NCBI GenBank assembly: GCA_030448005.1 | Contig: JAUJNT010000002.1 | Coordinates: forward strand, 628,925-679,450 | From: Thermoleophilaceae bacterium | GTDB taxonomy: Bacteria > Actinomycetota > Thermoleophilia > Solirubrobacterales > Thermoleophilaceae | Reading direction: 5' to 3' | Length of the DNA: 50,526 bases | Shown here: piece after piece, positions 1-50,526 of the stretch | Layout: the number at the start of each line of letters is the position of its first letter | Position numbering within the stretch: the first letter of the stretch is position 1 | The notes under the pieces: model-generated | Told to the model about the DNA's origin: nothing | The model's database searches: none | Seen by the model: only the letters and a program-made list of their open reading frames with translations | Translations under genes and position numbers: made by a program

Positions 1-56
1 CGCCCTGCGAACGCCAGTTCAGAGGCGAAGGCATGGTATCCCGGTTCAGGAAACGA

Positions 57-88
57 CGAGGGGCCCCGTGTCCGTACGGGGCCCCTCG
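57..88 (-). terminator. Hairpin terminator after the secreted-protein gene
   Basis: A perfect 13-bp stem (57-69 paired with 76-88) encloses a 6-base loop, 42 bases past the stop of the minus-strand gene ending at 131. Read on the minus strand it is followed by TCGTTTCC, only weakly T-rich. Confidence 0.7.
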
Positions 89-130
89 GTCCATCCGGCG
101 CGTGAGCGCCGTGCTGCTACTCCGCTTCGG

Positions 131-721
131 TCAGTCGGCGTCCGTGATCTTGACCTTGCGGATGTTGACCGCGCCGTAGCGCTCGGCCACGCTCTGCCCT
201 GCCGCGGCGCACTTCTTGCGCGTCACGGCGACCTTGCCGACGATGCGGACCCGATCGCCCGCGGTGGGGCTCTCGCCTGTCCCGTAGTCGGACAGCTGCA
301 CCCTGAACGGATCGTTCGTGCCGGCCGTCGGGGTGCCGTCAGCCGTGAACGAGCCGCCGTCGACCTGTACTCCGGGCGTGGTTGCGTCCTTGTCGGCGAG
401 CTCGCCGGAGACCCTGGCGTGGCGGTTGGCTCCGGTCACGGTGATGACCACGTTGGCCTCGTTGGCGTTCGGCGTGTCCGGATTGTCGGCCGTGTAGCTC
501 ACGAGCGTGCCGCGCACCACGAAGCCCTTGTTCACGGTCGGCTTCTTCGCGCAGCTCCTGCCCTGGCCCTTGCTCTTCCCGTGGCCCTTGGCCTTGGCCT
601 TGCCCTCGGCCTTTGCGCCCGGCTGGTGGCTGTCCTTGTGATTGGCGTGGCCAACCGCGGGTACAGCGAGCAGAGCGCCGGCAGCTACGAGTAATGCAAG
701 GGACTGAGTTCGCTTGATCAA
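131..721 (-). CDS. Secreted protein of unknown function with a Lys/Gly-rich segment
   Basis: I do not recognise the family. The TTG start at 721 is chosen because AGGAGG (728-733) lies 6 bases upstream; a GTG ten codons earlier would sit before that ribosome site. The 196-residue product begins with two positive residues and a hydrophobic stretch ending in AVGHA, a convincing Sec signal peptide. A Lys/Gly/His-rich linker follows (about residues 30-55), then a mainly beta-type domain with two cysteines that could bridge (CAKK near 57 and KKCAAAG near 170). Words such as 'GTLVSYTADN' and 'GDRVRIVGKV' suggest an OB-like or beta-sandwich fold, which is inference. It is divergent from the ECF sigma gene and shares its control region, so it may be a target of that sigma factor. 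Confidence 0.75.
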   Translation of the reverse strand: MIKRTQSLALLVAAGALLAVPAVGHANHKDSHQPGAKAEGKAKAKGHGKSKGQGRSCAKKPTVNKGFVVRGTLVSYTADNPDTPNANEANVVITVTGANRHARVSGELADKDATTPGVQVDGGSFTADGTPTAGTNDPFRVQLSDYGTGESPTAGDRVRIVGKVAVTRKKCAAAGQSVAERYGAVNIRKVKITDAD

Positions 722-827
722 GATCTTCCTCCTGAGGCGTGGTGGGTTCACAGCCTCTAACGCGGCACGGGCCGGAAGGTTCGTCGGAGGCGCGGCGTCT
801 GAGGCACCCCTCGGCGTTGAGTTCCAG

Positions 828-862
828 CGAACCTTTGACGACCGGGCGCGTTCAAAGGTTCG
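828..862. promoter_or_regulatory. Perfect inverted repeat; candidate divergent ECF promoters
   Basis: CGAACCTTTGA at 828-838 is repeated in inverse at 852-862 with a 13-base spacer. On the minus strand GAACC (861-857) is followed after 16 bases by CGTC (840-837), which matches the general ECF promoter layout of GAAC then CGTC. On the plus strand GAACC (829-833) is followed after 15 bases by CGTT (849-852). The site lies between the ECF sigma gene and the divergent secreted-protein gene. An operator is the main alternative. Confidence 0.55.
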
Positions 863-903
863 ATGCGGTTGGCACGGACTCGTCCACAGGGCACAATAGA
901 GCT

Positions 904-2310
904 ATGGCCCACGGGATCAGCGTTCCATCCGGTGGCCGAGCGATCTCGCGCGGCCCGAAGCGCTTGCTCGCCCTCCGGGGCGACGAGCACCTGGTCGAGC
1001 GCCTCCGGCGCGGAGACGAGACGGCCTTCGAGGTCATCTACGAGCGGCATGTCCACGGCCTGCTCTCCTTCTGCCGGCACATGCTCGGATCACGGGAGGA
1101 GGCCGAGGACGCCGTCCAGCAGGCCTTCACCGCCGCCCACCGCGATCTGCTGCGTGACGACCGCGAGATCCGGCTCAAGGCCTGGCTCTACACGATCGCC
1201 CGCAACCGCTGCCTGTCCATGCTCCGCGCGAGACGGGAGCAGCCCGAAGAGCGCATCGAGGCGAGCACGGAGGGCCTCGCCGATCAGGTCGAGCAGCGTG
1301 CCGACCTACGTGAGCTCCTCGCGGATCTGCACGATCTACCCGAGGACCAGCGCGCCGCGCTCGTCCTGTCGGAGATGCGCGATCTCTCCCACGCCGAGGT
1401 GGCTGAGGTGCTGGGCTGTCGGGTTGCGAACGTGAAGGGCCTGGTCTTTCGTGCGCGGTCCGGGCTCAGCGAGCGCCGCGAGGCGCGCGAGGCCGCGTGC
1501 GAGTCGATCCGCCAGGAGCTGGCCACCGCGCAGGGTGGAACCCTGCGACGAGGCAGGCTTCGCCACCACCTGCGCGCCTGCACCGGGTGCTCCGGCTACC
1601 TCGAGGAGGTACGCAGGCAGCGGCAGATGATCGCGATGATCCTCCCCGTCGCTCCGTCGCTCGGGCTGAAGTCGGGGGTCCTCGCCGCGGTTGGCATAGG
1701 CGGCGGCGCAGCCGGGGGCGGCGGCGCGGCGGCGGGCGGTGGCCTCCTGGCGGCGCTCTTGCCAGGGAGCGGCGCGACCGTGGCCAAGGTGGCGGTCGTG
1801 GGCGCCCTCGTTGCAGGCGGGGGTGGCGTGGCGGGCCAGGTCGCGCTGGACTTGGACGGTTCGCCGCCCGATGCGCGGCCCGCGATGGCGCCGCAGAGCG
1901 CCTCCGGCCAGCCAGCGAACTCCCCCTTCGACGTGGCCGAGCTGCCCAAGGCAGCGAGGCCTGAGGGGACTGGGTCACCGCGCGAGACAGCCGACGATGC
2001 GCGGCAGGCCAAGAAGAAGGGGAAGGGCAAGGAGAGCGGGAAGGCAAAGAAGAGGGGAAAGGGCACGAAGAGCCCGTTCGGCGCACGCCCGGACCGGGGA
2101 ACCGCCGGCCGCGGCCCGAAGGTGCGCGCCGAAAAACCCGTACGCAACCTTGCGCCCCGCGGCGTCCCAAAGCTCGACCGGACCCCTCGGCGCCCGGACG
2201 TCCAGGCGGCCCCGCCCACCGAGCCGAGGCTCAAGAAGAACGCGCCGAAGAAGAACGGCGGCGCCGTCGGCAAGAAGACGCCGCCGGCGCCGATCGCGCC
2301 CGACGGTTGA
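904..2310 (+). CDS. ECF-type sigma factor with fused zinc-finger, membrane segment and basic tail
   Basis: Directs RNA polymerase to a specialised promoter set. With the ATG at 904 the product is 468 residues, far longer than a usual ECF factor of about 200. Region 2 lies near residues 31-105 (aromatic-rich 'LKAWLYTIARNRCLSMLR'), and region 4 with its helix-turn-helix near 130-190 ('LSHAEVAEVLGCRVANVKGL'). A zinc-binding anti-sigma-like motif follows, H222-xxx-C226-xx-C229. Next come a Gly/Ala-rich hydrophobic part with a possible membrane helix (about 293-312) and a Lys/Gly/Pro-rich tail. The fused module may hold the sigma domains at the membrane or self-inhibit; that is inference. The Lys/Gly tail resembles the linker in the divergent secreted protein. 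An in-frame start 55 codons upstream would overlap the inverted repeat and is less likely. Confidence 0.85.
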   Translation: MAHGISVPSGGRAISRGPKRLLALRGDEHLVERLRRGDETAFEVIYERHVHGLLSFCRHMLGSREEAEDAVQQAFTAAHRDLLRDDREIRLKAWLYTIARNRCLSMLRARREQPEERIEASTEGLADQVEQRADLRELLADLHDLPEDQRAALVLSEMRDLSHAEVAEVLGCRVANVKGLVFRARSGLSERREAREAACESIRQELATAQGGTLRRGRLRHHLRACTGCSGYLEEVRRQRQMIAMILPVAPSLGLKSGVLAAVGIGGGAAGGGGAAAGGGLLAALLPGSGATVAKVAVVGALVAGGGGVAGQVALDLDGSPPDARPAMAPQSASGQPANSPFDVAELPKAARPEGTGSPRETADDARQAKKKGKGKESGKAKKRGKGTKSPFGARPDRGTAGRGPKVRAEKPVRNLAPRGVPKLDRTPRRPDVQAAPPTEPRLKKNAPKKNGGAVGKKTPPAPIAPDG

Positions 2311-2389
2311 TCCGCGCGCTGCCGGAGGCCAATCTCCGCCCCGCCGCCGGACTGAGAGGTACCAGTACGGAGCAGCCGGCCGCTTGCCT

Positions 2390-3058
2390 TCACATCTCGA
2401 AGTCGCGTACCTCGTCGAGGGCCACCGTGCCGCCTATCTCAACCAGGCCGTCCGCACGCGGGTGGACCGCGATCCGCGAGCCGCGCCCCTGTCGGATCTC
2501 TACGTCGCGCTCGAGTAGCGCCCCCAGCAGCACCGCAGCGGCGCCGGTGGCCTCATCCTCCTCGATCCCGAGCCGGGGCGGGAAGACGCGCGCCCTGACG
2601 ACGCCCTCTCCTTCCCACGCGTAGGCGCCGGCCAGGTCGTGGCCCTCCGGCGGTCCCTCGAGGGCGTCCACCTCGTCCGGCGAGCCGAGCTGGAACCACC
2701 TGAAGGGAGGCGCCCACTGCGGACGACCGGCTACGGAGGCCCTATCGCCCTCCGCGCTCGCGGGCACCTCGCCCGCGGGGGGCCGCAGGACCTCCACCGC
2801 CTTGCGCTCCTGCGCGAGGAGCCATGCGGCACCCACGAGCGGGTGTCCCGCGAAGGGCAGCTCGACCGCGGGGGTGAAGATCCGAACCGCTCCCGACGCC
2901 GCGTCGTCCACGAAGACGGTCTCACTGAACCCGATCACGGCGGCCGCGGCCTGGCGCCGTTCAGGTGGCACGGCGGCCCCGTCGAGGAACACGCCGAGCG
3001 GATTTCCCCCGCTTCCGTCCTCCCCGGTGAAGACACGCAGGATGTGCAGAGCCGGCAC
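2390..3058 (-). CDS. PhzF-family isomerase-like protein
   Basis: PhzF-fold enzymes isomerise or epimerise small metabolites using an acidic residue. The family signature is visible: 'GNPLGVFLDG' near the N-terminus, the catalytic-type glutamate in 'FSETVFV' (about residue 46), 'LPFAGHPLVGAAWLL', and the second-domain 'DEATGAAAVLLG'. At 222 residues it is shorter than the usual 260-300, mostly from a compact centre. The start is GTG at 3058. The substrate cannot be told. It is followed on the same strand by no obvious partner; the glyoxalase-like gene lies 40 bases upstream in the same direction. Confidence 0.85.
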   Translation of the reverse strand: MPALHILRVFTGEDGSGGNPLGVFLDGAAVPPERRQAAAAVIGFSETVFVDDAASGAVRIFTPAVELPFAGHPLVGAAWLLAQERKAVEVLRPPAGEVPASAEGDRASVAGRPQWAPPFRWFQLGSPDEVDALEGPPEGHDLAGAYAWEGEGVVRARVFPPRLGIEEDEATGAAAVLLGALLERDVEIRQGRGSRIAVHPRADGLVEIGGTVALDEVRDFEM

Positions 3059-3098
3059 GGCCCAGGCCAGCTTGCGCGAGGGGCGCCTGCCAGAGAGC

Positions 3099-3488
3099 CT
3101 AGGTGCTGGCGGCGTCGCGTTCCAGCAGCTCGATCCTGTAGTCGTCCGGGTCGCGCACGAAGCAGAGCCGCGACCCTCCCTCCCGGACCGTGTAGGGCGG
3201 CTTCTCGGGCTCGATGCCCTCGGCCGCGAGCCGTTCGAGCACCCCGTCGAGGTCGTCCACGCTCAACGCGATGTGTCCGTAGCCCGTACCGAGGTCGTAG
3301 CGCTCATCGTGACCGTGGTTGTAGGTGAGCTCGAGGCGCGCGCCGTCGCCGGGCAGGCCCATGAACACGTTGGTGGCCTCGTCGCGGATGGGCATCCGCG
3401 CCTTCTCCTCGAAGCCGAGCTTTTCGTAGAAGGCGACCGAGCGGTCGATGTTCGTGATCCGGTAGCAGGTGTGGATGAGCTCGCTCAT
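3099..3488 (-). CDS. Glyoxalase I-like VOC family protein
   Basis: A single-chain VOC protein of 129 residues that fits lactoylglutathione lyase-type glyoxalase I. The four metal ligands can be placed: H6 in 'MSELIHTCYR', E53 in 'RLELTYNHG', H72 in 'GYGHIALSV' and E120 in 'YRIELLE'. 'FYEKLGFEEKARMPI' is typical of the family. The ATG at 3488 is preferred over an upstream in-frame start because a TATCTT hexamer sits exactly 7 bases before it. Actinobacteria usually lack glutathione, so the thiol cosubstrate may be mycothiol or another; this is inference. Confidence 0.9.
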   Translation of the reverse strand: MSELIHTCYRITNIDRSVAFYEKLGFEEKARMPIRDEATNVFMGLPGDGARLELTYNHGHDERYDLGTGYGHIALSVDDLDGVLERLAAEGIEPEKPPYTVREGGSRLCFVRDPDDYRIELLERDAAST

Positions 3489-3495
3489 ACCCGGC

Positions 3496-3501
3496 AAGAT
3501 A
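3496..3501 (-). promoter_or_regulatory. -10 element TATCTT, leaderless promoter of the glyoxalase-like gene
   Basis: Hexamer on the minus strand with a 7-base gap to the ATG at 3488, which would place transcription start on the start codon. Confidence 0.5.
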
Positions 3502-3512
3502 GCCTCCCTCGA

Positions 3513-3830
3513 GTGGATCCCGCTGCTCTTCGGAACCGGCTGGTCGTGGCGACCGGCCTCTGGCGCGAGACCACCGACGAGCCGCTCCCCCGGATGCCGC
3601 CGGGGGATCCCCTCGAGCAACTGCAGGGCTTCGAATTGAAGGTGGTCGAGCTGGTCTTCGCCCAGGCCAGCGCGGAGACCGCCCGGCAGGTCGCTGAGAA
3701 GACATGGGACATCGTGCACGACCGCCCAGACGACGATCCGGTGAAGCAGCGGGTGGTCAAGGGACACGAGGACCTGGCCCGGCTGGCCGCGGGGGGAGCA
3801 GCTGAAAGGGGGCCGGAGCCCCCGGCCTGA
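3513..3830 (+). CDS. Small hypothetical protein
   Basis: A possible 105-residue protein starting at GTG 3513, divergent from the glyoxalase-like gene. I recognise no domain. The translation looks protein-like: it has a mixed amphipathic helix 'AETARQVAEKTWDIVHDR' and a plausible hydrophobic core, and the same segment has no better reading on the other strand. Against it, there is no clear ribosome site, and the last residues (AAERGPEPPA) are encoded by a hairpin that looks like a terminator, so the frame may end by chance there. Confidence 0.45.
   Translation: MDPAALRNRLVVATGLWRETTDEPLPRMPPGDPLEQLQGFELKVVELVFAQASAETARQVAEKTWDIVHDRPDDDPVKQRVVKGHEDLARLAAGGAAERGPEPPA
3808..3823. terminator. GGGGGC-CGGA-GCCCCC hairpin
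   Basis: A 6-bp GC stem with a 4-base loop sits between the ends of the convergent small ORF (stop 3830) and the hydrolase (stop 3831), where a bidirectional terminator would be expected. It resembles the hairpin at 27591-27610. Confidence 0.5.
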
Positions 3831-4625
3831 TCAATGCCGGGCGATGAAGTCCAGAACGAGGTCGTTGAACTCCTGCGCGCGCTCGAGCTGCATCCCGTGC
3901 GCTGCGCGCTCCATCACCGTCAGCTTGGCACCGGGGATCAGCTCCGCCAGCTCGGCGGACTTCCACACCGGGATGAGTATGTCGTGCTCCGCCCCGATCA
4001 CGTGCACCGGCATCGCCAGGGTCTCGAGGCGCTCGCTCGCGTCGAATCGGCTACTTGCCTCGAGCTGGCGCCGGAAGGCCTCGGGCGGTTGCGGGTTGGG
4101 GTTCTGAAGCGTCATCCTGCGGACGAAGTCCACGGCTCCGACGGTCTCGAAGAAGCCCTCGGACAGGGTGAGCAGCAGCAACTCGTCCACCCGTTCCTCT
4201 CGTGTCAGCTTCATCGCCCGGGCGCCCCAGTTCTCCGCCAGCGCCCGCGCGTAGGCCCCGCCGCCTGCGAAGCTGACCGCCAGGGTGAGCGTGCGCACCC
4301 GCTCCGGCGAGCGCAGAGCGACCTCCTGGGCGATCGCCCCTCCCATCGAGACGCCCAGCAGGTGGAAGCTCTCGAGTGACAGCGCGTCGGCCAGGGCCAG
4401 GGCGTCCCCTGCCATGTCGGCGATCTCGTAGGACCCCTCGACCTGCGAGGACCGACCGACGTCCCGGTTGTCGAAGATGATCGTGCGGTGCCTCTCGCTG
4501 AAGGCCGGCACCTGGAGGGTCCATGCGAGCGTGTCGGCCGCAAGGCCCATGATGCAGAGGAGCGGCTCCCCGGCGCCATGCTCCTCGTAGTAGAGGGTCG
4601 TTCCGCCGAGGTCGAGCGTGGCCAC
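3831..4625 (-). CDS. Alpha/beta hydrolase
   Basis: Serine hydrolase of the alpha/beta fold, 264 residues from the GTG at 4625. The nucleophile elbow is 'LLGVSMGGAIA' (S93), the acid is D215 in 'GAEHDILIP' and the base is H243 in 'ERAAHGMQLE'. The oxyanion-region word 'LLCIMGLAADTLAW' and the 'FDNRDVGRSS' loop place it near 3-oxoadipate enol-lactonase-like and related carboxylic ester hydrolases. The substrate is unknown. The start is supported by a TAGGCT hexamer 7 bases upstream. Earlier in-frame starts would overlap the divergent DipZ-like gene. Confidence 0.9.
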   Translation of the reverse strand: MATLDLGGTTLYYEEHGAGEPLLCIMGLAADTLAWTLQVPAFSERHRTIIFDNRDVGRSSQVEGSYEIADMAGDALALADALSLESFHLLGVSMGGAIAQEVALRSPERVRTLTLAVSFAGGGAYARALAENWGARAMKLTREERVDELLLLTLSEGFFETVGAVDFVRRMTLQNPNPQPPEAFRRQLEASSRFDASERLETLAMPVHVIGAEHDILIPVWKSAELAELIPGAKLTVMERAAHGMQLERAQEFNDLVLDFIARH

Positions 4626-4632
4626 GAAGGCG

Positions 4633-4638
4633 AGCCTA
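4633..4638 (-). promoter_or_regulatory. -10 element TAGGCT, leaderless promoter of the hydrolase
   Basis: Minus-strand hexamer ending 7 bases before the GTG at 4625. Confidence 0.55.
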
Positions 4639-4699
4639 ACCGGCCGACCGCCGGCACCCGGACTCATCCAATCGCGAGCCTCTGTACGAATCACCTCCC

Positions 4700-6457
4700 G
4701 TGGTCCTGCTGATCCTCTTTGCCGTCGTGGCCGGAGCCGGTACGGCGCTGACACCCTGTGTCCTTCCGGTACTTCCGGCGCTGCTCTCCGCGAGCGCCAC
4801 CGGCGGGCGGCGCCGGCCGCTCGGGATCGTGCTCGGCCTGGTGATCACGCACACGATCGCGATCGTCGCCCTCGCCAAGATCATCGACGGTGTCGGGCTG
4901 GCCGACGATGCCGTGCGCACGTTTGCGATCGCCGTACTGGCCGTGTTCGGAATCGCCCTGCTCTGGCCCGCCCTCGGCGACCGGATCGAGCAGCCGCTCT
5001 CGCGGCTCGCCCGCTTCGGCCCGAAGGGCGCGGGCGACGGCTTCTGGTCGGGACTGGCGGCCGGGGGAGCTTTGGGCTTCGTGTACGCACCGTGTGCCGG
5101 CCCGATCCTCGCGGCGGTGGTGTCGGTGGGCGCCACACGGGGCACCTCCGGGGAAATCGTGGCGGTGGCGCTTGCCTACGGCCTTGGATCCGGAGTCGTC
5201 CTGCTGCTGATCGCCCACGGCGGCCGTCGTGCCCTCGAGCGCGTGCGCCGGCTCGGTCGCGGCCCCTCCCTGCAGCGGGCGATGGGCGGCGTGATGGTGC
5301 TCACGGCGGTGGCCATGGCCGCCCAACTCGACGTGCGCTTCCAGACCGCCCTCGCCAACGACTTTCCCGACCTCCTCACCAACCCGACCGGCGCGCTCGA
5401 GCGCTCGGGCGCTGTCGAGGGCCGCCTGGCCGATCTGCGCGGCCGGTCGCGCTTCGACTCCTCCGCGAAGGTCTCCGCGGAGCCGGACGGCCGGGAGGCC
5501 GCCGCCCCCGTCCCCTCCCGCTACCCGAACCTGGGCAGGGCTCCGGAGTTCAAGGACAACGAGCGCTGGTTCAACAGCCGCCCTCTCTCGCTCCGCGGCC
5601 TGAGAGGCCGCGTCGTGCTCGTCGACTTCTGGACCTACACGTGCATCAACTGCATCCGCACGCTGCCCGCGCTGAAGGCCTGGGATGCCCGCTACCGCGG
5701 CAAGGGCCTCACGATAGTCGGCGTGCACACCCCCGAGTTCGCCTTCGAGCGCAGGGCCGGCAACGTGGATCGCGCCATCGCACAGAACCGGCTGCGCTAC
5801 CCCGTGGCCCAGGACAACGGCTACGGCACCTGGAACGCGTGGGGCAACCAGTACTGGCCCGCCAAGTACCTGATCGACGCGCGCGGGCGGGTGCGCTACA
5901 CGCACTTCGGCGAGGGCGACTACGCGGAGACCGAGGAGGCGGTCCGCGCCCTGCTCGCCGAGGCGGGCCGTGCGAAAGGGCTCGGCCGGCCGACCCGGGC
6001 GCGCACGGAGGCGGCCGACGCCGGCGTGATGACGGGCGAGACCTATCTCGGCTCCGAGAGGGCGCGGGGGTTCCTGCCGGCCCCGCCCGCGGATGGCACC
6101 CACCGCTACCCCGACGCCCCGCGGCTGCCGTCGAGCAGCTTCGCCCTGGAGGGCACCTGGCGGACCGGGCCCGAGCGGTCCACCGCCGTCCGAGGGGCGT
6201 CTTTGGAGGCACGCTTCACCGCCAAGAAGGTCTTTCTCGTGATGAGCTCCCGAGGCCGGCGCCCACGAAGGGTCAGGGTGCTCATCGACGGCAGGCCGGT
6301 GCGAGCAGCCCACGCCGGCGAGGATGTGACGAGCGCCCGGGCCACCGTGAGAGATGAGCGCCTGTACAGGCTGATCAGCCTGCCGAGGGCGGGCGAGCAC
6401 CGTCTGACGCTCCGCTTCGAGTCGGGCGTTACCGGGTACGCCTTCACCTTCGGCTAG
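4700..6457 (+). CDS. DipZ-like fusion: CcdA/DsbD-type membrane domain plus thioredoxin-like domain
   Basis: Moves reducing power across the membrane to extracytoplasmic disulfides. Residues 1-210 form a CcdA-type domain of several membrane helices, with the paired cysteines in 'LTPCVLP' (C20) and 'YAPCAGP' (C132). After a variable linker comes a TlpA/thioredoxin-like domain with 'WTYTCINCIRTLP' (C315, C318) and 'GVHTPEFAFER'. The last 130 residues form a carbohydrate-binding-like beta domain ('EGTWRTGPERS', 'EARFTAKKVFLVM'), as in mycobacterial DipZ. The length of 585 residues fits that family. The start is GTG at 4700; ATG is absent. It is transcribed divergently from the hydrolase. Confidence 0.9.
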   Translation: MVLLILFAVVAGAGTALTPCVLPVLPALLSASATGGRRRPLGIVLGLVITHTIAIVALAKIIDGVGLADDAVRTFAIAVLAVFGIALLWPALGDRIEQPLSRLARFGPKGAGDGFWSGLAAGGALGFVYAPCAGPILAAVVSVGATRGTSGEIVAVALAYGLGSGVVLLLIAHGGRRALERVRRLGRGPSLQRAMGGVMVLTAVAMAAQLDVRFQTALANDFPDLLTNPTGALERSGAVEGRLADLRGRSRFDSSAKVSAEPDGREAAAPVPSRYPNLGRAPEFKDNERWFNSRPLSLRGLRGRVVLVDFWTYTCINCIRTLPALKAWDARYRGKGLTIVGVHTPEFAFERRAGNVDRAIAQNRLRYPVAQDNGYGTWNAWGNQYWPAKYLIDARGRVRYTHFGEGDYAETEEAVRALLAEAGRAKGLGRPTRARTEAADAGVMTGETYLGSERARGFLPAPPADGTHRYPDAPRLPSSSFALEGTWRTGPERSTAVRGASLEARFTAKKVFLVMSSRGRRPRRVRVLIDGRPVRAAHAGEDVTSARATVRDERLYRLISLPRAGEHRLTLRFESGVTGYAFTFG

Positions 6458-6533
6458 CCGTCCGCGGTCAGGCGGTCTGGGATGCGTGGCCGGGCATGAC
6501 AAGCTTCATCGGGCAATCGAGGAGAACAGGACG

Positions 6534-8078
6534 TTGGCCGAGACCACAGTGAAGAGCCCCATCCCCTTCGCCGCGAACGGCGAGGCGGCCGAGCAGATCG
6601 AGGTGGAGAACCCGGCCACGGGAAAGCTCGTGGGCACGGTGCCCAGGATGAGCCCCACCGATGTGCGCGAGATCGCCTCGCGGGCACGGGCCGCGCAGCC
6701 GGGCTGGGAGGCCATGGGCTACGAGGGCCGCGCACAGGTGTTGCTCCGCGCCCAGAAGTGGTTGCTTACCAACTCCCGTCGCGTGATCGACACGATCGTC
6801 TCCGAGACGGGCAAGACCCACGAGGACGCCCAGATCGCCGAGATCGGCTACGCCGCGCCGGCGTTCGGGTTCTGGGCCCGGAATGCGCCGAGGTTCCTGG
6901 CCGACGAGCGCGTGAGCATCCGCTCTCCGATGCTCAAGGGGAAGAGGGTCGTGATGCGCCACCGCCCGCTGGGCGTGGTGGGGGTGATCGGCCCGTGGAA
7001 CTACCCGCTGACGAACTCCTTCGGGGACTGCATCCCGGCGCTCGCCGCCGGCAACGCGGTGATCATGAAGCCGTCGGAGATCACCCCTTTGACGTCCCTG
7101 CTGATGGGGGAGATGCTCGCGGAGTGTGGGCTCCCGGCCGACGTCTATCAGGTGGCCACGGGCCTCGGAGACGTGGGCGCCGAGCTGATCGACCACGTCG
7201 ACTTCGTCATGTTCACCGGGTCGATCGAGACGGGCAAGAGGGTGGCCGAGCGCGCGGCGCGCACGCTCACGCCGGTGAGCCTCGAGCTGGGCGGCAAGGA
7301 CCCAATGATCGTGCTGCGGGATGCCGACCTCGAGAAGGCCGCCAACGCGGCAACGTGGTACTCGATGCAGAACGGCGGCCAGACCTGCATCTCGGTCGAG
7401 CGCGTATACGTGGAGGAGCCGATCTACGACGAGTTCGTGAAGCTCGTGAGCGAAAAGGTCGGCAAGCTCCGGCAGGGCGTCCCGGCCGGGCCGGGCAGCG
7501 TGGACGTGGGAGCCGTCACGTTCGGGCCGCAGGCGGAGATCGTGGACTCCCACGTTAAGGATGCCGTTGCCAAAGGGGCGAGGGTGGCGGTGGGCGGCCG
7601 CCTGAAGGATGGCCCCGGCCGCTTCTACGAGCCTACGGTGCTGCTCGACGTGGACCACACGATGCGCTGCATGACCGAGGAGACCTTCGGTCCCACCCTT
7701 CCGATCATGAAGGTGCCCGACGCAGACGAGGCCGTGCGGCTGGCAAACGACTCCGACTACGGGCTCCAGGCCTCTGTCTGGACCAGGGACGTTATCCGTG
7801 GCGAGGAGATCGCCGCTCGCATGGAGGCGGGCGTGGCCAGCGTGAACGAGCACCAGATCAACTACTTCGCCCTCGAGGCGCCCATGGGCGGGTGGAAGCA
7901 GTCCGGCCTCGGCTCACGTCACGGACCGGACGGCATCCGCAAGTACACCCGCCGGCAGGTGTCGGTGATCTCCCGCATCGGGCTCAGGCGGGAGCTGTTC
8001 ATGTTCCCCTACTCCAAGTGCAGCTCCAAGCTGCTCGGGACCGCGCTCAAGCTGCTTCACGGCCGCGGGAAGCGGTGA
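6534..8078 (+). CDS. NAD(P)-dependent aldehyde dehydrogenase
   Basis: Oxidises an aldehyde to the acid, or activates it, in the cytoplasm. The family motifs are intact: 'GVIGPWNYPLTNSFG', the cofactor loop 'FTGSIETGKRV', general base E251 in 'SLELGGKDP', and catalytic C285 in 'NGGQTCISVERV'. The TTG start at 6534 is preferred because GAGGAG lies 9 bases upstream; a GTG at 6486 is the alternative. The product is then 514 residues and carries a short C-terminal extension with basic residues beyond the usual end ('RRELFMFPYSKCSSK'). The stop overlaps the start of a ferredoxin gene, so the two are translated together. Succinate-semialdehyde dehydrogenase-like proteins are nearest in feel, but the substrate is not fixed. 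Confidence 0.9.
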   Translation: MAETTVKSPIPFAANGEAAEQIEVENPATGKLVGTVPRMSPTDVREIASRARAAQPGWEAMGYEGRAQVLLRAQKWLLTNSRRVIDTIVSETGKTHEDAQIAEIGYAAPAFGFWARNAPRFLADERVSIRSPMLKGKRVVMRHRPLGVVGVIGPWNYPLTNSFGDCIPALAAGNAVIMKPSEITPLTSLLMGEMLAECGLPADVYQVATGLGDVGAELIDHVDFVMFTGSIETGKRVAERAARTLTPVSLELGGKDPMIVLRDADLEKAANAATWYSMQNGGQTCISVERVYVEEPIYDEFVKLVSEKVGKLRQGVPAGPGSVDVGAVTFGPQAEIVDSHVKDAVAKGARVAVGGRLKDGPGRFYEPTVLLDVDHTMRCMTEETFGPTLPIMKVPDADEAVRLANDSDYGLQASVWTRDVIRGEEIAARMEAGVASVNEHQINYFALEAPMGGWKQSGLGSRHGPDGIRKYTRRQVSVISRIGLRRELFMFPYSKCSSKLLGTALKLLHGRGKR

Positions 8079-8326
8079 CCGGCATCGTGGCTTCCAACGA
8101 GCTATCGCCAAGTAACCGGATCCGCATCGTGGTCGACCGTGGCCTCTGCATCGGGTCCGGCGACTGCGTGGAGACCGCCCCCGAGGTCTTCGAGCTCGAC
8201 GCTGAGGACAAGGCGCGCGTGATCGACGCCGACGGGGCGCCCACGGACGTCGTGATCGAGGCTGCGGGCAACTGCCCGGTCACCGCGATCTTCGTCCTCG
8301 GCGAGGACGGCGAGCTGTACCCGTAG
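8075..8326 (+). CDS. Small [3Fe-4S] ferredoxin
   Basis: An 83-residue electron carrier. Cysteines C25, C31 (motif CIGSGDC) and C67 (NCPVTAI) give the three-cysteine pattern of the single-cluster [3Fe-4S] ferredoxins that often serve cytochromes P450. The GTG start at 8075 overlaps the dehydrogenase stop (GTGA), and GGGAAG lies just upstream. No P450 gene is in the window. The tight coupling to the aldehyde dehydrogenase suggests a shared oxidation pathway, but that is inference. Confidence 0.9.
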   Translation: MTGIVASNELSPSNRIRIVVDRGLCIGSGDCVETAPEVFELDAEDKARVIDADGAPTDVVIEAAGNCPVTAIFVLGEDGELYP

Positions 8327-8332
8327 CGCGCC

Positions 8333-8626
8333 TCAGCGTCTGCGGGCGCGGCGCACGAGCATCAGGAGGAGGACCGCCACGGCGGCGCTCGGAATGAGCG
8401 AGCGGGGATCGAAGCCGTCCGAGTCCGTGCCGGTTCCCCCGCCCGTGGGCATGGCGAACTCCTCGGCGGCCAGCACGTCGTGGGGCTCCTCGATGCCGGT
8501 GGGATCGGGCGGGATGTCCCCCGCGGAGCGGCTCGGCATCGCGAACTCCTCGGCGGCCAGCACGTCGTGGGGCTCCTCGATGCCGGTCGGGTCCTCGGGC
8601 AGGTGCGCCTCCGGGCGATCGTTCAT
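8333..8626 (-). CDS. Tail-anchored small protein with a duplicated 20-residue motif
   Basis: A 97-residue protein of unknown function. The motif DPTGIEEPHDVLAAEEFAMP occurs twice in perfect copy (about residues 12-31 and 41-60), separated by SRSAGDIPP. A Gly/Thr linker leads to one C-terminal membrane helix ('SLIPSAAVAVLLLMLV') ending in a basic RRARRR tail. That topology predicts a cytoplasmic or extracytoplasmic acidic repeat region held at the membrane. The gene converges on the ferredoxin gene, with 6 bases between stops. I know of no assigned role. Confidence 0.75.
   Translation of the reverse strand: MNDRPEAHLPEDPTGIEEPHDVLAAEEFAMPSRSAGDIPPDPTGIEEPHDVLAAEEFAMPTGGGTGTDSDGFDPRSLIPSAAVAVLLLMLVRRARRR
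8450..8593. repeat. 57-bp direct repeat inside the tail-anchored protein gene
   Basis: Copies at 8450-8506 and 8537-8593 (offset 87 bases) differ at only a few positions near the ends. Each encodes one copy of the 20-residue motif. The near identity at silent positions indicates a recent duplication or conversion. Confidence 0.85.
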
Positions 8627-8669
8627 GGACCTGATACTGGCAAAGGAAGCGACGCGGCCGCTCCACCGC

Positions 8670-8675
8670 TAACGT
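8670..8675 (+). promoter_or_regulatory. -10 element TAACGT before the DUF1244 gene
   Basis: Hexamer with a 7-base gap to the ATG at 8683; consistent with a leaderless transcript. Confidence 0.45.
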
Positions 8676-8682
8676 AGCGCCC

Positions 8683-8952
8683 ATGGACGAGAAGACCCGC
8701 ACCGAGGCGGAGGCGGCCGCTTTTCGCCGCCTGAGCGAGCATCTCAGGGAGCGCAGTGACGTGCAGAATCTCGACCTCATGGACCTGGCGGGGTTCTGCC
8801 GCAACTGCCTGTCGCGGTGGTATCAGGAGGCGGCCGAGGAGCGGGGCGCCTCGCTCTCGAAGGAAGAGGCGCGCGAGATCGTCTACGGCATGCCCTACGA
8901 GGAGTGGAAGGAACGCCACCAGACCGAGCGAGCCGAGCGGGCCACGTCGTGA
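8683..8952 (+). CDS. DUF1244 domain protein
   Basis: An 89-residue all-helical protein. The core 'LMDLAGFCRNCLSRWYQEAA' with C39 and C42, then 'YGMPYEEWKERHQ', is the DUF1244 signature known from proteobacteria and other phyla. The biochemical function of the family is not known to me. The C-x-x-C pair could bind metal or redox-cycle. The stop overlaps the GTG of the NlpC/P60-like gene (GTGA), so the pair is probably one transcript. Confidence 0.88.
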   Translation: MDEKTRTEAEAAAFRRLSEHLRERSDVQNLDLMDLAGFCRNCLSRWYQEAAEERGASLSKEEAREIVYGMPYEEWKERHQTERAERATS

Positions 8953-9767
8953 GCCGGCGCTTTACAGGCGGCCCGCCGGTGAAGGGCCGCCGAGCTGCCG
9001 TCGTGGGGCTCGCAGTGGCGGTGCTCGCCGGCGGCGGGATCGTCGCCGCGGTGAGCGGCGGCGGGGAGGCCGCGCCGGCCACCGCCGAGCGCTCCCAGGA
9101 CCTGGTGCTCACCCCGGATGCCGTGGATCGCGACGGGGCGCGGGGCGACGTGTCACGCGACCCGAGATCGCACCCGCGGGTGGTCGAGCTGCGCGGTGCG
9201 GGCTCGAAGCCCAAGTTCGACGAGGAGGACGCCCGCGCCGACGGCCTGAGCCCAGGCGCGCCCTCGGACGCCGCCGTGAAGGCCGATTTGCGCGAGGCGC
9301 GCTCGGAGCTGAAGAAGTTCAAGCGCTATCTGGGCACCACCGCCTTACTGCAGACCGGGCCCCAGGCCAAGGTGCTGCCCGATGGAACGGCGGTCGCGCC
9401 CGACGACGCTCCCGAGCCCGTCAAGAAGATCATCCAGGCGGGCAACGCGATCGCCAAGTTCCCCTACAAGTGGGGAGGCGGCCACGGCGCCTGGCGCGAC
9501 GACGGCTACGACTGCTCGGGCTCGGTGTCCTTCGCACTCGCAGCCGCGGGCCTGCTGAAGGCGCCCCTGGCCTCCGGCGGGTTCCTCGACTGGGGCGAGA
9601 AGGGCCCCGGCGAGTGGGTCACCATCTACACCAATCCCGGCCACATGTTCATGATGGTCGCGGGCCTGCGGTTCGACACGAGCGGCCGCGGCCGCGCCGG
9701 TACGCGCTGGCAAGAAGCGTCGCGCAGCACCAACGGGCTGGTTGCCCGGCATCACCCCGGGCTGTAG
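8949..9767 (+). CDS. Secreted NlpC/P60-like peptidoglycan hydrolase
   Basis: Predicted cell-wall endopeptidase, 272 residues. An N-terminal membrane or signal segment (about residues 15-38, 'AAVVGLAVAVLAGGGIVAAV') precedes a disordered acidic linker and a helix of about 40 residues. The C-terminal catalytic domain has 'FPYKWGGGHG', the nucleophile C189 in 'YDCSGSVSFAL', and H232 in 'NPGHMFMMVAG'. The third polar residue is not obvious. GTG at 8949 overlaps the stop of the DUF1244 gene. A perfect hairpin follows the stop. Confidence 0.88.
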   Translation: MSRRFTGGPPVKGRRAAVVGLAVAVLAGGGIVAAVSGGGEAAPATAERSQDLVLTPDAVDRDGARGDVSRDPRSHPRVVELRGAGSKPKFDEEDARADGLSPGAPSDAAVKADLREARSELKKFKRYLGTTALLQTGPQAKVLPDGTAVAPDDAPEPVKKIIQAGNAIAKFPYKWGGGHGAWRDDGYDCSGSVSFALAAAGLLKAPLASGGFLDWGEKGPGEWVTIYTNPGHMFMMVAGLRFDTSGRGRAGTRWQEASRSTNGLVARHHPGL

Positions 9768-9768
9768 C

Positions 9769-9786
9769 CGGTCCTCTGCTGGACCG
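9769..9786 (+). terminator. CGGTCC/GGACCG hairpin
   Basis: A 6-bp perfect stem with a 6-base loop begins 2 bases after the NlpC/P60 stop and is followed by AATT. It also marks the left edge of the arsenic region. Confidence 0.55.
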
Positions 9787-9861
9787 AATTGGGTGGGCCC
9801 TCCGCGACCGGCACCGGTTGCTCCTCTGTCAAGGGCGGCACTACAACACGGGAGCGCTACA

Positions 9862-9892
9862 TTGGCAGATATCGAATTAAGCTCTATCAATG
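9862..9892 (+). promoter_or_regulatory. arsM promoter with candidate ArsR half-sites
   Basis: TTGGCA (9862-9867), a 17-base spacer and TATCAA (9885-9890) make a standard promoter about 40 bases before arsM. Two related words, TATCGAAT (9870-9877) and TATCAATG (9885-9892), lie in it. The second matches TATCGATG in the arsR control region at 7 of 8 positions, suggesting shared control by ArsR. Confidence 0.5.
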
Positions 9893-9931
9893 TAAGCAGC
9901 ATGATCGTCCGCACTCGGGAAGGGACAACCT

Positions 9932-10843
9932 ATGACTGAAGCCACCAACGAAAGCTGCTGCGCGCCGACCGAGCAGGAGAGCTGTTGCGAGCCCGGCGTG
10001 AAGGCTGAATGCTGCGGAAGCGACCAGACAGGGGGTGGCTGCGGCTGCTCGACCGGCAAGCAGAAGAGCGAGCCCGCTGAGGCCGACGTGCGCGAGAGCG
10101 TGCGCGAGCGCTACGCAGCCGCGGCCACGGCGGTCGCCGCGGCAGACCCGGCGGGGTGCGGCTGCGGCCCGGCTGACGTCGCCCTGACCGACCGCGCGGG
10201 CAACGCCGTCTTCGGCGGTGCGCTCTACGGATCAGAGGACGCCGCCGAGGCTCCGCAAAACGCGGTCGCCGCCTCACTGGGGTGCGGAGTCCCGACCGCC
10301 GTCGCCGAGCTGCACGAGGGCGAGACGGTGCTCGATCTCGGCTCCGGCGCCGGTGCCGACGTCCTGATCAGCGCCAGGCGCGTCGGATCCACCGGCAAGG
10401 CGGTCGGGCTCGACATGACCGATGAGATGCTGGCCCTCGCGCGTGCAAACGCGGCCGAAGCCGGCGTCGCGAACGTCGAGTTCGTCAAGGGCTACATCGA
10501 GGAGATGCCGCTGCCCGACGCGAGCGTCGACGTCGTGATCTCCAACTGCGTGATCAATCTCTCGGGCGACAAGGCGAAGGTGATGCGCGAGGTCGCGCGC
10601 GTGCTGCGGCCCGGCGGGCGGTTTGCCGTCTCGGACGTGATCGCCGACGCGGATATGGACGAGGCGACGAAGGCCGACATGCGCGAGTGGACTGGATGCA
10701 TCGCCGGTGCCCTCACCCGCGAGGAGTTCGAGCGGGCGCTCGCCGAGGCCGGGCTCGAGCAGATCGAGATCCGGGAGACCCACCGCGTCCACGACCAGGC
10801 CGCCTCAGCGGTCGTGCGCGCGCGGAAGCCGACTAGCGCCTGA
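9932..10843 (+). CDS. arsM: Arsenite S-adenosylmethionine methyltransferase
   Basis: Methylates trivalent arsenic with SAM. The 303-residue protein has a Cys-rich N-terminus (CC pairs at 9-10, 18-19, 27-28, then CGC), a Rossmann SAM site 'VLDLGSGAGADVL' near 133-145, and the three conserved arsenite-binding cysteines C118 ('SLGCGVP'), C186 ('ISNCVINL') and C236 ('WTGCIAGAL'). 'VLRPGGRFAVSDVI' is the post-strand motif. AAGGGA lies upstream of the ATG. It is the first gene of the arsenic region and faces arsR. The extra Cys clusters may buffer metalloid before transfer to the active site; that is inference. Confidence 0.95.
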   Translation: MTEATNESCCAPTEQESCCEPGVKAECCGSDQTGGGCGCSTGKQKSEPAEADVRESVRERYAAAATAVAAADPAGCGCGPADVALTDRAGNAVFGGALYGSEDAAEAPQNAVAASLGCGVPTAVAELHEGETVLDLGSGAGADVLISARRVGSTGKAVGLDMTDEMLALARANAAEAGVANVEFVKGYIEEMPLPDASVDVVISNCVINLSGDKAKVMREVARVLRPGGRFAVSDVIADADMDEATKADMREWTGCIAGALTREEFERALAEAGLEQIEIRETHRVHDQAASAVVRARKPTSA

Positions 10844-10847
10844 ACCG

Positions 10848-11201
10848 CTAGGAGAGCCAGCCGGCGAGCTCGTCGAGCGCCCCGGGGACGACGAAGTAAT
10901 AGACCCAGAGTCCGCGCTTCTCTGAGGCGACGAGCCCGGCCTGGCGCAGCACCTTCAGGTGGTGGGAGATCGTCGGCTGGGAGAGCTCGAAGAGCGGGAT
11001 CAGCTCGCAGACGCAGACCTTGCCGGCGTGCTTTCTGAGCACGTCGACGAGCTGCAGCCGCACCGGATCGGCGATCGCCTTGGCGATCGAGGCCATCCGC
11101 TCGGCCTCCTGGCGCTCGACGTCGGGATAGACGACCGGCTCGCAGCAGCGCTCACCGGCCGGGCGCTTCTGCTTTGGCGTCAGCTCCAGATCGACAGGCA
11201 T
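10848..11201 (-). CDS. arsR: ArsR-family arsenic-responsive repressor
   Basis: A 117-residue winged-helix repressor. The metalloid-sensing word is 'GKVCVCELIPLF' (C63, C65), equivalent to the ELCVCDL box of classic ArsR, with an additional CC at 19-20 that could supply the third thiol. The recognition helix is in 'LSQPTISHHLKVLRQAGLV'. It is convergent with arsM (5 bases between stops) and divergent from arsC. A TAAACT hexamer 7 bases before the ATG, overlapped by an imperfect inverted repeat, suggests a leaderless and autoregulated transcript. Confidence 0.93.
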   Translation of the reverse strand: MPVDLELTPKQKRPAGERCCEPVVYPDVERQEAERMASIAKAIADPVRLQLVDVLRKHAGKVCVCELIPLFELSQPTISHHLKVLRQAGLVASEKRGLWVYYFVVPGALDELAGWLS

Positions 11202-11221
11202 CTATTTGAGTTTATCGATGC
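11198..11221. promoter_or_regulatory. Candidate ArsR operator over the arsR -10 element
   Basis: GCATCTATT on the left and TATCGATGC on the right form an imperfect inverted repeat (7 of 9 pairs). It covers the minus-strand -10 TAAACT (11209-11214), which stands 7 bases from the arsR ATG, and the likely upstream part of the arsC promoter. Confidence 0.5.
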
Positions 11222-11269
11222 AATCGGCTTTGCTGCAACCACCCACAGAACCCCTTAGCGGAGGTCGCG

Positions 11270-11887
11270 ATGAAGTACGTGCTTTTCGTCTGCACCCACA
11301 ACGCCGGGCGCTCGCAGATGGCCGAGGCCTTCTTTGAGCGCCACGCGCCCGCGGACATCCGCGCCGAGTCCGCCGGCCAAGAGCCCGCCGCACGTGTCTG
11401 GCCCGAGGTGATCGAGGCGATGGCGGAGGTCGGCATCGACCTGTCCGCCCGTCGGCCGAAGAGGCTGACGATCGAGATGCAGCTGCACGCCGACTGGGCC
11501 ATCACGCTCGCCTGCGGCGCGCAGTGCCCGTTCGTTCCGACGACGGTCGAGGACTGGGATGTCCCAGACCCGGCGGGCAAATCGCTCGCGCAAGTCCGGG
11601 CGATCCGGGACGGGCTCGAGCAGCGCGTGAAGGAGCTGATCGAGCAGCGAGGCGACGCGATCCGCGCCGACCGCAGCGCCCATCAGCTGCGCCTCGAGCG
11701 CCTGCTGCCCGACCTCGCCAAGGAGTTCGAGGGCCGGCACTCGGAGGCGGAGATCCGCGCCTGCGCCGACGCGATCCTGACTGGCTACGACGACGCGCCC
11801 GTGCGCAGCTTCGTGATGAGCCTCGCCCACCGCCGCTCGCGCGAGTGCCTCGCCCAAGCCCAGTGCGACGCGCTCGCGTCGGCGTGA
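11270..11887 (+). CDS. arsC: Arsenate reductase, low-molecular-weight phosphatase type, with C-terminal helical domain
   Basis: Reduces arsenate to arsenite. The P-loop is at the N-terminus, 'FVCTHNAGRSQMAEA' (C8-x5-R14-S), with downstream cysteines C82 and C86 in 'LACGAQCPF' for the disulfide relay, and 'WDVPDPAGKS' supplying the acid. After about residue 130 there is an additional helical domain ('HQLRLERLLPDLAKEFEGRH') of the three-helix-bundle type seen in actinobacterial ArsC proteins. GGAGGT precedes the ATG by 4 bases. The next gene starts 4 bases after the stop, so arsC and the downstream genes form an operon. Confidence 0.94.
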   Translation: MKYVLFVCTHNAGRSQMAEAFFERHAPADIRAESAGQEPAARVWPEVIEAMAEVGIDLSARRPKRLTIEMQLHADWAITLACGAQCPFVPTTVEDWDVPDPAGKSLAQVRAIRDGLEQRVKELIEQRGDAIRADRSAHQLRLERLLPDLAKEFEGRHSEAEIRACADAILTGYDDAPVRSFVMSLAHRRSRECLAQAQCDALASA

Positions 11888-11891
11888 TGCG

Positions 11892-12131
11892 ATGCGGGCG
11901 CAGCTCGGCAGCGCCGTCGAGTGGGGCCAGCTGCGCGACGTCGTCCTGCTCGGCCTGGCGGCTGGCGTCGGGTTGCCGGCCGTGTTTGCCGTCACCGTGC
12001 TCGGGAGCATCCACTTGAGGGACAGACGCGCGCAGGGACGGTGCGCGAGCGCCCTCGACTATGCGGCGCTGGCGGTCATCGGGGCGGCGGTCTGCGCGGC
12101 TGGCATCATCGCCGGGATCCTCTTGCGATGA
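11892..12131 (+). CDS. Small two-helix membrane protein
   Basis: A 79-residue protein with two hydrophobic segments (about residues 17-38 'DVVLLGLAAGVGLPAVFAVTV' and 56-78) joined by a basic loop (HLRDRRAQGR), so both ends are predicted outside or in a hairpin with the loop in the cytoplasm. It has no known domain that I recognise. Position between arsC and the aquaporin-like gene implies co-expression with the arsenic genes, but similar small membrane proteins occur without them. Confidence 0.65.
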   Translation: MRAQLGSAVEWGQLRDVVLLGLAAGVGLPAVFAVTVLGSIHLRDRRAQGRCASALDYAALAVIGAAVCAAGIIAGILLR

Positions 12132-12141
12132 CAGACAAGCG

Positions 12142-12910
12142 ATGACGAGCGCGACGGCCCCAGCCGCGACACAGGATCGTGCCGCTGCGAATGCGGCGGT
12201 CAGCGCCCCGCCAGCACCGACCTCGCCCGGCGGGCGGGCGCGGAGGGACTCGCCGCGTCCGCGCTCGTCTTCGCCGGTTGCGGCGCAGCCGTGACGAACG
12301 CGGAGTACGAGGGCGCGCTCGGAGCCGTCGGGGTCAGCCTCGTCTTCGGGCTGATCATCATGGTGATGATCTATGCGACCGGGCACCTCTCGGGTGCCCA
12401 CATCAACCCCGCCGTGACGATCGCCTTCACGCTCTCGCGCCACTTCCCGCCCGCGACGCCGCCGTCTACGTCGCAGCGCAGCTGCTCGGAGCGCTCGCCG
12501 GCGCGCTGCTGCTGCTCGCGGTTTGGCCAGACCAGCCCGCCGAGCTCGGAGCAACGGTCCCGAGCGTCGGCGTCTGCAGCGCATTCGTCTACGAGCTCGT
12601 GCTGACCGCCTTTCTGATGTTCGTGATCATGGCCGTCGCGACCGACACACGCGCGGTCGGCGCCGCGGCCGCGATCGCGATCGGCGGTACCGTCGCGCTC
12701 GACGCCCTCTTCGGCGGCCCGGTCACGGGCGCTTCGATGAACCCGGCCCGCTCGTTCGGGCCGGCGCTCGCTGCGGGGCGAGTGGACGGACTTCTGGGTC
12801 TACCTCGCGGGCCGCTGCTCGGCGCGGCCGCCGGCGCGTTCGCCTACCAGCTCGTCCGCGGCGACGCTCCCGGCGCTCCCACGACGCACGAGGGCCGCAG
12901 CGATGTCTGA
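12142..12910 (+). pseudogene. Aquaporin/MIP-family channel, frameshifted (arsenite export type)
   Basis: An MIP channel gene that cannot be read in one frame. ATG 12142 opens frame 1 (to about 12215). The first half continues in frame 0 ('AASALVFAGCGAAVTNAEYEG' region and first NPA box 'GAHINPAVT'). Near 12455 the reading moves to frame 2 ('AAVYVAAQLLGALAGALLLL', 'YELVLTAFLMFVIM', second NPA box 'GASMNPARSFGPAL'). A further double shift affects the segment that should read 'GEWTDFWVYLAG' near 12775-12815. Both NPA boxes and all helices remain, so decay is recent or the indels are sequence errors. In ars operons such channels let arsenite leave the cell after ArsC. Confidence 0.8.
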
Positions 12911-13276
12911 AGGCCCCGTCGCCGTCATCACCGACATCCACGCCAACCTCCCGGCGCTCGAGGCGGCGCTCGCGCGGATCGAGGAGCTCGGACTCGAGCG
13001 CACTACTGCGGCGGCGACCTCGTCGGCTACGGCCCGCACCCAAACGAGGTCTGCCGCCTGATCGAGCGGCTTGCGATCCCGACGATCTACGGCAACTACG
13101 ACTACGCGATCGCGCGCGACGTCGAGGACTGCGGCTGCGCCTACGTCACCCAGCACGACCGCGAGCTCGGCCAGCGCTCGGTCGACTGGACGCTCGAGCA
13201 CACCGACCAGCACGCCAAAGACTTCATGCGCGACCTGCCGTTTGACCTGCGCTTCGACCTCGGCGGCAAGCGGGCG
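12903..13276 (+). pseudogene. Metallophosphoesterase, frameshifted and truncated
   Basis: Starts at ATG 12903, overlapping the channel gene. The calcineurin-like motifs are present but in two frames: 'VAVITDIHANLPALEAAL' in the first, then, after a shift near 13002, 'CGGDLVGYGPHPNEVC' and 'IYGNYDYAI'. Homology ends near 13276 after 'RFDLGGKR', where foreign sequence linked to the IS110 remnant begins; the C-terminal part with the last metal ligands (GHTH type) is missing. It was probably the last gene of the arsenic operon before interruption. Confidence 0.7.
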
Positions 13277-13373
13277 GGAGGGTCGCGGTCGAGGCGGTCG
13301 TGGTCCTCAGCCCGCCGATCTTTGCAGCCCTGCGGGCTGCGGTCGGGCGGGCATGAGCACGACGACCGCAGCC

Positions 13374-13863
13374 TCAAGCGAGCGCCGGCGCCCGGACCTT
13401 GCCGCCGCGCACCTTGATGCTCCGCGGCCGCTCGCCGGGATCGCGCCGCAGCAAGCGGAAGACCACCCGTGCGAGGTGGCGCTTGAGCGCGCGGAGCGCT
13501 TCGAGGCGACTCTTGCCGGCGGCCTGCTTTCGCTCCAGATAGGCGCGGGCGCGCTTGCGATCGAGAGCGCCCGCCGGGACACGGAGTTCGGGGCTCGAGT
13601 GCGTGCAGGAGCCAGCGCAGCCGGTCCTGAGTCTCGCTTCGCTGGCGCACGAGGCTCTCGCGATGGCTCACCAGCAGTTGGAGATCCCGGGCCCTCAAAT
13701 CGTCCTCGGCCGCGGGGAGATCAGGATGGGCAAGAGCCGCACGAGCAATCGCCAGCGCGTCAATCGAGTCGCACTTCCCATAGGCGCGGGCGCTCTTCCT
13801 GGCTCCCGCCATCAGCTTCGGGGGGACGCGCACGACTCGCTCGCCATGAGAGAGCAGAGCCAC
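13374..13863 (-). mobile_element. IS110-family transposase remnant, internally deleted
   Basis: On the minus strand the frame from 13863 reads 'GERVVRVPPKLMAGARKSAR' then 'DSIDALAIARAALAHPDLP' and 'RLRWLLHALEP', the N-terminal half of an IS110 DEDD transposase. After a one-base shift near 13590 it continues 'RKRARAYLERKQAAGKSRLE' and 'ALRALKRHLARVVFRLLRRD', the extreme C-terminal end, and stops at 13374-13376. The first acidic residues of the catalytic domain and the whole central and serine-containing part are absent, so it cannot transpose. It abuts the truncated phosphoesterase. Confidence 0.75.
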
Positions 13864-14151
13864 GCTTCTCTCAGGTCAAGCTGGAGATCTCGGACGGCGA
13901 CGGACGACAGAACTGGTGCCAGTCAGCCCATAGCGGGCGACAGCGGGACCAAGAGCCAGTCCGCCGCCTGCCGGAGGACCTAACCGTCGGCCCCGGACGC
14001 CACCGCGTCCAAACATCGGGCCGGCCTCTATCCGATAAACCCGGCCGCGCCTCAAACGATGACATTGAGGCGGTGCCCGCAGGCTCGGTCCGGCAGGATT
14101 CCCGTCACACGCGGGGGAAAAGGGTCCCCAACTGCTACCTTCGCCCCACCC

Positions 14152-14640
14152 GTGGACGATCAGCCCACCAGACGTCTCGACCGCGCCAGGGATCCCCGCC
14201 CCCCCGAGGACGACTCGGTCTACCTGCGCCGCCGGCTGGTGGCGGCCCTTGCCGCCGCGGTCTTCCTCATCGTCGTGATCGCGGTCGTGGCCGGCGCTGG
14301 AGACGACGAGCCCTCGGAGGAGCCCGACGCCGGGGTCACCACGCCGCGGCTCGACAACACCGACGAACCCGACACCGAGACCACCACGACCGAGGAGACC
14401 GACACGCAGACCACGCCCGCGCCGACCGCGCCGCCGGCCGCCGGTGGCGCTGGGGGTGGCAGCGGCGGCGGTGGCGGTGGCACGAGCGCCGGGGGCGGCA
14501 CCGGGACCCCCGGCGGCAGCACGGGCGGAGGAGCCGACGCGCCGGCCCAGACGCCCGCGCCTCGCGCGCCTGCACAGCCGCCGCCGGCATCGGGCGGCGG
14601 TGGGGCCGTGGCCCCGCCATCCGGCGACGGGCGTAGGTAG
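14152..14640 (+). CDS. Single-pass membrane protein with Thr/Pro/Gly-rich outer region
   Basis: A 162-residue protein of unknown function. A basic N-terminus ('DDSVYLRRRL') leads to one strong membrane helix (about residues 25-45, 'VAALAAAVFLIVVIAVVAG'). The remainder is low complexity: acidic, then Thr-rich (TETTTTEETDTQTT), then Gly/Ser/Pro-rich. It probably spans the wall as an unstructured stalk. GTG at 14152 is chosen as the first start after a TACCTT hexamer; longer forms would begin in the IS remnant flank. Low-complexity composition limits certainty. Confidence 0.65.
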   Translation: MDDQPTRRLDRARDPRPPEDDSVYLRRRLVAALAAAVFLIVVIAVVAGAGDDEPSEEPDAGVTTPRLDNTDEPDTETTTTEETDTQTTPAPTAPPAAGGAGGGSGGGGGGTSAGGGTGTPGGSTGGGADAPAQTPAPRAPAQPPPASGGGGAVAPPSGDGRR

Positions 14641-14693
14641 GCTCTCTCCGGCCGCGGCGGCGCTGTCGCCGGCCACCGTGAGATCGGGCCGGG

Positions 14694-15110
14694 CTACCAG
14701 TCGCCCGCCGACGGCCCGCGGCGTCGGCGCTTCGTCTCGCCGCGGTGGCGCTTGGCGCCGAGGCGCTTCTCCCGTGCCGCGCGCGTGGGAGCGGTGCGCC
14801 GGCGCGGCCGCTGCACGGCGAGCGCGGCGGCCAGACGCGCCCTCAGGCGCTCGAGTGCCAGCGAGCGGTTGCGGGCCTGGCTACGGGTGTCCTGGGCCAC
14901 GGCGGTCAGCCGTGCCCCTACGCGGGCGCGGGCGCGGCGGCGCTGTTCCTCGGTCAGCGAGGGCGAGCCGGCCACGTCGAAGACGGCCTCCACCCTCGAG
15001 GCGGTCACGTTGGCGTGCTGCCCGCCCGGGCCCGACGAGCGGCTCACGCGCAGCTCGATCTCGGACAGCGGGATGGCCACGTCCCGGTTGATTCGGAGCG
15101 AGTCCTCCAC
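14694..15110 (-). CDS. arfB: Peptidyl-tRNA hydrolase of the ArfB/YaeJ type
   Basis: Releases stalled ribosomes by hydrolysing peptidyl-tRNA. The catalytic GGQ stands at residues 29-31 in 'SRSSGPGGQHANVTAS', and the basic C-terminal tail expected to enter the mRNA channel is present ('RRRTAPTRAAREKRLGAKRH'). From the GTG at 15110 the length is 138 residues, normal for ArfB and lacking the codon-recognition domains of RF1/RF2. An ATG at 15152 would add 14 residues without homology. It is divergent from the PfkB-like gene. Confidence 0.9.
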   Translation of the reverse strand: MEDSLRINRDVAIPLSEIELRVSRSSGPGGQHANVTASRVEAVFDVAGSPSLTEEQRRRARARVGARLTAVAQDTRSQARNRSLALERLRARLAAALAVQRPRRRTAPTRAAREKRLGAKRHRGETKRRRRGPSAGDW

Positions 15111-15167
15111 CCCCTGAAGGTAGCCGCCGGCTCGCGCGGGACCGGTGCCCATGTGAGACTGCCGGTC

Positions 15168-16013
15168 ATGCGCGTCGCCGTGGTGGGTCATGTGGAGTGG
15201 ATAGAGTTCGCGCGGGTGGAGCGCGTTCCCGCGCCGGGCGAGATCGTCCACGCGCTCGAGGTGTGGGAGGAGCCGGGGGGCGGAGGAGCGGTCGCCGCCG
15301 GCCAGATGGCCCGGCTGGCCGGTGAGGCGGTCTTCTTCACCGCGCTTGGCGACGACGCCCTGGGCCACCGCGCCCGCGACGCGCTCACGGAGCTCGGCAT
15401 CCGCGTGGAGGCGGCGTGGCGCCACGAGCCACAGCGTCGGGGGTTCGTCTTCGTGGACGACGCCGGCGAGCGCACGATCACTGTGATCGGCGACCGCTCC
15501 GGTCCGAGCGGTCACGATCCCCTGCCGTGGGAGCAGCTCGCCGAGATGGATGCCGTGTACTTCACCGCGGGCGACCCCGCGGCGGTCAGGGCCACCCGCG
15601 CCGCCCGCACGATGGTGGCCACCCCGCGCGGGCTCGAGACGCTGGTCGAGGCGGGCGTGCAGCTCGACGCCCTGGTCGCCAGCGGCAACGATCCGGGCGA
15701 GCGCTACGCCCGCGGTGACCTGCGCCCGGAGCCTAAGCTCGTGGTTCGCACCGCCGGGGCGGGAGGCGGGGAGTGGGGGCGCGAGGACGGCGAGACGGGT
15801 CGCTACACCGCCAGCCCGCCGACCGGGCCGATCGCCGACGCGTACGGCTGCGGCGACTCGTTTGCCGCCGGGCTCGCGGTCGGTCTCGGCAAGGGGATGG
15901 AAGTGGGTGAGGCGCTCAAGCTGGCGGCCAGATGCGGAGCCGCCTGCCTTACCGGCCACGGGCCGTACGCCGGCCAGCTGACCGCGGCCGACGTGGGGGC
16001 GTCCTTCTCCTGA
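15168..16013 (+). CDS. PfkB-family carbohydrate kinase
   Basis: Ribokinase-fold sugar or nucleoside kinase of 281 residues. The N-terminal 'GGGGAVAAGQMARLAG' and 'TALGDDALGHRARDAL' match the PfkB sugar-binding strand-turn region, and the C-terminal signature 'ADAYGCGDSFAAGLAVGLG' carries the catalytic base D230 and anion hole. Substrate cannot be assigned. ATG 15168 follows GAGACT by exactly 7 bases, a possible but non-canonical -10 element. Confidence 0.88.
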   Translation: MRVAVVGHVEWIEFARVERVPAPGEIVHALEVWEEPGGGGAVAAGQMARLAGEAVFFTALGDDALGHRARDALTELGIRVEAAWRHEPQRRGFVFVDDAGERTITVIGDRSGPSGHDPLPWEQLAEMDAVYFTAGDPAAVRATRAARTMVATPRGLETLVEAGVQLDALVASGNDPGERYARGDLRPEPKLVVRTAGAGGGEWGREDGETGRYTASPPTGPIADAYGCGDSFAAGLAVGLGKGMEVGEALKLAARCGAACLTGHGPYAGQLTAADVGASFS

Positions 16014-16026
16014 GGGAGTGCTCCAC

Positions 16027-16152
16027 TGCACGGCTTGATGTGCCCTGGCACACCGAACCGTTCACTCGACCGGGGGCATCGGGCTCTCGCGGGCGGCGGC
16101 GAGTTCGATTGCACGGTTCGGGGCGCTCTGGCACACCGAACCGTTCACTCGA
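16027..16152. repeat. Imperfect 43-bp direct repeat with an internal inverted repeat
   Basis: Copies at 16027-16069 and 16110-16152 (83-base period). Their last 25 bases (16045-16069 and 16128-16152) are identical. In the second copy ACGGTTCGG (16113-16121) and CCGAACCGT (16136-16144) form a perfect 9-bp inverted repeat; in the first the left arm is degraded. The stretch from 16014 to 16299 has no gene. Confidence 0.8.
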
Positions 16153-16299
16153 GAGAGCGGCCTCGGGGCAGGACAGCGTGGAGGGTAAGGGCGATTCGGA
16201 GGTTGGCGTGCCGAGGGGTCACTCTGTCGCCCCGGGCAGAACGCGCGAGGGCGAGGGCGTCGCGTCGACGTGCTGGCGAGGTTCGCTGCGAGCCGAAGC

Positions 16300-16650
16300 T
16301 CAGTGGTCGGCCACCGAGCCGTCGTCGGGCTCGAGTGGCAGGCCCTGTGCGTCCCAGGCCAGCAGTCCCCCCGTCATGTTGAAGGCCTGGAAGCCGCTCG
16401 CCCGGAAGGCCTGGGTGGCCACCGCCGACCGTCCCCCCAAGCGGCAGTAGAACACGAGCGGGCGTTGCGAGTCGAAGCTGGGCGCCTCCTCTGTGAGCTT
16501 GGCCAACTCCACGTGCCGGGCCCCGGCGATGCGCCCCGCCTCATACTCGTAGGGCTCCCGGACGTCCACGAGGTCAACCTCCCCGCGCTGGTGCAGTGCG
16601 GCGACCTGCTCGGGCGTCAGGTCCTCCTGAAGGTCCGCCAGCCGGCTCAT
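16300..16650 (-). CDS. Single-domain rhodanese-like sulfurtransferase
   Basis: A 116-residue rhodanese. The active-site loop is 'VFYCRLGGRSA' with C69, preceded by the structural 'DVREPYEYEAGRIAGARHV' and followed by 'GGLLAWDAQGLPL'. A small helical N-terminus comes first ('LQEDLTPEQVAALHQRG'). It probably passes sulfane sulfur to a thiol acceptor; the acceptor is unknown. The ATG at 16650 stands 7 bases from TAGGCT, which decides this start over an upstream in-frame GTG. Confidence 0.92.
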   Translation of the reverse strand: MSRLADLQEDLTPEQVAALHQRGEVDLVDVREPYEYEAGRIAGARHVELAKLTEEAPSFDSQRPLVFYCRLGGRSAVATQAFRASGFQAFNMTGGLLAWDAQGLPLEPDDGSVADH

Positions 16651-16657
16651 GCCTTCC

Positions 16658-16691
16658 AGCCTAGTCCGAACGAAGTTCGCATGGTCCGAAC
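16658..16691 (-). promoter_or_regulatory. Rhodanese promoter with repeated GTCCGAAC words
   Basis: The -10 TAGGCT is at 16663-16658 on the minus strand. Upstream, GTCCGAAC occurs at 16664-16671 and 16684-16691 (20-base offset), and CGAAC-GAA-GTTCG forms a short inverted repeat at 16667-16679. Placement next to the -10 suggests a regulator site. Confidence 0.4.
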
Positions 16692-16795
16692 TCTGGCCTA
16701 GTGGCTGGGATGGGCCCGCTCCGTTCCCGCCCGTGCCTCGCGCATGGGGGGCGCAGGGGCGCGCCACCATATCGGGGGACCCGGGGGAAGGGCGT

Positions 16796-16801
16796 TAGGT
16801 T
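16796..16801 (+). promoter_or_regulatory. -10 element TAGGTT before the RidA gene
   Basis: Plus-strand hexamer separated by 7 bases from the GTG at 16809. Confidence 0.5.
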
Positions 16802-16808
16802 TCACGCC

Positions 16809-17192
16809 GTGAGTGACCGGCGCCGGGTGTCCTCGGGCTCCCCCTACGAGCTCCGCTACGGCTACTGCCGCGCCGTGAGGGCCGGCGATCGGATCGTGGT
16901 GTCCGGCACCGTCGCGATCTGGCCCGACGGGTCTTGCGATCCCGACCCGGGCGTTCAGGCAGGTCGCTGTCTCGAGATCATCGAGCGGGCCATCCACGAT
17001 CTGGGCGGGACGCTCTCCGACGTGATCCGCACCCGGATGATGATCGTGGACCGCGAGGACCAGGATGCCGTGGGCAGGGCCCACCAGGCAGCCTTCGGCG
17101 AGGCGCCTCCCGCCTCCACGATGGTCGTGGTGGCAGGCCTGCTCCACGAGCGCTGGAAGGTCGAGATCGAGGCGGAAGCCCGGCTGGGCTAG
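16809..17192 (+). CDS. RidA/YjgF-family protein
   Basis: A 127-residue RidA-type protein; members hydrolyse reactive enamines and imines. Visible family words are 'VVSGTVAIWPDG', 'QAGRCLEIIERAIHDLGG' and 'VIRTRMMIVD', whose arginine matches the substrate-binding arginine of active members. The C-terminal 'PPASTMVVVAGLLHERWKVE' closes the trimer-type fold. The GTG start at 16809 is preferred to upstream frames because of the hexamer. It converges on pntB with 3 bases between stops. Confidence 0.92.
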   Translation: MSDRRRVSSGSPYELRYGYCRAVRAGDRIVVSGTVAIWPDGSCDPDPGVQAGRCLEIIERAIHDLGGTLSDVIRTRMMIVDREDQDAVGRAHQAAFGEAPPASTMVVVAGLLHERWKVEIEAEARLG

Positions 17193-17195
17193 CGC

Positions 17196-18614
17196 TCACA
17201 GCTCCTTGACGGCCGAGAGCACCTCGCCGACCGAGGCCTTCGCGTCGCCGAAGAGAAGCGCTGTGTTCTCGTTGTAGAAGAGAGGGTTGTCGATGCCGGC
17301 AAAGCCCGTGTTCATCGAGCGCTTGAGCACGACCACCTGCTCGGACTTGTCGACGTCGAGGATCGGCATCCCGTAGATCGGGCTGCCCTCGTTCTCGCGC
17401 GCCGCCGGGTTGGTCACGTCGTTGGCGCCGATCACGAGCGTCACGTCGACCTCAGGGAAGCTCGGGTTTATCTCGTCCATCTCCTTCAGCGCCTCGTAGG
17501 GCACGTCGGCCTCGGCGAGCAGCACGTTCATGTGCCCGGGCATCCGGCCCGCCACCGGATGGATGGCGTACTCCACCTCCACCCCGCGCTTCTCGAGCTC
17601 GTCACCCAGCTCGCGCACCGTGTGCTGGGCCTGCGCCACCGCCATGCCGTACCCCGGCGCCACGACCACCCTGTCGGCGTAGGAGAGCTGCGTGGCCACC
17701 GAGAGCGCGTCCGTGGACCTCACGGGCTTCTCCTCGCCGTCCTCCGTGGCGCCCGGCGCCGTGCCCCCGCCACCGAAGCCCCCCGCGACGATGTTGGGGA
17801 TCGAGCGGTTCATCGCCTTCGCCATCAGGTTGGTGAGGATCGTGCCCGAGGCGCCCACGATCATCCCGCCGACGATCAGTGCGGTGTTGTCGAGCGCCAT
17901 CCCGGCCGCCGCGGCCGACAGGCCGGTCAGCGCGTTGAGCAGCGAGATCACGACCGGCATGTCGGCGCCGCCGATCGGCAGCACCATCATGTTGCCGAGC
18001 AGGGCCGCCGCCACCAGGATGGCGATGAAGAGCCCCTCCGATTCCGTGCCGGAGGCGATCAGCACGGCGGAGACCAGCGCCACCAGCAGCACTCCCAGGT
18101 TCAGGAACTGCTGTCCCGGCAGCTGGATCGGCTTGCCGGGCAGGATTCCCTGGAGCTTGCCGAACGCGATGTTCGAGCCCCAGAACGAGACCGATCCGAT
18201 GATGGCCGCGAAGAGGATCGGGATCAGCGTCTCGAGCTCGGGATTCCCGCCGAGGTGCAGCGCCTCGCGGTACTCCGCCCACGAGATCAGCGCCACCGCC
18301 CCGCCGCCGACGCCGTTGAAGAGCGCCACCATCTGCGGCATTGCGGTCATCTTGACCTGACGCGCGGCCGGGACGCCGATGACGGTGCCGAGTGCGATTC
18401 CGAGCGCGATCAGGCCGTAGTCGCCGACATCCTCGGTGAGCAGGGTGGCAGCCACCGCGATCGCCATCCCCACCGCCGCGACGATGTTGCCGCGGCGGGC
18501 GGTGCTCGGATGGGTGAGGAGCCTGATCCCGAGGATGAAGAGGACGAACGCGACGATGTACGCCACGTTGATGAAGTCGGGGTCCTGCAGGACGCTCGCG
18601 AGCGGGAGCGTCAC
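17196..18614 (-). CDS. pntB: NAD(P) transhydrogenase subunit beta
   Basis: The 472-residue beta subunit of proton-translocating transhydrogenase, which uses proton flow to drive hydride transfer from NADH to NADP+. About nine membrane helices fill residues 1-265 ('NVAYIVAFVLFILGIRLL' onward). The NADP(H)-binding domain follows, with 'VVVAPGYGMAVAQAQH', 'YAIHPVAGRMPGHMNVLLAEA' and 'VIGANDVTNPAA'. The GTG at 18614 overlaps the pntAb stop (GTGA), so the three pnt genes are translationally coupled. Confidence 0.95.
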   Translation of the reverse strand: MTLPLASVLQDPDFINVAYIVAFVLFILGIRLLTHPSTARRGNIVAAVGMAIAVAATLLTEDVGDYGLIALGIALGTVIGVPAARQVKMTAMPQMVALFNGVGGGAVALISWAEYREALHLGGNPELETLIPILFAAIIGSVSFWGSNIAFGKLQGILPGKPIQLPGQQFLNLGVLLVALVSAVLIASGTESEGLFIAILVAAALLGNMMVLPIGGADMPVVISLLNALTGLSAAAAGMALDNTALIVGGMIVGASGTILTNLMAKAMNRSIPNIVAGGFGGGGTAPGATEDGEEKPVRSTDALSVATQLSYADRVVVAPGYGMAVAQAQHTVRELGDELEKRGVEVEYAIHPVAGRMPGHMNVLLAEADVPYEALKEMDEINPSFPEVDVTLVIGANDVTNPAARENEGSPIYGMPILDVDKSEQVVVLKRSMNTGFAGIDNPLFYNENTALLFGDAKASVGEVLSAVKEL

Positions 18615-18913
18615 TCGGGCGCCTCTTCGCTCTTCGGCTTCCTCGGCTTGAACATCTCGAGCATCCGGTCGGTAACGAGGAAGCCGCCGATCACGTTGAT
18701 CGTGCCGAAGGCGATCGCTATCACGAGGACGAGCTCGTTGAGGAAGCCGCCCGCCTCGCCGATCACCAGGATGCCGCCGAGGAGGACGATCCCGTGGATC
18801 GCGTTGGTCGCCGACATCAGCGGGGTGTGCAGGGTGTTCGGCACCTTCGAGATCACCTCGAAGCCGACGAAGGCGGCAAGGACGAGGATCGTGAGCTCGG
18901 TCAGCAGGTCCAT
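18611..18913 (-). CDS. pntAb: NAD(P) transhydrogenase subunit alpha 2 (membrane part)
   Basis: A 100-residue membrane subunit with three hydrophobic helices, carrying 'SKVPNTLHTPLMSATNAIHG', the conserved signature of the alpha-subunit membrane domain. The alpha chain is split into two genes here, as in Rhodospirillum and other bacteria, rather than fused as in E. coli. Its ATG overlaps the pntAa stop (ATGA). Confidence 0.95.
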   Translation of the reverse strand: MDLLTELTILVLAAFVGFEVISKVPNTLHTPLMSATNAIHGIVLLGGILVIGEAGGFLNELVLVIAIAFGTINVIGGFLVTDRMLEMFKPRKPKSEEAPE

Positions 18914-20058
18914 CAGCCGCCCGCCTCCGTCGTGACGCCGGCCGCCTTCTTCGCGCCCTCGTGCACGATCTCCCCGTCGCGGGTGATGCAGGCGCCGGCG
19001 ATGATCTCGTCGTCGAAGTCCAGATGCAGTTGCCCCTCATCGCCCACCATCAGACCCAGCAGCGACTGGACGTTCCTCGCGTAGAGCTGTGAGGCGTGGT
19101 CGGGCATGGACGACGGCAGGTTCTCCGGCCCGACGATCTTCACGTCGTGCTTGACGACGGTCCTGCCAGCCTCCGTGAGCTCGCAGTTGCCGCCGGTCTC
19201 GGCCGCCAGGTCCACTATCACCGAGCCAGGCTTCATCCGCTTCACGGCGTCCTCGATGATCAGCAGCGGAGCACGCCGGCCCGGCACGGCGGCGGTCGAG
19301 ATCACGCCGTCCATCCCCGCGATCACATCGGCGAGCGCCTCGCGCTGGCGCTGCTGCTCCTCGTCGGTGAGCGCGCGCGCGTAGCCGCCGGCGCTCTCCG
19401 CATCCTCGAGCCCGATGTCGAGCTCCACGAACTTGGCCCCCAGTGACGCGATCTGCTCCTTGACCGCCGACCGTACGTCGAAGGCCGACAGCACGGCTCC
19501 CAGCCTTCGCGCGGTGGCGATGGCCTGGAGGCCGGCCACGCCGGCGCCCAGCACGAGCACCTTCGCCGGGCGGATCGTGCCCGCGGCGGTGGTGAGCATC
19601 GGAAAGAAGCGACCCAGCTCCTGGGCGGTGATGAGCGCGGCGCGGTAGCCCCCGACGGTGGCCTGGCTCGACAGGGCGTCCATCGACTGCGCCCGCGTGA
19701 TGCGGGGGATGGCCTCCATGGCGAAGGAGGTGACGCCCGCATCGGCCAGTGCCCTGGCCGTCTCGCCGTCGGTGAGGGGTTGCAGGAAGCCGATCAGCAC
19801 CGAGCCCTCCGAGAGCCGGCCGATCTCCTCGGCGCTCGGAGGCTGCACCTTGGCCACCACCTCGCCGGAGAACCCCCCGCCTGCCTCCACCTTGGCGCCC
19901 GCCTCGGAGAACGCGCCGTCCGGAAGATGTGCCTCCTCGCCCGCACCGGAGTCGACGATGATCTCGACGCCGTCGGCCGAGAGCTTCTTGACCGCTTCGG
20001 GCACGGTGGCCACCCTGCGCTCGCCCGCGGCGGTTTCCTTTGGAACAGAGAGCTTCAT
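18913..20058 (-). CDS. pntAa: NAD(P) transhydrogenase subunit alpha 1 (NAD-binding part)
   Basis: The 381-residue cytoplasmic NAD(H)-binding subunit, related to alanine dehydrogenase. It begins 'MKLSVPKETAAGERRVATVP', has the Rossmann dinucleotide site 'VLVLGAGVAGLQAIATARRL' and the mobile-loop region near 'YARALTDEEQQRQREAL', then 'DGVISTAAVPGRRAPLLI'. It is the promoter-proximal gene of pntAa-pntAb-pntB. The 69 bases between its start and the upstream gene hold the likely promoter, where I see no clear -10. Confidence 0.95.
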   Translation of the reverse strand: MKLSVPKETAAGERRVATVPEAVKKLSADGVEIIVDSGAGEEAHLPDGAFSEAGAKVEAGGGFSGEVVAKVQPPSAEEIGRLSEGSVLIGFLQPLTDGETARALADAGVTSFAMEAIPRITRAQSMDALSSQATVGGYRAALITAQELGRFFPMLTTAAGTIRPAKVLVLGAGVAGLQAIATARRLGAVLSAFDVRSAVKEQIASLGAKFVELDIGLEDAESAGGYARALTDEEQQRQREALADVIAGMDGVISTAAVPGRRAPLLIIEDAVKRMKPGSVIVDLAAETGGNCELTEAGRTVVKHDVKIVGPENLPSSMPDHASQLYARNVQSLLGLMVGDEGQLHLDFDDEIIAGACITRDGEIVHEGAKKAAGVTTEAGG

Positions 20059-20127
20059 CAGAGGCCGGGGGAGCGTAATGGAGCGCGAGGGCGAGCGCTT
20101 ACCGCCGTCCCCCCGTATCCGCGATCC

Positions 20128-21396
20128 TCAACGACCTGGGCGGTCGCGCAGCTCGTGCCGGTGGGGGGTGGACCTCCGTCTTGGAGATGCTCGCTTCAGC
20201 TCGTTGCGGCGCGCGGGCATGCCGGCCGACAGGGGCTCGGGCATTCCGCCCCCCGCTGACACCGCCCCGCCTCGCCTGCGCCACCTGACCGCGGCCGGCG
20301 GGAGCGTGAGCAATGCCTGCCACGTGGAGCCGTCCACGATCCCCGTGGCGGCCAGGCCGCGCTCGGTCTGGAAGGCGGCGATCGCGGCGCGGGTGGCGGT
20401 GGTCATCGTGCCGGTGACCCGCAGGCGCTTGCCCGCGGAGAGGAGGTGCTGCTGGGCCCAGACCACCAGGTCGCCCCGGGCTCGGCGACCAAGCACCGGC
20501 CAGCCGTCGTCTGCCCTCGGCGCCACCGGCTTCACCTGTGCTCCCACGGCGCGGAAGTCGCGCTCCGCGGCGGCCTGCCAGCTCCACCAGCTCACGCCGG
20601 TGGCCCCGCGGCCGGCCGCGAGGGCCCTGAAGCGGCGGATCTCACGCGCGGGCGGGTGCTCGTAGGCCTGACCCAGCGGGAAGATGGGCCGCTCGTAGAC
20701 CCGGTTGTGGCGGTATGTCACGCCAAACACGCGGTTGACGCTCGTGCCGATAGCACGCCAGTACATCTGCGGGACGTTGAACTGCGCGCCGCCCGGTCCG
20801 AGGAAGACGGAGTAGGGGAAGGCCGGGTGGTAGTGAACGTAGGGAAAGCTCGTGAGGCCCACCGGGTAGTCGGGGCCGATCCGGGCGCGCAGCTCGCGCA
20901 GGTAGGCCTGGGCGGACACGTAGCGGCCCTCGTAGGTGGTCTCGGCATCGAGCATCAGGCAGTCGACGGTCCGCGCGAGCCGCGCCCCCACCCGTGCCTC
21001 GGTGAGCGGTCGCCGCCCGTGGATGAACTGGTACGCGCACACCCGCAGCCCGCGCGCATGCAGCGCGCGCACGAGGGCGGGCGAGACCTGTCGCCAGCGC
21101 GTGGTTCCTTCGGCTCCCTTGAGCACGACGAACTCGATCCCGTGCCGCCTCGCTCGCGCCGCGATGCGGTTGGGACTCCCGCCACTCGAGCGTCCGAGCA
21201 TCCAGATCCACATCGCGTCGCCCTCGAAGGCGCGGATGGACGGAGGCGTCGAGGGAGCAGGAGGGAGCAGCGGTCGCGGGGCCGGGGGGGCGGGGAAGAG
21301 CGGCAGTCGGCCCGACTGGGCGGCGGCGGGCCCGCAGATCGCGAGGAGGGCGGCACATGCAGCGCCCGCCAGGAACAGGGATCGGCTGCCGGTCAA
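20128..21396 (-). CDS. Secreted protein with glycoside-hydrolase-like barrel and peptidoglycan-binding domain
   Basis: A 422-residue exported protein. A signal peptide (residues 1-26, 'AGAACAALLAICGPAAAQ') and Pro-rich linker precede a domain of about 230 residues with TIM-barrel-like strands: 'GDAMWIWMLGRSSGG', 'GIEFVVLKGAEG', 'GLRVCAYQFIHG', 'VDCLMLDAETTYEG', 'PVGLTSFPYVHYHP', 'FNVPQMYW' and 'GATGVSWWSWQ'. The acidic D and E in LMLDAET are candidate catalytic residues. A peptidoglycan_binding_1-type repeat follows ('RGDLVVWAQQHLLSAGKRLR', 'TRAAIAAFQTERGL'). The tail is basic. The start is TTG at 21396. Substrate is not known; wall glycan is likely. Confidence 0.8.
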   Translation of the reverse strand: MTGSRSLFLAGAACAALLAICGPAAAQSGRLPLFPAPPAPRPLLPPAPSTPPSIRAFEGDAMWIWMLGRSSGGSPNRIAARARRHGIEFVVLKGAEGTTRWRQVSPALVRALHARGLRVCAYQFIHGRRPLTEARVGARLARTVDCLMLDAETTYEGRYVSAQAYLRELRARIGPDYPVGLTSFPYVHYHPAFPYSVFLGPGGAQFNVPQMYWRAIGTSVNRVFGVTYRHNRVYERPIFPLGQAYEHPPAREIRRFRALAAGRGATGVSWWSWQAAAERDFRAVGAQVKPVAPRADDGWPVLGRRARGDLVVWAQQHLLSAGKRLRVTGTMTTATRAAIAAFQTERGLAATGIVDGSTWQALLTLPPAAVRWRRRGGAVSAGGGMPEPLSAGMPARRNELKRASPRRRSTPHRHELRDRPGR

Positions 21397-21466
21397 GCCG
21401 CTCAGTGTGGCAGTTTGCAGGCCAAAGGCAACCGGCTCCGTACGGTTGGCGCAAGCGACCGGGGCC

Positions 21467-21502
21467 CGAGTACCCCGAAGCCGTCCTGCCCCGGGGTACT
21501 CG
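21467..21502 (-). terminator. Terminator of the osmoprotectant ABC operon
   Basis: An 11-bp perfect stem (21467-21477 with 21492-21502; CGAGTACCCCG) around a 14-base loop begins 23 bases after the last stop of the operon. Confidence 0.7.
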
Positions 21503-21525
21503 CGCCGCCTGGGTCGACCGGTCGG

Positions 21526-22506
21526 CTACTGGGTGAAGCCCGCCTCCTTGAGGTAGTCGGCAGCCACCTTCTCCGGCTCCTGCTTGTCTAGATCCACGCG
21601 GGAGTTCAGCTCGCGCATGACCTTCTCGGTGAGCGGCGCCTGCACCTGCTCGATCACCTTCTGGCCCTCGGGGCCCATCTTCTCCAGCGTGTCGTCCTTC
21701 ACCAGCAACGAGACGTTGTACGGCGGGAAGAGCCCCTTGTCGTCTTCGAGGATCACGTACTTGCCGGTGGTCAGCTCGCCGTCGGTGGTGAATCCGAAGA
21801 TCACGTCGGCCGACTTGTTGTTGAGCACGTCGTACTTCTGCTCGCTGGCAACGAACTTCTTGAACTTCATTCCGTAGGCCTTCTGGACGCCCAGCAGGCA
21901 GTCGATCCGCTGCTTGCACTCGGGGAATCCGGAGATCCGAAGATCCTTCGCCTTGCCCTTCAGCTCGGACATGGTCTTCGGGCTGCCGATCGACTTCCAC
22001 TTGTCCTTGGCCATCACCAGCCGGTACGTGTTCTCGAACGGGGTCTGCGGGAGCGCGGTGATCTGCTGGCCCGCGAGCTTCGACTTGACTTGGTCGTAGA
22101 CCTCGTTCTTGTCCTTCGGGATCTTGTTCACGGGCACCTCGAAGAACGCGCTGAGCGCGGTCCCGGTGTACTCCGGGTAGGTGTTCACCTCGCCCTGCCG
22201 GAGGGCCTTGTAGGCCACCACCTCGGAGCCCAGGTCAAGCGACTTCTTGACCTTGAAGCCCGCGGCCTTGAGGGCGTCGGCGTAGATGTTGCCGAGGATG
22301 TACTGCTCGGTGAAGTTCTTGGACCCCACCTTGATCGTGCCGGCCTCGGCCGCGCCGGACACCTTCTGGATCTGCTTGCCGTCGGCGCCTCCACCGCCTC
22401 CGACGGAGCCGCTATTCTCGTCGTCGTCGCTGCCACAGGCGGTGGCGCCCAGCGCCAGCATCAGGCAGGCCAGGAAGGCCAAGGTTGTCTTTTTTTTGGG
22501 ACTCAT
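21526..22506 (-). CDS. Glycine betaine/choline-type ABC transporter substrate-binding lipoprotein
   Basis: Captures a quaternary ammonium osmoprotectant outside the membrane. The lipobox is LGATAC with C24 as the lipidated residue, followed by an acidic and Gly-rich linker. The mature domain has 'IKVGSKNFTEQYILGNIYAD' and 'NTYPEYTGTALSAFF', hallmarks of the OpuAC/ProX (QAT) family. Aromatic residues for a cation cage (Y and F in YPEYTG and PPYNVS) are present. The ATG at 22506 overlaps the permease stop (ATGA). Length is 326 residues. Confidence 0.93.
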   Translation of the reverse strand: MSPKKKTTLAFLACLMLALGATACGSDDDENSGSVGGGGGADGKQIQKVSGAAEAGTIKVGSKNFTEQYILGNIYADALKAAGFKVKKSLDLGSEVVAYKALRQGEVNTYPEYTGTALSAFFEVPVNKIPKDKNEVYDQVKSKLAGQQITALPQTPFENTYRLVMAKDKWKSIGSPKTMSELKGKAKDLRISGFPECKQRIDCLLGVQKAYGMKFKKFVASEQKYDVLNNKSADVIFGFTTDGELTTGKYVILEDDKGLFPPYNVSLLVKDDTLEKMGPEGQKVIEQVQAPLTEKVMRELNSRVDLDKQEPEKVAADYLKEAGFTQ

Positions 22507-23294
22507 GGAGTGGCTTCTGCTCTCCTTCTTAGTGGTGTCAGGAGGCGGTGGCGTCGCGACCGGGTCGGCGCGAGCTTCAGGCCCCTGGGGGTCACGGCTC
22601 TCTGCAGTGCTGCGAGGCCCGCCGAGAGGGCGAGCGTAAGAACGGTCACGGCGATGGCCGCGCCGAGACGGCCGTCGCGGCCGTAGACGTTGGCCGCGAT
22701 GATCGGCGTGCCGAGCGAGTCCACCGAGCCAAGCGGTGCGATCGTGGCCGTGGCGACCACGTTGATGCCGGCCACGCGCACGCCGGCGAAGATGATCGGG
22801 AGCGCGAGCGGCAGCTCCACCCGGCTGATCAGCTGGGCGTCGGTCATGCCCATGCCGCGTGCCGCGTCCACCGAGTCGCGCTCCACCTGACGCGTGCCTA
22901 CGTAGGTGTTGGTGAGGATCGGTGGGAGGGCGAGCAGCGCCAACGAGAGCATGATCGGCACGAAGCCGATCCCGAGGTAGGCCACGAACACGGCCAGCAG
23001 CACCAGCGTGGGGATCGCGCGGCCCACGTTGGACGCGTTGATCGCGGCGAACTCGCCCTTCCCGTAGTGGCCCAGAACGAGCCCCAGCGGTACGGCTATG
23101 AGCGCCGCCAGTCCCACCGACGCCGCGGAGAGCGCCAGGTGGTTGCCCGTCAGGTGGAACAGCTCACTGCCGCCGATCTCGGTCTGCCCCGAAACCGACT
23201 CGCGCTCGTGAAAGAGGAAGTCCAGGGCGTCGGCGAACTCGCCCACGAAGCTCGCCAGCTGCAGGGTGGCGCTCAGGGGGTGGCCCTCCGCCAC
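22503..23294 (-). CDS. Osmoprotectant ABC transporter permease (second)
   Basis: A 263-residue inner-membrane permease of the proW/opuCB type. The EAA loop contact with the ATPase is 'VDAARGMGMTDAQLISRVEL', followed by 'PLALPIIFAGVRVAGI'. About five helices are seen. The GTG at 23294 overlaps the upstream permease by 22 bases; no later start leaves the N-terminus intact. The C-terminal tail is basic and extends to the start of the binding-protein gene. Confidence 0.9.
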   Translation of the reverse strand: MAEGHPLSATLQLASFVGEFADALDFLFHERESVSGQTEIGGSELFHLTGNHLALSAASVGLAALIAVPLGLVLGHYGKGEFAAINASNVGRAIPTLVLLAVFVAYLGIGFVPIMLSLALLALPPILTNTYVGTRQVERDSVDAARGMGMTDAQLISRVELPLALPIIFAGVRVAGINVVATATIAPLGSVDSLGTPIIAANVYGRDGRLGAAIAVTVLTLALSAGLAALQRAVTPRGLKLAPTRSRRHRLLTPLRRRAEATP

Positions 23295-23965
23295 GGGGTG
23301 AGCATCCGCTGCGCGTGGAGAATCGCCAGGTCGAGCACAGCGGCCAGGAGCACGCACAGCCCTCCGGCCACGGCCACATTGGACTTGAATCCGATGTCGC
23401 GGTAGATCGGCTCGCCGAGCCCGCCCGCGCCCGCGAAGAACGCCAGCGCGGCGAGGCCCACGGTGGTGGTGGTGGCAATGCGCAGGCCGGCGAAGATCTC
23501 GGGTAGGGCCAGCGGCACCTCGACCCGCCAGAGCAGCTGGTTCTCGGTCAGGCCCATCCCGCGGGCGGCGTCGATGGAGTCCTCGGGCACGCCGTCCAGG
23601 CCGGTCGACACGTTCACGAACACGAAGACGAGGGTGTAGGACACCAGCGCGATCAGGGCCGTGGTGTTGCCACGCCCGGTGGCCGGGAGCAGCAGCAGGA
23701 AGAGGGCCACGCTCGGAATCCCATAGAGCACCTGCGAGGTCACCGAGATCGGCGGGATCAGCCAGCGCTTTCGATGCGCCAGCAGGGCCAGCGCGAACGC
23801 GATGACGAATCCGAGCACCACCGCGGTCACGGTGAGGAAGACGTGCTGCCAGAACGGGTCGACGTAGCGCTCGAAGTTGTCGCCGATCCAGCTGGGGCAG
23901 AAGCCGTTCTCGGACTCGCACGTGTCGCCCTTGCGCTGCTCGAACTGGATCTGGGCGAGCAGCAT
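23273..23965 (-). CDS. Osmoprotectant ABC transporter permease (first)
   Basis: The partner permease, 230 residues, with an N-terminal hydrophilic stretch containing two cysteines ('GDTCESENGFCPSWIGDN') and then about five helices. Its EAA loop is 'IDAARGMGLTENQLLWRVEV'. The Cys pair would face outside if the first helix has the usual orientation, so a disulfide is possible. It starts 6 bases after the ATPase stop. Confidence 0.92.
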   Translation of the reverse strand: MLLAQIQFEQRKGDTCESENGFCPSWIGDNFERYVDPFWQHVFLTVTAVVLGFVIAFALALLAHRKRWLIPPISVTSQVLYGIPSVALFLLLLPATGRGNTTALIALVSYTLVFVFVNVSTGLDGVPEDSIDAARGMGLTENQLLWRVEVPLALPEIFAGLRIATTTTVGLAALAFFAGAGGLGEPIYRDIGFKSNVAVAGGLCVLLAAVLDLAILHAQRMLTPWRRATP

Positions 23966-23971
23966 GGCGGC

Positions 23972-25174
23972 TCAGTGGGCCGGGGCGGCGTCGGCACCGG
24001 AGGGCACCTGATCGGGAGGGATCTGCAGCGCGTGCGCGAGGACCTCCAGCGACAGGACGCCCTGCACACGGCCGTGCTCGTCCACCACCGGCCCGTACTG
24101 CGCCTCGCTCTCGAGCAGGTCTGAGAGCGCGTCGCGCAGTATGTCGTCCAGCTCCACGACCGGGTGCGCGGGGGAGCGCAGGTCCTTCGTGACCCGCTCG
24201 CCGCTCATCGCCCGCTTGCTCAGCCATCCCTGGGGGCGCCCGGCGTCGTCGACGAGCAGCGGGATGTCGATGTCGGCATCGGAGATCTTTGCGCGGAGGC
24301 CCTGCACCGGCTCGCCCTCGCGTGCGAGCGGCGCCTTCCACAGGTCGACGTCGCGCACCCGCTGCAGGGCCAGGCGCTTGAGCGCGCGATCGGCGCCAAC
24401 GAAGTCCTCCACGAACTTCCCCTTCGGGTAGGCGAGCAGCTCGGCCGGGGACGCGAACTGCGCGAGCGTGCCGCCCTTCTGGAGGACCGCGATCTTGTCG
24501 CCCATCTTGATCGCCTCGTCGATGTCGTGGGTCACGAACACCACGGTCTTGCGTATCTCCTGCTGGAGGCGCAGGAACTCGTTCTGGAGGCGCTCGCGGT
24601 TGATCGGGTCGATGGCGCCGAAGGGCTCGTCCATCAGCATCAGCGGCGGGTCGACCGCCAGCGCCCGCGCCACGCCCACACGCTGGCGCTGCCCCCCCGA
24701 GAGCTGGGCGGGATACCGGCTGCGGGTCTCGTGCGGGTCGAGCGAGACCAGCTCGAGCAGCTCGTCCACCCGCGAGTCGATCCGGTCCTTGGGCCAGCCG
24801 AGCAGCTTCGGGACCGTGGCGATGTTGTCGGCGATCGTGAGGTGGGGGAACAGGCCGATCTGCTGGATCGCGTAGCCGATCTGGCGGCGAAGCTCCGCGG
24901 GCCGGCGCTCGCGCACGCTCGTGCCGTCGAGCAGGATGTCGCCCTCGGTGATGTCGATCATGCGGTTGACCATGCGCATGGCCGTGGTCTTGCCACATCC
25001 CGACGGACCCACGAAGACGCAGATCTCGCCCGCGGGCACCTCGAGCGAGAGGTGGTCGACGGCGGGCTCGTCCTGCCCGGGGTAGCGCTTGGTGGCCTCG
25101 CGGAACTCGAGCGTGGCGGCAACGTTACCGCCGCTGACAGAGCCTTCTTCTGAATCGGTGTTTGGAGGTGACAC
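23972..25174 (-). CDS. Osmoprotectant ABC transporter ATP-binding protein with CBS domains
   Basis: A 400-residue ATPase that powers the two permeases. Walker A is 'GPSGCGKTT' (residues 56-64), the signature is 'LSGGQRQRVGVARAL' and Walker B is 'PPLMLMDEPFGAID', with the switch histidine in 'VFVTHDIDEAI'. The last 110 residues form a CBS pair ('IPLLVDDAGRPQGWLSKRAM' and 'AQYGPVVDEHGRVQGVLSLE'), which in OpuA-type transporters sense ionic strength or nucleotides. GTG at 25174 has GGAGAGG 8 bases upstream. It is the first gene of the operon ATPase, permease, permease, binding protein. Confidence 0.94.
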   Translation of the reverse strand: MSPPNTDSEEGSVSGGNVAATLEFREATKRYPGQDEPAVDHLSLEVPAGEICVFVGPSGCGKTTAMRMVNRMIDITEGDILLDGTSVRERRPAELRRQIGYAIQQIGLFPHLTIADNIATVPKLLGWPKDRIDSRVDELLELVSLDPHETRSRYPAQLSGGQRQRVGVARALAVDPPLMLMDEPFGAIDPINRERLQNEFLRLQQEIRKTVVFVTHDIDEAIKMGDKIAVLQKGGTLAQFASPAELLAYPKGKFVEDFVGADRALKRLALQRVRDVDLWKAPLAREGEPVQGLRAKISDADIDIPLLVDDAGRPQGWLSKRAMSGERVTKDLRSPAHPVVELDDILRDALSDLLESEAQYGPVVDEHGRVQGVLSLEVLAHALQIPPDQVPSGADAAPAH

Positions 25175-25185
25175 GCGAATGGCCT

Positions 25186-25239
25186 CTCCAGCTCGAGGCG
25201 ATCCTAACCTGGCTCCAGCTCGAGGCGATCCTAACCTGG
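25186..25239. repeat. Perfect 27-bp tandem duplication in the ABC operon promoter region
   Basis: Units 25186-25212 and 25213-25239 are identical. On the minus strand each contains TTAGGATCG, a -10-like TAGGAT at 25206-25201 and 25233-25228. The proximal one would give a leader of about 20 bases that includes the ribosome site. The distal unit overlaps the stop codon of the upstream gene. Confidence 0.85.
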
Positions 25240-25638
25240 TCCGGGGGGAGGCGATTCCCCAGCCGGCTCGCGGGCTGCCCCGCGGGATGCCTTGATGTCC
25301 CCCGACGCCAGCCGGTCGAGCTCGCGCTTGAGGTCCTTCCGCAGCTCGTGCACCTCGATCTCCGGCAGTTCGGGGTCCGCCTCCGCGGAGGCCAGAAGCG
25401 CCTCCGCCAGGCTGCGGTTGACGGCGTGGAGGTCTTGCCCGGCGCTTTCCGGGTCACTCGTGCCGCGTAGCTCGAGCGCCCGGCCCTTGGCGTCCTCGGC
25501 CAGTGGCTCGAGCCGCTCGCGGTCAGCCGGCGCGAGCCTGCGCCAGCGGCTGTAGAGGGTGTGGGCGAGGCGGATGCCCAGCACGCCCGCGGCGCCAGCC
25601 GTGTCGAGGAGCCCCTTCGGGGAGGTCATGCCCGCCAT
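25231..25638 (-). CDS. Hypothetical helical protein
   Basis: A 135-residue protein that I do not recognise. It begins with a hydrophobic stretch ('GLLDTAGAAGVLGIRLAHTL') and continues with charged amphipathic helices ('PADRERLEPLAEDAKGRALE' and 'ELPEIEVHELRKDLKRELDR'), ending in a Pro/Gly-rich tail. It may associate with the membrane. It precedes the ABC operon on the same strand and its stop codon lies inside the tandem repeat, so the duplication has shaped its last codons. Confidence 0.7.
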   Translation of the reverse strand: MAGMTSPKGLLDTAGAAGVLGIRLAHTLYSRWRRLAPADRERLEPLAEDAKGRALELRGTSDPESAGQDLHAVNRSLAEALLASAEADPELPEIEVHELRKDLKRELDRLASGDIKASRGAAREPAGESPPPGPG

Positions 25639-25811
25639 CGTCCTTCGCGGGGTGGACGGAATCGAAGGTGTAGGCGCTACGGCGGCTTGACGGATGGGCG
25701 TAGACGGCGGCGTCGCCTCGCGCGGGGATGGAGTGTCACGGGCGGCGCCGCCTCGCAGAGGAAGGCGCCGCGCCTGCCAAAGTCCTCGCCTGGCTCTAAC
25801 CTTCCGGCCCG

Positions 25812-26753
25812 ATGCGTGCGGTCACCATCCGGGATGGCGCTCTGAGCGTCGAGGAGCACCCCGATCCAGAGCCCGGCCCGGGCGAGATCCTCGTTGCCAT
25901 TCGTGCGGCCGGCCTGAACGGCGCCGACATGCTCCAGCGCAAGGGCGCCTATCCGGCGCCTCCGGGATCGCCCGCCGACATCCCCGGCCTCGAGCTCGCG
26001 GGTGAGGTGAGCGCTCGCGGCCCCGGCGCGGAGCGCTTCGAGCCCGGCGACCGCGTGATGGCCGTGGTAGGGGGCGGGGGGCAGGCCGAGCTGGCGGTGG
26101 TGCACGAGCGCGCCGCGATGCCGGTCCCCGAGACGCTCGAGTTTCCCCAGGCCGGAGGTACCCCCGAGGTCTTCGTGACCGCCCACGACGCGCTCTTCTC
26201 GCAGGGCGGGCTGCGACCGGGCGAGCGGCTGCTCGTTCACGGCGGGGCCGGCGGGGTTGGCACCGCGGCGGTGCAGCTCGGGAGGGCGGCCGGTGCCCGT
26301 GTGACGGCAACGGTGCGAAACGAGGGGCTTCGGGCGGACGTGGCGGGCCTCGGCGCAACGGCGATCGGCCCCGAGGAGTACGTGGAGGCGGGGCCCTTCG
26401 ACGTGATCCTCGAGCTCGTTGGTGCCCCGAACATGGGCGGGAACGTCAAGGCGCTCGCAAGCGGCGGTCGCGTCGTGGTGATCGGAGTGGGCGCCGGCTT
26501 CAAGGCGGAGGTCAACCTCGTCGCGCTGATGGGAAAGCGGGGAACGATCCGCGCATCGACCCTGCGTGCCCGGCCGCTCGAGGAGAAGGCCGCCGCCTCC
26601 CGCCTGGTGGAGAAGGAGGTGCTGCCCCTGTTCGAGGCGGGCGTCCTGACGGTCCCCGTGGCTGAGACCTTCCCACTCGACGAGGTGGAGGCGGCCTACG
26701 AGCGCTTCGCCAAGGGCGGCAAGTTCGGCAAGGTAGTGCTCCTCACCGGCTAG
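25812..26753 (+). CDS. NADPH:quinone oxidoreductase-like zinc-independent dehydrogenase
   Basis: Medium-chain dehydrogenase of 313 residues. The N-terminal GroES-like domain has 'IRAAGLNGADMLQRKGAYP', the quinone reductase form that lacks the catalytic zinc ligands. The nucleotide domain has 'LLVHGGAGGVGTAAVQLGRA' (AXXGXXG for NADPH). 'FDVILELVGAPN' and 'VAETFPLDEVEAAYERF' are also typical. A TAACCT hexamer lies 9 bases before the ATG. Physiological substrate is unknown. Confidence 0.92.
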   Translation: MRAVTIRDGALSVEEHPDPEPGPGEILVAIRAAGLNGADMLQRKGAYPAPPGSPADIPGLELAGEVSARGPGAERFEPGDRVMAVVGGGGQAELAVVHERAAMPVPETLEFPQAGGTPEVFVTAHDALFSQGGLRPGERLLVHGGAGGVGTAAVQLGRAAGARVTATVRNEGLRADVAGLGATAIGPEEYVEAGPFDVILELVGAPNMGGNVKALASGGRVVVIGVGAGFKAEVNLVALMGKRGTIRASTLRARPLEEKAAASRLVEKEVLPLFEAGVLTVPVAETFPLDEVEAAYERFAKGGKFGKVVLLTG

Positions 26754-26757
26754 GCCC

Positions 26758-27255
26758 TCAGAGCAGGTCGACTGCCTTGACCACTCCCGTGACGAGCGAC
26801 GCGGGCAGCGGGACGGCCAGAGCCCGGTCGAGCCGCGCCGGCCTGCGCTCCTCGGGTGCCTCTCCGACCATCAGGTGGGCCCCGGCGGCCAGGGCGCGCA
26901 CCTCGTGGTCCATCAGCACGAGCCCGGGCGGCGAGGGCTCGGGCCGGACCCGGAGCGCCACGTGCTCGCCGGACCGCGCCGCGCAGAGGCCGAAGGCCTC
27001 CTCGGCCGAGCCCGCGTCGCACAGGCCGGCGAGCGTGCCGAAGCCGTCCTCGTCGAGGAACACGATCACGTCGTCCATGTCGGAGCGCGCCGAGGCCACT
27101 CCGACGGGGACCTGCGCGCCGCCGAACAGCCGCGGGCCGACCTGCAGCCAGTCGCCTGGGGACACGTGCTCCACCTCGAGGCCCCCGGCGCCGGTCGAGC
27201 GGGCAACGGCCACGGCGTCGGCCGGGTGCGGGAACACGATTGTGGCTACCGGCAT
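26758..27255 (-). CDS. Hypothetical protein
   Basis: A 165-residue soluble protein with no domain that I can name. The translation is rich in beta-type and acidic segments ('DDVIVFLDEDGFGTLAGLCD', 'PPGLVLMDHEVRALAAGAHL') and holds two cysteines. It converges on the quinone oxidoreductase gene with 4 bases between stops. The upstream context on the minus strand shows GATCAT 7 bases before the ATG, a weak match to the local leaderless pattern. Confidence 0.65.
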   Translation of the reverse strand: MPVATIVFPHPADAVAVARSTGAGGLEVEHVSPGDWLQVGPRLFGGAQVPVGVASARSDMDDVIVFLDEDGFGTLAGLCDAGSAEEAFGLCAARSGEHVALRVRPEPSPPGLVLMDHEVRALAAGAHLMVGEAPEERRPARLDRALAVPLPASLVTGVVKAVDLL

Positions 27256-27622
27256 GTCCTAGATGATCGCCTTCACAGCTCGAATCCTCCAGGGGCAACC
27301 GGTCGGAACCGGGCCGCCCGGTCGTCCAGAGGGCGAGCCGTCAGCGCACCGGCCCCTGCCGGGGCGGGTTGTATGAGAGGGTGAAGGGGCTGGGTAAGGA
27401 GTGGAGGCGGGCCCGAGCGGCCGCGATCTTCGTGCACCGTCCTGCCCTGGTGCTGAAGCCGCCGACCCCTATCCAGGACGGCACCCGAGGCACCCGGCCA
27501 AACTCACCTCGACGCAAACGCCGGGGCAGCCGGAGCCCTGAACCACGGGACCCGCCACCGGAGCCGTAGGGCGAGAGCGGCGGGGGGTTCCGGGGGCGGG
27601 AGCCCCCGGCTACATCCCCCGG
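27256..27622. other. 367-base stretch without a confident gene
   Basis: It holds the promoter region of the minus-strand hypothetical gene, a low-complexity basic open frame (27369-27569) that I do not accept as a gene, and a strong hairpin at 27591-27610. I see no tRNA or other structured RNA in it. Confidence 0.6.
27591..27610 (-). terminator. CCGGGGGC-GGGA-GCCCCCGG hairpin after the thiolase gene
   Basis: A perfect 8-bp GC stem is closed by a GNRA-type GGGA loop, 12 bases past the thiolase stop. It is of the same design as the element at 3808-3823. Confidence 0.65.
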
Positions 27623-28786
27623 TCACATCCGCTCCACGATCATCGCCTCGCCCTGCCCGCCGGCCACGCACATCGTCTCGAGCCCTATCTGCCCGTCGTC
27701 TGACTCGAGGGCGTTGAGGAGCGTGGTCATGATGCGCACCCCGGTCATGCCGAAAGGGTGCCCGAGGGCGATGGCGCCGCCGTGGGGGTTCATCTTCTCG
27801 AGCGGGATGTCGCACTCCGCCATGATCGGGATGACCTGGGCGGCGAAGGCCTCGTTCAGCTCGACGGTGTCCACGTCGGCCATCGTCATGCCGGCCCTCT
27901 CGAGCGCCTTGCGGATCGCTCCGATCGGGGCGACCCCCATGTACTCCGGCTCGTTTGCCGACGTGGCCGCCGTGATTATGCGCGCCCGCGGCCTCAGCCC
28001 CAGCTCCCTCGCCCGGTCCTCCGACATCACGATCGCCGCGGCGGCGCCGTCGTTGAGCGGGCAGGAGTTGCCGGCCGTGATGCCGCCGCCTCCCTCGAAT
28101 GCCTCGGGCAGCTCCGCCAGCTTCTCGAGCGTCGAGCTTGGGCGGGGGCCGTCGTCCTTGGCCACGACGGCTCCGTCCGGACGGGTCACCGGGACGATCT
28201 CCCGGTCGAAGAAGCCGTCCTCCTGGGAGCGCACCGCCAGCTCCTGGGAGCGCTGGGCGTACCTGTCCATCTCCGGGCGGCTCACCTCGTAGCGCTTGGC
28301 CACGTTGACGGCCGTGTCGCCCATCTGTATGTACACGTCGGGCTGGCCCGGTTCCTTTCCCTGGAGCCTCTCGTGCCGGTCGGCGGGGTCCGCCACCTCA
28401 TGGCGCTCGTTGTACTGCGAGACCCATTCCACGCCGGCGGCGATGTACGTGTCGCCCTGGCCCGCCACCACGGAGTTGGCGGCCGAGCGGATCGCGTCGA
28501 GCCCCGAGGCGCAGTAGCGGGACACGGTGTGGCCGTTCACCTCCTGGGTCAGCCGCTCCGAGAGGAGGGTGATGATCCGCCCGATGTTGAACGCGTGCTT
28601 GCCCTGCGGCATGCCGCAGCCCGCGATGACCTCCTCGACCGACGCGGGGTCCACCCCGGGGTTTCGCTCGAGGAGCTGGTCGACGATGAACGCGCCCATG
28701 TCGTCGGGGCGAAGCTGTGCGAGCGAGCCCTTGAAGGCGCGCCCGATGGGGGTGCGTACGGCGTCGACGATCACTGCCTGAGGCAT
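27623..28786 (-). CDS. Thiolase (acetyl-CoA C-acyltransferase)
   Basis: A 387-residue thiolase that cleaves 3-ketoacyl-CoA or condenses acetyl-CoA. The nucleophile is the cysteine in 'TVSRYCASGLDAIRSA' (about residue 90), the base is the histidine in 'HGGAIALGHPFGMTG', and the second cysteine is in 'LETMCVAGGQGEAMIVERM'. 'VELNEAFAAQ' is also conserved. FadA-type beta-oxidation enzymes are nearest, but no fadB partner is adjacent. It follows egtB-egtD on the same strand after an 87-base gap with its own hairpin, so it is probably separately transcribed. Confidence 0.93.
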   Translation of the reverse strand: MPQAVIVDAVRTPIGRAFKGSLAQLRPDDMGAFIVDQLLERNPGVDPASVEEVIAGCGMPQGKHAFNIGRIITLLSERLTQEVNGHTVSRYCASGLDAIRSAANSVVAGQGDTYIAAGVEWVSQYNERHEVADPADRHERLQGKEPGQPDVYIQMGDTAVNVAKRYEVSRPEMDRYAQRSQELAVRSQEDGFFDREIVPVTRPDGAVVAKDDGPRPSSTLEKLAELPEAFEGGGGITAGNSCPLNDGAAAAIVMSEDRARELGLRPRARIITAATSANEPEYMGVAPIGAIRKALERAGMTMADVDTVELNEAFAAQVIPIMAECDIPLEKMNPHGGAIALGHPFGMTGVRIMTTLLNALESDDGQIGLETMCVAGGQGEAMIVERM

Positions 28787-28840
28787 GGGTGGTTGAAGCT
28801 CCTATCGCGGGTTTCAGAGGTGTGCTCTGAGTGTATTTCG

Positions 28841-28864
28841 TGCCCCTTGGGCCCCCGCGGGGCA
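28841..28864 (-). terminator. Possible hairpin between egtD and the thiolase gene
   Basis: TGCCCC (28841-28846) pairs with GGGGCA (28859-28864) around a GC-rich 12-base loop. No T-run follows. It lies 9 bases after the egtD stop. Confidence 0.35.
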
Positions 28865-28873
28865 TCGGGGGAG

Positions 28874-29857
28874 CTACGGAAGCGAGGCCGAGGCCAGGCC
28901 GAAGAGGCCGCCCGCGTCGGTGTGGAAGTCGTCCAGCAGCAGGCCGGCGCCGGCGAGCTCCGACTCGACGCTCTCGCGCGTGAACTTGGCGCTTATCTCC
29001 GTGCGCAGCTCCTCGCCGTCCTCGAAGGTCACCTCGAGCTCGGCGCCCTCTATCCGCACCGTCTGTGCCCGCTTCGAGCGCAGCCGCATCTCGATCCACG
29101 CGCTGGCCTCGTCGAAGAACGCCACGTGCTCGAACGCCTCCGGGAGGAAGTCGGCTCCGAGGCCGTGGTTGACCACCCGCAGCACGTTGCGGTTGAACTC
29201 CGCGGTCACCCCCTCAGGGTCGTTGTACGCCGCCTCGAGCACCCGCCGGTCCTTGACGAGGTCCGTGCCGATCAACAGCCGGTCGGTCGGTCCCATCAAC
29301 CGGCGCACGCGGGCAAGGAAGGCGGCCCGCTCGGCCGGGTAGAGGTTCCCGATCGTGCCCCCGAGAAAGGCGAAGAGGCGCTGCCTGCCCTCGGGTATGT
29401 GCCCGAGGTCACGCTGGAAGTCGCCCACCACCCCGTGCACGGCGAGTCCGGGGTAGAGGCCCACCAGCTCCGCGGCGCACTGCTCGACCACCGACGCGTC
29501 CACGTCGAAGGGCACGTAGCGGCGCAACGTTCCGGCACCCGCCATCGCGTAGAGCAGCGCGCGGGTCTTCGAGGCCGTCCCCGACCCCAGCTCCACGAGC
29601 TCGCCTGCCGCGCACTCCGCCACGATCTCCGGCGCGCGCCGGTTGAGGATCTCTCGCTCGGCCCGCGCCGGGTAGTAGTCGGGAAGCGTGGTGATCCGGT
29701 CGTACAGGTCCGAGCCGCGGGCGTCGTAGAAGAGCTTCGGCGGAAGCTCCTTGAGCTCTCGCGTCAGCCCCTCTCGCACTTCCCGCGCCAGGCCGGCGTC
29801 CCCGGGCTCGCCCCGCACGCGGTCTATGCGGATGTCGGGCCCGACGGCGACGCTCAT
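28874..29857 (-). CDS. egtD: L-histidine N-alpha-methyltransferase (ergothioneine synthesis)
   Basis: Trimethylates histidine to hercynine, the first step of ergothioneine synthesis. The 327-residue protein shows 'LPPKLFYDARGSDLYDRITT', 'PDYYPARAEREIL', the SAM-binding 'LVELGSGTASKTRALLYA', 'FLGGTIGNLYPAERAAFL' and 'EAYNDPEGVTAEFNRNVL'-like segments (as AAYNDPEGVTAEFN) typical of EgtD. Start at ATG 29857 is assumed; ATG 29869, which would overlap the egtB stop, is an equal alternative. Coupled to egtB on one transcript. Confidence 0.95.
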   Translation of the reverse strand: MSVAVGPDIRIDRVRGEPGDAGLAREVREGLTRELKELPPKLFYDARGSDLYDRITTLPDYYPARAEREILNRRAPEIVAECAAGELVELGSGTASKTRALLYAMAGAGTLRRYVPFDVDASVVEQCAAELVGLYPGLAVHGVVGDFQRDLGHIPEGRQRLFAFLGGTIGNLYPAERAAFLARVRRLMGPTDRLLIGTDLVKDRRVLEAAYNDPEGVTAEFNRNVLRVVNHGLGADFLPEAFEHVAFFDEASAWIEMRLRSKRAQTVRIEGAELEVTFEDGEELRTEISAKFTRESVESELAGAGLLLDDFHTDAGGLFGLASASLP

Positions 29858-29861
29858 CGCG

Positions 29862-31262
29862 CTAGGCATCCCTCGCGCAGCGGAAGCCGGCGAAGATCTG
29901 CCGCCGCTCCGGCAGGTCCCAGTTGCGGAAGCTGTTGCGGGCCACGCTCGGCCGCGTGGCCCACGAGCCGCCGCGCAAGACGCGGTACTCTCCACCGAAG
30001 AAGACCTCGGAGTACTCGCGATAGGGGAAGGCCGCAAAGCCCGGATAGCCGGTGAAGGGGCTCGCTGTCCACTCCCAGCAGTCACCCAGCATCGCGAGCA
30101 CGCCGTCCGGGGTGGCGCCCTCGAGGGCGCCCACGGGCACCGGTCCGAAGGCGAGCTGGTCGAGGTTCGCGCGATCGGGGCTCGGGCGCTCCTCTCCCCA
30201 GGGGTAGCGGCGGGCGCGTCCCGCCTCGGCGTCCCAGGACGCCGCCTTCTCCCACTCGGCCTCCGTGGGAAGCCGCCTGCCCGCCCAGCGGGCGTAGGCG
30301 TCCGCCTCGTGCCACGAGACGTGCATGACGGGCATGGCCGGGTCGATCGCCGTCAGTCGGTCGAACCGGCGCTCGCGCCCGTCGCTCGTCCAGTAGAGCG
30401 GCCGCTCGACTCGCTCGCGCTCCCGCCAAGCCCAGCCCGCGTCGCTCCACAGCTCGGGCATCCGATAGCCGCCGTCCTCGACGAAGTCGCCGAACTGGCC
30501 GTTGGTCACCGGCGTCCGGTCGATCTCGAACGCCGCGAGCACCCGCTCGTGGGACGGGCGCTCGTTGTCGTAGGCGAAGCCCCGCCCGGCATCGCCCATC
30601 CCGAAGGCGCCACCCGGTATCCGGATCGTCTCGGGGCCCTCGCGTGGATCTGCCACCTGCGTCCCGGGCTGGTTCGGCGGCACGTAGACACCAGCCTCTG
30701 CCAGCTGCAGGGTCTGCAACATCGTCTCGTTGTGCTGGTGCTCGTGCTGGACCACCATCTCCCAGACGAAGCCGTGGGCGTTCAGCCGGTCGCCTTCCGG
30801 TGAGATGTCCGCCCGGTCGAGCACTTCGAGCGCCCGCTCTCGCACCTGCTGCATGAACTCGAGCGCGTCGTCCAGGCGCAGGTAGGGGATGTCACCCCGC
30901 CCGACGCGCGGTGTCTCCGCAGCGTCGTAGACCCGCGCGAGCTCGGGCCGAAGGGGCGCGAGCCCGCCCGCGCGCTGGCACAGCCAGAGGTCCTCGCACG
31001 CGGCGATGTGGCCGAGGTCCCACAGAAGCGGGCTCATCAGGGGGCTGTGCACCCGCTCGAGGTCCTGCGCGGCCACCGGCGCCACGAGCCAGAGCGTCCG
31101 CTCCCTCGCCTCGGCGAGCGCTTCCCGGAGCTGGCCGTGTGCGGTCTCACGGCAGGGGCGGACCCCGGTGGGACGCCGCTTTGCGTGCGCGGTGCCACGA
31201 CGCTCGGCGGGCAGCGGGTCAGCCCCTCCAGGGGGCAGTGTCTGAGTTCGGTGAGGTCGCAC
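29862..31262 (-). CDS. egtB: Hercynine sulfoxide-forming iron enzyme (ergothioneine synthesis)
   Basis: Iron(II) enzyme that joins a cysteine-type thiol to hercynine with oxygen. A DinB-like N-terminal domain carries the three iron-binding histidines, in 'LLWDLGHIAACEDLWL' and 'VVQHEHQHNETMLQTL'. The C-terminal domain is of the formylglycine-generating-enzyme type ('IRIPGGAFGMGD', 'PVMHVSWHEADAYARWAGRR', 'LPTEAEWEKAA', 'VLRGGSWATRPSVARNSFRN', 'FAGFRCARDA'). The GTG at 31262 gives 466 residues with about 42 residues before the first domain, longer than mycobacterial EgtB, so a later start is possible. egtA, egtC and egtE are not in the window. Confidence 0.94.
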   Translation of the reverse strand: MRPHRTQTLPPGGADPLPAERRGTAHAKRRPTGVRPCRETAHGQLREALAEARERTLWLVAPVAAQDLERVHSPLMSPLLWDLGHIAACEDLWLCQRAGGLAPLRPELARVYDAAETPRVGRGDIPYLRLDDALEFMQQVRERALEVLDRADISPEGDRLNAHGFVWEMVVQHEHQHNETMLQTLQLAEAGVYVPPNQPGTQVADPREGPETIRIPGGAFGMGDAGRGFAYDNERPSHERVLAAFEIDRTPVTNGQFGDFVEDGGYRMPELWSDAGWAWRERERVERPLYWTSDGRERRFDRLTAIDPAMPVMHVSWHEADAYARWAGRRLPTEAEWEKAASWDAEAGRARRYPWGEERPSPDRANLDQLAFGPVPVGALEGATPDGVLAMLGDCWEWTASPFTGYPGFAAFPYREYSEVFFGGEYRVLRGGSWATRPSVARNSFRNWDLPERRQIFAGFRCARDA

Positions 31263-31373
31263 GGGGGCGGGCTGCTCTGCTCACCTTACCTCCCCACTTG
31301 CCGGCACGCGACGCTTTGGCGCCCCCACACCCGGTCTGCAGGAACGCCCTCCACGCACCACAACGGCCGGTGG

Positions 31374-31379
31374 TAGCTT
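31374..31379 (+). promoter_or_regulatory. -10 element TAGCTT before the membrane-protein/glpX pair
   Basis: Hexamer 6 bases before the GTG at 31386. Confidence 0.4.
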
Positions 31380-31385
31380 TGGCGC

Positions 31386-31901
31386 GTGGAGGCTTTAAGG
31401 GTGCAGGGTCGCGGCGGCTACCTCGACCTCGGTCGCCTCACGCCCGCCGAGTACGCGGGCTGGGCGGCTTCCCTGGTGCTCGTCGGCTCCCTCTTCCTGC
31501 CGTGGTTCGGCACGAGCGACTCGAACGGGAACTCCGTGCTGGCCGGAGCCCGCGGGGGCGAGACCGCGAACGCGTGGCAGACCTTCGGCCTGCTCGACAT
31601 CTTGCTCGCGGTGACGGCCAGCGCCCCGTTCATCCTGGCCTGGATCATCGCGCGCGGCCACGAGCTCACCTGGAAGCCCGGGGAGGTGACGATGGTGGCG
31701 GGCATCACCGCGTTCGTGCTCGTGCTGTGCAACGGGATCATCCTCGGCCGGCCAAAGGACGAGGCAACCGACACGGCGATCGAGATATCGATACAGATCG
31801 GGTACTTAGTGGCGCTGCTGGGCTGTGCGGGAATGGCAGCCAGTGGCTACCTGCGTCAGTCGCGTTACAAGGAGGGCCGAAAGCCCCCGGGGGTTATCTG
31901 A
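31386..31901 (+). CDS. Four-helix membrane protein of unknown function
   Basis: A 171-residue integral membrane protein that I cannot name. Helices are about residues 23-42 ('AGWAASLVLVGSLFLPWFG'), 65-87, 100-119 and 132-152. An extracellular-type loop with GTSDSNGNS follows the first helix. The stop overlaps the glpX ATG (TGATG), so expression is coupled, but a functional link with fructose bisphosphatase is not evident. A GC-rich self-complementary stretch (31875-31891) precedes the glpX start. Confidence 0.75.
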   Translation: MEALRVQGRGGYLDLGRLTPAEYAGWAASLVLVGSLFLPWFGTSDSNGNSVLAGARGGETANAWQTFGLLDILLAVTASAPFILAWIIARGHELTWKPGEVTMVAGITAFVLVLCNGIILGRPKDEATDTAIEISIQIGYLVALLGCAGMAASGYLRQSRYKEGRKPPGVI

Positions 31902-32908
31902 TGACGAACACCGCCGCAACGGAAGCCCGTCCCGACCGCAACCTCGCACTAGAGCTGGTGCGCACCACCGAGTACGCGGCTCTCGCCGCCGCGCGCTGGA
32001 TCGGCCGCGGCGAGAAGGAGTCCGCCGACGGAGCGGCGGTCGATGCCATGCGCCTCATGCTCGACACCGTCCACATGGACGGCACGGTGGTGATCGGGGA
32101 GGGAGAAAAGGACGAGGCTCCGATGCTCTACAACGGCGAGAAGATCGGCGACGGCTCGCCACCCGAGGTGGACATCGCAGTCGATCCGCTCGAGGGCACC
32201 GACCTGGCCGCCAAGGGCTTCCCCAACTCGCTGGCCGTCATCGCCCTGGCGGATCGCGGCACGATGTTCGATCCGGGCCCGTGCTTCTACATGGAGAAGA
32301 TGGCCGCCTCGAAGGACATCGCGCACCTGCTCGACCTGGACCGTCCGCTGAGCGAGACGCTGGAGCTGATCGCAAAGGAGAAGGGCACCCCGGTGAGCGA
32401 CGTGGTGGTGATCATGCTCGATCGCGAGCGCCATGACGACACGGTGAAGGAGATCCGCGAGGCGGGCGCGCGCATCCGCTTCATCCCGCACGGCGACGTC
32501 GCCGCCTCGCTGATCGCGGTCACGTCGGGATCGTCCGTCGACCTGCTGTGTGGGATCGGGGGCACGCCCGAGGGAGTGCTCTCGGCCTCGGCGATCAAGT
32601 GCATCGGAGGCAACATCATCGGACGGCTGTGGCCGCGAAGCGACGAGGAGCGCAAGGCCGCCCTCGAGGCCGGCTACGACCTGGAGGAGGTGCTCGACAC
32701 CGACCGGCTGGTGTCCGGCGAGAACATCTTCTTCTCGGCCACGGGAGTCACGGGCGGCGACATGCTCGCTGGCGTGCACTTCGAGGGTCCCGAGGGCGCC
32801 ACCACCGAGTCGCTCGTGATGCGCTCACGATCGGGCACGGTCCGGAAGGTGCACGCGCGCCACGACCGCGCGAAGCTGCGCGAGATCACCGGCGAGCGAG
32901 TCGGCTAG
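31901..32908 (+). CDS. glpX: Fructose-1,6-bisphosphatase class II
   Basis: Gluconeogenic phosphatase of 335 residues. The metal and phosphate site is seen in 'VVIGEGEKDEAPML' (E67, E69) and 'DIAVDPLEGTDLAAKG' (D95, E98, T100). 'CGIGGTPEGVLSASAIKCIG' and 'DRLVSGENIFFSATGVTGGD' are the class II signatures. Actinobacteria use GlpX as the main FBPase, so this is probably essential for growth on non-sugar carbon. Its last 23 bases overlap the convergent minus-strand gene. Confidence 0.96.
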   Translation: MTNTAATEARPDRNLALELVRTTEYAALAAARWIGRGEKESADGAAVDAMRLMLDTVHMDGTVVIGEGEKDEAPMLYNGEKIGDGSPPEVDIAVDPLEGTDLAAKGFPNSLAVIALADRGTMFDPGPCFYMEKMAASKDIAHLLDLDRPLSETLELIAKEKGTPVSDVVVIMLDRERHDDTVKEIREAGARIRFIPHGDVAASLIAVTSGSSVDLLCGIGGTPEGVLSASAIKCIGGNIIGRLWPRSDEERKAALEAGYDLEEVLDTDRLVSGENIFFSATGVTGGDMLAGVHFEGPEGATTESLVMRSRSGTVRKVHARHDRAKLREITGERVG

Positions 32909-33590
32909 CCGCGGCGCGCTCCTCCGAGGCCTCCCTCTCCGGCGCGAAGGTCCCCACCCGGGATCGCACCAGGTCGAGCCGGGCGAGGCTTCGCAGGAAG
33001 GCGTGGGTCACGATCACGTGGATCCGCAGCTGGGTGACGCGGTAGATGTGGCGCCCGATCCTCGAGAACCAGCCCCATCCCGCCACCAGCGGATAGAAGT
33101 TGGCCACCTCCGAGGTGACGATGCCGGTAGCCTGGCCGCCGCCGTTGCCGTCCTGTCCCTCGGGGCGCCTGACCGAGATCCGCAGGTAGCCCTTGCCGCG
33201 GCCGGCGGGCTGCACGAGGACCCCCTTGTCTATCCGCCACGTGACGGTGCCGGAGCTCTCCGACATCTCGTACTCGGGGGCAAGGAAGCGCAGCAGCACG
33301 AACGGCCTGCCGATCAGCACGATCTCACGGGAGGATTCGGTGTAGAGCACCCGCAGCAGCCCCAGCGAGATGCGGGTCAGAAAGCGCCAGTACGTGGCCG
33401 CCAGCCGCTCGAGGTACTCGGCGTTCCAGATCCTGTCGAGCTCCGAGCGCGGAAGCGTGACCTCGGCTGCCTGCAGCGTCGTGACGCTGCCGTCGGGCGG
33501 CGCCTCGGACTCGGGCAGGTCGATGATGCGCACGCGGGCGCGCGCCTGCCTGCGGCGGCCGATCGCCCGCCTCGCATCGCGGCTCCTCAT
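32886..33590 (-). CDS. Hypothetical protein, possibly lipid-binding fold
   Basis: A 234-residue protein that I do not recognise. It has alternating beta strands and helices, with 'EYLERLAATYWRFLTRISLG', 'EIVLIGRPFVLLRFLAPEYE', 'GTVTWRIDKGVLVQPAGRGK' and 'ANFYPLVAGWGWFSRIGRHI'. No signal peptide or certain membrane helix is seen. The first 19 residues are very basic, and a GTG at 33533 is an alternative start. ATG 33590 is favoured by a TAGCTT hexamer exactly 7 bases upstream. The perfect palindrome at 33601-33620 overlaps that hexamer, so the gene is probably under tight repression. Confidence 0.7.
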   Translation of the reverse strand: MRSRDARRAIGRRRQARARVRIIDLPESEAPPDGSVTTLQAAEVTLPRSELDRIWNAEYLERLAATYWRFLTRISLGLLRVLYTESSREIVLIGRPFVLLRFLAPEYEMSESSGTVTWRIDKGVLVQPAGRGKGYLRISVRRPEGQDGNGGGQATGIVTSEVANFYPLVAGWGWFSRIGRHIYRVTQLRIHVIVTHAFLRSLARLDLVRSRVGTFAPEREASEERAAASRLARR

Positions 33591-33600
33591 CGTCGGAAAG

Positions 33601-33620
33601 CTAGACGGTCGACCGTCTAG
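33601..33620. promoter_or_regulatory. 20-bp perfect palindrome, probable repressor operator
   Basis: CTAGACGGTCGACCGTCTAG is its own reverse complement. It overlaps the moeA stop codon and the minus-strand -10 element TAGCTT (33603-33598) of the gene starting at 33590. Size and symmetry fit a TetR-family site; no tetR gene is adjacent. Confidence 0.65.
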
Positions 33621-34825
33621 ACCCCGTGGTCGAGCAGCTCGAGCCGCACGCGCTCACCGGCGGCCAGGTCCCCCTCGCCTGCCGGCACTATCGCGAGCGC
33701 ATCGGCACCCAACATCGAGGTCATCACGTGCGAGCCCTGGGGGCCGGTGGACACCACGTGCCAGCCGTCGTGCTCGGCGCTCAGCCTGCAGCGGACCGCC
33801 TGGTCGCGGCGGGCGTTGCGGCGCAGCGGCTGATCGAGCACCGCCGATGCGGCGCGCGGCCGCGGCTCGGCGCCCTGCAAGGCGCGCAGCGCCGGCCGCG
33901 CGAACAGCTGGAAGGTGACCATCGCGGACACCGGATTCCCAGGCAGCCCGAACACGAGCACGCGCCCGCCCGGGCGCTCGGCCACACCGAACCACGTCGG
34001 CTTCCCGGGCTGGAGCGCCACACCCCAGAACCGCTCGCGCACCCCGAGCTCCGCGAGCGCTCCCTTCACGTGGTCGTGGGCGCCCACCGACACGCCGCCC
34101 GAGACGCACACCACGTCGGCCAGGCAGAGGGCCCGCTCGATGGCCTCGCGCGTCGCGCCGGGGTCGTCGGGCACCGTGCCCGTCTCGACGACCTGCCCTC
34201 CGGCGCTCGCGGTCTGCCCCGCGAGGGCCACCGGGTTGGAGCTCCAGATCCGCCCGGGGCCGAGCTGGCCGCCGGGTTCCACCAACTCGTCCCCGGTGGC
34301 GCTGAGCGCCACGCGCGGCTTTCGGGAGCAGAGGGGTGCCGCCGTGCCGACGCCTGCCAGCACGCCGAGCGCCGCCGGATCCAGATCGCAGCCGGCTCTC
34401 ATCACGGGTGTGCCGGCACGGACGTCCTCGCCTGCCCGGCGCACGTTGGCGTTCTCGCGCACGGCTTCCACCCGCACGGACGCTCCGGAGGCGGCTGTGC
34501 GCTCGACCGGCACGACCGCCACGGTGCCCTCAGGGATTGCGGCTCCGGTGGAGACGGCCACGGCGGTGCCCTCTCGGACGGCGACGGGACAGGGGTGGCC
34601 GGCGCGGGACTCTCCCACGACCTCGAGGTGGCCCGCCTCGACCGAGGCGACGGCGAACCCGTCCATCGCCGAGGTGTCGAAGGGGGGCACGTCGACCCGG
34701 CTCGCAACGTCGGCTCCGAGCACCCGCCCGAGCGCCTGCTCGAGCGGCACGGCCTCCGCCTCCAGCGGGCGGACCTCGGCGAGCACGCGGCGGCGAGCCT
34801 CATCGATGCTGATCAGATCTGCCAC
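33617..34825 (-). CDS. moeA: Molybdopterin molybdotransferase
   Basis: Inserts molybdate into adenylylated molybdopterin during molybdenum cofactor synthesis. The 402-residue protein has the domain I and III words 'VPPFDTSAMDGFAVAS' (catalytic-type D and S), 'GAAIPEGTVAVVPVE', 'RRAGEDVRAGTPVM', 'VALSATGDELVEPGG' and 'GVSVGAHDHVKGAL', then 'VFGLPGNPVSAMVTFQLFAR'. The C-terminal domain IV is present. The GTG at 34825 is used. No other moa or moe gene is in the window. Confidence 0.95.
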   Translation of the reverse strand: MADLISIDEARRRVLAEVRPLEAEAVPLEQALGRVLGADVASRVDVPPFDTSAMDGFAVASVEAGHLEVVGESRAGHPCPVAVREGTAVAVSTGAAIPEGTVAVVPVERTAASGASVRVEAVRENANVRRAGEDVRAGTPVMRAGCDLDPAALGVLAGVGTAAPLCSRKPRVALSATGDELVEPGGQLGPGRIWSSNPVALAGQTASAGGQVVETGTVPDDPGATREAIERALCLADVVCVSGGVSVGAHDHVKGALAELGVRERFWGVALQPGKPTWFGVAERPGGRVLVFGLPGNPVSAMVTFQLFARPALRALQGAEPRPRAASAVLDQPLRRNARRDQAVRCRLSAEHDGWHVVSTGPQGSHVMTSMLGADALAIVPAGEGDLAAGERVRLELLDHGV

Positions 34826-34851
34826 GCCGAAATCCTCGCATCAGCTGGCCA

Positions 34852-34869
34852 GGGTCCGGGGCGGGACCC
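34852..34869 (-). terminator. Hairpin between the response regulator gene and moeA
   Basis: GGGTCC (34852-34857) pairs with GGACCC (34864-34869) around GGGGCG, in the 52-base gap after the regulator stop. Confidence 0.45.
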
Positions 34870-34877
34870 CCCGGCGG

Positions 34878-35507
34878 CTACTCGATTAGGCCGTAGCGGA
34901 TGCCGATGGCGACCGCCTGCGTGCGAGTCGACGCCTCGAGCTTCGCCAGGATGCGCTTGGTGTGGGTGCGCACGGTCTCCGTGGAGAGCCCCAGCTGCCC
35001 GGCGACGGCATCGGTGGCCATGCCGTCGGCGAGCATCTGCAGGATCTCCCGCTGGCGGGTGCTCAGCGTGCGGTCGCCCTCCTCCAGCACGATCGTCGAG
35101 GACAACCCGGGATCCACGTAGAACTCTCCCTCGCGCGCCGCCTCGATCGCCCGGATGAGGTCGCTGGAGGGGGAGTCCTTGCGTACGTAGCCCTTCACGC
35201 CTGCCTTGAGCGCCTCGCTGAGCAGCCGCGCTCCTCCGTCGGCGGTGAATACCACGATCGGGGCCCCCACGTCCTTGTCGAGCCGCTTGACAAGCTCCCC
35301 GATGTCGGCACCGGCGCGCCACGGGTCCACGATCACCACATCGGGCTTCGTGCCGTTGCCCGCCTCGAGCGCTGAGTCGACGTTCTCGGCGTCCGCGACG
35401 TCTGCCGCGGGCCATGTCGATGCCAGCAGCGCGACCACTCCCTGGCGTACCACCGGGTGCTCATCGATGATCAGGCAACGGGGGGCTCCGCGCGACTTCT
35501 GGACCAT
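34878..35507 (-). CDS. NarL/FixJ-type response regulator
   Basis: A 209-residue two-component regulator. The receiver domain has the acidic pair D15/E16 ('LIIDEHPVV'), the phosphoacceptor D61 ('DVVIVDPWRAG'), T88 and K110 ('GYVRKDSPSS'). A LuxR-type helix-turn-helix occupies about residues 145-205 ('LSTRQREILQMLADGMATDA', 'LGLSTETVRTHTKRILAKLE'). No histidine kinase gene is adjacent, so it is an orphan here. A TATGCT hexamer 8 bases before the ATG suggests its own leaderless promoter, and a hairpin follows its stop. Confidence 0.94.
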   Translation of the reverse strand: MVQKSRGAPRCLIIDEHPVVRQGVVALLASTWPAADVADAENVDSALEAGNGTKPDVVIVDPWRAGADIGELVKRLDKDVGAPIVVFTADGGARLLSEALKAGVKGYVRKDSPSSDLIRAIEAAREGEFYVDPGLSSTIVLEEGDRTLSTRQREILQMLADGMATDAVAGQLGLSTETVRTHTKRILAKLEASTRTQAVAIGIRYGLIE

Positions 35508-35515
35508 ATGCGAAA

Positions 35516-35521
35516 AGCATA
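35516..35521 (-). promoter_or_regulatory. -10 element TATGCT before the response regulator
   Basis: Minus-strand hexamer with an 8-base gap to the ATG at 35507, in an unusually AT-rich patch. Confidence 0.45.
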
Positions 35522-35558
35522 CACCTCCCCCCCAACGGTCCTGCGCTATGTCACCTGA

Positions 35559-36434
35559 TCAGGTGGCGGAGCGATTGCCCCCGAGCTCCCCGGTGTCGTG
35601 TATCTCGAACCGCATCGCGTTGAGCGTTGCTCCCCCGAGGATGATCATCGCTAGGGCGTAGAACCAGAGGAGGACGATCAGGACGAAGACGAAGGTGGTC
35701 CCGAAGCGCGCGATCGTGGAGATGCTGGAGAGGTACGCCGGGAAGGCGTAGTCGACCACCCCGATGGCGAGGGTGGCGCCGAGCGCCCCCGGCCAGATCG
35801 CGCGCCACGGAATGAGGCGATTCGGCACCGTCCAGTAGATGACGCAGAGGATCACGAAGAGCAGCAGGAGCCCGGCGATGAGCGTGAGCGCATAGACCAG
35901 CCCCGGGATGCCGGACAGGCCGAGCGGGAGGTCGTCCGCTCCGGCTACGAGCAGGCTCTGCAGCGTGGGCACGGCCACCGTGGCCGCCATGAACAGCAGG
36001 ACGACCACGAGCATCGCCAGCGCGAAGCGCTTCTGCTCGACCCAGCTGCGGCAGCGCACGTGGTAGATCCGGCAGAACGCGGTGTCGATAGCTCCCCAGA
36101 ACGAGGAGCCGATGTAGACGCTCGCCAGGAGCGCGACCACGCCGAAGCCCGTCGAGGAGCCCCGCACCCGGTCGAGTGCCTGGGTGAGCGTGCTGTCGGT
36201 GGCGGTGGGAAAGAGGCGTCGAAGATCCTCGAGGACGCTGGTCTCGAGGTCGCCGCTCTCGAGCACGCGGCCCGCTATGAAGAGCGCGAGCAGGGCCAAG
36301 GGGAAGACCGACAGGAGCATGTTGTAGGCGACCATGCCGGAGAGCCCGGTCAGGTTGTCCTCGTAGGCCTTGCGGTAGAGGTCCTTGGCCGTCCGCCACG
36401 GCGTGCGATGCCTCGTCCCGGCCGGGACGGGCAT
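35559..36434 (-). CDS. YihY/BrkB-family membrane protein
   Basis: A 291-residue polytopic membrane protein with about six helices. 'TGLSGMVAYNMLLSVFPLAL' and 'YIGSSFWGAIDTAFCRIYHV' are typical of the YihY family (once misannotated as RNase BN). 'VPNRLIPWRAIWPGALGATL' and 'FVFVLIVLLWFYALAMIILG' complete the fold. The function of the family is unsettled; transport or envelope roles are proposed. It is upstream of the response regulator on the same strand with a 51-base gap. Confidence 0.92.
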   Translation of the reverse strand: MPVPAGTRHRTPWRTAKDLYRKAYEDNLTGLSGMVAYNMLLSVFPLALLALFIAGRVLESGDLETSVLEDLRRLFPTATDSTLTQALDRVRGSSTGFGVVALLASVYIGSSFWGAIDTAFCRIYHVRCRSWVEQKRFALAMLVVVLLFMAATVAVPTLQSLLVAGADDLPLGLSGIPGLVYALTLIAGLLLLFVILCVIYWTVPNRLIPWRAIWPGALGATLAIGVVDYAFPAYLSSISTIARFGTTFVFVLIVLLWFYALAMIILGGATLNAMRFEIHDTGELGGNRSAT

Positions 36435-36596
36435 CAGATACGCGCGTTCGGATCAGCCATCGGAAGGCGTCCCCGGCTCTTCTCGACTCATCCGCGGCGA
36501 GTCTAGTAGCGGAGCGGGCATCCAAAACCCTGCTTCTGGGTAGGAGAAGGCCGTGAGGGTTGCGGCTGAGGCGGCTCTGGGCGGCTCCCACCTAGC

Positions 36597-36624
36597 TTGA
36601 CTTCATAAAATGTAGCTCTATGCT
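36597..36624 (+). promoter_or_regulatory. Promoter of rpoD
   Basis: TTGACT (36597-36602), a 16-base spacer and TATGCT (36619-36624) form a strong housekeeping-type promoter in an AT-rich island, about 60 bases before the rpoD start. Confidence 0.75.
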
Positions 36625-36684
36625 TAGGACGTCTGTTTGAATGGCCTAGGTTCGCGCCAAGGCCCTCTTTTTCCGAGGTAAACA

Positions 36685-37785
36685 ATGTCAGTCGGGGAAC
36701 TTCAAGAGCTGGAAGAGGTCAAGTCGCTTCTCACCCGGGGGCGCCAGGCCGGAGTGCTCACCTACGGTGAGGTCGCCACGGCCCTCGCTGAGGTCGAGTT
36801 GGATGAGGGCGACATCGAGGATCTGCACGCGCACCTCGAGAAGTCCGAGATCGAGCTGGTCGAGGAGATCGACCCCGCGCTCACGGCCTCCACCCAGGTG
36901 GAGCGCGCCCCCGACAAGCGCGGCCGCCGCAAGAAGGCCACGATCGACCTCAAGCCGGACATGACCACGGACAGCCTGCAGCTGTTCCTGAAGGACATCG
37001 GCAAGGTCCGCCTGCTCACCGCCCAGGAGGAGGTAGATCTCGCGAAGCGCATCGAGCGCGGCGACCTAGACGCCAAGCAGAAGATGGTGGAGTCCAACCT
37101 CCGCCTCGTGGTCTCGATCGCGAAGAACTACCGCAACCAGGGGCTGCCGTTCCTGGACCTGATCCAGGAGGGCACGCTCGGCCTCGTCCGCGCCGCCGAG
37201 AAGTTCGACTACCGCAAGGGTTTCAAGTTCTCGACCTACGCCACCTGGTGGATCCGTCAGGCGATCGCCCGCGCGCTGGCCGACAAGGCGCGCACGATCC
37301 GCATCCCCGTGCACGTGGTCGAGAAGCTGAACAAGATCGGTCGCGCCGAGCGCAAGCTCGTCACCGAGCTCGGCCGCGAGCCCACCCCCGAGGAGATCGC
37401 CGAGGTCACGGGCATCGAGCCCGAGGAGGTCGACTCGATCAAGCGCTCGGCGCAGGCGCCGGTGTCGCTCGAGAAGCCGGTCGGCGACGAGGAGGAGTCC
37501 GAGTTCGGTCAGTTCATCGCCGACGAGCGGGCGGAGTCCCCCTACGAGCGCGCGGCCGAGATCCTCACCAAGGAGGCGCTCCGCGAGGCGCTCGAGAACC
37601 TCTCCTACAGGGAGCGGCGCGTGCTCGAGCTGCGCTACGGGCTCGGCGGGGAGCATCCGCGGACGCTCGACGAGGTGGGTCGCACCTTCAACGTCACGCG
37701 CGAGCGGATCCGGCAGATCGAGAATCAGTCCCTCAAGAAGCTGCAGTCACTCGCGGAGGCTCAGAAGCTAAGAGACGTGGCATAG
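36685..37785 (+). CDS. rpoD: Primary RNA polymerase sigma factor
   Basis: The housekeeping sigma-70 factor, 366 residues. A short region 1.1-like N-terminus (residues 1-60) and a basic linker precede region 1.2 ('[20 protein letters not shown]', about 96). Regions 2.1-2.4 span about 134-205 ('[20 protein letters not shown]', '[20 protein letters not shown]'), region 3 is near 205-280, and region 4.2 is at the C-terminus ('[20 protein letters not shown]'). The GAGGT ribosome site lies 7 bases before the ATG. It would recognise the TANNNT -10 elements described in this window. Confidence 0.97.
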
Positions 37786-37790
37786 GACTC

Positions 37791-37812
37791 GGCGACGCCG
37801 ATAAGCGTCGCC
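37791..37812 (+). terminator. Terminator of rpoD
   Basis: Perfect 8-bp stem GGCGACGC/GCGTCGCC with loop CGATAA, beginning 6 bases after the stop. There is no T-run. Confidence 0.65.
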
Positions 37813-37851
37813 TGGCTGCGTCCTCGGTCGGCCGTGTGCAGAGCACTCTGT

Positions 37852-38119
37852 CGGGCCTCGCGCAGCGGGAAGGGGCCCCCGGCTCTGCATTCTTTGTCGC
37901 GACGGTGATCGGGGTCGTCAGCTTCGATGGCTTCAGTGGTGGCTCCACGTTCGGTTCGGTGATACCGATATCTCCGACGTCTTCGAGTCGCTCGGCGTCG
38001 GCCGAGTTCGCGCGCTCGGCTTCCTGCTCTGGCTCGGGCTGACCACACTCCGCGAACGACGCACAAACGACGAACAGTCAGGAGCATCCGACGATGACCC
38101 CTCGCCAAACAACCGTTGA
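37852..38119 (+). pseudogene. Remnant of a membrane-protein gene
   Basis: The stretch after rpoD has no full gene, but two frames read like pieces of one polytopic membrane protein. One frame gives 'SAFFVATVIGVVSFDGFSGG' and then, after a shift near 37955, the other gives 'GDTDISDVFESLGVGRVRAL' and 'GFLLWLGLTTLRERR' up to the stop at 38119. The 'SFDGFS' word recalls actinobacterial membrane proteins annotated as fenitrothion hydrolase, but that is from memory and tentative. The N-terminal and central parts are missing. Confidence 0.4.
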
Positions 38120-38142
38120 GTAGCGGGCACGGGCCGCGTCGC

Positions 38143-38148
38143 TACCGT
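38143..38148 (+). promoter_or_regulatory. -10 element TACCGT before the thioredoxin-like lipoprotein
   Basis: Hexamer with a 7-base gap to the ATG at 38156; this favours that ATG over the GTG at 38147. Confidence 0.45.
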
Positions 38149-38155
38149 GCGGGGG

Positions 38156-39154
38156 ATGTTGCTCTGCCGCCCCCCTGTCGTCCTGCTCCTCGCCGCGCTC
38201 GGGCTCACCGGTTGCGGTGGTCAAAACGACGACGCCAAGAGCACTCAGAGGAAGGACTCGCCCGGGGTCACCTTCAACGCCGCGATCCGCGACGCGCAGG
38301 CCGTCAAGGCGGGCGACTTTCCAAAGCCTGAGGGACGGACGCTGCAGCAGATCGCAAAAACGCTGCCGGCGGTCAACGTCGGTCTTGCCACATCGGTCTA
38401 CACGCCTGGCAAGAATCGCCTGGCGTTCGGGGTGATCGACGAGGAGCAGCGGTTCGTCTACGGCAAGACAGCGGTCTACCTGGCCCGTGGGCCAGACGAG
38501 ACGGCGCTCGGACCGTTTCCCGCTCCCGCCGACCCGCTCGTCGTCGCCCCGGCGTTTCGCAGCCAGGCAGCCGCCACGGAGAGCGACGAGATCGCCGCGA
38601 TCTACGAGACTCAAGTGGACCTCCCGAAGCCCGGCAGGTGGCACGTGCTGGCGATGAGCAAGGCCCAGGGCAAGACCTTTGGCGCCGCGACGACGCTCGA
38701 GGTCACGCGATCCAGCTCGATCCCCGCCAAGGGAGACAGGGCGCCGAGAACCGCGACGGACGCCCTCACCTCCGCCGCCGGTGACATCAAGGCAATCGAC
38801 ACGCGCGTGCCACCCGACGACATGCACGAACGCAGCTTTAAGGATGTGGTCGGTCGCAAGCCGGTCGCGCTGCTCTTCGCCACGCCGCAGCTGTGCCAGA
38901 GCCGCGTCTGCGGCCCGGTGGTCGACATCGCCGCGCAGCTCAAGGAGCAGTACGGCGATCGGGTTGAGTTCATCCACCAGGAGGTCTTCGTCGACAACGA
39001 GGTGAACAAGGGTCTGCGCCCGCCGCTGCGACGCTTCGGCCTGAAGACAGAGCCGTGGTTGTTCACGGTCGACCGGCAAGGGCGGGTCGCGGCGAGGCTC
39101 GAGGGATCGTTCGGCAACCAGGCCTTCAAACGGGCGATCGAGGCCGCGCTCTGA
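38156..39154 (+). CDS. Lipoprotein with C-terminal thioredoxin-like domain
   Basis: A 332-residue exported lipoprotein. The lipobox is LGLTGC (C20). A beta-sandwich-like region of about 170 residues follows ('NRLAFGVIDEEQRFVYGKTA', 'GRWHVLAMSKAQGK'). The last 110 residues resemble a thioredoxin or SCO-like fold: 'PVALLFATPQLCQSRVCGPV' with a C-x4-C pair, 'VEFIHQEVFVDNEVNKGLRP' and 'TEPWLFTVDRQGRVAARLEG'. A redox or metal role outside the membrane is probable. Its stop overlaps a possible CTG start of the next lipoprotein gene. Confidence 0.8.
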   Translation: MLLCRPPVVLLLAALGLTGCGGQNDDAKSTQRKDSPGVTFNAAIRDAQAVKAGDFPKPEGRTLQQIAKTLPAVNVGLATSVYTPGKNRLAFGVIDEEQRFVYGKTAVYLARGPDETALGPFPAPADPLVVAPAFRSQAAATESDEIAAIYETQVDLPKPGRWHVLAMSKAQGKTFGAATTLEVTRSSSIPAKGDRAPRTATDALTSAAGDIKAIDTRVPPDDMHERSFKDVVGRKPVALLFATPQLCQSRVCGPVVDIAAQLKEQYGDRVEFIHQEVFVDNEVNKGLRPPLRRFGLKTEPWLFTVDRQGRVAARLEGSFGNQAFKRAIEAAL

Positions 39155-40056
39155 GGCCCGACCGGATACAACGAGCGGCTTGGCGGCGCGTTAGGTCAGC
39201 GCTGGCGCTCACATCGGTTCTCATCGCCGGCTGCGGCGGGGCCGACAGCAACCCCAAAGAGGAGGCGGCGCCGGCGAACGGTGCGAAAAAGGTGGAGGAT
39301 CCAGGTCCTGTTCACGTTCACGGTCTGGGCCTCAACCCGGCCGATGGGTCGCTCTTCATCGCCACCCACACCGGACTGTTCCGGGCGGCAAGAGGCGACC
39401 AGCGGGCGACGCGGGTCGCCAACCGCTTTCAGGACACCATGGGCTTTACCGTCGTTGGCCCAGACGACTTCCTCGGATCCGGTCACCCCGATGGCCGCGA
39501 CAAGCTGCCGCCGTTCCTCGGGCTGATCCGCTCCCGGGACGCAGGAAAGCGGTGGCGGCCGATCTCGCTGCTGGGAGAACGCGACTTCCATGTGCTCGAA
39601 GCGGCCGGCAAGAGGGTCTATGGATATGGCTCTGACTTCAAGAGTCGCGAGCAGGGCTTCCTCGTCAGCGTGAACGGCGGCCGCAGCTGGGAGGAGCGCG
39701 ACGTGCCGGAGCCTCTGATCGCGCTGGCGCTTGACCCTTCGGACCCGAAGCGGCTCATGGCCTCCGGGGAACGTGCGCTCTATCTCTCCCAGGACGCAGG
39801 CCGCCGGTGGCGGAGGCTCGAGGGTCCGGCCGGGCTCGTCGCCTGGAGCGACGAGGTGACGGTGGTCGACAGCGACGGTGGTGTCCACAGCGCCCAGGAG
39901 CCGAACCGGCGCGTCCGCCCGATCGGAAGCGTCGGCGGCCCGCCGGCGGCACTGGAGAGCGAACCGGAAGGTGACCTCTACGTCGCTCTCCACGACGGAA
40001 CGATCAAGCGCTCGAGCGATGGGGGACGCAGCTGGAGCCTCCGATCGAGGCCCTGA
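39151..40056 (+). CDS. Lipoprotein with BNR/propeller-like repeats (F510_1955-type)
   Basis: A 301-residue lipoprotein with lipobox LIAGC. The body contains repeats of propeller type: 'HVHGLGLNPADGSLFIATHT', 'IRSRDAGKRWRPISLLGERD', 'LVSVNGGRSWEERDVPEP', 'LYLSQDAGRRWRRLEGPAG' and 'IKRSSDGGRSWSLRS', the last being classic Asp-box words. The family is known as F510_1955 glycosylhydrolase-like, with no proven activity known to me. There is no ATG, GTG or TTG between 39055 and the lipobox in this frame. CTG at 39151, overlapping the previous stop (CTGA), is the best signal-peptide start; GTG 39055 would lie deep in the upstream gene. Confidence 0.75.
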   Translation: MRPDRIQRAAWRRVRSALALTSVLIAGCGGADSNPKEEAAPANGAKKVEDPGPVHVHGLGLNPADGSLFIATHTGLFRAARGDQRATRVANRFQDTMGFTVVGPDDFLGSGHPDGRDKLPPFLGLIRSRDAGKRWRPISLLGERDFHVLEAAGKRVYGYGSDFKSREQGFLVSVNGGRSWEERDVPEPLIALALDPSDPKRLMASGERALYLSQDAGRRWRRLEGPAGLVAWSDEVTVVDSDGGVHSAQEPNRRVRPIGSVGGPPAALESEPEGDLYVALHDGTIKRSSDGGRSWSLRSRP

Positions 40057-40065
40057 GGGTAGCCC

Positions 40066-40682
40066 GTGAGGCTTCGCCCACGTACGGTCGCACTCGGAGC
40101 GGGCGGCGCGATCGCCGTCGCGGCGCTGTGGTGGCGCAAGCACCCGTCCGCTTGCCCGTACGGCCAGCGCTTCTGGGTCCAGCCACCACACCCACTGATA
40201 ACGCGCGCACGGCTTCGCGAGGTGTTGGCACCCCAACCCGATGAGCGCGTACTGGAGGCCGGTCCCGGCACCGGCTACTACACGCTCGAGACGGCCGAGT
40301 GGGTTGGTGCCAATGGAACCGTCGAGATCTTCGACCTGCGGCAGGAGATGCTCGACCACACTATGCGCCGCGCGCGCGAGCGCGGCATTTACCAACGTCA
40401 CGCCCACCCAGGGCGACGCCCGCGAGCTGCCCTACCCGGAGGCAAGCTTTCGACGCCGCCTATCTTGTCGCTGTGCTCGGGGAGATACCCGACCAGGGCG
40501 CCGCGTTACGCGAGCTCACACGTGTCCTCAGACCCGGCGGACGCCTGGTGGTGGGTGAGCTCTTCGGCGACCCGCATTGGATCCGTCCCAAGCGGCTGAG
40601 CGAGCGTGCCAGTCGAGCCGGTCTCACCTTCGCCCGGCGCTCTGGCAGCCCGCTCGGGTACTTCGCGCGTTTCGAGCGCTGA
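40066..40682 (+). pseudogene. SAM-dependent methyltransferase with two frameshifts
   Basis: From GTG 40066 the first frame gives a membrane-type N-terminus, 'RFWVQPPHPLITRARLREVL', the SAM motif 'VLEAGPGTGYYTLETAEWVG' and 'FDLRQEMLDHTMRRARERG'. Near 40385 the reading must move to 'FTNVTPTQGDARELPYPEAS', and near 40449 (a TTT run) to 'FDAAYLVAVLGEIPDQGAAL', 'LTRVLRPGGRLVVGELFGDP' and 'PLGYFARFER'. All motifs survive, so only two single-base changes separate it from an intact class I methyltransferase of about 205 residues. It begins 9 bases after the preceding lipoprotein gene. Confidence 0.8.
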
Positions 40683-40741
40683 GGCCCAGAGGCGCACTCC
40701 GCTTCGTCCGGCACGTCCAAGTCGCCCCCCAACCCCCTAAA

Positions 40742-40758
40742 GGCCCCGCGGCGGGGTG
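40742..40758 (+). terminator. GC hairpin before pilT
   Basis: CCCCG (40744-40748) pairs with CGGGG (40752-40756) around CGG. It separates the methyltransferase remnant from pilT. Confidence 0.35.
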
Positions 40759-40772
40759 CCGATGCTGCGGAC

Positions 40773-41897
40773 ATGTTCGATCTTGAGCGGGCGCTGCGAC
40801 GGGTGATCGAGACGGATGGCTCCGATCTGCACCTGAAGGTGCCGGCGCATCCCATCATCCGGCGCCGCGGCAAGCTCGAGCCGATCCCGGACACGGAGCC
40901 GCTGACCTCGCAGGACACCGAGCAGATCTTCCACTCGATGCTCGCCGATCCCGGCAAGCTGAAGGAGTTCGAGGCCGAGAACGAGGTGGACTACGCCTTC
41001 GCCGTGCCGGGGCTGGCGCGCTTTCGCGTGAACGCCTTCCGGCAGCGCGGCTCGATCTCGATCGTCTGCCGCGCGATCCCGTTCGAGATCAAGAGCGTCG
41101 CCGACCTTCTCCTGCCCCCAGTGATCAACGACCTCGCGGATGAGGAGCGGGGCATCATCCTCCTTACCGGCACCACGGGCTCGGGCAAGTCCACCACCCT
41201 CGCGGCGATGATCGACCGCATCAACAGCAACATGGCCAAGCACATCGTGACGATCGAGGACCCGGTGGAGTTCCTCCACAAGGACAAGCTGTCGATCATC
41301 AACCAGCGCGAGGTCGGCGAGGACACGGGCTCCTTCAAGCGGGCCCTTCGGCGCGTCCTTCGCCAGGACCCCGACGTGATTCTCGTGGGCGAGATGCGCG
41401 ACGAGGAGACGGTGCGTACCGCGCTCTCGGCTGCGGAGACCGGCCACCTCGTGCTGTCCACGGTCCACACGATCGACGCCGCGGAGACCGTGAACCGGAT
41501 CATCGACTTCTTTCCACCGACCGAGCAGCGCCAGGCGCGCGCGATGCTGGCGGGCACCCTGAAGGGCGTGATCTCCCAGCGCCTCGTGCCCACCCCGGAC
41601 GGCCGGGGACGCGTGGCCACCTGCGAGGTCCTGCGCATGACCGGGCGCGTCCGCGACATGATCATGAACCCCGACGAGACCGGCAAGCTCCCGGAGGTGA
41701 TCTCAGAAGGCGCCTATTACGGGATGCAGACCTTCGATCAGGCGCTGCTGACCCACGTCCAGGGGGGCCGCGTGTCGATGGACGACGCTTTGAAGGCGGC
41801 CACCCACCCGCACGACTTCAAGCTGCTCGTCGCCTCTGACGGTCAGCGGTCGACCTCGGTGGACCAGGTGTTCGCCCCGGACGGCGCGCCTGGCTGA
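40773..41897 (+). CDS. pilT: PilT-family type IV pilus retraction ATPase
   Basis: Hexameric motor that depolymerises type IV pili. The 374-residue protein has the N-terminal PAS-like domain ('GSDLHLKVPAHPIIRRRGKL'), Walker A 'LLTGTTGSGKSTTLA' near residues 130-142, the Asp box 'IVTIEDPVEFLH', Walker B 'DPDVILVGEMRDEETV', and the His box 'TGHLVLSTVHTIDAAETVNR'. The C-terminal 'AIRNLI'-type retraction motif is not obvious. No pilin or assembly genes are adjacent, so it may serve pili encoded elsewhere or another role. Confidence 0.95.
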   Translation: MFDLERALRRVIETDGSDLHLKVPAHPIIRRRGKLEPIPDTEPLTSQDTEQIFHSMLADPGKLKEFEAENEVDYAFAVPGLARFRVNAFRQRGSISIVCRAIPFEIKSVADLLLPPVINDLADEERGIILLTGTTGSGKSTTLAAMIDRINSNMAKHIVTIEDPVEFLHKDKLSIINQREVGEDTGSFKRALRRVLRQDPDVILVGEMRDEETVRTALSAAETGHLVLSTVHTIDAAETVNRIIDFFPPTEQRQARAMLAGTLKGVISQRLVPTPDGRGRVATCEVLRMTGRVRDMIMNPDETGKLPEVISEGAYYGMQTFDQALLTHVQGGRVSMDDALKAATHPHDFKLLVASDGQRSTSVDQVFAPDGAPG

Positions 41898-42009
41898 GGT
41901 CGCTCCGGCGCGGCACCCGCAGCGAAAGACCCTCCCAATCGCTCCGGCCAGGATGCAGGGCCGTCCCTATGCTGCCTCGGAGGACACGGGAACGACAAAG
42001 GAGGAGCCG

Positions 42010-42717
42010 GTGCAGAGCACCCTAGGAGAGTTCCAGGAGACCCAGTCGGGGGAGGCCTTCGCGCTTCAGAACTTGAAGCTGCTGAAGGTGAGCCTCGACC
42101 AGATCACCATTCAGGCCAAGCTCGGGTCGATGGTGGCCTACCAGGGAGAGGTCAGCTTCGAGCATGCCGGCGCGGGCGGCATGAGCCGGATGCTCAAGAA
42201 GGCGGTGACCGGCGAGGGAACCCAGCTGATGAAGATGAGCGGCACCGGCGAGGTCTTCCTGGCAGACTCCGCCCAGGAGATCCATCTCATCAAGCTCGAG
42301 AACGACGCGATCACCTGCAACGGCGCCAACGTCCTCGCGTTTGACGCCGGCATTGACTGGGACATCCAGAAGGTACAGGGCGGTGCATCGAGCATGATGG
42401 CGGGCGGTCTTTTCAACATGGCGCTGACCGGCAGCGGCTGGGTGGCGATCATCTCCGACGGCCCGCCGGTCCTGCTGAACACCGGCGACGCCCCGACGTT
42501 CGCCGATCCTCAGGCGGCGATCACGTGGTCGAGCGGCGTCTCGACGAGCATCAAGACCGACGTCAAGCTGAAGAACTTCATCGGGCGCGGCTCCGGCGAG
42601 TCGATCCAGATGGCCTTCCAGGGAGCCGGCTGGGTGCTGGTGCAGCCGAGCGAGGGACGTATCGTCGCCCCGACCGGCGGCGGAGGCGGAGGCCTGCTCG
42701 GGAATCTGGGCAGCTAA
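42010..42717 (+). CDS. AIM24-family protein
   Basis: A 235-residue TRAP-like beta-rich protein of the AIM24 family. 'LGSMVAYQGEVSFEHAGAGG' and 'KMSGTGEVFLADSAQEIHLI' are typical, with 'GSGWVAIISDGPPVLLN' further on and a Gly-rich end. The biochemical role in bacteria is not known to me. GTG 42010 is fixed by AAGGAGG (41998-42004) 5 bases upstream, one of the best ribosome sites in the window. A strong hairpin follows the stop. Confidence 0.9.
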   Translation: MQSTLGEFQETQSGEAFALQNLKLLKVSLDQITIQAKLGSMVAYQGEVSFEHAGAGGMSRMLKKAVTGEGTQLMKMSGTGEVFLADSAQEIHLIKLENDAITCNGANVLAFDAGIDWDIQKVQGGASSMMAGGLFNMALTGSGWVAIISDGPPVLLNTGDAPTFADPQAAITWSSGVSTSIKTDVKLKNFIGRGSGESIQMAFQGAGWVLVQPSEGRIVAPTGGGGGGLLGNLGS

Positions 42718-42722
42718 GACGC

Positions 42723-42756
42723 AGGAGGCCTGGGCGCCGCGGCGTCCGGGCCTCCT
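42723..42756 (+). terminator. Terminator after the AIM24 gene
   Basis: AGGAGGCC (42723-42730) pairs with GGCCTCCT (42749-42756), and the inner GC-rich part can extend the stem. It is followed by TGCTT. Confidence 0.75.
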
Positions 42757-42758
42757 TG

Positions 42759-42787
42759 CTTCAGTTCCTGAAGTGTCGCGCTAGACT
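42759..42787 (+). promoter_or_regulatory. HxlR gene promoter with overlapping palindrome
   Basis: CTTCAG-TTC-CTGAAG is a perfect inverted repeat at 42759-42773. With a 17-base spacer from its first six bases comes the -10 TAGACT (42782-42787), 7 bases before the ATG. The palindrome covers the expected -35 position. Confidence 0.55.
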
Positions 42788-42794
42788 GGGCGTG

Positions 42795-43151
42795 ATGGCC
42801 GCCATGAGCACGCGCCTGGAGGAAGAGACCTGCCCCGTCTGCGCCACCGCGGAGATCGTCTGCGGAAAGTGGACGATCCTCGTGATCCGCGATCTGGCCG
42901 ACGGGCGCACCCGGTTCTGCGAGCTCGAGCGCTCGCTGGCCGGCATCTCTCCGCGCACGCTGTCGCTGCGGCTCCGTGCGCTGGAGGAGGAGGGCATCCT
43001 CGAGCGCCACACCTTCCCGGAGGTGCCCCCGCGCGTGGAGTACTCCCTCACCGAGAAGGGCCGCGCGCTGCTGCCGCTCATCGAGGACATGCGCTCCTAC
43101 GGGCGCGAGTGGCTCGGCGCCTGCAGTGGCAGCGCCAGGGTGGCGGCCTAG
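42795..43151 (+). CDS. HxlR-family transcriptional regulator
   Basis: A 118-residue winged-helix regulator. Family words are 'CPVCATAEIVCGKWTILVIR', 'RFCELERSLAGISPRTLSLR', 'LEEEGILERHTFPEVPPRVE' and 'YSLTEKGRALLPLIEDMRSY'. Cysteines C13, C16 and C23 near the N-terminus are placed as in thiol- or electrophile-sensing members such as HypR and YodB; sensing is inference. The palindrome over its promoter suggests autoregulation. The neighbouring targets may be the AIM24 gene or the downstream 508-residue gene. Confidence 0.93.
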   Translation: MAAMSTRLEEETCPVCATAEIVCGKWTILVIRDLADGRTRFCELERSLAGISPRTLSLRLRALEEEGILERHTFPEVPPRVEYSLTEKGRALLPLIEDMRSYGREWLGACSGSARVAA

Positions 43152-43197
43152 CCCCGAGCAAGGCAGGAGGTCTCGCGGCCCCGGCGAAGTCGCGCCC

Positions 43198-44724
43198 ATG
43201 CGCAACCGTGACCTCCACGATGCGCTCCGGGGCTTCGCGCTCGAGGCCGCTCTCCTGCTGCGCGACGAGCAGAGCACCGGGGCGGAGCTGGAGTTCGACC
43301 TCGAGGAGGGAAGTGGCCGCGGCGGGCCGACGCTCTACCACTACCGCCCGCTGACCGGCAAGTTCATCGCCGAGCGCTGGTCGCGCCTGCGGGCGCTGCC
43401 CTCATGTGGCGCCGCGGGCGACGCGCTCGGCGCCGGGGCGGCCGCGTACCTACGTGTGAACGGCCTGCGCGGGGCCGAGTCCGAGCCCGCGCTGCAGGCG
43501 ATGCTCGAGCGCCTCTACGAGGACGCCACGGACTTCTCCTTTCCCGAGGAGCGCTTCGAGCGCGTCTACGCCCACGTGGAGCGCACGCTGTTCGAGCGAA
43601 GCCAGCCGGCCACGGTGCTCGTGGCGGTGCACGGCCTCGAGCTGGAGGTTGAGCACGTGGACCTGGGCCACGGCCTGGCCCTGAGGCGCGGTGAGCTGAG
43701 CGATGCCCCGGACGAAGCCGTGTGGGGGGACCCGGCTGCCCTCGCGCCCGAGGACGCTGGCCGGCTACCGAACGCCCTCCTCACGCTCACCCGGGAGGTC
43801 ACGCCCGAGCAGCCTCTCCCGGTGAGCGAGGCAGGCGAGGCCTTCCGCGAAGTGCTCACGGGGCTTCGCCTGTGGAAGGCGGGCGGGGTGGCGCTTGCCC
43901 CCGTCGCGTGGCGGCGTACGGGCGATGGGCACTGGCAGCCGTTCGAGATCGAGTCGACCGGGGTCGCACGCGGCGAACCGTGGATCCTGTTCGAGGGTGA
44001 AGACCAAGAGCTCCAGGAGTTCCTGGACGCCATTCGGGGGGCCGCCCGCACGAGCTCGGTGGCGTGGGCGCTCGCGCGCCTCGAGATGGGGCTCGGCCGC
44101 AGGCTCGAGGCGGAGGCGCTCTCGGACTACCTGCTCGGGCTGCGGGCGCTCCTCGACTCCGGTACCGATGGAAGCCGCTCGGGCCTCGGCCTGCGCGTGG
44201 CGGTGCTGTGCGCGGAGGAGCACGAGCGAAAGCGCACCCAGCGCCGCGTCCAGCTGGCTCTCGCCCTCGAGCACTTCGTGATGGGAGATGGCGCGGACGA
44301 CGACTACTTCGAGGCCGTGGGCTCTGACTCCCCACGCACCCTCGTGACCGAGGTGGAGCGCCACCTGCGCGCACTCCTGCGCGACCTGATCTGCGGCTAT
44401 CTGCAGCCGGACCTGCGCGCGCTGGCCGACGACCTCCTGCTCGACCAGCCGGAGCCGCTCGAGGTCCGGGCCCGGGGGCTGCGAGACGGTCCGTCCACGG
44501 TCGCAGCGCGACCGCCTGCCTTCGAGGAGCCCGAGCCGCCGGACATGGTGTTCGAGATCGAGGCGCTGGAGGAGGAGCACGGCGAAGTTGAGGTCCATCA
44601 GGCCGGGGAGGACGCGGCGCCTCTTCGGGAGGAGGAGGCAGCGGCGCCTCGCCGGACGGAGGCGGCCTCACCGCCCGGTGGGCTCGATTGGGACGATCCG
44701 GAGGGCTACTCGGCGCCGGTCTAG
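43198..44724 (+). CDS. Uncharacterised 508-residue acidic protein
   Basis: I do not recognise this family. The protein is soluble, rich in Glu, Ala and Leu, with no membrane segment. About residues 1-60 form a first domain ('LHDALRGFALEAALLLRDEQ' and 'GPTLYHYRPLTGKFIAERWS'). The centre is alpha/beta ('TVLVAVHGLELEVEHVDLGH', 'WILFEGEDQELQEFLDAIRG'). A helical part at about 285-425 resembles a HEPN-like or scaffold helix bundle ('YLLGLRALLDSGTDGSRSGL', 'VQLALALEHFVMG'), and the tail (about 430-508) is acidic and disordered. It converges on the ArsA-like operon with a 4-base overlap of the ends. Confidence 0.75.
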   Translation: MRNRDLHDALRGFALEAALLLRDEQSTGAELEFDLEEGSGRGGPTLYHYRPLTGKFIAERWSRLRALPSCGAAGDALGAGAAAYLRVNGLRGAESEPALQAMLERLYEDATDFSFPEERFERVYAHVERTLFERSQPATVLVAVHGLELEVEHVDLGHGLALRRGELSDAPDEAVWGDPAALAPEDAGRLPNALLTLTREVTPEQPLPVSEAGEAFREVLTGLRLWKAGGVALAPVAWRRTGDGHWQPFEIESTGVARGEPWILFEGEDQELQEFLDAIRGAARTSSVAWALARLEMGLGRRLEAEALSDYLLGLRALLDSGTDGSRSGLGLRVAVLCAEEHERKRTQRRVQLALALEHFVMGDGADDDYFEAVGSDSPRTLVTEVERHLRALLRDLICGYLQPDLRALADDLLLDQPEPLEVRARGLRDGPSTVAARPPAFEEPEPPDMVFEIEALEEEHGEVEVHQAGEDAAPLREEEAAAPRRTEAASPPGGLDWDDPEGYSAPV

Positions 44725-45827
44725 CCCCCGGCGAAGAGATAGGCGTTCATCGCCGCCAACCCCGCGATGTCGTGGACGTCGCCCGGCAGCTCGGGCACCT
44801 CGATCATCGGGCGGCGACCCAGCTCCTTCCTGAGCAGTGCCGTGTTGCGCGCGTCGCGGTCGGCCATGCGCAGGTGATCCTCGAGGTTGTGCACCACCTT
44901 CCTCGCGAGCTGCTCCTGAAGGAGCCCGGCGAGCTCGGCTTCGAGCTTGGGGCCGGGCCGTGCCTTCACCTGGTCGCGCATGCGGTTGACCACGACGCCG
45001 CCGAAGGGGAGGTCGGCGTCTCGCAGCTTGCGGCTGAAGTAGGAGGCCTCCGCGATCGAGGCGGCGCGCGGGGAGGTCACGAGCAGGAAGGTCGTGCGGC
45101 TCTCGCCGAGCAGCGCGTCCACCCGCTTGGCCCGCTCGCGGAATCCGTCGGTCATGTCGCCCAAGGCGTTGAAGAAGCCGGCGACGTCCTCGAGGAGGTC
45201 CACGCCGGTGGCGCGCTTCATCACGTAGAACAGCGCGGCGCTGCCCTTGCCGAGCAGGCCGAGCCCGGCCCGCGAGCCGGCGCGGAAGAACTGCAGCGAG
45301 CGCGAGTCGATGAACCGCGACAGGCGGGCGGGCGCGTCCAGGAAGTCGAGCGCGTTGCGGGTGGGTGGTGTGTCCAGCACGAGCAGGTCGTAGTGGCCGT
45401 CCTGGTGGAGCTCGTGGAGCTTTTCCATGGCCATGTAGTCCTGCGATCCCGCCACGGCGTTCGAGAGCTCCCGGTAGATCGGGTTCGAAAGCACCGCGTC
45501 GCGCGCCTGGGCGTCGGGGGCGTGGGCGTCCACCAGGTCGTCGAAGGTGCGCTTGGCGTCGAGCGTCATGGCCCACAGCTGCCCGGGCCCCCCGAGCCCC
45601 GCGGCCCTCAGTCGGGCGGGATCGACCTGGCGCTCCTCGTTGCCGAGCTCGGGTAGCCCCAGGGAGTCCGCCAGCCGCCTGGCCGGGTCGATGGTGAGGA
45701 CGGCCACCTTCTTACCCCGCTGGGCCATGCCGGCGGCGATCGCCGCCGAGGTTGTGGTCTTGCCAACGCCCCCCGAGCCCGCGCAGATCACCACCTCTTT
45801 TCGCTCGATCAGCCGCTCGACGCTCAC
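44721..45827 (-). CDS. ArsA/Get3-like ATPase, subunit lacking the signature lysine
   Basis: A 368-residue SIMIBI ATPase. The P-loop is 'AGSGGVGKTTT' (residues 16-26), where S18 replaces the signature lysine of the deviant Walker A motif. Switch regions 'LTIDPARRLADSLGL' and 'LLVLDTPPTRNALDFLDAP' are present. 'QDYMAMEKLHEL' and the adjacent helices are typical of the actinobacterial branch. The GTG at 45827 overlaps the stop of the paralogous upstream gene (GTGA). The mycobacterial pair Rv3679/Rv3680 is the likely model. The name ArsA reflects fold and does not imply arsenic export. Confidence 0.92.
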   Translation of the reverse strand: MSVERLIERKEVVICAGSGGVGKTTTSAAIAAGMAQRGKKVAVLTIDPARRLADSLGLPELGNEERQVDPARLRAAGLGGPGQLWAMTLDAKRTFDDLVDAHAPDAQARDAVLSNPIYRELSNAVAGSQDYMAMEKLHELHQDGHYDLLVLDTPPTRNALDFLDAPARLSRFIDSRSLQFFRAGSRAGLGLLGKGSAALFYVMKRATGVDLLEDVAGFFNALGDMTDGFRERAKRVDALLGESRTTFLLVTSPRAASIAEASYFSRKLRDADLPFGGVVVNRMRDQVKARPGPKLEAELAGLLQEQLARKVVHNLEDHLRMADRDARNTALLRKELGRRPMIEVPELPGDVHDIAGLAAMNAYLFAGG

Positions 45828-46744
45828 AGCTTGCGCTCGATCTCTCGTGACAGCGCCTCCAGGCCCTCCAGCTCGAGCTCGGGGGTCACGATGAACGGAA
45901 GGGTGGCCACCCGCGCGCCGACGCGACGGCGCAGGCGGGCCACCTGGGAGCGCTGGTGGCGGGCGCGCGCCTCGGCCGAGAGCGCCACCGTGAGGGCCTC
46001 CCTCGCCGGGGGGGAGCCCGCGCCGTCCACGGCTTCGATCTCCTTCACCTCCGCGGCGCTCAGGCGCCCCGGCAGCACGCCGTTCACCAGCACCTGCGTC
46101 AGCTCCCTGCCGAGCTCCTCCGAGAGACGGCGCTCCAGGTCGATCGTCTCGTTCACGGGCATCTCCTCCGGGAGCGCCACCGCCACAACCGCCGTGGAGG
46201 CCGGGTCGCTGAGAAATGCGTCGATCACCCCGGCGTGCCTCCCGATCGGCCCGACCCTGGCGATCTGCGAGTAGGTGCGCGGCGCCCTCAGCAGCGCCAT
46301 TCCGTTGCCGGTGGCCGGGGCGTCGACGATCGTGAGGTCATACGGCGACGCCCCGGAGGTACGGCGCTCGAGCTGGGCGAGCTCCCACACCTTGCCGATC
46401 GTGACCACCTCCGTCAGGCCGGGCGCCGCCGCGGTGAGGTACTGATACACGTGGCTTGCCCCCAGCAGTCCGGTCAGAGCGCCCGAGCGAAGCTGGCGCC
46501 GAAGCCACTCCTCCTTCGCGTCCTCCGGATTGATCGAGAACGCGTGAAGGCGCGGGGCGACCTCCGTCTCACGGAAGCCGGCGGGCGGGCGCCCGAACGT
46601 CTGGGTGATGCGCTCCTGCTCGGCCACCTCGCAGATCACGGTGCGCTTCCCGGCCCGTGCGGCGGCGAGTCCCATCGCCGCCGCGACGGTGGTCTTGCCC
46701 ACGCCGCCCTTGCCCGTGATCACCACGAGCCGCTGGTCGAGCAC
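45824..46744 (-). CDS. ArsA/Get3-like ATPase, canonical subunit
   Basis: A 306-residue paralogue of the next gene, with a full deviant Walker A 'GKGGVGKTT' (K12 signature, K17 catalytic), 'TVICEVAEQERITQTFG' and 'YDLTIVDAPATGNGMALLRA'. 'ARVGPIGRHAGVIDAFLSDP' and 'EEMPVNETIDLERRLSEELG' belong to the same branch. GTG 46744 is preferred over GTG 46753 because GAGGGG lies 8 bases upstream. Together with the downstream subunit it probably makes a heterodimer. It is divergent from parA. Confidence 0.9.
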   Translation of the reverse strand: MLDQRLVVITGKGGVGKTTVAAAMGLAAARAGKRTVICEVAEQERITQTFGRPPAGFRETEVAPRLHAFSINPEDAKEEWLRRQLRSGALTGLLGASHVYQYLTAAAPGLTEVVTIGKVWELAQLERRTSGASPYDLTIVDAPATGNGMALLRAPRTYSQIARVGPIGRHAGVIDAFLSDPASTAVVAVALPEEMPVNETIDLERRLSEELGRELTQVLVNGVLPGRLSAAEVKEIEAVDGAGSPPAREALTVALSAEARARHQRSQVARLRRRVGARVATLPFIVTPELELEGLEALSREIERKL

Positions 46745-46852
46745 CGCCTTCACCCCTCGGAGGGTAGGTGTCGGAAGGATTCCCCCCAGCTCCTCCGAAT
46801 AGCACTGCGTATGGCAGAGCCCGCTCACCCGTCCGCAGAACCGGAGGCATCC

Positions 46853-47620
46853 GTGACGCCACAGGCGAAGGTCATCGCGTTCACCAACCAGAAGGGCGGC
46901 GTTGCGAAGACCACCACCACGCTGAACCTCGCGGCGGCGTTCGTGGAGTCCGGGCACCGCTGTCTCTGCATCGACCTGGACCCCCAGGGGAACCTGACGA
47001 TGAGCCAGGGCATCGACCCGGACTCGCTCGAGGTCTCTATGTACGACGTGCTCGTGCACGACACCTCGATCCGCGAGGTCATCCGCAAGCGCGAGGTCGA
47101 CGTGGCCTGTGCCTCGATCGACCTCGCCGGAGCCGAGATCGCCATGTCCACCAAGATCGGCCGCGAGCGCTCGCTCGAGAAGGCGATCCGGCCCGTCAAG
47201 GAGGATTACGACTTCATCTGCATCGACACTCCGCCGAGCCTCGGATTGCTCACGATCAACGCCCTCGCGGCGGCAGACAAGGTAATCGTCCCCGTGCAAT
47301 GCGAGTATCTGTCCATGCGGGGCCTCGTTCAGCTGCAGAACACCCTGTCGATGATCCGGGAGGACCTCAATCCGGACATCGAGATTGAGGGAATCCTTCC
47401 CACGCTCGTGGACAGCCGCACCGTCCACGCCAAGGAGGCGATCGAGATCCTGGAGGAGAACTTCGGGGACCGGGTCTTCGCCTCGCGCATCAACAAGACC
47501 GTGCGCTTCGCCGAGGCGCCGGTGAAGGGAATGTCCGTGCTCAAGTACGACCCTGACGGCAAGGCCGCGTTCGCCTACCGCCAACTCGCCAAGGAGGTCC
47601 TCTCGAATGGAAAGCGGTAA
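46853..47620 (+). CDS. ParA/MinD-family ATPase
   Basis: A 255-residue Walker-type positioning ATPase. '[20 protein letters not shown]' holds the signature K14 and catalytic K19 (the third variable position is Ala). '[13 protein letters not shown]' and '[20 protein letters not shown]' are switch regions, and '[17 protein letters not shown]' and '[20 protein letters not shown]' are usual in ParA. GTG 46853 is chosen over ATG 46811 because GGAGG lies 5 bases before it. No parB and no parS-like repeats are beside it; the partner gene is ftsZ, whose ribosome site and start lie within the last codons of parA. Confidence 0.93.
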
Positions 47621-49163
47621 GCGGGCCAGCATGCGGGAGGGGCCGCTGGCGGCGCTCTTCCGCCAGACCGACGAGGAAGGCGCCTCCCAGGCAGAGGTGC
47701 GTGCCGAGCGCGCGCCCGAGTCCAAGCAGTCGGTGGAGCCCCCCGTCAGGCGCGAGGCCACGCCTGCCCCGCCGTCCACACCCGCGCGAGAGGAGCCCCC
47801 CGCGCGAGAGGAGCGCCCGGCTCGGGTGGAGCGCCCGGCTCGGGTGGAGCGCCCGGTCGAGGCAGAGCGGCGCCCGGCGAGCTCGCGCTATGAGGGCGTG
47901 CCCTCGGCCGAGGAGCGCCTTCGTACGGTGTTCTCCTCAGACATCCCGGAAAACATCATGGACCGGCCCGAGCCGCTCGCTCCCGCGCGCGTAGAAGAGC
48001 GGGAGCCGATCCATCAGCCTGCATCACCCTTGGCCCACGACCCGGTGCTGCGCGTGATAGGAGTCGGCGGAGCCGGGGTGAACGCGGTCAACCGCATGAT
48101 CGAGGCGCAGGTCGGCGGCGTCGAGTTCCTCGCGGTCAACACGGACCTGCAGTCCCTCGAGCAGTCACAGGCCCCCACGCGCGTCCACATCGGCAGTGAG
48201 TCCACGCGGGGCCTCGGCTCGGGAGCAGACCCCGAGCTCGGGCGCCAGGCAGCAATCGAGCAGTACGACGAGCTGAAGGGCCTCCTGAAGGGCTCGGACA
48301 TGGTGTTCATCACCGCCGGCGCAGGGGGAGGCACCGGCACCGGAGCGGCGCCCGTGGTGGCGCGGGTCTCACGCGAGGTCGGCGCCCTGACGGTGGGTAT
48401 CGTGACCAAGCCGTTCGCCTTCGAGGGGGTGCGCCGCGGCGCGCAGGCCGACGTGGGCGTGGAGGAGCTTGCCTCCGAGGTCGACACGCTCATCACCATC
48501 CCGAACTCGCGGCTGCTCACGGTGCTCAACAAGAAGACCTCGATGGTGGAGGCCTTCCGGGTGGCCGACGACGTCCTGCGCCAGGGCGTGCAGGGCATCT
48601 CCGACCTGATCACGCTTCCCGGCCTAATCAACCTCGACTTCGCCGACGTGCGCACGATCATGTCCGAGGCGGGCAGCGCGCTGCTCGGCATCGGCATGGG
48701 AACGGGCGACGGCCGCGCCCTCGAGGCGGCCGAGCGCGCGGTCGAGTCGCCGCTGCTCGAGACCTCGGTCGACGGAGCCCACTCGATCCTGCTGTCGATC
48801 ACGGGCGGACGGGACCTCTCGCTGTGGGAGGTCAACGAGGCCGCGCGAGCGGTGTCCGACGCCGCCCACCCCGACGCCAACATCATCTTCGGCGCTATGG
48901 TCGACGAGCGGCTCGAGGACGAGGTGTGGATCACGGTGGTGGCCACCGGCTACGACGACGTCGCGGCCCCCCGGCGCGAGCGCCGTCCGGTCGAGGCGCC
49001 AGAGAAGGCAGAGCGCGAGGCCCCCCCGCCCCCACACCTCCCGGCCCCGCACCGCCCGGCCCCGCCCCGGTCGGCCCCGGCGCGGCCGCTGCGACCACAG
49101 CCCCCCAGCTCGAACGGAAACATCGGCCATATCGACGTCCCGGAGTTCTTCCCGCGTCGCTGA
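47607..49163 (+). CDS. ftsZ: FtsZ with a long N-terminal extension
   Basis: A tubulin-type GTPase of the division ring, 518 residues against the usual 350-450. The GTPase core starts near residue 146 ('[18 protein letters not shown]'), has the tubulin signature GGGTGTG (240-246) and the T7 synergy loop N342-L-D-F-A-D347. The C-terminal peptide [10 protein letters not shown] for anchoring partners is intact after a Pro-rich linker. The first 145 residues are an acidic, Pro/Arg/Glu-rich extension with '[16 protein letters not shown]' at the start and '[17 protein letters not shown]' near the end. ATG 47607 has GGAGGT 8 bases upstream, inside parA; the genes overlap by 14 bases. No ftsQ, ftsA or mur genes are near. 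Confidence 0.93.
47782..47857. repeat. 18-bp-period tandem repeat in the FtsZ extension
   Basis: A 15-base word is repeated at 47782-47796 and 47800-47814, then an 18-base unit at 47811-47828 and 47829-47846 with a partial third to 47857. They encode hexapeptides of the form [24 protein letters not shown]. Confidence 0.8.
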
Positions 49164-49598
49164 GCGCCGGTAGGAGGGCCTGCTCGGGGCCCTACCAGTG
49201 AGCGAGATCTCCGAGCAGCTCCGCGCCGGCGGCGGGATCTCGAGGTGACTCGCTCGGTCGATGGATGTGCACCCGTGCATCCTTCGGTGAGCTGAGGCGT
49301 TTGGTCCACGCCGTTGCCTCTGGCGCAGCATGACGCGACCGCCCGCCCAGCGGGCACACAACTGGCCGGTCCCGCGTGTGAAGCGGATGCGCTCAAGGGC
49401 CCGAAGTCGGACTGGTGGGCGCCCGAGATGTCTCGTGACGGGTTTCGCTTGAGCTATGTGAGGGGTGCTGGACGGGTACGGGTCGAGTCCGATGTTGTGG
49501 CGGTCGAAGGACTCGTACAGGGCGCCCCCTCGTGGACTGCTTAGCAAGGTGTCGGACATCCGGTCCGCCCCACGTGATCCGTCGAGAGGAACCGCCTC
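49164..49598. other. 435-base stretch without a confident gene
   Basis: It begins with an imperfect hairpin (GGTAGG at 49169-49174 with CCTACC at 49191-49196), a likely ftsZ terminator, and holds a short inverted repeat TGCAC-CC-GTGCA at 49268-49279. The rest contains only short, unconvincing frames and the upstream region of the RHS-type gene, with AGAGGA 8 bases before its start. Confidence 0.55.
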
Positions 49599-50526
49599 AT
49601 GTCAGAGCTTCGCCGCCGCGCTTCGCTTGTACCTCGCGGGCTGTTTCGGTATCGGTGGGTTGCGGCCGGGCTCGTCGTGGTGGTGGTGGCGGCGGCGGCG
49701 GTGCCTGCCGTTCGGGCGGCCGACTCGGGCGCTCCTGGCCAGCGCGAGAATGCGATCGAGCTCTCGGACGAACTCAAGAGGAACCCGCCAAGTGCCTCCG
49801 CGCGGGGCCGCGAGCAGTTGACCGCCGCCGCGGAGGAGAAGAAGCGCGACGAGGAGCGGCGCAAGGCTGACCTCGCGAGCCCCGAGGCGCGCGACGCACG
49901 CCGAGAATCGCAGACGGCGTTTGAGGAGACCTCGGGCCCAGCGGCGCGTGACCTGTTCCGCAAGCACTTCGGTGAGCAGGTCGCCGCCGTGAGTGTCGAC
50001 GCCGCAGACCTCGCCCGCGGCGGGCGGATGGTCGGATTCCTCGATGACTTCACGATGCGCGTCGACCACGGCGGGGAGCGCGGTCGCGAGCTCGTCTTCT
50101 CACCTAACGCGCTGCGCATCCGCGACGATGACAGCGGCAAGAGCGAGCCGACCGACCTCACGCTCGAGCCAAAGGGCGGCGCGCTCGAGCCTGCCAACGG
50201 CGCCGCCGACGTCGCCCTACCCGTGAGGCTTGAGCAGGGGGCCAAGGTCGGCGAGGTGCGTATCTATCCCGAGGTGGGCGTGCGCGGTGCCGCCGAGGCG
50301 CAGGCGCTCTCAGGGGCCGCGCGTTTTACGCCGACGCGGTGACCGACACAGGCACCTCGCTTGCTGCCACCGCCGACGAGATCGAGTCCTTCGACCAGCT
50401 GCGCTCGCGCCGCTCGCCGGAGATCCGCCGTTTCAGGCTGGTGCTGCCGGCGGGCGCCGAGCTGCGCCCCGAGCCCCACAGCGGCGGCGCCGCGGTCGTG
50501 AAGGGAAGCGATCGGCTGATGTCGAT
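49599..50526 (+). CDS. N-terminal part of an RHS-type secreted protein; frameshifted and cut by the window end
   Basis: Begins at ATG 49599 with a signal/anchor segment ('FRYRWVAAGLVVVVVAAAAV'). The sequence 'AFEETSGPAARDLFRKHFGE', 'GFLDDFTMRVDHGGERGREL', 'TLEPKGGALEPANGAADVAL' and 'VRIYPEVGVRGAAEAQALSG' follows the pattern of the non-repeat N-terminal region of actinobacterial RHS-repeat proteins. The frame then stops at 50342. Moving by one base near the GGGG run at 50313-50316 restores 'FYADAVTDTGTSLAATADEI' and 'PAGAELRPEPHSGG', which stays open to the window edge. A fifth G would join the halves. The toxic or repeat part lies outside. Confidence 0.7.

What the first reader, a model, noticed from the sequence alone, without database searches (positions are those of the whole stretch)
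828..862. Perfect inverted repeat that reads as ECF promoters in both directions
GAACC-N16-CGTC on the minus strand and GAACC-N15-CGTT on the plus strand occur within one palindromic element between an ECF sigma gene and a secreted-protein gene. Such symmetry would let one sigma factor drive its own gene and a target divergently. The two proteins also share Lys/Gly-rich tracts, which hints at joint function.
Basis: partly seen in the sequence, partly recalled or inferred. Interest (0 to 1): 0.6.

Follow-up and report, generated by a model that had tools for sequence, protein, structure and literature searches.

The report
ECF sigma autopromoter with divergent target
A membrane-tethered bacterial stress sigma factor and a neighbouring exported protein each have their own matching promoter, a layout conserved in related soil bacteria; the eye-catching palindrome between them is real but is probably not what drives both genes.

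Summary
The palindrome is real: perfect 11-bp arms, 828-838 and 852-862, spacer 13. Both GAACC...CGT readings are at the stated places.

Comparative data separate the three. Upstream of ECF orthologues in the order, AAC[CT]-N15-CGT[TC] occurs in sense at 19 of 27 loci. Other spacings give 0-1; N16, the palindrome's minus-strand reading, gives none. A matrix from 26 sites outside this genome ranks +829-852 and -782-759 first and second in the window (23.6, 21.5 bits; next 14.2). The palindrome's minus-strand reading scores 5.9. The palindrome is absent from relatives.

Seven loci in three genera, this one included, have two outward-facing promoters between the ECF gene and an exported-protein gene. 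So "one sigma factor drives itself and a divergent target" is supported, but through two separate promoters.

The sigma factor carries a C-terminal zinc anti-sigma motif, a membrane segment and a low-complexity tail, as in ECF48/52/53. A leaderless sigma-70-type promoter adjoins its start codon. This is a new member of a known kind with a predicted regulon of exported proteins. No step has been tested experimentally.

The parts
131..721 (-). Exported-protein gene (196 aa from TTG 721, signal peptide, Lys/Gly/His-rich N-terminus, no Pfam or NCBIfam family). GTG 751 is an alternative start.
   Evidence: AGGAGGA ribosome-binding sequence about 6 nt before TTG 721. Single-sequence fold too poor to use (pLDDT 42).
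57..88 (.). Strong hairpin (13-bp perfect stem) just downstream of the exported-protein gene; probable terminator, without a T run.
   Evidence: One search lists the stem; one search finds no T-tailed terminator.
759..782 (-). Predicted ECF promoter of the exported-protein gene: GAACCTTCCGGCCCGTGCCGCGTT; predicted start of transcription about 750-752.
   Evidence: second-best matrix hit in the window, 21.5 bits; equivalent divergent promoters in relatives.
828..862 (.). Perfect palindrome (11-bp arms, 13-nt spacer). Its left arm is the -35 region of the ECF autopromoter, its right arm covers the region from -10 to +1.
   Evidence: not found at orthologous promoters.
829..852 (+). Predicted ECF autopromoter of the sigma gene: GAACCTTTGACGACCGGGCGCGTT; predicted start of transcription about 859-860.
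   Evidence: Best matrix hit in the window, 23.6 bits; conserved upstream of orthologues with fixed spacing.
837..861 (-). The palindrome's minus-strand promoter-like reading, GAACC-N16-CGTC; probably not a promoter of this sigma factor.
   Evidence: Off-consensus spacing; 5.9 bits ungapped, 10.0 with the spacer shortened by one base.
869..897 (+). Probable sigma-70-type promoter TTGGCA-N17-CACAAT ending 6 nt before ATG 904, so a leaderless transcript.
   Evidence: only match in 1-1000. Same in the paralogue L017 (TTGGCA-N17-GACAAT-N6-GTG). A -10-like hexamer at exactly -12 to -7 of a possible start codon at 11 of 29 loci, background 0.18% per start codon.
904..2310 (+). ECF sigma factor (468 aa) with fused anti-sigma-like C-terminus: sigma2 residues 45-111, sigma4 142-185, zinc motif C199...H222-x3-C226-x2-C229, one membrane segment about 280-317, Lys/Pro/Gly-rich tail.
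   Evidence: Start codon supported by the paralogue's N-terminus.
1498..1590 (+). Codons of the conserved zinc anti-sigma motif.
   Evidence: Alignment of 29 family members: C...H-x3-C-x2-C kept in nearly all.

Best explanation
This is the divergent control region of an autoregulated, membrane-tethered ECF sigma factor. A basal leaderless transcript from a sigma-70-type promoter (869-897) supplies the sigma factor, which is held inactive at the membrane by its own zinc anti-sigma-like domain and membrane segment. When an envelope signal frees the sigma domain, probably by proteolysis, it binds two separate outward-facing promoters of the type [CG]AACCT-N14-CGTT: 829-852 (+), amplifying its own gene, and 782-759 (-), expressing the exported protein. 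The palindrome arises because the autopromoter's -35 arm happens to be mirrored around its start site; it is probably not a functional bidirectional promoter. Shown by sequence: the sites, their ranking, conserved spacing and conserved divergent layout. Inferred: that this sigma factor, not a paralogue, reads them; the membrane inhibition; release by proteolysis; the envelope signal.
For: Spacing: AAC[CT]-N15-CGT[TC] in sense at 19 of 27 orthologue loci, other spacings 0-1. A matrix from 26 sites outside this genome puts the two sites first and second among all positions of both strands of the window, with a gap to the third. Divergent outward-facing promoter pairs in 7 loci of 3 genera. An independent exported protein family (repeats YGTNKNxRNAFGKC) carries the same promoter with the same fixed spacing, linked and unlinked to the ECF gene (7 of 13 genes at N15, 0 at 10-14 and 16-20). 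A scan of 61 genomes with a strict pattern gives 24 matches against 5 for the reversed control, and the genes downstream of the intergenic matches are mostly ECF orthologues and exported proteins. Zinc motif conserved. Literature: AAC and CGT are the usual ECF -35 and -10 boxes and autoregulation is common (PMC8103513); ECF48/52/53 have the same domain order and are expected to be released by proteolysis (PMC8999054).
Against: No expression or transcription-start data. The matrix was built from sites chosen by pattern, so high scores of pattern-matching sites are partly built in; the spacing spectrum is the less circular evidence. The closest paralogue (L017, 63%) has only a degenerate site (CACCTT-N13-CGTT, 6.4 bits), though at the same 51-nt distance to its start codon. 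About 8 of 27 orthologue loci lack a clear site. The genome has several other ECF factors that could share the specificity. Pfam does not report a zinc anti-sigma domain; the motif was read from the alignment.
Confidence: 0.8

Rival explanations
1. One reading: the palindrome itself is a bidirectional ECF promoter, with the minus-strand reading at 861-837 driving the exported-protein gene, alone or in tandem with 782-759.
For: The minus-strand reading keeps a perfect GAACCTT and CGTC, and CGTC occurs in two orthologue sites. The palindrome is rare within a 182-bp region (6 of 3000).
Against: Spacing is one base too long: 0 of 27 loci at N16. 5.9 bits, 10.0 if shortened. A better site lies nearer the gene. 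The palindrome is absent from relatives.
Confidence: 0.08
2. The palindrome is an operator: a dimeric repressor or activator binds its two arms, which span the autopromoter from -35 to +1, and tunes the sigma gene.
For: Perfect 11-bp arms placed exactly over the core promoter; rare for this short region.
Against: No such repeat at 26 comparable promoters (the repeats seen in L039 and L044 are pairs of outward -35 boxes). No regulator is known to recognise it. Window-wide, such repeats are not rare.
Confidence: 0.12
3. The promoters are real but read by another ECF factor of this genome (for instance the 63% paralogue at C8 or one of several more distant ones), so the loop is cross-regulation and not autoregulation.
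For: 19 ECF-like matches in the genome; close paralogues may share specificity.
Against: The site follows this ECF gene across the order, which is the usual sign of autoregulation.
Confidence: 0.1

Closest known systems
ECF52 (SCO4117 of Streptomyces coelicolor; PMC5826349)
   Same: Single protein with sigma domains, zinc finger, membrane segment and long low-complexity C-terminal extension; evidence of positive autoregulation; two promoters for its own gene.
   Different: No carbohydrate-binding module found here. The putative motif of that paper (CSGYN-17bp-SRHA) is not the motif here. No divergent exported partner is described in the passages read.
ECF48 and ECF53 (actinobacterial, PMC8999054)
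   Same: C-terminal fusion with zinc-finger and membrane portions expected to act as an anti-sigma factor released by proteolysis.
   Different: Group membership could not be tested (no ECF group models on hand). Neither is described for this order in the passages read.
Classical autoregulated ECF factors with AAC / CGT boxes (PMC8103513)
   Same: -35 AAC, -10 CGT, fixed spacing, autoregulation.
   Different: The anti-sigma part is fused, not a separate co-transcribed gene; the conserved target is a divergent exported protein.

Membership tests
ECF (group IV) sigma factors | sigma2 and sigma4 regions only | tested here: met
   PF04542 E 1.2e-15 and PF08281 E 7e-12, above cut-off
ECF (group IV) sigma factors | Promoter with AAC at -35 and CGT at -10, fixed spacing, upstream of own gene | tested here: met
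   19 of 27 loci at N15, 0-1 at other spacings; window site 23.6 bits
ECF48/52/53-like fused ECF factors | C-terminal zinc anti-sigma motif | tested here: met
   C...H-x3-C-x2-C conserved in nearly all of 29 members; Pfam does not score it as a zinc-finger family
ECF48/52/53-like fused ECF factors | One or two membrane helices and a long extracytoplasmic extension | tested here: met
   Hydropathy: one clear segment from about residue 280, low-complexity tail; prediction only
ECF52 | Carbohydrate-binding module at the C-terminus | tested here: not met
   No such Pfam match in the window protein or four relatives
ECF48, ECF52, ECF53 | Membership by group profile | not testable with these tools
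   No ECF group models available; in NCBIfam only the ECF superfamily model passes its cut-off among the hits shown
Bidirectional (palindromic) promoter | Both readings fit the sigma factor's consensus with correct spacing | tested here: not met
   Minus-strand reading is N16 and 5.9 bits, against an N15 consensus
Bidirectional (palindromic) promoter | Palindrome conserved at orthologous promoters | tested here: not met
   Absent from 26 comparable sites
Leaderless genes | -10 hexamer at -12 to -7 of the start codon | tested here: met
   CACAAT, 6 nt, ATG with TTGGCA 17 nt upstream; 11 of 29 loci. Transcript itself not tested

The most novel reading that the evidence does not exclude
The site belongs to an uncharacterised, order-wide regulatory unit of Solirubrobacterales: a self-tethered ECF sigma factor with a dual-mode gene start (leaderless basal transcript plus leadered autoregulated transcript) that controls a set of fast-diverging exported low-complexity proteins, and in this genome perhaps also two copies of a small structured RNA that follow perfect GAACCTT-N13-CGTT promoters.
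Probability: 0.35. Interest if true: 0.55.

Novelty: new member of a known kind. Interest (0 to 1): 0.36.

Why it matters
It gives a testable promoter motif, [CG]AACCT-N14-CGTT, and a predicted regulon of exported proteins for a family of membrane-tethered ECF factors in a poorly cultivated order of soil actinobacteria. It also shows that a striking palindrome next to a promoter can mislead: spacing conservation across relatives separated the working sites from the symmetrical look-alike.

Tried and rejected
Palindrome as divergent promoter: rejected on spacing, score and lack of conservation. Palindrome as an RNA hairpin: it folds well (-16.2 kcal/mol, z -3.5), but the predicted starts at 859-860 (+) and 750-752 (-) leave it outside those transcripts, so not favoured; no Rfam match in 500-1200. 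Shared Lys/Gly tracts as homology: rejected. Structure of the exported protein: single-sequence model at pLDDT 42, not used. Covariance model of the C2/C4 RNA in relatives: only weak matches (best E 0.002), without the promoter upstream, treated as chance. The own-genome hit at C8:665487 scores high (26.7 bits), but by reading the sequence it lies in what looks like a coding frame, so it may be chance.

Full report
1. What is there. The palindrome CGAACCTTTGA-N13-TCAAAGGTTCG at 828-862 is exact. The plus strand reads GAACC-N15-CGTT (829-852) and the minus strand GAACC-N16-CGTC (861-837). These three are the only GAACCTT-N11-15-CGTY matches in 50.5 kb, against 0.12 expected.

2. The genes. On the right is an ECF sigma factor of 468 aa starting at ATG 904; the start is supported by the paralogue L017 (63% identity over residues 2-437), which begins at the matching place with GTG. 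Pfam gives sigma2 and sigma4 above cut-off. The C-terminal part has a zinc anti-sigma motif, C199...H222-x3-C226-x2-C229, kept in nearly all of 29 family members, then one membrane segment and a low-complexity tail. On the left is a 196-aa protein with a signal peptide (read by eye) on the minus strand. TTG 721, with AGGAGGA in front, is the likeliest start; GTG 751 is possible. It has no Pfam or NCBIfam family and few homologues (4 of 61 genomes including its own).

3. Chance. Perfect inverted repeats of this size occur about 0-3 times per 50 kb in a Markov model, and the window has five distinct ones; inside the intergenic region such a repeat appears in 6 of 3000 simulations. So the palindrome is noteworthy at its place but not exceptional for the window.

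4. Comparative test. Relatives of the ECF protein were collected and 250 bp upstream of each start examined. AAC[CT]-N15-CGT[TC] is found in sense in 19 of 27 loci; all other spacings from 9 to 22 give 0 or 1. This spacing spectrum is a strong sign of a conserved autoregulatory promoter and is largely free of selection bias. N16, the spacing of the palindrome's minus-strand reading, has none.

5. Ranking. A matrix from 26 sites outside this genome ranks 829 (+) first (23.6 bits) and 782 (-) second (21.5) among all positions on both strands of the window; the third scores 14.2. The palindrome's minus-strand reading scores 5.9, or 10.0 when its spacer is shortened by one base. Caveat: the training sites were chosen by pattern.

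6. The divergent layout. Seven loci in three genera, including the window, have two outward-facing promoters of this type between the ECF gene and a divergent gene; the gap between them is 12-69 bp (46 in the window). Where the neighbour could be read, outside the window it is an exported protein of a repeat family (YGTNKNxRNAFGKC) unrelated to the window's protein. Other genes of that family, not linked to the ECF gene, carry the same promoter: N15 spacing in 7 of 13 genes in all, none at other spacings. The window genome's own copy (C6:299270) has TAACCT-N14-CGTT 70 bp upstream, though it scores only 6.5 bits. A strict pattern scan of 61 genomes gives 24 matches against 5 for the reversed control; the intergenic matches lie mostly upstream of ECF orthologues, the repeat proteins and a second exported family (L204, L208).

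7. The palindrome in relatives. No comparable repeat is found at 26 related promoters; the repeats in L039 and L044 are pairs of outward -35 boxes. I conclude that the palindrome is probably incidental, with a smaller chance that it is an operator.

8. A second promoter. TTGGCA-N17-CACAAT (869-897) ends 6 nt before ATG 904. The paralogue has TTGGCA-N17-GACAAT-N6-GTG. A -10-like hexamer at exactly this distance from a possible start codon is found in 11 of 29 family loci, while the background rate is 0.18% per start codon. A basal leaderless transcript is therefore likely.

9. Mechanism. Shown by sequence: sites, spacing, ranking, layout. Inferred: that this sigma factor reads both sites; that its own C-terminus holds it at the membrane; that a signal outside the cytoplasm frees it by proteolysis, as expected for ECF48/52/53 (PMC8999054) and suggested for SCO4117 of ECF52 (PMC5826349); that the exported protein acts at the cell surface.

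10. Known and new. AAC and CGT boxes and autoregulation are hallmarks of ECF factors (PMC8103513). Fused zinc and membrane extensions are known in ECF48/52/53. No paper on such a factor in this order was among those listed from the held library. I file it as a new member of a known kind; its ECF group could not be assigned here.

11. Taxonomy.

Noticed in passing
L012 1404-1524 (-) and L014 1406-1524 (-) (G000:C2:150077 and C4:140523): Two copies of a similar region of about 100 nt (GAGGTC...GTCGC..CCA.GGA.CGGGGCAAGGAA..CCC.CGACGRCCTC, then a long GC-rich hairpin) follow perfect GAACCTT-N13-CGTT promoters (18.7 and 21.5 bits); possible ECF-driven small RNA. No Rfam match over that stretch; no convincing copy in 60 relatives; fold z-scores modest.
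   Followed up: partly
L013 1501-1524 (-) (G000:C4:10873): Perfect GAACCTT-N13-CGTT 140 bp upstream of a gene resembling a polyprenyl sugar transferase; candidate regulon member.
   Followed up: partly
L169-L180: Exported repeat-protein family (AAKECxAER...YGTNKNxRNAFGKCVS) in 14 of 41 genomes searched, often with the ECF promoter and in several genomes next to the ECF gene; function unknown.
   Followed up: partly
L204, L208: A second exported family (DLTVAAKPNPVVFGKSTVISGK...) with strict matches of the same promoter 7-32 bp upstream.
   Followed up: no
L014 2813-2887 (+): c-di-GMP-I-GGC riboswitch near the second RNA copy, just at the gathering score.
   Followed up: no
L017, about 1390-1480: A run of N (withheld or masked bases) lies in the low-complexity tail of the paralogous ECF gene.
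   Followed up: no
26 promoter sites, position -6 from the 24-mer: A strongly preferred A (22 of 26) 6 bases before the -35 box in relatives, but T at both window promoters; unexplained.
   Followed up: no

What the first reader, a model, noticed from the sequence alone, without database searches (positions are those of the whole stretch)
47607..48060. FtsZ with a 145-residue N-terminal extension, translated from inside a ParA gene
Seen: parA and ftsZ overlap by 14 bases, the ftsZ ribosome site lies in parA codons, no parB is present, and FtsZ carries a long acidic, repeat-bearing N-terminal extension before an otherwise complete GTPase core with T7 loop and C-terminal peptide. Known: ParA/MinD-type ATPases place FtsZ in other bacteria (MinD, MipZ), but through separate inhibitors. 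Inference: the extension may be a direct ParA-binding or DNA-proximal arm, making a two-gene division-site positioning system. The short motif [12 protein letters not shown] at its start is a candidate contact point. The protein could be the sole FtsZ or a second copy.
Basis: partly seen in the sequence, partly recalled or inferred. Interest (0 to 1): 0.78.

Follow-up and report, generated by a model that had tools for sequence, protein, structure and literature searches.

The report
Second FtsZ carrying a ParA-partner peptide
Genomes sampled from one class of bacteria carry a second copy of the cell-division protein FtsZ, encoded overlapping a ParA-type motor gene and tipped with a short, almost unchanging peptide resembling one on an unrelated small protein encoded next to such motors in related bacteria, so FtsZ itself is probably the motor's cargo.

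Summary
parA (46811-47620) and ftsZ (47607-49163) overlap by 14 bases, and FtsZ has a ~145-residue arm. This is a second FtsZ; the other follows an ftsQ-like gene, and a separate parA-parB exists. All 29 same-class (Thermoleophilia) genomes in a 247-genome phylum sample have two or more FtsZ hits. All 74 FtsZ2 loci examined with upstream sequence have ParA directly upstream and an overlapping start codon (GTG in nine). FtsZ2 is one clade (100/98). The linker varies, but ~17 N-terminal residues ([17 protein letters not shown]) hardly change, at protein level. New here: in other Actinomycetota, relatives of this ParA can be followed by an unrelated small protein starting RRASLPGADELFRxT; a pattern search of 148 genomes put 18 of 19 hits of that peptide at a parA end, the 19th at a contig edge. 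The FtsZ2 peptides resemble it at p<=0.01 in 66 of 74 rows. So the peptide is most likely a ParA-docking or activating peptide, like those of ParB or PomX, placed on FtsZ: a two-gene Z-ring positioning device with FtsZ2 as direct cargo. Binding and ATPase stimulation are inferred, not shown.

The parts
46811..47620 (+). orphan ParA ATPase (269 aa), overlapping ftsZ2; Walker A KGGVAKT, K28/K33/D57, basic residues R203 and R232
47591..47597 (+). likely ftsZ2 ribosome-binding site AAGGAGG inside parA codons
   Evidence: GGAGG or AGGAG within 45 nt upstream of the motif in 98 of 105 distinct motif DNAs
47607..49163 (+). FtsZ2 (518 aa), second FtsZ of the genome
47619..47669 (+). proposed ParA-partner peptide, residues 5-21 [17 protein letters not shown]
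47670..47909 (+). variable, low-confidence linker, residues 22-101
47910..47957 (+). second short conserved block, residues 102-117 [16 protein letters not shown] (AF2 helix 101-109); seen at order level only
48042..48956 (+). FtsZ GTPase and C-terminal core, residues 146-450
49131..49160 (+). C-terminal peptide [10 protein letters not shown]
45824..46753 (-). BagA-like Get3/ArsA ATPase, divergent neighbour (context, not part of the device)
   Evidence: below BagA cut-off
44721..45827 (-). BagB-like Get3/ArsA ATPase, neighbour (context)
   Evidence: below BagB cut-off

Best explanation
FtsZ2 is an FtsZ paralogue with intact GTPase loops that has become the direct partner (cargo and probably ATPase activator) of an orphan, nucleoid-binding ParA related to the PldP/ParA2 type. 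Shown: the two genes overlap and were not found apart in any locus examined with upstream sequence; the arm is a fixed N-terminal peptide on a variable linker; a similar peptide starts an unrelated protein encoded behind related ParAs. Inferred: ParA-ATP dimers coat the nucleoid; the peptide docks on ParA (probably at the dimer interface, as ParB, MinE or PomX peptides are reported or thought to do) and triggers ATP hydrolysis; FtsZ2 filaments, co-assembling with FtsZ1, are thereby moved to or held at a site set by the nucleoid, so Z-ring placement needs no separate adaptor.
For: ParA directly upstream with an overlapping start in 39 of 39 order-level loci and 35 of 35 class-level loci, 24 of them chosen by FtsZ coordinates alone. 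In the all-genome motif scan (stopped at 120 stretches, all 120 held) 120 of 120 read as this peptide, 108 run into an FtsZ core and 12 are cut by the locus end; ParA lies directly upstream in 117 of the 117 with upstream sequence, 16 of these as a cut frame recognised by a short ParA pattern. Codon-position entropies 4.28/3.12/19.61 show selection on protein. Similarity to the small ParA-linked protein's peptide: of 74 scored FtsZ2 rows, 4 have p<1e-5, 12 p<=1e-4, 48 p<=1e-3, 66 p<=0.01 against random peptides. 18 of 19 pattern hits of the small-protein peptide lie at a parA end. FtsZ2-paired ParAs form one clade (100/98), apart from ParAs of ParB loci. R203 in 73 of 73 and R or K at 232 in 73 of 73. 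T7 NxDxAD in 75 of 75 FtsZ2. AF2 makes residues 13-32 helical (pLDDT about 58-67) on a low-confidence arm. C. glutamicum pldP deletion gives minicells and PldP foci sit at nascent division sites (PMC3989709 passages).
Against: No direct evidence of binding or ATPase stimulation. The peptide similarity needs a 1-3 residue spacer, is modest for the window itself (p 0.00135), and 8 of 74 rows have p>0.01 (three f11, L247, L244, L250 and two others); related rows are not independent. Only 18 of 148 phylum genomes have the small-protein peptide pattern, and the closest ParA outgroup (PV, four loci) is followed by a Zn-ribbon-like gene without it. ParB-profile resemblance is weak: p 0.004-0.06 in nine of eleven hand-picked rows and none in two. 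PldP and Rv1708 are reported to bind ParB, and Rv1708 also ScpA (PMC4255298, PMC10482377 passages), so this ParA may have other partners. Six complete f5 FtsZ2 lack the C-terminal peptide.
Confidence: 0.64

Rival explanations
1. The ParA is a MipZ-like negative regulator: nucleoid-bound ParA holds FtsZ2 by its peptide and blocks polymerisation over the nucleoid, so FtsZ2 assembles only where ParA is scarce.
For: ParA keeps nucleoid-binding basic residues; MipZ is a precedent for a ParA-type FtsZ antagonist (PMC9178275 passages).
Against: A peptide at the tip of a flexible tether has the layout of an activator such as PomX (PMC10307791 passages); nothing tested here separates the two.
Confidence: 0.18
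2. The peptide does not bind ParA but another divisome or envelope protein, and parA-ftsZ2 are merely an operon for co-expression.
For: No binding test; a second conserved block exists in 30 of 41 order-level arms, so the arm may have other partners.
Against: A similar peptide begins an unrelated protein, also directly behind a ParA, in 18 of 19 pattern hits; the pair was intact in 74 of 74 loci.
Confidence: 0.13
3. The arm mainly tunes FtsZ polymer curvature or bundling, as the Anabaena FtsZ N-terminal peptide does, with ParA positioning something else.
For: Lack of residues 2-51 in Anabaena FtsZ changes polymer form (PMC6175996 abstract).
Against: LF-to-GVGG distance varies from 33 to 188 residues (73 of 75 measured) and only the distal tip is recognisable class-wide, which suits a docking tip better.
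Confidence: 0.04

Closest known systems
PldP / ParA2 orphan ParA of Actinomycetota (Cg1610, Rv1708, SCO1772)
   Same: ScpA-adjacent and small-protein-linked ParAs, which I take to be of this type, fall in the same superclade as the window ParA; PldP is linked to division-site choice (PMC3989709 passages)
   Different: in the 20 loci read, the gene directly downstream was a small protein, ScpA-like, Zn-ribbon-like or parB, none ftsZ; PldP and Rv1708 are reported to bind ParB
PomXYZ of Myxococcus xanthus
   Same: ParA-type ATPase (PomZ) positions the Z-ring; PomX has an N-terminal 22-residue ATPase-stimulating peptide on a disordered arm followed by a filament-forming part (PMC10307791 passages)
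   Different: there FtsZ is recruited by PomY; here peptide, arm and FtsZ are one protein. PomX or PomY homologues were not searched for
MipZ (Caulobacter) and MinCDE
   Same: Walker-box ATPase spatially regulates FtsZ
   Different: MipZ antagonises FtsZ and works with ParB (PMC9178275 passages); MinD acts with MinC and MinE (recalled); no partner peptide fused to FtsZ known to me
ParA-ParB / ParF-ParG partition
   Same: N-terminal peptide of the partner, disordered without ParA, inserts in the ParA dimer interface and stimulates ATPase (PMC5393062 passages)
   Different: FtsZ2 has no centromere-binding domain; peptide resemblance to ParB only suggestive
Anabaena FtsZ N-terminal peptide
   Same: conserved N-terminal FtsZ peptide needed for normal division (PMC6175996 abstract)
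   Different: interacts with SepF; ParA is not mentioned in the abstract, the only part I saw

Membership tests
FtsZ (TIGR00065) | profile score over curated cut-off | tested here: met
   413 bits vs 295.2
FtsZ (TIGR00065) | GTP-binding T4 and catalytic T7 loops intact | tested here: met
   GGGTGTG and NLDFADV; NxDxAD in 75 of 75 FtsZ2, GGG[TM]G[TS]G in 75 of 75
FtsZ (TIGR00065) | C-terminal PxF peptide | tested here: met
   [10 protein letters not shown]; permissive pattern in 68 of 75 FtsZ2; of the 7 f5 rows without it one (L273) is cut by the contig end
FtsZ (TIGR00065) | GTP-dependent polymerisation | not testable with these tools
   needs purified protein
ParA (Soj type) | profile over curated cut-off | tested here: inconclusive
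   Pfam AAA_31 203.4 vs 27 bits, but NCBIfam ParA_partition NF041546 120.5 vs 180, below its cut-off
ParA (Soj type) | deviant Walker A with signature lysine, hydrolytic Asp | tested here: met
   K28 71 of 73 (one T, one gap), K33 and D57 72 of 73 (one gap); fold matches Soj/ParA
ParA (Soj type) | nucleoid-binding basic residues | tested here: met
   R203 73 of 73; 232 is R in 53 and K in 20 of 73; equivalence to B. subtilis R189/R218 recalled
chromosomal ParABS | parB beside parA; ParAB-type clade | tested here: not met
   no parB beside it; separate ParA clade; the genome's one ParB hit is on contig C8. parS not searched
MinD | C-terminal membrane-targeting helix; MinD profile | tested here: inconclusive
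   seven C-termini printed, KEVLSNGKR-like, not MTS-like by eye; NCBIfam minD_bact 56.1 bits vs cut-off 212.9
PldP/ParA2 | orthology to Rv1708/Cg1610/SCO1772 by gene tree | tested here: inconclusive
   same superclade but sister first to the PV group, 93/87; the named proteins were not in the tree
PomX-type positioning partner | N-terminal peptide that stimulates the ParA ATPase | not testable with these tools
   peptide present; activity needs an assay

The most novel reading that the evidence does not exclude
In class Thermoleophilia the ParA-partner peptide that other Actinomycetota carry on a small ParA-linked protein sits on a duplicated FtsZ, giving a two-gene Z-ring positioning system in which FtsZ filaments are themselves the ParA cargo and activator; the shared peptide also points to a missing partner of part of the PldP/ParA2 family.
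Probability: 0.53. Interest if true: 0.9.

Novelty: new variant of a known kind. Interest (0 to 1): 0.8.

Why it matters
How the Z-ring is placed in Actinomycetota is poorly understood; PldP is linked to division-site choice, but whether it contacts still unidentified divisome parts was left open (PMC3989709 passages). An orphan ParA whose partner-type peptide sits on FtsZ points to a direct ParA-FtsZ link, names a 17-residue contact to mutate, and would be a two-gene positioning device.

Tried and rejected
Rejected: internal start near residue 140 (conserved upstream peptide); DNA- or RNA-level constraint on the motif (third positions free); sole FtsZ (second copy); this ParA being the chromosomal ParA; plasmid origin (two plasmid records, 46.5% identity, at E<=1e-60); the five tandem FtsZ pairs of f31/f46/f50 as relatives of this system (no ParA hit, no motif, separate in tree). 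The motif as a ParB-type N-terminus: weak, dropped as a claim. The loose motif pattern in class genomes (107 of 150) is not used as a count, because the reversed-pattern control also hits in about 44 of 150 (my count). Hand-picked peptide scores are replaced by the scoring of every row, which gave somewhat weaker values for f7 and f8; background composition in both was set by hand. RHH fold for the small protein's C-terminus: judged by eye; Pfam gave nothing at E<=0.5 for three members, a PDB profile search nothing better than E 0.74, NCBIfam one stray hit. Literature: ten searches, PubMed Central open-licence papers only; I saw listings (20 of 77 papers, 12 of 18, 12 of 94), and no listed title describes this pair.

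Full report
WHAT IS THERE. parA occupies 46811-47620 and ftsZ 47607-49163 on the + strand, sharing 14 bases; AAGGAGG at 47591-47597 in parA codons precedes the ftsZ ATG by 9 bases. FtsZ is 518 aa. Its core scores 413 bits against TIGR00065 (cut-off 295.2) and begins near residue 146; the nearest solved chains are FtsZ proteins. The arm of 145 residues has net charge -5 (29 D/E, 24 K/R, 22 P).

SECOND COPY. The genome (9 contigs, 96% complete) has two FtsZ: a 362-aa one on another contig just after an ORF that looks like FtsQ by eye (L001), and this one. Among 61 genomes (own and 60 relatives) 52 have two or more matches, counted by eye, one of them only as a short fragment; the nine with one match are 64-89% complete. 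In a phylum sample of 247 genomes all 29 from the same class have at least two; of 218 others eight have two and one has none. Of those eight, six were looked at again: five (f31, f46, f50) are tandem pairs without a ParA hit or the motif, and one second hit is a weak partial match; G198 and G393 were not examined. In a 94-row tree FtsZ2 is one clade with support 100/98 (52 rows, one of them mislabelled OUT because its ParA frame is split), so it looks like one old duplication in the class.

NAMES. The class is taken from titles of named records with the motif (many say Thermoleophilia, Thermoleophilaceae or Solirubrobacterales, others only Actinomycetota), from the taxonomy of Svornostia abyssi, which has the locus, and from four family-f1 contigs whose lengths equal those of records titled Thermoleophilaceae (11355, 17010, 13809 and 10014 bases).

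THE PAIR. I fetched 40 order-level long-FtsZ loci from the list; 38 have upstream sequence, and with the window's own locus all 39 have ParA directly upstream with an overlapping ftsZ start (mostly -14; -4 to -17 relative to the base after the ParA stop). The two without are at contig edges (L034, L048). At class level 35 of 35 loci show ParA directly upstream and an in-frame start codon inside its end; 24 of these were chosen by FtsZ coordinates alone and 11 by the motif pattern. One ParA (L236) is split into two frames. In nine of the 74 loci the overlapping start is GTG, so there the overlap rests on that start choice. ParA identity to the window is 59.8-71.7% at class level.

ParA lies directly upstream in 117: 101 as a frame with its Walker motif and 16 as a cut frame recognised by a short ParA pattern; three have too little upstream sequence. 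Some of these records are the same organisms as the G genomes, so they are not independent of the loci above.

THE PEPTIDE. Among 39 order-level FtsZ2, R10, E11, G12, P13, L14, L17 and F18 are invariant and R6, A7, S8, M9, A15, R19 and T21 nearly so, while residues 22-100 are mostly unconserved; a second block ERLRxVFSxDIPENI follows, found by a strict pattern in 30 of 41 order-level and 0 of 34 class-level FtsZ2. Across 105 distinct DNA versions the summed entropy at codon positions 1, 2 and 3 is 4.28, 3.12 and 19.61, so the protein is selected. In the wider class it reads RPSMREGPLSELFRST (f5), RPSMKDGLSELFRRT (f6), [16 protein letters not shown] (f7), RSSLKDSGLSALFRAT (f8), RASMREGALANLFQPT (f9), RASMHDGPLADLFRAT (f10) and RHSMRDGPLAALFKAT (f11), with variants. 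LF-to-GVGG distance runs from 33 to 188 residues (73 of 75 measured). AF2 gives a confident core, a low-confidence arm, and helices at 13-32 and 101-109 (mean pLDDT 74.2, pTM 0.63).

THE PARA. AF2 (pLDDT 84.2, pTM 0.84) matches Soj/ParA folds (9a6n, 8ray, 5if9, 6iub). The Walker A variant KGGVAKT has its A in 72 of 73 paired ParAs (one gap); R203 is in 73 of 73 and R or K at 232 in 73 of 73. It passes Pfam AAA_31 but stays below the cut-off of NCBIfam's ParA_partition model. A 55-row tree places 25 FtsZ2-paired ParAs in one clade (100/98), sister to four KGGVAKT ParAs of other Actinomycetota (93/87), then to a clade of twelve small-protein-linked or ScpA-adjacent ParAs (99/97), all apart from 14 ParAs of ParB loci. 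I take the twelve to be PldP/ParA2-like; Rv1708/MSMEG_3743 has scpA as MSMEG_3742 (PMC10482377 passages), but no named PldP was in the tree. The genome also has ParA-ParB on contig C8, and ParB was found in 61 of 61 class genomes (60 over the cut-off).

THE KEY COMPARISON. I fetched 20 ParA loci from 18 genomes outside the class, chosen from the upper part of the list. In ten, the ParA is followed by a small overlapping or abutting gene beginning RRASLPGADELFRxT or similar, with a variable linker and a conserved C-terminal domain. Others are followed by parB (three), ScpA-like genes (two) or a Zn-ribbon-like gene (four, the KGGVAKT group), all named by eye; one locus (L342) gave no ParA frame. 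A profile of the small-protein peptide, allowing a 1-3 residue spacer, was run on every FtsZ2 row: of 75, 74 could be scored (L048 is cut), and against 100,000 random 40-mers 4 have p<1e-5 (three f6, one f8), 12 p<=1e-4, 48 p<=1e-3, 66 p<=0.01 and 8 p>0.01; the window has 0.00135, the 40 order-level rows a median of 0.00033, the three f11 rows 0.015-0.031, and L250 0.41, where the scored stretch missed the peptide. ParB N-termini, as control, reach at most 5.5 bits against 10.0 for the window.

A DNA pattern for the small-protein peptide in 148 phylum genomes hit 19 places in 18 genomes (reversed-pattern control: one); 18 lie at the end of a KGGVGKT parA and the 19th starts 33 bases into a contig. 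One small-protein frame (L356) stops after 36 residues. None of the 16 same-class genomes in that sample has the pattern. Thus a similar peptide is tied to ParA on two unrelated proteins. Whether by fusion or convergence I cannot say.

PARB RESEMBLANCE. The 31 class ParBs read (of 61 genomes) all have a G[LM]G[RK]GL-like N-terminal stretch. FtsZ2 peptides resemble it (own ParB GMGRGLAAIL; f6 SMKDGLSELF), but significance is low: p 0.004-0.06 in nine of eleven hand-picked rows, none in two, and most need a one-residue insert. It is a lead only.

HOW IT MOST LIKELY WORKS. In ParA systems a disordered N-terminal partner peptide enters the ParA dimer interface and stimulates hydrolysis (TP228 ParB residues 15-23; PMC5393062 passages). 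PomX has a like layout: 22 N-terminal residues on a disordered arm stimulate PomZ, and the rest forms filaments (PMC10307791 passages). FtsZ2 has a fixed tip, a flexible arm and an FtsZ domain. I therefore infer that FtsZ2 filaments are moved over, or held relative to, the nucleoid by this ParA, with FtsZ1 co-assembling. A MipZ-like inhibitory version is the main rival. In C. glutamicum loss of PldP gives minicells and PldP foci sit at nascent division sites; contact with unidentified divisome parts was one suggestion (PMC3989709 passages). Against exclusivity, PldP and Rv1708 are reported to bind ParB, and Rv1708 also ScpA (PMC4255298 and PMC10482377 passages).

NOVELTY. ParA-type placement of the Z-ring is known; FtsZ as the direct, peptide-bearing partner of an overlapping parA appears in no title listed by my paper searches (open-licence PubMed Central only). 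I class it as a new variant of a known kind. On checking, I lowered the main odds from 0.66 to 0.64 and the novel case from 0.55 to 0.53, because scoring all rows gave weaker peptide similarity than the hand-picked ones and because the reported ParB contacts of PldP-type ParAs count against an exclusive FtsZ partner.

Noticed in passing
window 44721-46753 (-): BagA/BagB-like Get3/ArsA ATPase pair divergent from parA, also seen beside parA in most order-level loci.
   Followed up: partly
L262-L266: Tandem FtsZ pairs in three other Actinomycetota families (f31, f46, f50) without ParA hit or peptide; one copy has a degenerate T7 (TLSFESL).
   Followed up: partly
L325, L327, L329-L332, L336, L337, L340, L343, L345-L363: Small protein without Pfam match (three tested) behind orphan ParA in other Actinomycetota: peptide RRASLPGADELFRxT, linker, conserved C-terminal domain that looks RHH-like by eye.
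   Followed up: yes
L326, L328, L335, L344: KGGVAKT ParA followed by a small Zn-ribbon-like gene (by eye): a further possible ParA partner.
   Followed up: no
L251, L252, L257, L258, L260, L274: f5 FtsZ2 lack the C-terminal PxF peptide, so may depend on FtsZ1 for anchoring (L273 also shows none but is cut by the contig end).
   Followed up: no
G038 contigs C1 and C70 (L059 is the C1 copy): Two FtsZ hits with a peptide-pattern hit just upstream in one genome.
   Followed up: no
L072, L118: Records titled Bifidobacterium breve and Burkholderiales carry this locus; probably misbinned.
   Followed up: no
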